Of a stretch of 36,190 nt of DNA, positions 1 to 36,190 are shown one piece after another. The position numbers and the translations under genes are program-made. The DNA is from Candidatus Uhrbacteria bacterium (GTDB lineage: Bacteria > Patescibacteriota > Patescibacteriia > JACRJV01), in assembly GCA_016215325.1 (NCBI GenBank), contig JACRJV010000003.1, forward strand, positions 1-36,190, written 5' to 3'. Each line of letters opens with the position of its first letter. Positions within the stretch are counted from its first letter, which is position 1. The notes under the pieces were generated by a model. The model did not search any database. It was not told where the DNA came from and saw nothing but the letters and a program-made list of their open reading frames with translations.

Positions 1-13
1 ATAAATACCACTA

Positions 14-2038
14 TTATCCTTTTCCGCTCGATGACTTATCCACAACTCCAAAAAAATTACTGCGACTTTCTGTGCTCATCAGATTGGGTGATGGCAACAC
101 ATTCGTCACCGTTGTCTCAGGTAGCCGCTCTGGTTGCTGTTCATACCAACGGATATAGCGTCTCAAAAGTGTTTTGATTTCTTTCCCATCCATATCCCCG
201 ACCAACACGAGGCGCCGGAATTGTTCGACGAGCTCCTCAATTTGAGCCAACGTATATTGTTCAACGGTTTTCGCCACAAAAATCTTTTCATGCCTTGTCG
301 AAACCGTCCCCTCCTCAGCCGTTAAAATCTCTTCAAACAATTTCTCTCCAGGGCGCAACCCAATAAAATGAAGGTCAACGTCTTTATATGGCTCTAACCC
401 ATGGATGTGGAGGAGTTCACTAGCAAGTTCGGTGATCTTCACCGGATTGCCCATATCCAAAACCATCGTATCCCCGCCGCGGCCAATCACGCTCGCTTGG
501 AGCACTAACGAAACGGCTTCCGGAATTGTCATAAAATATCGCCGCATGTCTTGATGCGTGATCGTCAATGGTTCGCCACGTTCGATCTGGTCCAAAAATA
601 ACGGGAGTACACTCCCCCGCGATCCTAATACGTTTCCGAACCGAACCGAAATATATTCGGTTCTGCCGGCAGAAGTGTAAGCGCGACAAATAAAGTCCGC
701 AATGCGCTTGGTCGCGCCCATAATACTCGTGGGCCGCACCGCTTTGTCGGTGGAAATCATCACAAATCGGTCGGTCCCATACTGTTGGGCGGCCCGGACG
801 ACATTGAGAGTGCCAAAAATATTCACCTTTACCGCTTCGTCAGCGTTATACTCCATCATTGGGACGTGCTTATACGCGGCGGCATGGAATACAACGTCCG
901 GGCGGTATGCGCGGAATACTTTCTCAACACGCTCACGATCACGGACATCTCCCACCAACAATTTGATTCGTCCGATAATGGTCGGTGCTTCACGGCGGAG
1001 CGTGATCTCGGCATGATAGAGTTCTGTTTCGTCGATTTCGAACAATAAGAGTTGCCGTGGGTTAAAGCCAGCCAACTGACGGACTAACTCGAAACCGATG
1101 GACCCCCCGGCTCCGCTCACTAATACTGTTTTATCTTCAATGCTCCGACCGATCTCCTGGTAATTAATCGCAACGCTCTGGCGCCCGATCAGGTCTTCTA
1201 CCTTGATGTCCTCCAATTCCCGAGCACGCAACTCTGGGCGATGGATATCGTAAATTCGAGGGACAATTTTGATTTCGTTCGCACCCGCCTCTTTGGCGGT
1301 GGTATACATCTCTCGCAACCGCACATGGCCGAGCCCCGGGATGGCGATGACCACACTCGAAACGCGATAGTTCCGAATGACAAAAGGTAAATCCTCTAAT
1401 CTGCCAACAACTTTTACCCCATGAAGATACATCCCCAACCGATTGACATCGTCATCCAAAAACCCCACTACTGCATACCCCCCCAGACCGGTTTTTTGGA
1501 TATCCCGCAAAATCATCTCCCCCGTATTACCAGCGCCCACGATGAGCGTCCCCCTCCCTTTTGGGGCATAGGCACTGCGCACGACTTCAAAAAATAATCG
1601 TTTAGAAATCCGCAAACAAGCAACAAAAAGCAACGTAATGAGCGCATCGCTCACGACGACGCTGCGTGGAAACCCTTGGAGAAATGACAGGCGGAAAAAA
1701 TAGATGGCAGCGATCAAAACAACTGCTGAAACCGTAACTGCCTTTACAATACTAAAAAAATCCTTAATGCTCACGTATCGCCAGCTCAATCGGTACAATC
1801 GAAAATAAGCGAAACTCAAAAGCTTCACCGCCAAAAACAATGGGATAGCCCGATAGAGGATTTGATAATACATTGGATCCGTAATGCTAAAATCGAACCG
1901 AAGCAAAAATGCACTATAGAGAGCGATAACAATAATGAGTGCGTCAAACAGCAAAAAGAATATCAACTTCTTTGTCGCGGTGGGGCTCAACAGCCTCTCC
2001 TTTATACTCACGGGTTTCTGTAGTGTTTGCAGCGTCAT
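14..2038 (-). CDS. Membrane-anchored nucleoside-diphosphate-sugar epimerase/dehydratase (WbpM/CapD/FlaA1-like)
   Basis: 674 aa; N-terminal TM segments, first Rossmann-like domain (LIVGAGNTGEMILRDI), second SDR domain (VLVSGAGGSIGFELVRQL), STDKAVRPTSIMGATKR and LRPGEKLFEEIL motifs typical of the CapD family. Confidence 0.93.
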   Translation of the reverse strand: MTLQTLQKPVSIKERLLSPTATKKLIFFLLFDALIIVIALYSAFLLRFDFSITDPMYYQILYRAIPLFLAVKLLSFAYFRLYRLSWRYVSIKDFFSIVKAVTVSAVVLIAAIYFFRLSFLQGFPRSVVVSDALITLLFVACLRISKRLFFEVVRSAYAPKGRGTLIVGAGNTGEMILRDIQKTGLGGYAVVGFLDDDVNRLGMYLHGVKVVGRLEDLPFVIRNYRVSSVVIAIPGLGHVRLREMYTTAKEAGANEIKIVPRIYDIHRPELRARELEDIKVEDLIGRQSVAINYQEIGRSIEDKTVLVSGAGGSIGFELVRQLAGFNPRQLLLFEIDETELYHAEITLRREAPTIIGRIKLLVGDVRDRERVEKVFRAYRPDVVFHAAAYKHVPMMEYNADEAVKVNIFGTLNVVRAAQQYGTDRFVMISTDKAVRPTSIMGATKRIADFICRAYTSAGRTEYISVRFGNVLGSRGSVLPLFLDQIERGEPLTITHQDMRRYFMTIPEAVSLVLQASVIGRGGDTMVLDMGNPVKITELASELLHIHGLEPYKDVDLHFIGLRPGEKLFEEILTAEEGTVSTRHEKIFVAKTVEQYTLAQIEELVEQFRRLVLVGDMDGKEIKTLLRRYIRWYEQQPERLPETTVTNVLPSPNLMSTESRSNFFGVVDKSSSGKG

Positions 2039-3105
2039 AGCGTGTGGCTGGTTGTGATCACACCGAATTCGTTCCTATGGTGGCGCTGAACAAGGTGCCA
2101 GAGCAAACACAGGACAGTAAAAGAAGCGAATAGGCTCGCGGGTAACAGCGTCGGGGTTTTGAGGCTGGCCCCTACTATTAGCGCCAAAACCGCATTCGTT
2201 CCCATGACAAACCTCACGACCTGCCCATGCCCATACCCCATTTGGACAATCTTCTGATACGCAAACGTCCGATGTGCTTCAAACCACCGCTCCCCGCGGA
2301 CGACCCGTCGCAATGTGCTCAACCCGGCATCCACAATGAATACCGCCAACAGCATGAGCCAAAGGGGCAGAGGGAAGCCGGCGTAACGATCGGAGGCCAA
2401 AGCAATAACCGCAAACGTATATCCTAACAACACGCTCCCGCTGTCTCCCATAAAAATTTTTGCGGGGGGCCAATTCCAAACGAGGAAACCTCCCGCGCTC
2501 GCGGCGACAAAAACAAGAAACATGCCCAAGGCAACCTGGTCAGCTATGAGCAGTAACATCCCGCCGACTGTTCCGACGAACACTGCCTGACTCGCCGCTA
2601 ACCCGTCAATGCCGTCCATAAAATTATAAACATTACTCGTCCCCACAATCCAGAACCAACCAAGAATATTGCCGAGCACTCCTAATGGAACCGTTGCTAT
2701 TCCAACATGCACTTGAGGGAATCCATCAATCGCAAAGAGCGCACCAGCGGCAGCGATGCCTTGAATAATGAACCGATGCCATGCAGAAATAGAAAAACGA
2801 TCATCCAGTATACCAATTGTTGTCAGCAGCGCACCGCCGCCCACGATAGTGAGCAATAACACCGTCGGAAAAAACTGGATGTATTGCAATATCGCCGCAC
2901 CCAAAAAAATACCCAAGGATATGGCTACCCCCCCTCCGCGAGGCGTTGGTTGGGTATGCGAACTACGCTGGTTTGGGATGTCGAGCAACTGATGCCGCAG
3001 TGCGTATCGCCGAATGATCGTCGTAAAGAAAAACGATGCCGAAAAAATCAGCAACGCGACAACAGCTGTAAATATGAATACAAGTAAGCCCCCGTAGTCG
3101 AACAT
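2035..3105 (-). CDS. Undecaprenyl-phosphate glycosyl-1-phosphate transferase, WecA/MraY family (glycosyltransferase family 4)
   Basis: Multi-TM protein with DIPNQRSSHTQPTPRGGG, NVYNFMDGIDGLAA and FMGDSGSVLLGY motifs. The ORF track starts at 3195, but MFDYGG at 3105 fits better because the upstream gene stops at 3107. Confidence 0.92.
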   Translation of the reverse strand: MFDYGGLLVFIFTAVVALLIFSASFFFTTIIRRYALRHQLLDIPNQRSSHTQPTPRGGGVAISLGIFLGAAILQYIQFFPTVLLLTIVGGGALLTTIGILDDRFSISAWHRFIIQGIAAAGALFAIDGFPQVHVGIATVPLGVLGNILGWFWIVGTSNVYNFMDGIDGLAASQAVFVGTVGGMLLLIADQVALGMFLVFVAASAGGFLVWNWPPAKIFMGDSGSVLLGYTFAVIALASDRYAGFPLPLWLMLLAVFIVDAGLSTLRRVVRGERWFEAHRTFAYQKIVQMGYGHGQVVRFVMGTNAVLALIVGASLKTPTLLPASLFASFTVLCLLWHLVQRHHRNEFGVITTSHTL

Positions 3106-3106
3106 A

Positions 3107-3547
3107 TCATCGCTCTTCAACATTCCATATATCCCAGTACCGCGCATCATACCGTACGTCATCGTTTTTTGTCTGGTCCAACGTATCAGTGGCAAAATAC
3201 ATTATTACGGTGTCGGAAGCCAGCGACATCGCTCCGTTGGCGTAGCCGGGGGGGATCCAAACGACGGCCGGCTTATGCGCGGAAACGATAAATCGATGTA
3301 CCCGCGCGTTCTTATCTGGGCGCTCCCAATTGTCAATACCCACCGCGCCAATGATGGCGCTGCCCGAAACCACCAACACATATTTTCCGGCGTTACGGTG
3401 CGCGTGCCACGCTCGGACAAACCCTTGCTTGTGATTGCGAATGGTATAAAAACGTTTAACGCCCGCAAAGTCAAAATTATTAACAAACCCGACTTCTCCA
3501 CGATCATCAACGCCGATGCCGCCTTCAATTAAACGCGGTTCCTCCAT
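3107..3547 (-). CDS. WxcM/FdtA-like sugar ketoisomerase or dTDP-4-dehydrorhamnose 3,5-epimerase-like cupin
   Basis: 146 aa single-domain cupin: DDRGEVGFVNNFDF..KRFYTIRNHKQGFVRAWHAHRN..KYVLVVSG, WIPPGYANG. Confidence 0.8.
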   Translation of the reverse strand: MEEPRLIEGGIGVDDRGEVGFVNNFDFAGVKRFYTIRNHKQGFVRAWHAHRNAGKYVLVVSGSAIIGAVGIDNWERPDKNARVHRFIVSAHKPAVVWIPPGYANGAMSLASDTVIMYFATDTLDQTKNDDVRYDARYWDIWNVEER

Positions 3548-3551
3548 ATTG

Positions 3552-4496
3552 TTATGTCAAGGGATTAATTTTCAAAAATCGTTCGTTGCTATAGCGCGGA
3601 TGATGAATATCTTTAACTCGCCCACGGTGGATCACCTCCAATACTTGCTTGATTCCATCATCCAAGGTATACCGCGGTTGGAAACCGAGCACCCCCCTCG
3701 CCTTGTCGCTGTTCATCCGGTAATCACCGGTTTCGCTCAACGGTTTCTCTTGGACGTCCAGCGATGCATCAGGAACGTGTTCTGCAACTTTCTTTGCCAG
3801 ATCCAGAATAGTCATGTTTTGCGTATGGAGATTAAACAGCCCCGTCACCGAGGAATCTACCGCACCAACCATTGCCTGCGCCACATCGCGCACGTGGACA
3901 AACGGACGAGATTGGCGGCCGCCGAAAATCGTCATCGAGTGATCGACAGCTGCTTTAGCAGTGAGTAAATTCACTACGAGATCAAGCCGCACCCGGGAAT
4001 ATGCATCTCCGATACCAAACAGTGTGCTTAAACGGAACACCACCGCATTTTTATTTTTTAAATAATCCTCAGCGGAATATTTCGTTTTTGTATACATGGT
4101 CGACGGGTCAACCGCCGAACTCTCATCCAAAACCCCTTGACTCATTTTGTACACCAGGCACGAAGATGGAAAAATAATGCGACCATCAAAATGCTCCGAA
4201 AGCCATTGCACGGAACGATCGTTGAACTCAAGAGCCAGATCCGGAGTCAGGTCGCACGCTCCATCCGCAACGAGCGCTGCCAACCAGATCACGACGTCCG
4301 CCCAATCAAGATGCTTCTGGAGTTGCTCGTGATCCCGGATATCGCCGCGGACAAAATCAAGAGGTTTGTGATAATAATCTTCAAATAAGAGAGTGTCGTA
4401 GACGCGAACCGAATGTTGCTGTGCCAGTAATAAAAGGTCGGTGACGGCTCCGCCAATAAAACCAGCTCCCCCGACCACCAATACGTTCTTGCCCAT
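3552..4496 (-). CDS. NAD-dependent epimerase/dehydratase (extended SDR)
   Basis: VLVVGGAGFIGGAVTDLLL nucleotide-binding motif, YTKTKYSAEDYL (YxxxK), FVHVRDVAQAM. Confidence 0.88.
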   Translation of the reverse strand: MGKNVLVVGGAGFIGGAVTDLLLLAQQHSVRVYDTLLFEDYYHKPLDFVRGDIRDHEQLQKHLDWADVVIWLAALVADGACDLTPDLALEFNDRSVQWLSEHFDGRIIFPSSCLVYKMSQGVLDESSAVDPSTMYTKTKYSAEDYLKNKNAVVFRLSTLFGIGDAYSRVRLDLVVNLLTAKAAVDHSMTIFGGRQSRPFVHVRDVAQAMVGAVDSSVTGLFNLHTQNMTILDLAKKVAEHVPDASLDVQEKPLSETGDYRMNSDKARGVLGFQPRYTLDDGIKQVLEVIHRGRVKDIHHPRYSNERFLKINPLT

Positions 4497-4506
4497 ATCC
4501 CAACGA

Positions 4507-5724
4507 TCAATCGACTAAAAGCCGCTCAAACAAAGCAATACCTGCCGCTTTTGAGAAGTGTTTGGTCACATAATCGTAGCCATTTTGGCCCCATTGGTCA
4601 AGCAGCGGCGTATTACGGTAGAGCCTTCGAATACAATCCGCTGCGGCCTGGGCATTGTCCGAAACAAGAGCCACGCCGCACTGCGCTTCAGCCACGATGC
4701 GGTGCCCTTCGCTTTCAGGGTTTAACAATGCAAGGATCGGCAACCGCGCCGCCGCAAACCCAAAAAACTTCCCTGGAATCGTCGGCGTCTTACTATTGTT
4801 TTCCAAGCATAGAAGGCCTATATCCATTTCTTCGAGAAGTTGAGGGTATTCCCTGGGGTTGACGAAGTCTTCAAATCGAACATTCGAAAGATGATACCTC
4901 GCGGCCATGGCCTTCAGCCGCGGCCTCTCGGTACCATCCCCAACGAAGAGAAAGGCACAATCCGGAAGATCCTGCAATATTCGAGCGATCTCAATTACAA
5001 ATGGTAATCCTTGGGATGGCCCTAAAACCCCCGGGAAGATAATGACAAATTTTCCAATGAGGCCATATTTCCTGCGGAAATGCCCCGTGGCTTTTGCACT
5101 GGTGTACTGGGAGAGATCAACCCAATTATGAATAACCTGAATTTTTTTTCCTGGCACCCCTTTGCGCTGAATTAAGAAATCCTTCGCCGCCGTGGTGCAG
5201 GTCGTAATCACATCAGCATCACGATAGGCTTTGGATTCCATCCGTTCAAAATAGCGGATCAACAATTTATTTTTGAGAATCCCGAGATCAATGGCATTCT
5301 GGGGGAAAATATCCTGGACATTAAGCACATACCGTGCATGATATTCCTTTTTTATATACGATCCAACTTTGACAAGTGGAAGATGTGGGGTGTAGACAAC
5401 CACCCCATCAATCGAAGTGTGCACAAACTTCTTCAACGCCCGCAAGAAAAAAAAGGGTAGGGTTATTTGTGCGATGCCGCGCAGAAAGTAGTGCACTTTG
5501 TGATGGGGAAGAGTTTTGACCCGAATGACACGCGCGCCGCCCTCCAGCTTAACGACGGTCAATTCCTCGTTTGCGGAATGTTTGCTCAAATTATACCGAG
5601 GCCACGAGGTAAGCACTGTCACCGTGTGCCCATGGAGTACAAGGACTTCAGTCAATTCTTGTGCCATGGTCGAAATTGAACGAATCTCAGGGGGGTAAGC
5701 AATGCTTACCAAAACGATATTCAT
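4507..5724 (-). CDS. Glycosyltransferase family 4 (GT-B)
   Basis: MNIVLVSIAYPPEIRS start; central VIFPGVLGPSQGL..FLFVGDG, PREYPQLLEEMDIGLLCLENN, PGKFFGFAAARLPILAL. The track start at 5781 overlaps the upstream gene; M at 5724 preferred. Confidence 0.88.
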   Translation of the reverse strand: MNIVLVSIAYPPEIRSISTMAQELTEVLVLHGHTVTVLTSWPRYNLSKHSANEELTVVKLEGGARVIRVKTLPHHKVHYFLRGIAQITLPFFFLRALKKFVHTSIDGVVVYTPHLPLVKVGSYIKKEYHARYVLNVQDIFPQNAIDLGILKNKLLIRYFERMESKAYRDADVITTCTTAAKDFLIQRKGVPGKKIQVIHNWVDLSQYTSAKATGHFRRKYGLIGKFVIIFPGVLGPSQGLPFVIEIARILQDLPDCAFLFVGDGTERPRLKAMAARYHLSNVRFEDFVNPREYPQLLEEMDIGLLCLENNSKTPTIPGKFFGFAAARLPILALLNPESEGHRIVAEAQCGVALVSDNAQAAADCIRRLYRNTPLLDQWGQNGYDYVTKHFSKAAGIALFERLLVD

Positions 5725-5734
5725 ACGCTGAGAT

Positions 5735-6334
5735 CTAAGATCTTTTTTGAAAACCGACCCAAGATGCCGGGATCGAAACACGCAGAAGAATAATAACCAA
5801 CAAGAGAAGCGTTACTTCGACAGCAAAACTTTTCATCGTTAGGGCAATAGAAAATACCCGATTGGCCAAAATGACACTCATCGGGAATATCCCCAATACC
5901 AACGTAAAGATCGGGTGAATCCACCGCTTTCGCCAAGCTGCCGCAGCAAACAGCATGATGTTCAACAAAACGATCACTATTGCAAAATTTTCAGCATCCA
6001 AAACGCCTCCCCCTGGAAAATTATAAAGAACAAAAACAATTGCTGAGTACAGTACTATGGACAGGGCAATCGCAAGAGTTGTGCGTTCGATCGAATCGAG
6101 TGCCGGATATGGCGAGCTGTTCGTTCCCTCACTGACGCGATCGCTCATCGGGAATGCAAAAAAACTTGCCCACCATCCTGGAAAAAACAGTAGTAACAGA
6201 ATCCCAACAACAATAAAAAGCGAGCGCATAAACCCTATACGTATAGCCGCCACCAACACGAGAACGACAATCCCCAACCCGAACAGTACCGACAACCGAA
6301 AAGTTCGCAAAAAATGATATACACTGGACAACAT
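5735..6334 (-). CDS. Small multi-TM protein, DUF1616-like, unknown function
   Basis: About 200 aa hydrophobic protein with FFPGWWASFFAFP and DSIERTTLAIALSIVL. ATG at 6334 (MLSSVYHF) preferred over the TTG at 6355. Confidence 0.6.
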   Translation of the reverse strand: MLSSVYHFLRTFRLSVLFGLGIVVLVLVAAIRIGFMRSLFIVVGILLLLFFPGWWASFFAFPMSDRVSEGTNSSPYPALDSIERTTLAIALSIVLYSAIVFVLYNFPGGGVLDAENFAIVIVLLNIMLFAAAAWRKRWIHPIFTLVLGIFPMSVILANRVFSIALTMKSFAVEVTLLLLVIILLRVSIPASWVGFQKRS

Positions 6335-6355
6335 ACGGGGGTCGATCAACGTCAA

Positions 6356-8056
6356 TTATTGAATACGAATCGCATTGGGGTCATATCGCCAGACATGCGG
6401 ACTGATTTGCACGAAACTTGGATCAGAAACGATAAGTCGCTTATACGCAACATCGTCGGGCACAATATTGCCCATGAAGATATAGATCGGACGATCATAC
6501 ATTCGCAGCAGTTCATGGCGCCTTGCGTTACTCCCCCCCTCCCAGAATTCTTTCCACATCGCGTAGTTCCACAAGTTTGCGCGCAAAAACCCGGGATCGA
6601 TAGTTTCCCGTTTTGAAAATGCCTTCACCCAAGGAGTATATATTGATTCCGTTGTCATTGCATAATCCATGGGCTGGGCAACATTATTAATGGCTTTGAT
6701 TTCAGCAAGTTCATCGGGATACAATTGTGGTTTCTGATTCCACACAATATAGCCATTGAGCGAGATAAATCCAAACAACAGCAAGCTCAGCATGACTCGT
6801 CCTTGATGATCTTTGAGGAGCCGCACCATTAATAACGAAAGTGGGTAAACCGCAAAGATGATCATCGTGATATCAAGAATGATCAAAAATCTATTTCGAT
6901 AAATGAAAGGGAAGTACGCTAAAACAAATAGCGTAAAAAGAAATATCAGGATCAAAAGGAGGGGCGAAAAAAGCATTGTATGTTTCGCACGAATCTTCCC
7001 AAGAATAAACAACGGTAAACCAAGGGCAAAAAAAGGGAGGAGGTAAATGTTCGCTAGTTGGAAAAGGTCAAAATCAATATACAAACCGCTATACATGACT
7101 CGTAACTGTGCTGGAAAATTATTCAGCAACCACCCGTAGTCATTCGTTGCCCCTCCGGTATATGCCAGGATAAATCCTTGACCGAACTGTCGGACAACAA
7201 CAAACGCAATAAGTACCGAGACCAGAATAAACACTGTCTCCTTCTCAAGTATTTTGCGTGCAAACAGCGAGCGAACGATTTGAACGATCGAAAATAGGGC
7301 AAGCGCTATCCCAAATGGGAAAAAGGTTGCGGGGTGAAGAACGGCACCGAATCCACCAATGACGACAGCTAGGATACTGCGCCGTTGCAGAAGAACGATG
7401 GTCATCAGTAACAACGCTACCGCAAACTCCATTTGGTAAAACATCCACCAAAAAGCAAAAAATTGCGGGATCGATACAGAAAAGAGAAACAGGGCAACCG
7501 ATCCATAGATGAGGCGCGATGAGGTATGAAATGAACGCGCTAGCATGTAAACGCTCCCCCCGAGGAGGAACTGAAACAGGAGGTAGAACCCATTCAATAC
7601 ATACGCGCTTGGAATTCCGAGCCAGAGGAACGGGACCCACATATAATTCCTCACTTCCCGCGCTGCGCCAATGGAGGCGCTGGAGAAACCGGATCCACGA
7701 CCAAGCTCGGAAATAACCCCTTCGATCGTATCAATATAAAATCCCGTATCATACCCTAACGGGAACGTGCCATATCGAACGAATAAATACAATCTTGTGG
7801 CCGCAAGGAAGACGACGGCGCCGACGAGTAAAGAATAAAAAAAATTGGTATTGTCTTGAATACTACCAGGGCCACGATCCTTCATGGAAACACACTCCCA
7901 AACCATCCAAAAGAGAAAAACACAATACACAATAAAAGCAGCTAAAATCCACACGGGAAGCTGCCACGGAATAATCAAGGCAACGATAACCCCATAGAGA
8001 ACAAAAGGGATGGCCGATCGATGCAAAATAAATTTCATAATAAAAACGATTCCCAT
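6356..8056 (-). CDS. Large multi-TM protein, putative GT-C-like glycosyltransferase/polysaccharide membrane protein
   Basis: 566 aa, many TM helices, FPLGYDTGFYIDTIEGV after the first TMs, soluble C-terminal tail; general architecture only. Confidence 0.6.
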   Translation of the reverse strand: MGIVFIMKFILHRSAIPFVLYGVIVALIIPWQLPVWILAAFIVYCVFLFWMVWECVSMKDRGPGSIQDNTNFFYSLLVGAVVFLAATRLYLFVRYGTFPLGYDTGFYIDTIEGVISELGRGSGFSSASIGAAREVRNYMWVPFLWLGIPSAYVLNGFYLLFQFLLGGSVYMLARSFHTSSRLIYGSVALFLFSVSIPQFFAFWWMFYQMEFAVALLLMTIVLLQRRSILAVVIGGFGAVLHPATFFPFGIALALFSIVQIVRSLFARKILEKETVFILVSVLIAFVVVRQFGQGFILAYTGGATNDYGWLLNNFPAQLRVMYSGLYIDFDLFQLANIYLLPFFALGLPLFILGKIRAKHTMLFSPLLLILIFLFTLFVLAYFPFIYRNRFLIILDITMIIFAVYPLSLLMVRLLKDHQGRVMLSLLLFGFISLNGYIVWNQKPQLYPDELAEIKAINNVAQPMDYAMTTESIYTPWVKAFSKRETIDPGFLRANLWNYAMWKEFWEGGSNARRHELLRMYDRPIYIFMGNIVPDDVAYKRLIVSDPSFVQISPHVWRYDPNAIRIQ

Positions 8057-8059
8057 CTT

Positions 8060-9163
8060 TTATTGCACCCGCTCAAACACACGTAACAACCCCCGCGCGG
8101 TGTTGGCCCACGTGAATGTATCGGCCCGAGCACGCGCAGACCGTACTCGCTGCTGGGCTGCTGGCGCGTCATCAAGCAATCGCTTCATCGTCGCTGCAAT
8201 ATCGTTTGGGTCCTGGGGATCAAAGTACAGTATTGCATCCTGGCCAATCTCCGGCATCGGTGGCGTGCATGATGCAGCAATCGGAACATGGCATGCCATC
8301 GCTTCAATGAGTGTATGCGGACAGGATTCTAATGTGCTAGGAAATACAAAGGATCGGGCTTGACGCATCAATTCAAGTAAACGAGTATGCGGGACAAGAC
8401 CGAGGAACTTCACGGACTGTTCCAACGAATGATCTGATATAAACTTCTGAATTTTTCGAAAGTATGATTTGTCATGAATCCCGCCAGCGAGCCACAACGG
8501 CGGGACATTGGGGTTCATCTGCCGAAGCTGCGCATACCCTTTGAGAAGATTTAACTGATTCGCATACGCAACGAACTTTGAGGCGGAAAGAATAACATCA
8601 AGACTCCCGGTCTGGACCGGAACATCGGGCGGCACTGGATTCCCATTATACACGACGCTGACATTCTTTCCAATTCCAGGGAGCCGTGCTGTCAGCCGAT
8701 CTTTGACTGCCTGAGATACGGCAACCGTATGATCCGCTCTCCATACTGACCATCGGGTAAACTGCCATTTCACCCACAACAGGATAGTGAGTCTCCAATT
8801 ATTCTCGTATTCGCGATATGCGAATGGTTCGGCATTACGAATAGAAATTATTGTTTTACAGGGGGCGAAAAAAATATTAAGGTTTTTTGCAGTAAATAGG
8901 ATGTCAATGCGATTTCGTTTTAGCTCGAACGGCAGCATGGTCTGTTCCCACAAAAACCTCTTGAGCATGGATGGGCGTTGTTTAACACACTCATGAAAAA
9001 TAATATTGTCTTGTTGCACGGCTTTGACAAGCGGATGCCCCTTCGATACGAAAAGATGATAATGATTTTTTTTATCATTTGCCGCCAGCGCTGGGATAAG
9101 GTTCGCAAAATACGTGACTCCGCCATACCCAACGCCGGAAAGGAGTGTCATTGCGATGTTCAT
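8060..9163 (-). CDS. Glycosyltransferase family 1/4 (GT-B)
   Basis: MNIAMTLLSGVGYGGVTYFANL; VKFLGLVPHTRLLELMRQARSFVFPSTLESCPHTLIEAMACHVPIAAS. M at 9163 preferred over 9268 because asnB stops at 9160. Confidence 0.9.
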   Translation of the reverse strand: MNIAMTLLSGVGYGGVTYFANLIPALAANDKKNHYHLFVSKGHPLVKAVQQDNIIFHECVKQRPSMLKRFLWEQTMLPFELKRNRIDILFTAKNLNIFFAPCKTIISIRNAEPFAYREYENNWRLTILLWVKWQFTRWSVWRADHTVAVSQAVKDRLTARLPGIGKNVSVVYNGNPVPPDVPVQTGSLDVILSASKFVAYANQLNLLKGYAQLRQMNPNVPPLWLAGGIHDKSYFRKIQKFISDHSLEQSVKFLGLVPHTRLLELMRQARSFVFPSTLESCPHTLIEAMACHVPIAASCTPPMPEIGQDAILYFDPQDPNDIAATMKRLLDDAPAAQQRVRSARARADTFTWANTARGLLRVFERVQ

Positions 9164-11040
9164 AGTATTTTGTTTCTCGACCACCGAAGGAGCACATACA
9201 CCGCCCATAACCGGGACCAGGTCATCGCGGGATGATGCGATAAAAATTGACGCCACATTTGTTGACACACACTCCCATCCAGCTCGATGATTCCTGCTGC
9301 ATCGCGGTCATGGAGCACCTCTTCAATCGTGGTCCGCAGCCGTCCTCGCAACCACTCCTCCCACGGAAATGTAAAACCCATTTTTTCTCGCGCCCAAATT
9401 TCGTGGGGGAGATCATCGCGCACAGCATTCAAAAGGAGTGGCTTGGGAATCCCCTGCTTCACTTTATCCGCTACAGGACTCGAAAATACTCGATCAAGAA
9501 GTACAGGGTCAAGGTATGGGACGCGCACCTCAAGGCCATGGGCCATGCTCATGACATCGCCATCCCTCAACAACATGTTTGCAAGATACCCGGTCAATTC
9601 TAACTGAGAAATCTGGGTAAAGAGGTCCCAATGCTTCTCCCGATCAACTTCGAACACAGGAGCATCCTTGACTGATCGCGGCCGAACGGACGGCATCAGT
9701 AGAGCTATAGATTGTTCACTAAACAATTGACGACATATTTGATAGAACGTGGGAACTTCCCCACGAGAGGATAGATATTGCCCAATTTTTGATCGTGTGA
9801 TACTTCCGTTGCCAATAATCCTTGCGATCGCCATCCGTTGGCCCTTTGACATCCGACGGACGATCTTCCACCACTTCAACATCCGTGGAATTCTTCGGAA
9901 TGTGGAGTACCCCCCGAACACTTCATCCCCTCCTTGCCCCGAGAGCACAACGTTAATTCCAACATCGTGGACAGCCTTTGAAATAACATATGCATTGACT
10001 CCATCGATTGTTGGTTGGTCTTGGGCATCGAGCGCTCCGGGAAGGAGCTGCTCAAAATCAGCCTCACGGATAATCAGTTCATGATGCCGAGCGCAAAATC
10101 TCTCTCCAATCATTCGCGCAAATTTCCCTTCTGCATAGTCTTTTTCTTCAAAGGTCACAGAAAATGAATCAAGCGCACGACCAGCCACTCTATGAGCCAG
10201 TACCGCCAACGCACTCGAATCAACGCCGCCACTTAAAAAAAGACCGATGGGTACATCGGCAACCAGGTGATGGCGTACAGTGTCTTCGAGAATCGCACCC
10301 ACCCCTTGTGCTCCTGGGCCTGCGGGGGGCTGCGCTTCCGAAGCGCTTATTCTCCAATACAAACCACTCTCCATCTTTGCACTGATCGGCTCATATACCA
10401 CATACTCCCCCGGCAGCACCGCCCGTACTCCCCGGATCATAGTTAACGGCGCTTGCACAGCACCAAATGAGAGGAATGACTGTACTGCCTCTTGGTCAAC
10501 CACCCGCGGCACAATCCCAGCGGACAAGAGCGCCTTCATTTCCGACGCAAATGCAAACACCGTATCCTTCCGATACACGTACAATGGTTTAATGCCAAAA
10601 CGATCTACGGCAATGAATATTTTCTGCTTACTGACATCAACAACCGCAAATGCAAACATCCCGCGCAGCTTATCCACACACCCCACCCCATACTGCGCGT
10701 ACGCCTTTAGAATAACCTCAGTGTCGCTTTGAGAACGAAAAACGTGTTTCAGTCTCTCCAATTCCGCACGCAATTCGCGATAATTATAAATCTCCCCGTT
10801 AAAAACGATCCAGTTCCCTGCCACCGCATCACACATCGGCTGGTGCCCTGTTGGTGAACAATCAATAATCGCAAGCCGCCGATGCACAAGGCCGACCATC
10901 GTATTGCTCGTTTGATGGAGGGAAAATTGTTCGATCCCTTCATCATTTGGACCACGATGGGCGAGGGAGGCCGCGAGCGATCGAAGTACACCTTCTTGCA
11001 CTTGATCGCTTGTCCCGATTACTCCAGCTATACCGCACAT
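9160..11040 (-). CDS. asnB: Asparagine synthase (glutamine-hydrolysing)
   Basis: MCGIAGVIG N-terminal Ntn amidotransferase, AHRGPNDEG, FNGEIYNYRELR, DVPIGLFLSGGVDSSALA, LSGQGGDEVFGGY. Confidence 0.96.
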   Translation of the reverse strand: MCGIAGVIGTSDQVQEGVLRSLAASLAHRGPNDEGIEQFSLHQTSNTMVGLVHRRLAIIDCSPTGHQPMCDAVAGNWIVFNGEIYNYRELRAELERLKHVFRSQSDTEVILKAYAQYGVGCVDKLRGMFAFAVVDVSKQKIFIAVDRFGIKPLYVYRKDTVFAFASEMKALLSAGIVPRVVDQEAVQSFLSFGAVQAPLTMIRGVRAVLPGEYVVYEPISAKMESGLYWRISASEAQPPAGPGAQGVGAILEDTVRHHLVADVPIGLFLSGGVDSSALAVLAHRVAGRALDSFSVTFEEKDYAEGKFARMIGERFCARHHELIIREADFEQLLPGALDAQDQPTIDGVNAYVISKAVHDVGINVVLSGQGGDEVFGGYSTFRRIPRMLKWWKIVRRMSKGQRMAIARIIGNGSITRSKIGQYLSSRGEVPTFYQICRQLFSEQSIALLMPSVRPRSVKDAPVFEVDREKHWDLFTQISQLELTGYLANMLLRDGDVMSMAHGLEVRVPYLDPVLLDRVFSSPVADKVKQGIPKPLLLNAVRDDLPHEIWAREKMGFTFPWEEWLRGRLRTTIEEVLHDRDAAGIIELDGSVCQQMWRQFLSHHPAMTWSRLWAVYVLLRWSRNKIL

Positions 11041-11045
11041 AGGAT

Positions 11046-12608
11046 CTACAAGTCAGACACGCGGCGATACAACTCATACGCATCGTGATTTTTGACAAGG
11101 TCCCACTTACCCTCACCGCGCACTACCGCCATCGCTGCCGGCTGGACGAACGCAGGACTCTCTGACTTCAAACCATTATTGGATGTGTCCAACAGCACAT
11201 ATTGCGCCTGCCATTTTCCGTCTTTGCTTTGAAGGGCCGGGAACACCAGTATCCCCCGTTTTTTGAAGAGTCTCGGATGTAAAAATTGTGGCGCTGAAAC
11301 GATGGCGCTGTCTGGGATTAACGTGGCAACATCATCAATCGCACGGTGATGATTGGTCACACGATACACCGACCAGTGAAAGTCTTCCGTACGAAACGGT
11401 GCCGGACGAATTTGTTTAAACCAAAATTGTAACGAAAGAGGCGACGGGCCGAACACAATATTTGACATAACAACAGCGGCTACCAGTGCGTTGGTCGCAC
11501 CATATGAATGAAACCTCGCTTCAATCTTGGGCCACGCCTTCAGCAGTGCGTAAAAAATAAACGGCACACTGGGGGCGATATAATACAACATGTACGAGAT
11601 GTAAAATGGAACATCGCTCAACAGCCCTACCCCAATGTTGACGGCAGTCACCAACACGCTTGGTGCGGCTAATGGTATAAACAACAGCGGTAACCCGAGC
11701 ATGAAAACATTGGCGATTTTTGTGATCTCCAACATTGCCTTAATGGTAACAAAGGGATGAGATATCGCGCTCCAGAGTATTTCTGCCGGGCTATTCCCAA
11801 ACTGAGAAAATGCCCCCCCAGCAACATGAATGTACTCACCGCCGCGCAGCGCCGGCATGAGGGCGCTGGTGATGAGCACAAAACCTCCAAATCCCAAAAT
11901 CAACGCCATCATTCCATCAAATCGCCGTTTCTGATGAAACCAGGCATACACTCCAAACATCCCCACCGTAAGCCCCACCTCTTCACGCACCAACACGGCA
12001 AGAAGAACAAAAAAAACATAGGGAGCCGAGCGGCGAGTTTCAAAAAAATACAGCATCCACAGAAGAACCGGAATACTGAACCGAAGCATCTCAAATTCAT
12101 AGAGTGTAATATATTGAAATGTCGGATACCACAGCAAGAGTGCGGCCATGCACACCGCAAATGCGTGGGTGTGATTCATCCGGCGCGCCAACTTGTACAA
12201 GGGTAGGGCGGACGAGATCATCACCACGACGTTGAATACCATCACGGTCTCTGGACGGGAAATCAGTTTGAACAGTGCCGCAACAACATAAATCAACGGA
12301 ACAAAGTGCACTGAAAAATAATTCAGAGTCCCCGGCGATAGAAACTCGCTATTAGGGCTCAACGGCAAGCCTGTCTGTGTTATCTGATACACTAATTGCA
12401 TCCAATGCGTAAAGTCCACAAAGACATGAAGGCTCTGATATTTAAAATATTGAGCTAAAAAAAGATAGCCCGATAATACGATAAGCCCAAGGCACACCCT
12501 ACGGACATACCGGAGGTGTGCGCGTGGCCCCATACGATATGCGCCCACCGCACTGATCAGCACACTCGTCACGCCAATGATGTAAAAAATTAAAAGATTA
12601 TTATTCAT
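11046..12608 (-). CDS. DUF2079-like multi-TM protein
   Basis: 520 aa; FVDFTHWMQLVYQITQTGLPLSP..., YFSVHFVPLIYVVAALFKL, typical of DUF2079/GT-C-like membrane proteins. Confidence 0.75.
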   Translation of the reverse strand: MNNNLLIFYIIGVTSVLISAVGAYRMGPRAHLRYVRRVCLGLIVLSGYLFLAQYFKYQSLHVFVDFTHWMQLVYQITQTGLPLSPNSEFLSPGTLNYFSVHFVPLIYVVAALFKLISRPETVMVFNVVVMISSALPLYKLARRMNHTHAFAVCMAALLLWYPTFQYITLYEFEMLRFSIPVLLWMLYFFETRRSAPYVFFVLLAVLVREEVGLTVGMFGVYAWFHQKRRFDGMMALILGFGGFVLITSALMPALRGGEYIHVAGGAFSQFGNSPAEILWSAISHPFVTIKAMLEITKIANVFMLGLPLLFIPLAAPSVLVTAVNIGVGLLSDVPFYISYMLYYIAPSVPFIFYALLKAWPKIEARFHSYGATNALVAAVVMSNIVFGPSPLSLQFWFKQIRPAPFRTEDFHWSVYRVTNHHRAIDDVATLIPDSAIVSAPQFLHPRLFKKRGILVFPALQSKDGKWQAQYVLLDTSNNGLKSESPAFVQPAAMAVVRGEGKWDLVKNHDAYELYRRVSDL

Positions 12609-12614
12609 AGGGGT

Positions 12615-13505
12615 TTATGCGTTATCCTTCTTCCGCGCGAAAACGACCATTTCTCCAATATATACGGGCAACGGAACCGCAAGTAGCCATTTCGGGGTTA
12701 TCGAAATGATGGGTTGCAATACGCGAAAAAGCGCTGGAGCAAACGTCCGGAATGCCCCTTGAATATAACTCGGGGTTAGCACCTTCACATGAGGCTTGAA
12801 ACAAAAATCCGCATACCCATATCGTTTGAGCAGCGTCTGAAGACCATGGCGTGTAAACAAATGAATGTGTTCTACGGGAGTGAACGGTGGCCACCGTCTC
12901 CCGGCGAGTGTTGCGACGAGAGAACCGGCGTCTGGTGTTTGTACCACAAGCACCCCGCCCGGTGCCAACAATTGACCCACCCGCTCTAGCAATCCCGTAA
13001 CATCCGTTACGTGTTCAATCAACCCCAATACCGTGATGATATCAAAGGTGTGATCCGGGAACAGTAATCGATCATGCACAATATCAGCAACCTGCACCCG
13101 GTCTCCTAAATGAGTTTGTGCAATATGAACGGCCGGTGGTTGGAAATCCACTCCATAGACATCGGCACCAAGCTTTTTTACTTCCATGAGGAACTCCCCG
13201 GTAAAACAGCCGATATCCAGCAGCTTCATACCAGACAAAGACCGACCATTTCGATGGAGGTCTGTATTCACAATACTGGCAAGTCTCCGGAGCACTGATT
13301 GATAGACTGCTTGATGTTCCATGACGGCCCTGTAATTTTTTTCTTCAAATCCTCTGCGATAATGTTGGACGATCTCCTCGGGCGTCGGGTATGGGAGTGT
13401 TGTGACATTCCCGCACTTCATGCATCGAAAATACTGAAATTGCTGTATTCGAAAAATCTCCCTCAACAGCGCAGGGCAAAAAGGACAGGAACGCTGTTGT
13501 ATTGT
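12615..13505 (-). CDS. Class I SAM-dependent methyltransferase with N-terminal zinc ribbon
   Basis: Zn ribbon CPFC (in-frame upstream of the track's TTG start at 13466) plus FRCMKCGNV; SAM site LLDIGCFTGEFLMEVKKLGADVYGVD; LGLIEHVTD. There is no in-frame ATG, so the start is uncertain (frame open from 13529). Confidence 0.85.
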   Translation of the reverse strand, partial: TIQQRSCPFCPALLREIFRIQQFQYFRCMKCGNVTTLPYPTPEEIVQHYRRGFEEKNYRAVMEHQAVYQSVLRRLASIVNTDLHRNGRSLSGMKLLDIGCFTGEFLMEVKKLGADVYGVDFQPPAVHIAQTHLGDRVQVADIVHDRLLFPDHTFDIITVLGLIEHVTDVTGLLERVGQLLAPGGVLVVQTPDAGSLVATLAGRRWPPFTPVEHIHLFTRHGLQTLLKRYGYADFCFKPHVKVLTPSYIQGAFRTFAPALFRVLQPIISITPKWLLAVPLPVYIGEMVVFARKKDNA

Positions 13506-13529
13506 AATTAAAGACAGACAAGATGGCGA

Positions 13530-14717
13530 TTATGACAGTCCATCCTCCCGATACGATCGGTCGGTCCACAAATGGTAATCCTCTCGTCGGTGGGTGCGGA
13601 AGCCGTCGGGGCGATCGAGGCGGGCGAGTAAATCGTCGGCAATGCGGTCCGACGTTTTGCCGTCGCCCATGGGGTTGGGCCACGTTTTACCGACCAATGA
13701 CTCGAGTTTTCGCAGCACGACCTCGGGCGGGTAGTCTTCGATCTTGTCCGGGTCGAATTTCACATTACTGCCCACATCGTACACTTGCGGCCGCTCCGTG
13801 GCTTTGCGCATCTGAATGCAGGGGATCTGCAAATAGCAGGTTTCCTCAACGACTGTGCCACTATCGGTAATCACTCCACGGCTGTTGGTCATCAGCAGCA
13901 CCATTTCGGTGTACCCGACCGGGTCGACCATGATCACATTCGGGGGCAACGTCACGCCGTATTCCTTAATGACTTTTTGGGTTCGATAGCTGGCCGGGAA
14001 ATAAATTTTTCGCGGTGTCGATCCAATCAACTTCAAAATATTTTCAAAACTCCGGCGGATGTGGACATTTTCACGGCGATGGCACGTCATGAGGTAATAC
14101 TCCCCTTTTTGGATGCCTTGAGACGAGAAAAATTCCGGGGTCGCCATCTTTTCGAACTCATCTTTTTTCTTTGTATAGTACGTATCGATAATCTCCACAA
14201 TGGGGTTGCCCTCGGTCACGACAATCGCTTTGGGGTTTAACCCGCCCACAATGCCCTGATACTTGTATTCGGGGAAGTACGTATAAATGACGTCGGAAAG
14301 GATATCAATAAGCGTGCGGTACTTGTCCTCGGGCATGCGCCAGTCATACGAGTGCCAGCAGCCCTCAAAATGGACAATCGGGATATTGAGCTGGGCAGCC
14401 GCAATACATCCCACTACCGTGTTGGTGTCGCCTAAAAACAGGGCTGCATCGGGTTTGAGCTGTTCCAACACTGGATAGAGTTTGCGTAAAATATCCGAGG
14501 CCACTTCGGCATCGTTTTCACCGGTGGCACCCAGTTCGATCGTTGGCCGCGGCACATCCAAGTCACGGAAAAACACTTCCTTGAGGTTATCCGAATAATG
14601 CTGGCCCGACCAAATAAAAACGATTTCATGCTTGTTTTGGACAAAAAGCCGTTTGAGCACCAACGAAGCGCGAATAATATCGGGCCGAATGCCAAGGATA
14701 AACGCGAGTTTGGCCAT
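13530..14717 (-). CDS. UDP-N-acetylglucosamine 2-epimerase-like (WecB family, divergent)
   Basis: LAFILGIRPDIIRASLVLKRL, LFLGDTNTVVGCIAAAQLNIPIVHFEG, MTCHRRENVHIR, ITDSGTVVEETCYLQIPCIQMRKATERP. Confidence 0.9.
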   Translation of the reverse strand: MAKLAFILGIRPDIIRASLVLKRLFVQNKHEIVFIWSGQHYSDNLKEVFFRDLDVPRPTIELGATGENDAEVASDILRKLYPVLEQLKPDAALFLGDTNTVVGCIAAAQLNIPIVHFEGCWHSYDWRMPEDKYRTLIDILSDVIYTYFPEYKYQGIVGGLNPKAIVVTEGNPIVEIIDTYYTKKKDEFEKMATPEFFSSQGIQKGEYYLMTCHRRENVHIRRSFENILKLIGSTPRKIYFPASYRTQKVIKEYGVTLPPNVIMVDPVGYTEMVLLMTNSRGVITDSGTVVEETCYLQIPCIQMRKATERPQVYDVGSNVKFDPDKIEDYPPEVVLRKLESLVGKTWPNPMGDGKTSDRIADDLLARLDRPDGFRTHRREDYHLWTDRSYREDGLS

Positions 14718-14764
14718 ACAACGAAGTAAATTAAATAAATCAAGCGAGTCAAGTAAATCAAGCT

Positions 14765-14782
14765 ATTGGTGAGTTTACCAAA
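14765..14782. repeat. Small inverted repeat upstream of the 2-epimerase gene
   Basis: TTGGT-gagttt-ACCAA on the + strand. Confidence 0.3.
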
Positions 14783-14870
14783 CGCCCAAGGAAGTATCAA
14801 TACACTATTGTGTGTACGATCCCATCACCCTAACCCTCTCCAAATGGTAGAGGGAACATTAAGGTAAAAG

Positions 14871-14911
14871 AAAGAGGGCGACGTTCGCATCACTGCCGAA
14901 CGCCCCCTCTT
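14871..14911 (-). terminator. Rho-independent-terminator-like hairpin downstream of the GC-rich ORF
   Basis: + strand aaagagggcgacgttcgcatcactgccgaacgccccctctt; arms AAGAGGGCGaCGTTCG / CGAACGCCCCCTCTT pair with one bulge. On the minus strand it is followed by the T-rich CTTTCTTTTACC. Confidence 0.7.
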
Positions 14912-14947
14912 GATGCCGAAACGCACCTCCCGCGCTGGCCTAGCGAA

Positions 14948-15900
14948 TCACCCGAGCCACTGCATCGCCCGCAGCAGATGGATGGGGTTGTGCGACAGGT
15001 ACTGGGTAGCATTCTCGCTCGTGATGACAACCGGGGTAGTCGCACTGTATCGCAGCCACCCCACGGGTGCTGGAGCTCAAGCATGAGTGGCTCCGAGACG
15101 CTCATGCGCTGAACCAAAGCCACCATCTGCCGCTGGAGTGGGACCCATTCCGGCTCTTTGACGTTGCGGAAGCCGGGACGCCACTCAAGGTCCTTGAATC
15201 GCCATCCAGTTCCTTTGAGTCGCAGCCTTGCGCGACGCACGAACTGCAGATAGCCGATGGGACCCACGACAACCGTGGTCGGCATGCTGTTCCAATCGTC
15301 GACGCCGAGGTCGGCGAACTCGATCGAGGCCTGGTACTTCTGAACCTTCTCAGGCTGGAGTGCCGCCCATCGCCGGACTTGCTCATCGTCGAGTTGGGCC
15401 TGGACCGCTTCTGCTTCCGGCGGCAGAACGAACCGCAGCCATCCGTCTTCCAGACCAGTGTCAGTGCTCACCCGGTGCATCACCCCGAGCTTGGCCGTCT
15501 TCAGGTACTGCTCGGACGACCAGTCCGAGGTCAGGAACATGCCGCCATGGCAGTCCGCCACCCCACTGGTCCCAGGGGCTGAGGAAGTCCGAACCGCGAG
15601 GATGAGCAGCTCGTCGCCCAACGGTCCGAAATCTTGCTCCAGGCGCTGCCACAACGTAGCGTTGCCCAGCCCGATGCTCACGCGAGGCACCGTGATGCCC
15701 GCGGCGGCACCGATGTGCGCCAGGGTCTGGTACTGCCCTGGCACACCAGCCCGGAGCAATCCCCAGACCACTGGGTCCGAACCAGACGCCTCGAGCGTCA
15801 ACGGCTTGGAACCCGAGTGGACCCTCAGGTCCCGCGTCCGGATGGTCTTCGACCCATCCGACGCGATCCCAATGCTTGTCATCACCGTGAGATACGGCAT
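14948..15900 (-). pseudogene. GC-rich orphan ORF of unknown function with an apparent -1 frameshift near its 3' end (track ORF 14890..15900)
   Basis: Perfect SD GGAGGTGAT just upstream of the ATG. Frame 0 becomes Cys/Arg/Ser-rich after LELQHPWGG, while the -1 frame continues as LRYSATTPVVITSENATQYLSHNPIHLLRAMQWLG* and ends at 14948, just before the terminator hairpin. Confidence 0.65.
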
Positions 15901-15905
15901 TGCAC

Positions 15906-15914
15906 ATCACCTCC
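15906..15914 (-). promoter_or_regulatory. Strong Shine-Dalgarno for the GC-rich ORF
   Basis: + strand atcacctcc = GGAGGTGAT on the minus strand, 5 nt before the ATG at 15900. Confidence 0.8.
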
Positions 15915-15925
15915 GTAGTTGTTGA

Positions 15926-15946
15926 GGCCCCGACGGTCGCCGGGGC
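15926..15946 (-). promoter_or_regulatory. Leader hairpin immediately 5' of the SD of the GC-rich ORF
   Basis: + strand ggccccgacggtcgccggggc; stem GCCCCG/CGGGGC. Confidence 0.5.
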
Positions 15947-16062
15947 TATTGTTAAAAGTGCAACCTGTTCCAGTAGAGCATTCAAGAGCACACAAAAACA
16001 GCGCCGCGGTCAAGGTGTGGCACTGCGTTGCGGCACTGAGCTAAAATCGGAGCTATGCTTAT

Positions 16063-16347
16063 TCAATGCTGCGCGGTTCTGCTTTCAGGCAACTGCCGTT
16101 GCAATGATGTCGGAAATCGCACCTTTCCCTGCATTGGAATTTTTGCAAAAGCTGTTTTTTTGTGCTTCCGAAAATACTCTCGTAGAAGAATAAACGAGAG
16201 CCCCTGCGGCTTCATCGTTTTCGCATTCAACTGTACAGCCACACCGCTATCAATAAAATACCCAACGCTGGGCGCTTTGGGATTTGCGCTGATAATAAGT
16301 TCATCGGATTGTTCGTCGTACCCTATATAGAGATTTTTTTCTTCCAT
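16063..16347 (-). CDS. DUF2283-like small protein
   Basis: 94 aa; LYIGYDEQSDELIIS...DSGVAVQLNAKTMKPQGLSFILLREYF resembles DUF2283; start codon overlaps the 3' end of the upstream ORF by 25 nt. Confidence 0.5.
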   Translation of the reverse strand: MEEKNLYIGYDEQSDELIISANPKAPSVGYFIDSGVAVQLNAKTMKPQGLSFILLREYFRKHKKTAFAKIPMQGKVRFPTSLQRQLPESRTAQH

Positions 16348-16633
16348 ATGATGGGGTCCCCTTTCGAGGTGTTATAAACGTAAAAACTCGTTCGTAATGT
16401 CACCCGACTCTTATTTGGAGTCGCAACTGCCATCAGGTACAGCATATCGTTGACTTTCCGAAAGTAGAGGAGGCTAACAGTGTCTTTTCTACTGCGAGCA
16501 ATCAGATCCGGATTGATCAATGTTTCTTTAATCTCTCGAAGTTTCCCTTTGAGTTCCGGATGGCGACGAAATATATGCCATGAACAATCGTACGGGGCAG
16601 TTCCACTCTATTGCCAAGAGGATCTCTTAACAT
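16323..16633 (-). pseudogene. Frameshifted RHPEL-type (PBECR/barnase-EndoU-RelE-fold-like) small protein
   Basis: The ATG at 16633 gives MLRDPLGNRVELPRT..., then the -1 frame continues WHIFRRHPELKGKLREIKETLINPDLIARSRKDTVSLLYFRKVNDMLYLMAVATPNKSRVTLRTSFYVYNTSKGDPIIWKK. The track shows only the 3' part (16323..16520). Confidence 0.5.
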
Positions 16634-16661
16634 ATTCGGCCGTAGTGTTAGTGTTTTGATC

Positions 16662-16699
16662 TGCTACTAGTAGTATAGCAGCCATAACCAAAATCACAA
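16662..16699 (-). promoter_or_regulatory. Putative sigma70-like promoter overlapped by a palindrome
   Basis: Minus-strand TTGTGA (16694-16699), 16-nt spacer, TATACT (16672-16677). Perfect 10-bp palindrome CTACTAGTAG (16664-16673) nested inside TGCTA...TAGCA arms (16662-16680). Confidence 0.45.
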
Positions 16700-16727
16700 A
16701 ATCCAAAACTCTCCGCTGGACACCCAT

Positions 16728-17888
16728 TTATTGGACTTCTTGCTCGATTTGACTCTGAATGGCAGGAAAGGAAAGTTTACGAATCTTCCAAAAAATGAAG
16801 TACGAAAACACGATACTCAACAACGACGCGATGGTGACTTGTTTGTGCTCAAGCACTGCCCCAAACAGTAAGGCCGGGACAAATGCGGATGATCGCACCA
16901 TCCAAGTGAGGGCCGTGAAGGACTCCAGTGTCTTCTGGGTTGAAACATCGCCGACAAGCGCAAAGCCGATGGTATGGAACAGCCCAAAATTAAACGCCAG
17001 TATTACGATCGCAACAACCAGAAACACCGGAGTGCTCCTCACAACGAGAAGCCCTAACCCTGTCAAAGCGCTGGCATACATGAGTGTAATCATCGATCGT
17101 CGTCCGATCTTGTCCGAAAGTCGGCCGATGCTATAACTGAGTACAATCGGTGAAATGTAAAAGAGCGCGGTGAGCACTCCCACGGCCCGAAGTGACCCCA
17201 TGATCTGGCTAATCTCGAGAGGCAGAGCGCCCAAAACCAATCCCTGGATAAAATTGAACGGGAACCAGATGGCGGCGAATCGTAATGCGGTTTTACTTCG
17301 AGCGATACCAAACACCGTTGCCCATTTCGTGCCTTGAACCTGTGTACGGATATCCTCTAATCCTAAGAGTAGGATGATCGCTATCAACGGGAACAACGCA
17401 AACAAGAAAAAACTTTTTTCAAACCCTACCATCGGCAAGATCCATCCAAAAACAAACACACCGCCAGCGGCGCCAATGGCAAAGAATGTTGGAAACAATC
17501 CAGAGTTCCTCCCATAGACCGCCGGCTCGCTGGCGCGGACAAGATACGATGTTTGTGCTGTCCACAAGAGCGCTCCGGCGATCCCCAACAACACTGAGGC
17601 GCCAACGATCAACTCGGCACGCAGCGACAGAAGCGAAAGGCAATACAGCGTGTAAAAGAGGGCGGCAATCATCATCGACCGCTTGGCGCCCAGGCGAGAA
17701 ACCACCATGGCCGCAATTGGATTGGCCAGAGTGAACACGCTGTAGATGATGATAAGCGAGACAAACCCCAACTCCTTGAACCCTTGTTGGGTGAAGGAGA
17801 TGGTGATGTATTGCTGGAGACCGTCAAACCCGAAAAAGATTAGTAAGAAGGCAAAGCTTAAGAAGACGATGTTCCGCTGAAGGCGCAT
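16728..17888 (-). CDS. MFS transporter
   Basis: 386 aa, about 12 TM; VSRLGAKRSMMIAALFY and IGRLSDKIGRRSMITLMYASAL loop motifs. Confidence 0.88.
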   Translation of the reverse strand: MRLQRNIVFLSFAFLLIFFGFDGLQQYITISFTQQGFKELGFVSLIIIYSVFTLANPIAAMVVSRLGAKRSMMIAALFYTLYCLSLLSLRAELIVGASVLLGIAGALLWTAQTSYLVRASEPAVYGRNSGLFPTFFAIGAAGGVFVFGWILPMVGFEKSFFLFALFPLIAIILLLGLEDIRTQVQGTKWATVFGIARSKTALRFAAIWFPFNFIQGLVLGALPLEISQIMGSLRAVGVLTALFYISPIVLSYSIGRLSDKIGRRSMITLMYASALTGLGLLVVRSTPVFLVVAIVILAFNFGLFHTIGFALVGDVSTQKTLESFTALTWMVRSSAFVPALLFGAVLEHKQVTIASLLSIVFSYFIFWKIRKLSFPAIQSQIEQEVQ

Positions 17889-18736
17889 AGATCGTAGATC
17901 GCTTGATCCAATGACTGCGTGTTAGGGAAAATTTGCTTGAGGATTTGCAACTGGGTTATGAGAATCGGAGAGCTCCCGCCTCCGCGAGGGTCCTCGGCCG
18001 GATTGATCGTTATAGATGTTCCCAGTGCAGATTGAAAGAGAGTGAGTAACTCGTATTTCGAAATAGATGAGTTAGGAACAAAATGATAGACGGGAGATTG
18101 CTCGCACAGAGCCTTAAAGTGATCGCCGATAACGATCTGCTTGCACAATTGCGCAAATTGGAGGGTGGTCACACCATTCCACTGGTGATTAGTATAACCA
18201 GAAATAACTGCTCCATCGCTTTGGGAGCGGAACCATTCAAAAAGTCCTCCTTTTTTTATGGGGCTGGGGCCAATGATCGAACAACGAATATTCAAAAAAT
18301 TATCTTGCTGCACCTCCCCTTGGGCTTTGGTCTTGCCATAGATGTCGGTTGCGTCTGGAGCATCGCTTTCAACATACGATGGGTACGTGCCCGAAAACAC
18401 CCCATTGGTCGAAATCTGGATCACTCGAGCGCCAACCTTGCCTGCAATTTCCCCCAGGCGATGCGGAAATTTTGTGTTAATCTCTATTGCGCGTTCAACA
18501 GACTGCGGATTCTGTTCATCAATCAAATTTTTTGTAATGCCAATGCAGTTGATGACATATTCTACGCCAGAAAGCAGGGATTCAAGTGTTTGAATGTCAG
18601 AAAGAACATCAAAATATCCCGCTGCCTTAGTCCGATCATTGTGCGTACCCACGACCTTACACTGCGGATCACTCGAGAGCACGCGCTGTACCATCCACCC
18701 GAGCATGCCGGTTGACCCCAATACAAGAATTTTCAT
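17858..18736 (-). CDS. RmlD-like sugar-nucleotide reductase (extended SDR)
   Basis: MKILVLGSTGMLGWMVQRVL; VINCIGITK; ISTNGVFSG; YGKTKAQGE. M at 18736 preferred over 18757. Confidence 0.85.
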   Translation of the reverse strand: MKILVLGSTGMLGWMVQRVLSSDPQCKVVGTHNDRTKAAGYFDVLSDIQTLESLLSGVEYVINCIGITKNLIDEQNPQSVERAIEINTKFPHRLGEIAGKVGARVIQISTNGVFSGTYPSYVESDAPDATDIYGKTKAQGEVQQDNFLNIRCSIIGPSPIKKGGLFEWFRSQSDGAVISGYTNHQWNGVTTLQFAQLCKQIVIGDHFKALCEQSPVYHFVPNSSISKYELLTLFQSALGTSITINPAEDPRGGGSSPILITQLQILKQIFPNTQSLDQAIYDLCAFSGTSSS

Positions 18737-18757
18737 AGGAGGTAGAAGCGGCGCCAT

Positions 18758-20047
18758 TCATTCAGGCACTACTCTAACGCTGGGCAATGGCACAATAAAT
18801 TTCCCACCTTTGGCCGTATAGTCCGTGCGCTTCTTGAGTACTTCGTTCATAAAACTCCAGGCAAACAGGAGTGCGAAATCTGGGAACTTCTCCTTTTCAG
18901 TATAGTCCCACGGTTGGATCACCACATGGGTCCCGGGTGTATAGAACCCGTGCTTGGCCGGGGCATCGTCCACCACATAGTCCAGATACTGCGTGCCAAT
19001 CCCGCAGTAATTCATAATCATAGTACCGCGGCCGGACGCGCCGTAACCGATAATGGTTTTGCCTTGAGCTTTCAACTGATCGAGTGTTTTTAGAAGTTCT
19101 ATTTTTGTCAATTCGATTTTCTTCCCATACTCCACAAACGTCTTCTCGTTGTAATACCCTTTTTCTTGTTCTTGGCGCTCCATGGTTTTGACCGACTCGG
19201 CAATAGACTCGCTCCGGCCGCCCTTTTTGCGTGCAAAAAACCGTACGGCGCCACTGCGGACTCCGGGCGTGAATGTGGTGTCAAATATTTCCATTCCGTA
19301 AGCCCCAAGGAAATTCTGGAGGGATTTGAGTGAATAGTAATTGCAGTGTTCATGATAAATCATGTCATACTGCATTTCTTCGATGAGCGTCCCCAGATAA
19401 TACACCTCAAACACAAATACACCGTCAGCTTTCAGGAGTTCAGCAACGCCCTTGCCCACGCTCATCATGTCGTCAATGTGGGCAAACGAATAGCTGGAGG
19501 TGATCATGTCAAATTGGCCATGCTCCGCCCGTACGCGCTTGGCCACCTCTTCGTTAAAAAAATCATTAACGATGGTAAATCCTTCTTGTTTCACACTCTT
19601 AACAACATTCGTGGCGGGATCAACGCCCACAGCCTTGAGCCCCAATGCCGCGAAGGGCTTAAGCATCACCCCGTCGTTGCAACCAATTTCAAACACCGAA
19701 GGGTTGGGACAATTCTTCAAGAATCGATCGTGCATCTCCCCTGCCCACGCAGTGCAATGATCGACGAGTGTTTTGATCGCGGAAGAAAAGTAAAAATAAT
19801 CCTTAAACAATGTCGCTGGTGGGATTGCTTCTGGTACTTGAACCAAGGTACAGGCCCGACAAAAGGCCACATGCAGCGGATACAATTTTTCTTGTGCAAA
19901 TTGTTCACTCTTCAAAAATCCGCCGGCCAAGGGCATCGCGCCAAAGTCCATGACGGTCGCCATGTTGTTGCTTCCGCAACACCGGCAGGTAGTGTGTTGA
20001 ATGTACTTTCCGATCTGATTATTGGGTTGGTCATTTGGGTCTTGCAT
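18758..20047 (-). CDS. Class I SAM C-methyltransferase with N-terminal Zn-binding domain (Methyltransf_13/14 type)
   Basis: CRCCGSNNM...FCRACTLVQVPE Zn-binding region; VFEIGCNDGVMLKPFAALGLKAVGVDPA; C-terminal TIIGYGASGRGTMIMNY. Confidence 0.9.
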   Translation of the reverse strand: MQDPNDQPNNQIGKYIQHTTCRCCGSNNMATVMDFGAMPLAGGFLKSEQFAQEKLYPLHVAFCRACTLVQVPEAIPPATLFKDYFYFSSAIKTLVDHCTAWAGEMHDRFLKNCPNPSVFEIGCNDGVMLKPFAALGLKAVGVDPATNVVKSVKQEGFTIVNDFFNEEVAKRVRAEHGQFDMITSSYSFAHIDDMMSVGKGVAELLKADGVFVFEVYYLGTLIEEMQYDMIYHEHCNYYSLKSLQNFLGAYGMEIFDTTFTPGVRSGAVRFFARKKGGRSESIAESVKTMERQEQEKGYYNEKTFVEYGKKIELTKIELLKTLDQLKAQGKTIIGYGASGRGTMIMNYCGIGTQYLDYVVDDAPAKHGFYTPGTHVVIQPWDYTEKEKFPDFALLFAWSFMNEVLKKRTDYTAKGGKFIVPLPSVRVVPE

Positions 20048-20765
20048 AGAAAAAACCAATAAAAGCGTAATAGAGATAGGTCGCAATTGTTTTCATTGAG
20101 TACGGAAAATGCGTCGCTCCTTGGGTGGCTGTGCGTTCAGTCAAAATGTAGGGGACTTCAGCATAGGAGCGCACGAATTTCTTGGCTTGAGCCAATTCTT
20201 CCATAATGATTGGGAAACCGTTTTCGTGCAACGTGAGCTTAGCGAGAATATCTACTTTCACGGCACGGAAGCCATTGGTGACATCAGAAAGCGGAAGTCG
20301 CAACAAGTTCCGGCCCAGACAATTCCCTACCCGCGAGAACAACTGCCGCTGCCACGCCACGCCCTCCATTCCCCCACCGGGGCGATAGCGTGTTGCCTTG
20401 ATGTATTCAATGCCGTATACCATTGGTGGATAAAATAAGTGGAGGTACTTTGGATGATTGGTGAGGTCACTGTCCATGAACAACGCGTAGTCATACCCTT
20501 GGTTAGCAGCATACCGCATCCCGGTGCGCAACGCCGCCCCGTACCCTTGATTACACTCGTGGCTTACCATGACGAGTTGTTGAGGGTCCTGCTGCTGCGC
20601 AATGCATTCCTCAACGATGTTCTTTGTTTGATCACGAGATCCATCATTCACGACCAATACCGTCGTCGGCGTCGGCAACTCCTGGACATACGGGAGGATC
20701 GTCGCAATGCTCTCTTGTGCAAGGCGTTGCTCGTTATACATCGGGATGATGATCAGCACTCGCAT
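20031..20765 (-). CDS. Glycosyltransferase family 2
   Basis: MRVLIIIPMYNEQRLA, VLVVNDGSRDQTKNIVEE, GYGAALRTGMRYAANQGYDYALFMDSDLT. Confidence 0.93.
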   Translation of the reverse strand: MRVLIIIPMYNEQRLAQESIATILPYVQELPTPTTVLVVNDGSRDQTKNIVEECIAQQQDPQQLVMVSHECNQGYGAALRTGMRYAANQGYDYALFMDSDLTNHPKYLHLFYPPMVYGIEYIKATRYRPGGGMEGVAWQRQLFSRVGNCLGRNLLRLPLSDVTNGFRAVKVDILAKLTLHENGFPIIMEELAQAKKFVRSYAEVPYILTERTATQGATHFPYSMKTIATYLYYAFIGFFYARPK

Positions 20766-20773
20766 ACGAAAGT

Positions 20774-22366
20774 TTATCCATTTTGAGCTTGAGCGACCGA
20801 CATGCGGTTTATGCCCTCACTCAACCCAAACAGTACCCCGAGCATCACCCAGAAATACGGAACGACAATATAACTACCCGCCATTCGATAGAGCAATAAT
20901 GCTGCAAAAACGGAGATGGAGAGCACGATAATCGGATCATGCCGGAGTGATTTCCGACGCAGAATGTCGATCTGGAGTTTTATCACGCGAAGGACCAAGC
21001 CGACCAACGCAAGCGCCCCGATGATTCCAACATTAAAAAATTCTGTGAGAAATAGATTATGCGCGTCAATAATGCTTGAATTGACTTTCGGGCCGTATAA
21101 ATTATCGAACTCATACTGAACGCGTTCCTCCTCACTCAATTTGGAATCAAATGCTTCAGCAAGTTTTGGCAATAATGCCTGCGAAAGACCAGCGCCATGA
21201 CCAAAGAAAAAATAGTCTAGGGAGCCAGCAACGCTGACCCGCATCGCTTTCCATCGGACGAGCATGGAGTTGGAGCCATAGGAAGTGAAAGGATTAAACC
21301 GTGTTAGCAATAGTTCCCTTTGGTATTCTTTGGCCTGAGCAGCTTCCGCTGGTGTTGGCGCAGGAGGAGGTTCAACAGGTGGAGGAGTTGGCGTCGGTGT
21401 TGGCGCAGGAGGAGGTTCAACAGGTGGAGGAGTTGGCGTCGGTGTTGGCGCAGGAGGAGGTTCAACAGGTGGAGGAGTTGGCGTCGTGAGGCGTTGATAC
21501 GCGATACGGAGCCCTGCTATCGATTTTTGTTCATACCCCAAAATGGATCCAGTTCGAATGTTGAGCAAGACAAATAGTATAGAGCTGATCACCATAATAC
21601 GTCTGACGCTACCGCGCAACAACACCATCCCAACGACAAAAAATAGAAGGGCTGCAAGGATGAGCGCCTTCGTGTATGTGAGCGTAAACAGATGGAGCCA
21701 GATCGGGATCAATACCCAAATCGCGTAGCGTCCGATCCTTTTATTTGCCATCTGAAAAAAAATCCAATAAACAGGGCCGGTAACAAAGAGGAGAACATCG
21801 CCAAATGAAGCGGAATCACCCTGCCAGTATGGGATAAATATAGTCCCGGGTTGGCCCAGCCGTGCAGTGATATCGATAAATAGCTGATAGAACCCAAACT
21901 CAGAGAACCCCCACACGAGCGCCGCTATCCCCATGACAGTGTACATCGCGTGCATTAGCTTTTTATCTCTTACAAGCCAAGATATAACAACCATCATGAT
22001 CAACAGCGAGGCGACGATGATTCCTTGAACAAGGGATTGCATTGGATAGGGAGAATGGATGAGCGAGACAAACTGCGATGCGCCATAAATAGTCGCTACG
22101 GTATAAAAAAACTTTTCTTCTTTTGTTAAGCTGCGTGGTGTGTAGAACAGGGTAAAGCCCCACACAATCAATAGAAGTGGGAAAGTGATCATTGTTAACT
22201 TGACCTCAAACCGATCAATGCCAAACAACGACCACTCAATGCTGTGGAAAAGCAACGATGTGTAAAATAGAATGGTTGCAATCTGAATCAGCCGACCGAC
22301 CCACGACGGATCAATCCGTTGTAATTGTTCGGCACGAACAGAACGGAGCACGTTGATTATTTTCAT
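20774..22366 (-). CDS. O-antigen ligase/polymerase family (WaaL/Wzy_C-like) with a proline-rich repeat loop
   Basis: Multi-TM; large loop SMLVRWKAMRVSVAGSLDYFFFGHGAG and DAHNLFLTEFFNVGIIG typical of O-antigen ligases; contains 3x PTPPPVEPPPAPTPT. Confidence 0.85.
   Translation of the reverse strand: MKIINVLRSVRAEQLQRIDPSWVGRLIQIATILFYTSLLFHSIEWSLFGIDRFEVKLTMITFPLLLIVWGFTLFYTPRSLTKEEKFFYTVATIYGASQFVSLIHSPYPMQSLVQGIIVASLLIMMVVISWLVRDKKLMHAMYTVMGIAALVWGFSEFGFYQLFIDITARLGQPGTIFIPYWQGDSASFGDVLLFVTGPVYWIFFQMANKRIGRYAIWVLIPIWLHLFTLTYTKALILAALLFFVVGMVLLRGSVRRIMVISSILFVLLNIRTGSILGYEQKSIAGLRIAYQRLTTPTPPPVEPPPAPTPTPTPPPVEPPPAPTPTPTPPPVEPPPAPTPAEAAQAKEYQRELLLTRFNPFTSYGSNSMLVRWKAMRVSVAGSLDYFFFGHGAGLSQALLPKLAEAFDSKLSEEERVQYEFDNLYGPKVNSSIIDAHNLFLTEFFNVGIIGALALVGLVLRVIKLQIDILRRKSLRHDPIIVLSISVFAALLLYRMAGSYIVVPYFWVMLGVLFGLSEGINRMSVAQAQNG
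21357..21486 (-). repeat. 45-bp tandem repeat, about 2.9 identical copies, encoding a Pro-rich 15-aa unit
   Basis: Copies at 21357-21401, 21402-21446 and 21447-21486 (truncated): ggcgcaggaggaggttcaacaggtggaggagttggcgtcggtgtt. Confidence 0.97.
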
Positions 22367-23670
22367 ACAAGAACACTGTGCTTTCTTTTGTTCGTTATTA
22401 TACGCGACAGCACCAAAAGCGCAAGCGGCATCAGCACTGAAAACTGAAACATCTGCTTGATAACGGTCTGCCCAAAGTCCCTAAAAAACATCGCAGCAAG
22501 CCATCCACTCAACAGGACGTACATTGCAATGGCAATAGTACTCTGGTACTGCCTGAGCCGTTGAAGGAAATATGACAACCCGAACAGGAACAGCGACGAA
22601 CCGATAATTCCAAAATTCACCATAAGTGACACATAAGCGTTGAATCCTCCGGACGGGCTCCCGATCGTATATCCGATTGATGAAACATCCAATATCCATG
22701 CAGATTTATCAGGGAAGATAAATGAAGGCATCAGCCCTATGAAATTACTGAATAGTATGAGAGGGAATCGAATAAGGGGGATGGGATATTTTGCAAGAAA
22801 ATCCATCAACGAATAGCTGACATTAAAATTCTCTGAAAAGAGTGCGATCTCCAGACCCCGAACATTGTAATACTGTTTAGGATTAAGAATCTCTGACGCG
22901 AAACCCATACGCCAAAGAATAACTATGTGTGAAAGTATTACGAGGAAGACAAAAAAAGCGATCGATGTCGACAGACGAAGTCGATGAACATAAACTGAAT
23001 AAAAAATGACAATCATCAACAACGAAGAAACTACAATAACTCTTCCTCCCATAGAAAGGAGCAGGATCGCGACGACCCCATAGCTAGCGACGGCCGGATG
23101 AAGCAATGATCTGCGCAATGACTTCCCGCTGTGATAACGATAAATCACTACGCATGCAGTAACACTGATTAATAAAATTGACGCGGCAACAAATGAGCTA
23201 AAAACAGAGATTTGTGTCGACTTTTGATAACTCCAAAAGAAATGGTCTCGGAGCTGATAGCCAAAAACGGCGATAAAACCCATCGTTATTGCAAAAAATA
23301 TGTTTGTTGCTACCGGATCGATGGGATTGCGTACTCGAACACTCGATGATGATCGTCTGACCGCCAACCAACTCCCGGCGATAAATGCACAATACAGGAA
23401 CACCAGGGAAGCAAGATACCATGCCCACGTCTCTTGCGTCACAAGGTCATACGACGCCTTCCACACGGGATAACTCGGCGACCCGACATACACAGAGAAA
23501 AATGATGATTTCGCAAGCGTATAGGACAATACGAGATAAAAAATAAATCCTGTGGAAAACAAAAAAATATGATCAATCTCAATACCCTTGCGCCGATACC
23601 AAAGGACTAAGAGAGTAACAACCGGCACGACTAGTGCCACTGCATGGAACACCGTCATCAATAATTCCAT
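22363..23670 (-). CDS. O-antigen polymerase-like multi-TM protein (Wzy type)
   Basis: About 435 aa, about 12 TM; GLEIALFSENFNVSYSLMDFLAKYPIPLIR..., GSPSGGFNAYVSLMVNFGIIGSSLFLFGLSYFLQRL. M at 23670 (MELLMTVFH) preferred over 23706. Confidence 0.75.
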   Translation of the reverse strand: MELLMTVFHAVALVVPVVTLLVLWYRRKGIEIDHIFLFSTGFIFYLVLSYTLAKSSFFSVYVGSPSYPVWKASYDLVTQETWAWYLASLVFLYCAFIAGSWLAVRRSSSSVRVRNPIDPVATNIFFAITMGFIAVFGYQLRDHFFWSYQKSTQISVFSSFVAASILLISVTACVVIYRYHSGKSLRRSLLHPAVASYGVVAILLLSMGGRVIVVSSLLMIVIFYSVYVHRLRLSTSIAFFVFLVILSHIVILWRMGFASEILNPKQYYNVRGLEIALFSENFNVSYSLMDFLAKYPIPLIRFPLILFSNFIGLMPSFIFPDKSAWILDVSSIGYTIGSPSGGFNAYVSLMVNFGIIGSSLFLFGLSYFLQRLRQYQSTIAIAMYVLLSGWLAAMFFRDFGQTVIKQMFQFSVLMPLALLVLSRIITNKRKHSVLV

Positions 23671-24710
23671 ATATTCTTGGTACGGCGCCAGAGAACGCCT
23701 TGCCATTTTCTGTTCAGGTCATCGGCGATCCCCGACCTAGAAAAAAATCCATCGCTCACTCCCAAAAGGGCTCGAACAACATACCAGAGATCCCGCCGCC
23801 ATGGAGCGCGAAGGTGATTAAAAAAATATTTAATATACTTTCGCAGCAGATGATAGTGGACATCCCGGCGGCTCATCGCCAATGTGGCCATCACTTCTGT
23901 GTAGAGACAGGCGGCGCCCGCTATCTCATCACGCGTGAGCATGTCCAGATCTAACATAAAAAACCGATACAAATCTTCCGCCTGCTTCAATGATACAGAT
24001 CGCTTTGCAAAAGCGAGGATATTCGATTGCATAATTTGACTTGTCTCTTTGAACACTTTATTACTGCGGTTGATGCTACCAAAACTTGCCGTAGACACTT
24101 CATATCCCGCCAGAACTTCCTGGATATTCGCTAAACGGTACCCTCCCCGCAGGAGCTTGGACCAGAGCTCAAAATCCGCACTAATGTCGTACCCCGGATA
24201 ATACCCCCCCACTTCCATAATCACACCTTTGCGCATCATGGTACTGATATGAATAAGGGGGCCCATCGTCACCGCCTTCTGCCGCATTTGAAGAATATCT
24301 TGAGGCATGTGCACTACGTCAATCACTTTGCCGCGAGGATCAAAACGGACAGCACCACTGCCGACGACCGCAACGTCAAGATGCTCGTCCAGATAAGCAA
24401 CTTGTTTTTCAAACCGTTTAGGGAATGAGACATCCCCGGCATCGGTTCGCGCGATATATAACCCTCGCGAATGCGCAAATCCGATATTGAGTGACCGTGT
24501 CTGACCGATATTTGTTGCGTTGCGTATGGTCACGATGCGTGGATCGTCGGATGATTTGATGACGGCTGTTGTCGCATCCGTGCTGCAGTCATCAATGATC
24601 ACCAGTTCAAAATTCTGGTATGTTTGATTTAGTACACTCTCGATCGTTTTACACAATTTCTCTTCACCATTATAGACCGCCATCACGACAGAAATTTTTG
24701 GAGAATCCAT
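23658..24710 (-). CDS. Glycosyltransferase family 2
   Basis: ISVVMAVYNGEEKLCKTIESVLNQTYQNFELVIIDDCSTDATTAVI; IARTDAGDVSFPKRFEKQVAYLD. Confidence 0.94.
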   Translation of the reverse strand: MDSPKISVVMAVYNGEEKLCKTIESVLNQTYQNFELVIIDDCSTDATTAVIKSSDDPRIVTIRNATNIGQTRSLNIGFAHSRGLYIARTDAGDVSFPKRFEKQVAYLDEHLDVAVVGSGAVRFDPRGKVIDVVHMPQDILQMRQKAVTMGPLIHISTMMRKGVIMEVGGYYPGYDISADFELWSKLLRGGYRLANIQEVLAGYEVSTASFGSINRSNKVFKETSQIMQSNILAFAKRSVSLKQAEDLYRFFMLDLDMLTRDEIAGAACLYTEVMATLAMSRRDVHYHLLRKYIKYFFNHLRAPWRRDLWYVVRALLGVSDGFFSRSGIADDLNRKWQGVLWRRTKNIWNY

Positions 24711-24725
24711 ATTAAAGAGCTCATC

Positions 24726-25496
24726 TTAATAGTGGAGGACGCGCTCAAGAATGCGTTGCTGGCAAGTGTCGCTTGCCAAAACCCGCTCCACCAGCGCTAC
24801 TTCCTGCGCCTCATTAACAGAAGGGTAGCTCATCGTAATGGGTATGGATTGCAATTCGACTCCGTTTTCGATGATGCGCGACTGCTCAATAAATTCGGCA
24901 TGCTCAAAAGGCGCCTCCGGCATCTGCGTAAATTTCAAAAGAAAATCACGTCGGAAGGCAATAAGACCGAAGATCTTTCTTACAAAACTCTGTTGTTCTA
25001 TAAACGAACTCCTTAAACACGGCGATCTCCGACAACAGAACAGAATGCGCCCTTGGGGGTTGATAATGCACTTTACGATCGAACGATCTTCAAGATCCGC
25101 TTCCGCTGTTACAGGGCCCACAGCGTTCCAGGCAACAATCTCAGGATTCCCGCGTATCGCTTCTGCGCATGCCACTATTGTGTCCGGTAGTAGCAGCGGC
25201 TCGTCAGCTTGCAATACAATGACATGCGTACAATCAAGTGAGCGTACGGCTTCGGCGACGCGATCCGTTCCGGTCTTATGTGCGTTTGAAGTCATGATCA
25301 CTGGACCACCAGCGCCCTTGACAACGTTGGCGATTTCCTGATCAAAAGTGGCGACATACACAGCATCAAGTACACCAGACAGGAGTGCCCGGCGCCGAAC
25401 GTGTTCAACCATCGACAACCCACAAAAAGGGTACAAGACCTTCCGAGGGAATCGAACGGATGCGAGATGCGCGGGGATGACACCAACAATCTTCAT
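24726..25496 (-). CDS. KdsB/CMP-acid-sugar cytidylyltransferase-like
   Basis: MKIVGVIPAHLASVRFPRKVLYPFCGLSMVEHV; VYVATFDQEIANVV; KTGTDRVAEA; VLQADEPLL; GLIAFRRDFLLKF...PFEHAEFIEQSRIIENG. M at 25496 preferred over 25529. Confidence 0.85.
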   Translation of the reverse strand: MKIVGVIPAHLASVRFPRKVLYPFCGLSMVEHVRRRALLSGVLDAVYVATFDQEIANVVKGAGGPVIMTSNAHKTGTDRVAEAVRSLDCTHVIVLQADEPLLLPDTIVACAEAIRGNPEIVAWNAVGPVTAEADLEDRSIVKCIINPQGRILFCCRRSPCLRSSFIEQQSFVRKIFGLIAFRRDFLLKFTQMPEAPFEHAEFIEQSRIIENGVELQSIPITMSYPSVNEAQEVALVERVLASDTCQQRILERVLHY

Positions 25497-25503
25497 AATT
25501 TGA

Positions 25504-26676
25504 TTAAAGAGGAGAACTCTGTACAACATTCAAAAAATCAACAAGTTCTTCCGTACTTTTTTGCCAAGTGTATTGGGCCGCGGTCGCTGGCCCTGCGAGC
25601 GAAAGACGTTTGCGCATCTCGCGATCTTCGATGAGCTTTTGCACGTTGTTCACCATTGCCGGAACATCACTAGGATCAGACACTAGACAATTGCGCTCAT
25701 GAACTGCGTACTCTACTACACCAGAAACGGCGGTGGTCGCGAGGGCACAGCCGGATGCCATTGCCTCCAACGGCGGTGCTGGAAAGCCGTCGCGCAGACT
25801 TGGATAGATAACAATGTCAGCATGTTGATACGCCATTGCATAGTCGTTTCCCAAAAGGTACCCAAGGTTTTCGTCAAAAAGAGACGCATACTCTTCTTTG
25901 ACTTGTCCGAGAGAGATTAACACCATCCGTGACCGATCGTAGCACTCTCGGAGCAGACGGACGACCGCACAACCAGAATCCTGCCCTTTGGCCTCATGCA
26001 TCGCACAGAACAGCATCACCCGTACCGGATCGTATTGACCACACAATCGTGACGGAGCTGTAAACTCCTCCAAATTGACTCCCAACCGAATTACACGCTG
26101 TACGGGTATCCCTATCGCCTCTGCGCCCTCTTTCGCACCCAAGGATACCGCAAAACGAGGAATATTGGTTGCCCTCTCAATTGACACCATGTGTGAAGAC
26201 CAGTCCCGAGCAATCGTATCTTTATCATTCAGCATCGCCTGATAATCCATCGCAACGCCATTCACTATTCTCCCCTTCGCGTCGGGCAATTGCAGAAGAT
26301 GTGGGATTAAATAATTCTGTACAACAACTATAATATCAGCATCAGGCATATTTTGGCTCGAGGGGAGTCGCCAAAAACGGTTCTGTATAACTGTAGGATG
26401 CATTGTATGTAGTATTGCTCCTTGCCAGCCAAAACCCCTAACCGTGATCACTGTTTTTATTATTGAATGGAGAGCATATCCCAACAGTAAAAATAGTCGA
26501 AAAATGGACGCTACGGCACGGACACGCCAAGCCAGATGATCCCAAAAACTTATAATGGGATAAGAGACTGTGACTAATAATCCTGACGAGGAAAAATGAT
26601 TAGCGTATTCTGCGACCAATCGAGTAAGACTCCCAGGACTGTTCGCGGCTAAAACGAAATTCACTCTTTTTATCAT
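25504..26676 (-). CDS. Glycosyltransferase family 4
   Basis: YQHADIVIYPSLRDGFPAPPLEAMASGCALATTAVSGVVEYAVHERNCLVSDPSDVPAM. Confidence 0.9.
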   Translation of the reverse strand: MIKRVNFVLAANSPGSLTRLVAEYANHFSSSGLLVTVSYPIISFWDHLAWRVRAVASIFRLFLLLGYALHSIIKTVITVRGFGWQGAILHTMHPTVIQNRFWRLPSSQNMPDADIIVVVQNYLIPHLLQLPDAKGRIVNGVAMDYQAMLNDKDTIARDWSSHMVSIERATNIPRFAVSLGAKEGAEAIGIPVQRVIRLGVNLEEFTAPSRLCGQYDPVRVMLFCAMHEAKGQDSGCAVVRLLRECYDRSRMVLISLGQVKEEYASLFDENLGYLLGNDYAMAYQHADIVIYPSLRDGFPAPPLEAMASGCALATTAVSGVVEYAVHERNCLVSDPSDVPAMVNNVQKLIEDREMRKRLSLAGPATAAQYTWQKSTEELVDFLNVVQSSPL

Positions 26677-26682
26677 AATCGC

Positions 26683-27429
26683 CTACTGCGGGAAAACACC
26701 GCAATCAACATTCAAGCACTGTCCAGTGATCGCAGATGCCTGCGGCGAAGCGAGAAACACGCAAACAGCCCCGACCTCTTGAGCGGTTGGTAGCCGGCCC
26801 AACGCCGCATTCGCTTGAGTAAAGGCCGCAAAAAATTGTCCAACGTCCTTCCCTTTAGTTGGAGACTGTTCATCTTGGAGGGCTTCCATAAGACCTGGTG
26901 TATGTATGAGCACCGGACACACCGCATTGACGCGGATTCCTCGGCTACCCAACTCCTTTGCGAGTGATTGAGTAATTCCATTCACGCCAAACTTCGTAGC
27001 ACAATACAATGAATTATTTGCACTCCCCCGTTTTCCGGCAATACTCGAAACATTAATTATGGAACCACCGCTCGGTAGCACCGACGCCGCGGCCTGACAG
27101 CCCCAGAGTGTTCCCATGAGGTTTGTCTGGATCATTTGATTGGAGACCTCTTCGTTAATACAATCAATCGATCGCCACCGAGAGAATCCTGCACAATTCA
27201 CATAGACATCGACTCGCCCCGTCCAATTCAGCGCAGTCTTCACAAGTGCATGATGGTCGCTGCGCTGGGTCACATCCATAGGACAAAACCGAACCATTGC
27301 ACCCAACGAAACTTCAAGTCTGGTGTCTGTACGTGCACCCACCAGTACCTGATACCCCGCGGCAAGAAACTCCCGGACAATCCCCTCACCAATCCCACGA
27401 TTTCCGCCAGTAACAACAACCGTTGACAT
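26683..27429 (-). CDS. Classical SDR oxidoreductase
   Basis: VVVTGGNRGIGEGIVREFL; YVNCAGFS; YCATKFGVNGITQSLAKELGSRGIRVNAVCP; C-terminal GQCLNVDCGVFPQ. Confidence 0.93.
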   Translation of the reverse strand: MSTVVVTGGNRGIGEGIVREFLAAGYQVLVGARTDTRLEVSLGAMVRFCPMDVTQRSDHHALVKTALNWTGRVDVYVNCAGFSRWRSIDCINEEVSNQMIQTNLMGTLWGCQAAASVLPSGGSIINVSSIAGKRGSANNSLYCATKFGVNGITQSLAKELGSRGIRVNAVCPVLIHTPGLMEALQDEQSPTKGKDVGQFFAAFTQANAALGRLPTAQEVGAVCVFLASPQASAITGQCLNVDCGVFPQ

Positions 27430-27433
27430 AGTC

Positions 27434-28210
27434 CTATATCGTCATGCATGAAAACCCTCCATCCACGGCAATTTCAGCGCCTGTTACAAAGGATGCCGCA
27501 TCGGAAGCAAGCCATATCACTGCACCGACGAGTTCTTCTGGCTCTCCATATCGGCCCATGGGCGTATGCCCTAAAATAGCCGCTCCGCGCTCGGGGGTGA
27601 TAAAATTCTTCCGGTTCCATTCTGTCGGGAAAAAACCAGGTCTCAATGCATTCACCCGCACCCCTTTCGTGGCCCATTCTCGAGCAATATTCTGGGTGAG
27701 ATTTTTAATTCCCGCTTTCGCAACGGAATAGGCAAATGCTTTGGACAATGGTGGACCGGAGGATGCCGAAGAAATATTAATAATCGATCCTTTGCCCTGT
27801 TTGAACATTTGTCCTCCAAATACCTGACAGCCGAATAATGTGCCTTTCACGTGCACGGCCAGAATGGCATCCCATTCTGCTTCTCGGATCTCTAACAACG
27901 GCGTTGGCGCATTAATTCCAGCACCATTGATCAAAATATCGACGCGCCCATACCGATCAAGAATTTTTTTTAACGCTTCTTGCCAATCATTTTTTTTTGT
28001 CACGTCAATGGCGCAATAGGAGGCACTGCCACCATTGTGCTGAATATCGTTGGTCACTTGAGAAGCTGCTTCCTCGGTGCGATCCAAAATCATCACATGG
28101 CACCCCATTGACCCAAGGGCTCGAGCCATTGTTCCACACAAGAGGCCACCGCCTCCAGTAATCGCGACAACGCGCCCTCTTACGTCAAATAATTTATCAA
28201 TAGAACTCAT
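27434..28210 (-). CDS. Classical SDR oxidoreductase
   Basis: VVAITGGGGLLCGTMARALG; ILINGAGINAPTPL; YSVAKAGIKNLTQNIAREWATKGVRVNALRPGFFPT; VDGGFSCMTI. M at 28210 overlaps the HAD stop at 28207. Confidence 0.92.
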   Translation of the reverse strand: MSSIDKLFDVRGRVVAITGGGGLLCGTMARALGSMGCHVMILDRTEEAASQVTNDIQHNGGSASYCAIDVTKKNDWQEALKKILDRYGRVDILINGAGINAPTPLLEIREAEWDAILAVHVKGTLFGCQVFGGQMFKQGKGSIINISSASSGPPLSKAFAYSVAKAGIKNLTQNIAREWATKGVRVNALRPGFFPTEWNRKNFITPERGAAILGHTPMGRYGEPEELVGAVIWLASDAASFVTGAEIAVDGGFSCMTI

Positions 28211-28857
28211 ACAAACGTATATCTTGAACAAAGATACTTTTTGATGCCAACCATATCCCCAAACCGAGCGAATGTCCCATTGGTCGCAAATCGGCCGCTA
28301 TCACGGCCAATAAATTCTATGCCAACCCCCCGAGCGGCCCGATAATCATCCTCAGTATCTCCAATGGATACCCACGAACCGGATTGCTGGTGATATTTCT
28401 TGAGTATATCCTGAAACGCCTCTGGTTTAGTCCATGGACTTGTATAGATGTCACTGAAATACTGCCGGATCCCTCGCGCGACGATTATTATTTCAAAATA
28501 CTCTCTTGGGTTGACGGTAACAATAATGAGAGCTACTCTATTCGAAAAAAAATCTAAAAATTCTTGAGTCCCCACAACAAATGGGCACACCACTATTGCA
28601 TCGAATACCAATGCGGTGTAGGCACTGTCCAGTTTCGCTTCCATCTCGGGCGTATATTCCTCTCCAAGAACCTGTTCAGTCACATAACGAAACTTTTCAT
28701 ATCGATTCTGGTGTTCATGGGCGAGATGGTATTCCATAACAGTGCCCACAATCGATGGACCGTAGTCCTTGAAAAGATCCTGCCAACCCTGATCTTTGAT
28801 ATGAGCAGATTCAAGAATCGTACCATCAAAGTCAAGAATAATTCCCTGCAATTTCAC
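28207..28857 (-). CDS. HAD-superfamily phosphatase
   Basis: IILDFDGTILES (motif I), VTVN (motif II), SWVSIGDTEDDYRAARGVGIEFIGRD (motif IV). Confidence 0.88.
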   Translation of the reverse strand: MKLQGIILDFDGTILESAHIKDQGWQDLFKDYGPSIVGTVMEYHLAHEHQNRYEKFRYVTEQVLGEEYTPEMEAKLDSAYTALVFDAIVVCPFVVGTQEFLDFFSNRVALIIVTVNPREYFEIIIVARGIRQYFSDIYTSPWTKPEAFQDILKKYHQQSGSWVSIGDTEDDYRAARGVGIEFIGRDSGRFATNGTFARFGDMVGIKKYLCSRYTFV

Positions 28858-28892
28858 AGCCCCGGCATCATAACAAACACCCGCACAAACTC

Positions 28893-29678
28893 CTACCGAT
28901 GTTCTTTAATAAGCTCCTTCATTACAGCACTCCACTGCCACAACACAAACAAATCAGAACTCAAAATAATAAATGTATACCCCGCTGCAAAAGCCTCATC
29001 AATCTTTTGCCGGTCAACCGCCGCAATCTGTGTTCCGCAGGATTTTTTATATCTTGCACAGGCCTCAACCACCGTGTGTGCCGCCTCGCGCACGAGGAGA
29101 TGATCGGGCTGTCCAGGAACCCCCAAGGATCCGGAAAGGTCATACGGACCGATCATCACACCATCAACTTCTTCAAATTGAAGAAGTTGGTCGATATTTT
29201 CTACGCCCTCTACTGTTTCAATCTGAATGATAAACGGCGAGCTCTCATTCCAACCAGAAACGTATGCATCAAAATAAAAACCATACCCATGAGCACGGGC
29301 GACTCCAAAACTCCGGCGGCCCGCGGGTGGGAATTTTAAAAGATTCACCAATCGACGCAATTCTTCGGGTGTTGAAACCATCGGCGCAATCAGTCCATCG
29401 GCGCCAGAGTCTAACATGGGTTTTATCATTTCAATGCCATGAGAAACGGGTCGCGGCAAGCATGGTACGCCTAGAGATTGTGAACTCACAATAATTTGCT
29501 GCGCGTCAAACAAACCCATAGTGCTGTGCTCCATGTCGATAGCCATAAAATCAACGCCCGATCGGGCGATGATTTCGGTGATCGAAGGATGGCCAAACGA
29601 TGTCCATCCGCCGAACAATCTTGCACGGCCCCGTAATTGCTGCTTCAATGATCGACGCGTAGTATGGAGATTACTCAT
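28893..29678 (-). CDS. HpcH/HpaI-family class II aldolase
   Basis: GWTSFGHPSITEIIARSGVDFMAIDMEHSTMGLFDAQQ; LDSGADGLIAPMVSTPEELRRLV; IIQIETVEGVENID; VDGVMIGPYDLSGSLGVPGQ. Confidence 0.92.
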   Translation of the reverse strand: MSNLHTTRRSLKQQLRGRARLFGGWTSFGHPSITEIIARSGVDFMAIDMEHSTMGLFDAQQIIVSSQSLGVPCLPRPVSHGIEMIKPMLDSGADGLIAPMVSTPEELRRLVNLLKFPPAGRRSFGVARAHGYGFYFDAYVSGWNESSPFIIQIETVEGVENIDQLLQFEEVDGVMIGPYDLSGSLGVPGQPDHLLVREAAHTVVEACARYKKSCGTQIAAVDRQKIDEAFAAGYTFIILSSDLFVLWQWSAVMKELIKEHR

Positions 29679-29681
29679 ACC

Positions 29682-30563
29682 TTACCGTGCAGAATAATTT
29701 TCAATTTCCATCAAAGGAACCTCTCGGACAAGATCATAGACCATCTTTGCCTGACGCAAAATTTCTTTCACATACCGAAGGTGAATTTGCGTCGCCGGAT
29801 CGGACAATGCCCGATCGGGTTCGTCATGAATTTCCATAAATAACGCATTCGCTCCAGCGGCCATGGCCGCACGAACCAAGGCCGGAATAAACTCTCGTTG
29901 GCCCCCGCTCATTGTCCCCAAAGCGCTCGGCATCTGGATACTGTGCGTCGCGTCGTAGCAGACGGGGTAGCCTGTTTCTTTCATAATCTGGAGGCACCGC
30001 ATATCGGATACCAGCATATTGTAGCCAAAAAATGTTCCCCGATCGGTCAGAAGAATATTCTGATTTCCGGTCGACGCAACTTTCTGTGCGCTGTTGCGCA
30101 TATTCCAGGGGCTCATAAACTGCCCCTTCTTAATATGGATGGCCCGACCCGTCTTCCCAGCAGCTTTCAAAAGATGCGTTTGCCGACAAAGATATGCGGG
30201 GATCTGAATAAAATCAACGACCTTGGCGGTCGCTTCCATCCATTCAACGTTGCTGACGTCACAGTTGACCGGCACCCCATGCACTTCTCTCACGCGTTGA
30301 AGTACTTGCAACCCCTCTTCGACTCCCAAGCCATGAAATGAAGTACTCGAACTACGGCAATCTTTATCATAACAAGACTTGTAAATAAATTGTACGCCCA
30401 AAGATTCGGTGACCGCCTTGAGCTCCTTGGCGATAAATAACGCGTGCTCTTCTGATTCAATGGCACAAGGGCCTCCAATGAGCGTCAGCGGCTGATGTTC
30501 TCCAATGGTTACTTTCGCCACGTCTCCCCCGCCGATTGTAATATCTTTTACAAGACTCACCAT
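29682..30563 (-). CDS. kdsA: KdsA-like 3-deoxy-ulosonate-8-phosphate synthase (metal-dependent type, altered A5P-binding motif)
   Basis: LIGGPCAIESEEHAL; KSCYDKDCRSSSTSFHGLGVEEGL; DFIQIPAYLCRQTHLL; YDATHSIQMP; SGGQREFIPALVRAAMAAGANALFMEIHDEPDRALSDPATQ. Confidence 0.88.
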   Translation of the reverse strand: MVSLVKDITIGGGDVAKVTIGEHQPLTLIGGPCAIESEEHALFIAKELKAVTESLGVQFIYKSCYDKDCRSSSTSFHGLGVEEGLQVLQRVREVHGVPVNCDVSNVEWMEATAKVVDFIQIPAYLCRQTHLLKAAGKTGRAIHIKKGQFMSPWNMRNSAQKVASTGNQNILLTDRGTFFGYNMLVSDMRCLQIMKETGYPVCYDATHSIQMPSALGTMSGGQREFIPALVRAAMAAGANALFMEIHDEPDRALSDPATQIHLRYVKEILRQAKMVYDLVREVPLMEIENYSAR

Positions 30564-30569
30564 ACTTCT

Positions 30570-30977
30570 TTACGTTGACGGAATTAATGCTTTTAAGAGA
30601 CGGTGAAGGTGAACCAATCCCAATAATCGATTGCTACCATCAATGACGGGCAGAACCCAACATTGATACTTTTCAAACATCGCCAATCCTTCTTGAAGTG
30701 TGGCCTCCGGCCGAATCTTTTTTGGGGCCTTGGAACCAACTTCTCTCGCCGGAGTCATAAAGAGGTGCGGGAGGGGTTTTTGCGTGCTGAGTATCAGGCG
30801 TCGGATATCGCCATCGGTCACTAACCCAGCCAGAAACTCGCCGCACATGACACACACCGCCCCCAACCCTTTCCGGTTCATCTCATCCAAAACATCACGA
30901 AGACAATCATCCTCGTTCACCATAGGACGTTCAGTGCCCGTAGCCATAATCTCCTTAATCAGCATACCCCAATTCAT
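30570..30977 (-). CDS. Stand-alone CBS-domain pair resembling the C-terminal half of KdsD/KpsF
   Basis: 135 aa; IMATGTERPMVNEDDCLRDVLDEMNRKGLGAVCVMCGEFLAGLVTDGDIRRLI...VLPVIDGSNRLLGLVHLHRLLKA. No SIS domain in this ORF or its neighbours. Confidence 0.85.
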   Translation of the reverse strand: MNWGMLIKEIMATGTERPMVNEDDCLRDVLDEMNRKGLGAVCVMCGEFLAGLVTDGDIRRLILSTQKPLPHLFMTPAREVGSKAPKKIRPEATLQEGLAMFEKYQCWVLPVIDGSNRLLGLVHLHRLLKALIPST

Positions 30978-30980
30978 TAA

Positions 30981-32810
30981 TTACAGAAAAACACACATCC
31001 GTTGTTCATCGACGGGTAAAAAATAATTCTTGATGTATTCAGACGCGGCCAGGTATTCCCGTTCAACGATCTCCGACGGAAGGCAACACAATTCATTAAT
31101 CGCAGCGCCAAGATCATTATGATACGTTACCGTTCGTTTGAGCGCAGGACATTGAAATAAGGGGTCAAACGAAAGCATCGAGCCATTGTCATAGTACACG
31201 AGACGTTTACCTACCGTCAAGGATTCGAGAGCCACAGTACTCCCCCAATAGACCACAACATCAGACCACTCAATGTCTTCTGTGAGACTCCTGCACCGAG
31301 ATATTTCAACATTTCCTATCGTTCGCGGATTTACGATTAGATAACGTCGGATTGCATCTAGTGGGAGAACAGGATGAGCGCGGATACGAATGGCATACTG
31401 GGCCTTGCCAGAGAGTTGATGCAAAACTAAATTAACCATTTTATAGACCTCAATAATCCCCTCCATCGCAACCAACACATGATACGGATCGTGCGGCGCG
31501 TTCACCCGCTCTACATTCGGCTGAAACGCAGCTAATCGTAATGCGCATCCGGATCGAATCATTAATTCGGGATATCGCCCATAGTGCTGTAAAAGGTCTT
31601 TTGGTATCTCTCCAGTGGTTATGATCCGATCTGGAAGAAACCCTTGGTCATGCTCTTGAGTTCTAGTAAATAGATTTGCTGATGCTTGAGGAACGACATT
31701 TTGTTGATAGCCAATGATCTGCGTCGTAGAAGAATCCTGGCGCAACGCTGAGATACACATCCGCTCCCAGGGATTATTTTCGTAGGTGTAATAGAGAGCC
31801 GAAATCGGAGGACACACGCGTACGAGTCGAAGCATGGCGTCAAAATGTAATACATTAATGAGTTCAATACCATTCACTGTCTTAATGAGTTCATTGTTAA
31901 TGATTGATTGGATATCATACCCAAAAAACTTGACGGGCCTACGAATATGGAGTTGTAAAAAAAGTAATTTTATACCGGCATAGAAAATTTCATGCATTGT
32001 TATCATCTGTTCAAGTGGGATAATCAAAGTATTGGTTATTTTTTTTATGCGTTCAAGGCATCGACGATAGGGGCCGAGAATCGTTCCAAAGACGATCACG
32101 GATCTGGACTGTTGTAAAAGTGGGAGAAGAGACCCGAAAAACACATCACAATATCCATCGGTGCGGAATGAGTGTTCAAGAATAAAGGATTTCAGAATGA
32201 AATGAAGTGTTTGATCTTGAGATATTGTAGTCTTCCGTACGGGTCCTAATATCCAACGCGCTTGACAGACTCGAACAACCACTCGAACCATCTGAACAAC
32301 CACGGAGGCACGATAATAACACTGGCCATAAAGTACGTCACTGAGTTTACGAAACACAAAAGAGGGACAACTAAACGCCACATCTTCCTTAACGACAACT
32401 TGTTCCAATGCCCTAAGAATAGTCCATGAAGGATTAACGATGATGAGGTGATCAAACTCCAATGTTCGTAGCAGCTCCATGATTGTATAAAGCTGCTGAA
32501 GCGCGGAAGGGATAGGCGATGCAAAACGGTTTTTAGAAGCAATATAGGTCGACCACCATAGTCGACTCCCGCGTTGCTGTCTATTACATTCATCAATCGC
32601 ACCCAAATACTCATTTAAAAATTTTCCCGATCGATCCTCGTCACGAGCAACTTCTGGTGCAGGCGTCCATCCGGATTGTACAAGCTTCTCCTGGAGCGCT
32701 GGGGCCGCTTGCTGGAATACGACAAAAAAACGCCGTTGACGTATAGGATCTAAACAAGAAAGTACTCTATTAATTTGCCGTACGCTGAATACGACATCAA
32801 TTGTTTTCAT
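30981..32810 (-). CDS. Surface-carbohydrate biosynthesis protein, probable GT-B fold
   Basis: 609 aa; C-terminal IRIRAHPVLPLDAIRRYL...DIEWSDVVVYWGSTVALESLTVGKRLVYYDNG resembles CDP-glycerol/capsule-type transferases. Confidence 0.6.
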   Translation of the reverse strand: MKTIDVVFSVRQINRVLSCLDPIRQRRFFVVFQQAAPALQEKLVQSGWTPAPEVARDEDRSGKFLNEYLGAIDECNRQQRGSRLWWSTYIASKNRFASPIPSALQQLYTIMELLRTLEFDHLIIVNPSWTILRALEQVVVKEDVAFSCPSFVFRKLSDVLYGQCYYRASVVVQMVRVVVRVCQARWILGPVRKTTISQDQTLHFILKSFILEHSFRTDGYCDVFFGSLLPLLQQSRSVIVFGTILGPYRRCLERIKKITNTLIIPLEQMITMHEIFYAGIKLLFLQLHIRRPVKFFGYDIQSIINNELIKTVNGIELINVLHFDAMLRLVRVCPPISALYYTYENNPWERMCISALRQDSSTTQIIGYQQNVVPQASANLFTRTQEHDQGFLPDRIITTGEIPKDLLQHYGRYPELMIRSGCALRLAAFQPNVERVNAPHDPYHVLVAMEGIIEVYKMVNLVLHQLSGKAQYAIRIRAHPVLPLDAIRRYLIVNPRTIGNVEISRCRSLTEDIEWSDVVVYWGSTVALESLTVGKRLVYYDNGSMLSFDPLFQCPALKRTVTYHNDLGAAINELCCLPSEIVEREYLAASEYIKNYFLPVDEQRMCVFL

Positions 32811-34294
32811 ACATTCACACTCTTCGATCCGCCAGTAGTCACTAGTCGTAAGCCCATGATCATAGATTTGAAACTTTGGTAGTTTTCACCCGTCAGGATT
32901 CGGAAACGAACTCCAAAATACCCGTACATTACAAGAATAGTAATTTTATACAAAAAACGGATTAGATACCCCGCGTGGATCCACCGCAATATAAGCAGCC
33001 CTAGAACCAAGGCCGAAAGCAGTGCAATAAAGATGACTATTTTTCTGTATTCCCACCCGATTCGATATGCGCGTTGCGAGACATAAAACGAAATCGTAAT
33101 CGAAATACCTCCAGAGACAAGTGTTCCCCACGCAGCACCCAACATGCCGAATTTGATAATTAACGGAATTGTAATTGCGATAGTAAGACCAATACTTAGA
33201 AATGTAAGCAGAGAAATGGTTAATGTTTTTTTGGCAAACAAAAGTTGTGGTTGTTTACCAAAAAACATGATCGCATAGTACAGCGAGAGGATAAGAACAA
33301 CATCGGCTGCACCTCGATACGCCGGGGCGAGAAGTAGCCAGGTCATTTCCTCCGCGAAAATCCCAACCAACAGGGCCATAAACATAGAAAGGTACGCAAA
33401 AGGGGTGAGATACCGGCCCACCGCCTCTTTGCCGAGCTCGCCTAAATTGAACATTCTTTGATATACCTGCGGTGCGTACACATTTTGGATTGCGGTCATA
33501 CATGTGAATACGACATTCGCGATTTTCTGTCCGATGCTGTAGACACCAACCCCGCCAACCGAATCAAGAAATCGAAGCATATACTTATCGGCCTGATTAC
33601 CGACCACTCCCACAAAAAACCGCGGAGTTAAAGGATAACTCAATTTCAACACTTCTTTTAATATCCCCCAATCCAATGTGGGCGGTAATTCTTTTACAAA
33701 TCGCGTGGTGACAATAAGAAAAACCACTAGACCGGCAATAGCTTGGCCCCACACGATACCAGTAATACCAAACCCCAAACCGACGACAAGTAGGAGCGCG
33801 ATCACAGCGGAAAGCACGATCTCGTCAATCGTATACCAAACAAATTTCTTCGCGTTCTCGGTGTTTTTATAATAAGTGAGATAATACGCTTTTAAACTCG
33901 TAATCCCATTCGCACAAAATGCTAAAAAAAGAAGTGGACCATATGCCGCAGACCCAGTAACCCACTGTGCGAGAACACCTCGAAAAAAATATGTAACGCT
34001 GGCGAGAAATGTAAATAATACAGTAGTAAACAATAACGTTGAGTAAAGAAGTGCGGCAATCCTTTTGATGTCATGGTGTTCAAAATAATTGCGCTCGTAG
34101 ATAATCGGCATACCAAAACTAGCCACTCCTCCCATAAATATGGCATACGCTTGAACGAGCGCCAACACGCCATACTCCTCGCGGGAAATAAAACGAGTAA
34201 ATACCGGCAAGGTCACAAACGCAACAACATTCCCGGCCACGACAGCAAACAAATACACTAGGCTATTTTTTAATTGTCGTTCGCGAGATGCCAT
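32807..34294 (-). CDS. wzx: Wzx-like polysaccharide flippase (MATE/MOP superfamily)
   Basis: NSLVYLFAVVAGNVVAFVTLPVFTRFISREEYGVLALVQAYAIFMGGVASFGM; about 12-14 TM. Confidence 0.92.
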   Translation of the reverse strand: MASRERQLKNSLVYLFAVVAGNVVAFVTLPVFTRFISREEYGVLALVQAYAIFMGGVASFGMPIIYERNYFEHHDIKRIAALLYSTLLFTTVLFTFLASVTYFFRGVLAQWVTGSAAYGPLLFLAFCANGITSLKAYYLTYYKNTENAKKFVWYTIDEIVLSAVIALLLVVGLGFGITGIVWGQAIAGLVVFLIVTTRFVKELPPTLDWGILKEVLKLSYPLTPRFFVGVVGNQADKYMLRFLDSVGGVGVYSIGQKIANVVFTCMTAIQNVYAPQVYQRMFNLGELGKEAVGRYLTPFAYLSMFMALLVGIFAEEMTWLLLAPAYRGAADVVLILSLYYAIMFFGKQPQLLFAKKTLTISLLTFLSIGLTIAITIPLIIKFGMLGAAWGTLVSGGISITISFYVSQRAYRIGWEYRKIVIFIALLSALVLGLLILRWIHAGYLIRFLYKITILVMYGYFGVRFRILTGENYQSFKSMIMGLRLVTTGGSKSVNV

Positions 34295-34300
34295 AGAGCG

Positions 34301-36190
34301 CTACAATGGACGGTGCAACAACGCTCGAAACCGTTCGATCGCTTTTCCATCTCGATACGGATCAGAGAGCGGTGAATCAATGGACAGAGGGTTGCGATAC
34401 TCTCTGTCCTTGGGGGCCAAAAAATCACGTACCCGAGCCTCAAGCTCTCCAAGACCATGGGTCGTCAACCCTGCAATAGTGGCATATGGGGTGTCACGAT
34501 AATATCCCATGGGGTCATGCCAAATCGCTGGGCGATTCACGCTCAGCGCCTCAAACGTTGGAGATGTGAATGCAATAGAGAGCACAAGGTCTGAAGTTGA
34601 AATGAGCTGCGCACCATCAACGGAAGAAGGGTACACGGTAATACGGGGATGTGCTGACAAACGTTCGTAGCATTCCAGGAGCTTTTTTCCGAGTACGGGA
34701 TCAAACGTCTTTTCCGAACCTCTGGATTTTTTTTCTTTTATAATCACTGCGACCTCTGGATATGATTTAACTAATTGAAGTAGATGCTGCGCAAATGCGA
34801 ACCCCTCACGATAGGACGGCGTCCCATGGGGAGCATACGTGGAATCAAAAGCGGTAATCACAAAATATTTTTGATCCCTAAAATATGCAATCTTTGGTAA
34901 ACTAGCGCCACTGTTGTTTTTCTCCTGGATATTTGCACTCCAAAGACAACCCACTACATGTACTGATTTTAATTGCGACGGGTGCTGTGCATAAAATTCA
35001 GCAATAAAATCGTCCCATGTCACAAAATGATCGTAAGAAAGATACGTCCAATAGGGATGCCGCATACGGCAATCGGGAACTGTCCCAAGGAGATTGCCCC
35101 CAATATACATAGAATCCGTGTAGTACCACGTCGATATTCCGGCTTGCGAAAGGGCGATATTGCGGGGGATATGATTGATCCCAAAATCTGAATGCGTGAT
35201 AAAATGTTTGATTTGAATCTCTTGTGCGATATCTTGCCATAAAAAATAATGATAGAGCGCGCGCCACGCTATGCCCCATTCACGAGAATGATGTAAAAAA
35301 AATCCTCGACCGCCAACACAAAGAAGCAACAGCCACTGCAATGGCCGGGAGAACAATGTCTGCCTCCGCGAATACTCATGCACCGCGCCAGAGATATTTT
35401 TTAATTTGGCCACCTCAGAGCGTGGTATGCGGGCAAGTGGCAGATACACCACTTCATGAGGAAAAATCAAAGATCCGTCAATAATGAAATCAGGGCCTCT
35501 TCTATTTTTTCTCAATTGATGCGCGCCAATGATCGCAACGCCATATTTGTACATTCGTTTTTTTGGTTGATGGATGATTGTCTGGTACACCCACAGCGGA
35601 AAACTTACAAGTGTGCTCGTGATACAATGCCCGATTATTAACACCGTTCTCTTACCACCCCTGATCGTATTATCAAAAACCCCGGCAAGATATGCGGAGA
35701 TGGAGAAATGAATGGACGGGTGCTCCACGAGCTGCACCCCTGCCGCGACAATCAACTTCTTTAAAAAAAGATATTGTGGAATGTTGAAGTCGGGATAAAA
35801 TACGATGTGTTTCCCAGCGAACCGTTCGCTTAATTTATTCAGCAGTATATTCGCTGAATAAAACTCCGCTAAACGTTCACAAAGGTACTTTTTAAACACC
35901 GTTTCCGCTGATGATGTGCCAAGCGCATGATCCAGATGATCCACGATTGCTGAAATTTTCTTTCGATAGAATGGGAACACTCTTTCAACTTGTTCCACCG
36001 CAGTGTCGCCCGCAACGCGATATATTCTCTGGAATTCTCCTTCCGCTAAGGAAAGTGTTTGTACGGTACCGCTCTGGCGATAGGTAGACACATAGTCCGG
36101 TACTACTGAAAAAAAATATCGTCTCTTGTGGTACGCAGAAAATGCCTCCAGAACATAAACACGTTTATGTTGCCAAAGGAACCGAATGAT
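34301..36190 (-). CDS. Polysaccharide biosynthesis protein (PFTS-motif-like, GT-B-like); 5' end lies beyond the window
   Basis: C-terminal AVIIKEKKSRG...LISTSDLVLSIAFTSPTFEALSVNRPAIWHDP. The track's GTG start (36091) is not the true start: the frame stays open to 36190 (IIRFLWQHKRVYVLEAFSAYHKRRYFFSVVPDYVSTY...). Confidence 0.7.
   Translation of the reverse strand: MIRFLWQHKRVYVLEAFSAYHKRRYFFSVVPDYVSTYRQSGTVQTLSLAEGEFQRIYRVAGDTAVEQVERVFPFYRKKISAIVDHLDHALGTSSAETVFKKYLCERLAEFYSANILLNKLSERFAGKHIVFYPDFNIPQYLFLKKLIVAAGVQLVEHPSIHFSISAYLAGVFDNTIRGGKRTVLIIGHCITSTLVSFPLWVYQTIIHQPKKRMYKYGVAIIGAHQLRKNRRGPDFIIDGSLIFPHEVVYLPLARIPRSEVAKLKNISGAVHEYSRRQTLFSRPLQWLLLLCVGGRGFFLHHSREWGIAWRALYHYFLWQDIAQEIQIKHFITHSDFGINHIPRNIALSQAGISTWYYTDSMYIGGNLLGTVPDCRMRHPYWTYLSYDHFVTWDDFIAEFYAQHPSQLKSVHVVGCLWSANIQEKNNSGASLPKIAYFRDQKYFVITAFDSTYAPHGTPSYREGFAFAQHLLQLVKSYPEVAVIIKEKKSRGSEKTFDPVLGKKLLECYERLSAHPRITVYPSSVDGAQLISTSDLVLSIAFTSPTFEALSVNRPAIWHDPMGYYRDTPYATIAGLTTHGLGELEARVRDFLAPKDREYRNPLSIDSPLSDPYRDGKAIERFRALLHRPL

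Follow-up and report, generated by a model that had tools for sequence, protein, structure and literature searches.

A stand-alone CBS pair of KdsD type beside a divergent KdsA paralogue in a polysaccharide island of a Candidatus Uhrbacteria bacterium

What does the CBS pair of arabinose 5-phosphate isomerase (KdsD) do where the isomerase domain is missing? The question is raised by a complete open reading frame of 135 aa with an ATG start (30570..30977, minus strand) in the window, i.e. the whole stretch of 36,190 nucleotides analysed here. The first-pass annotation had described it as the CBS-CBS half of KdsD without a preceding SIS domain, adjoining kdsA, and had proposed either an SIS isomerase encoded elsewhere and regulated in trans or a free sensor for the KdsA step. 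The adjoining gene of the KdsA family was located at 29682..30563 (minus strand), separated by a 6-nt gap. It encodes a PEP-condensing enzyme of the metal type (GPCAIES) with KDCRSS in place of the canonical KANR(S/T)S; this protein and its counterparts in other genomes are called variant KdsA below.

Two CBS stretches were detected in the 135-aa frame with Pfam (57.9 bits, E 1.3e-15), and the KdsD/KpsF models of NCBIfam covered it over their CBS part only (KdsD positions 205-325 of 328). The top sequence matches in the PDB were the CBS tails of KdsD in 4o9k, 3fna and 3k2v. An alignment of 65 family proteins was used as input to an AlphaFold2 model (mean pLDDT 94.6), which was nearest in the PDB to the KdsD tails in 4o9k and 3k2v and then to that in 3fna (rmsd 1.2-1.9 A). 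The motif TDGDIRR was found at residues 54-60, a family-specific insert with QKP at 66-68 and GLVHLH at 120-125. QKP, W107, P110 and HxH are all present, and V takes the place of the family residue D108, as it does in the CBS protein of locus L029, to which the window is most closely related. Models, profiles, motifs and structure agree that the frame contains a CBS pair of KdsD type, as first described. Neither space for an SIS domain nor a remnant of one was found 5' of it, and the upstream frame is unrelated to SIS. This frame (30981..32810, minus strand), noted earlier as an unrelated GT-like protein, encodes a surface carbohydrate protein resembling TIGR04326 (below cut-off), probably a glycosyltransferase. 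It ends 3 bases before the CBS start in one frame (TAA TTA ATG). At 30975-30985, TAA TTA alone parts the two frames, and read-through would join both proteins.

The first-pass annotation had named closer similarity to nucleotidyltransferase-associated CBS pairs as evidence against kinship with KdsD. The window protein scored 85.6 bits with the KdsD profile versus 36.0 bits with the profile of NTP-transferase-linked CBS pairs, and for 77/77 free CBS proteins the KdsD-CBS profile gave higher scores than the NTP-transferase-linked and the generic stand-alone profiles. In a tree of 86 CBS proteins (137 columns, unrooted, many inner forks unresolved), four groups were cleanly separated, the free CBS branch with support of 100/93 and the KdsD tails with 95/84; the branch of the window protein, which is not fused to a nucleotidyltransferase, is separate from the NTP-linked pairs. 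This supported grouping of the free CBS proteins indicates that the family is old and distinct from KdsD, and is not a recently cut tail. With KdsD/KpsF/GutQ (4o9k, 3k2v, 3fna) it shares the CBS-pair fold, TDGDxRR, HxH and the context of a Kdo-type pathway; unlike these enzymes, it has no SIS domain, and its constant partner is variant KdsA, not an isomerase. An insert of roughly three residues with QKP also sets it apart from KdsD, and W107, D108, P110 and C42 are conserved in the free family only. The nucleotidyltransferase-fused pairs have a first motif of the TDGDIRR type but lack HxH, which is also missing in generic CBS pairs. TDGDxRR and HxH occur together only in free CBS proteins (HxH, residues 123/125, in 99%) and in KdsD (75%). 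As these pocket motifs are unusual, their presence in both families suggests ligands of one class, and 4o9k is presumably the structure that was solved with CMP-Kdo. In a literature search, neither a pairing of CBS with KdsA nor the entries 4O9K, 3K2V and 3FNA were found mentioned.

A direct scan of contigs with the window CBS protein gave no matches; related loci were obtained with its KdsA neighbour as query. The 80 loci are the best matches to this query and thus a biased, phylogenetically linked sample. After exclusion of locus L031, the sequence of which stops right after kdsA, a CBS-only gene was present at 78 of the 79 evaluable loci, counting as positive two with visible but incomplete CBS sequence (L091, contig end; L096, apparently frameshifted). 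It lies directly against kdsA in 77, usually overlapping it, at a conserved spacing of mostly -7 to +7 nt as measured to the domain start. Only locus L073 had variant KdsA and no CBS gene. By record titles, 53 loci belong to Pseudomonadota (41 to Alphaproteobacteria), nine each to Cyanobacteriota and Bacteroidota, and a few each to Myxococcota, Nitrospirota, Thermodesulfobacteriota, Balneolota, Spirochaetota and Verrucomicrobiota, so that the carriers span at least eight phyla. The same CBS-only frame is therefore found beside kdsA at related loci, as the first-pass annotation had asked, and is no truncation restricted to one genome. That a KdsD gene was truncated recently in the host and is now functionless has in its favour the missing SIS domain and nothing else. 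The frame is intact, carries the family motifs and has no SIS remnant; the stand-alone form recurs at 78/79 loci in at least eight phyla, and the tree parts it from KdsD tails. Recent truncation is refuted by this comparison and retains next to no probability. Judged by sequence, the window frame is no broken enzyme but belongs to an old and widespread family of stand-alone CBS pairs. The tie of this family to a KdsA paralogue is strongly supported.

Because the left neighbour of the CBS gene is variant KdsA in 76/77 loci and the right neighbour is variable, the functional partner is likely to be variant KdsA, rather than KdsB or the aldolase described below. This pairing is based on gene adjacency, which differs from physical contact. 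The order of the two genes in the window is the reverse of that in most loci. A KdsB gene follows next after CBS in 20/77 loci, the order is CBS, KdsB, variant KdsA in L029, and a minimal set of variant KdsA, CBS and KdsB, with or without KdsC, was found in many loci. In L104 (3367-10016), a canonical KdsA-KdsB-KdsD set and a set of variant KdsA, CBS and KdsB stand side by side, less than 7 kb apart. In a search of 385 genomes from the class to which G381 belongs, only the centre genome had the free CBS form, all other matches scoring in the KdsD range, and no fusion of variant KdsA with CBS was recognised, a few long frames aside. The free CBS family was not represented among viral contigs, where the matches were mostly full-length KdsD (SIS and CBS), besides one of NTP type and some partial ones. 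Free CBS was likewise not among the annotated plasmid matches listed, which consisted of KpsF/GutQ isomerases and a single CBS protein of generic type.

Variant KdsA of the window scored above the cut-off for KDO8P synthase (TIGR01362, 344.7 versus 314), and it retains the residues that we take to be the PEP- and metal-binding sites; in both respects it resembles the metal-dependent canonical form. It differs at fixed positions: S57C, A61D, N62C/S/G, H97S and F117Y (positions after an E. coli sequence that served for numbering only). In the alignment, C57, D61, C/S/G at position 62, S97 and Y117 were present in 80/80 variant proteins, which accordingly read KDCRS or, more generally, KD(C/S/G)RS where canonical KdsA has KANR(S/T). 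Of 28 canonical paralogues encoded by genomes that also carry variant KdsA, 26 were matched by the pattern DKANR(S/T), and the alignment has A and N at the two positions in every one. A branch with SH-aLRT 100 parts the two types, and no free CBS gene was found in the flanks of roughly 1.4 kb around these 28 canonical genes. N62, H97 and F117 presumably line the aldose pocket of KDO8P synthase, with N62 near the C2 hydroxyl. Changes at these three positions make an altered aldose substrate of variant KdsA likely. Ribose 5-phosphate, the C2 epimer, would be the simplest candidate, though a speculative one. Asn and Arg, apparently those of the KANR(S/T) motif, contact bisphosphate inhibitors (PMC6650799).

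Variant KdsA might instead make ordinary Kdo-8-phosphate from arabinose 5-phosphate, supplied by a KdsD that escaped detection or by an isomerase not recognised as such, with the CBS protein as feedback sensor for CMP-Kdo. The score above the KDO8P synthase cut-off, enzymes of the KdsB and KdsC families among the neighbours, and KdsD in most genomes with variant KdsA are consistent with this. Against it, all 80 variant proteins are changed at KANR(S/T), where A and N are invariant in the 28 canonical paralogues, and also carry H97S and F117Y; in addition, the window genome and G388 have GlmS-like SIS proteins only. We regard this explanation as unlikely. The occurrence of KdsD was compared in 38 genomes, the KdsA type being assigned from score and locus, with the motif read in all but a few genomes. 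KdsD was found in 27/30 genomes with both KdsA types versus 2/8 with variant KdsA only (Fisher p 0.0007, which ignores relatedness; two partial or low-scoring KdsD hits were counted as present). In G388, the SIS hits were two domains of a single 651-aa frame of GlmS size, as in the window genome; G391 and G398 had weak SIS hits only, and G389 several other SIS proteins. The correlation is suggestive only, because many of the genomes are incomplete MAGs or SAGs, ancestry is shared, and KdsD went undetected in three genomes with canonical KdsA (G387, G397, G416).

The host genome (1.14 Mb, 27 contigs, 92.6% complete) lies within the range of 0.5-2.0 Mb of the genomes sampled from its phylum. Loss of ribosomal protein L30 is a typical trait of the Candidate Phyla Radiation; the protein was absent in 92/96 sampled genomes of this phylum and found in 13/14 controls, so that the host probably belongs to Patescibacteria. 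A search of the whole genome for SIS proteins gave only a single frame of 623 aa with two SIS domains, an architecture like that of GlmS. The proposed isomerase acting in trans thus found no counterpart, and KdsD is likely, not proven, to be truly missing at this completeness. The proposed free sensor for the KdsA step fared better and is plausible. Since the substrate pocket of the neighbouring KdsA paralogue is changed, the step concerned is probably not that of the ordinary Kdo pathway. No KdsA above the family cut-off was found in the other sampled genomes of the host's class (381) or phylum (380; the samples overlap). Another genome of the class, G073, encodes a divergent KdsA-like protein (locus L012, 1438-2304; 220 bits, motif DKSQRTS), and no CBS match was found beside it in 3.8 kb.

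All further genes assigned in the window are also on the minus strand. Next to variant KdsA, an HpcH/HpaI-type aldolase (28893..29678, Pfam; companion in 44/80 related loci) is followed by a HAD phosphatase (28207..28857, Pfam and NCBIfam), a candidate replacement of KdsC, and by two short-chain dehydrogenases assigned with NCBIfam (27434..28231, in 44/80 loci; 26683..27429, in 36/80). A cytidylyltransferase of the KdsB family is encoded at 24726..25529 (204 bits with NF009905, below its cut-off of 255; 196 bits with NF003952, above its cut-off of 193), and a KdsB-like companion was present in 64/80 loci. The aldolase, both dehydrogenases and the KdsB-type enzyme (24726-29678) recur together in many related loci and are sometimes found away from the pair of variant KdsA and CBS (L079), as if they were a second sugar module. 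In the window, this set with its second KdsB type may modify or parallel the product. Genes for a family of proteins weakly similar to NanM sugar O-methyltransferases often separate the CBS gene from the aldolase gene (L065, 9294-10244, and 11 other loci). On the other side, a Wzx-type polysaccharide flippase (32807..34294, Pfam) and a PFTS-motif polysaccharide biosynthesis protein (34301..36091, TIGR04417, above cut-off) follow the TIGR04326-like gene.

The window is part of a polysaccharide island of lower GC (0.48) at one end of the 109-kb contig C26, the far end of which fits the other contigs of the bin (tetranucleotide r mostly 0.86-0.93). Contamination of the bin is disfavoured, as this combination fits an acquired island. 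Horizontal acquisition of the island is the simplest reading, and a chimeric contig C26 is kept in view as an alternative. The island goes on at about 37.7-48.2 kb of C26 (locus L109, 1683-12161) with an FkbH protein, a LegC/PseC-like aminotransferase and a frame of 680 aa that contains a 4-hydroxy-2-oxovalerate aldolase domain; elsewhere on C26 (L193, 6777-17084) one open frame of 3435 aa was found. Neither LpxC nor the N-terminal domain of WaaA was matched in the host genome, and the bacterium appears to make no lipopolysaccharide. With these two undetected, the product of the pathway probably goes to a surface glycan rather than to lipid A.

Taken together, we propose, with a probability of roughly 0.6, a Kdo-like pathway in which variant KdsA would use an aldose phosphate that is independent of KdsD and the KdsD-type CBS pair would be a separate feedback sensor. 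Variant KdsA would join PEP to this aldose phosphate, ribose 5-phosphate being the simplest candidate, and its product would be converted by the HAD/KdsC-type phosphatase and the KdsB-type enzyme to a CMP-ulosonic acid destined for a surface glycan. The CBS protein, with pocket motifs like those of the KdsD tail, would bind the CMP-sugar and regulate variant KdsA in trans. The ordinary pathway has this kind of sensor as a part of the isomerase KdsD; in the host, KdsD would be absent and the sensor would stand alone beside the first committed enzyme. The role of the CBS protein as feedback sensor for the CMP-sugar is moderately supported, and the sugar itself is speculative; ligand, contact between the two proteins, direction of regulation and substrate are inferred. 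Adenosyl nucleotides are common ligands of CBS pairs, and a KdsB gene directly after CBS in 20/77 loci would also suit a structural subunit; the protein could hence sense AMP/ATP, or be a subunit of the variant KdsA or KdsB enzyme, apart from any product feedback. KdsD-like pocket motifs (TDGDxRR with HxH), in which it differs from generic CBS pairs, and KdsD tails as nearest structures render this improbable. A more specific version of the proposed Kdo-like pathway is offered tentatively, at somewhat less than even odds: variant KdsA acting on another aldose phosphate (e.g. ribose 5-phosphate to 3-deoxy-D-altro-octulosonate 8-phosphate), with free CBS as a separate allosteric subunit sensing the resulting CMP-sugar, would form a relative of the Kdo pathway that works without an isomerase, is undescribed and was moved horizontally into a bacterium without lipid A.

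The findings suggest that many KdsA annotations in surface-polysaccharide loci of marine and environmental origin refer to a distinct enzyme, recognisable by KDCRS and a CBS neighbour; prediction of Kdo from kdsA alone may for this reason mislead. The locus would be a natural example of a regulatory domain that forms part of one pathway enzyme in the classical route and here acts as a protein of its own next to a different one; it would also be a possible origin, open to testing, of an unknown CMP-activated sugar.
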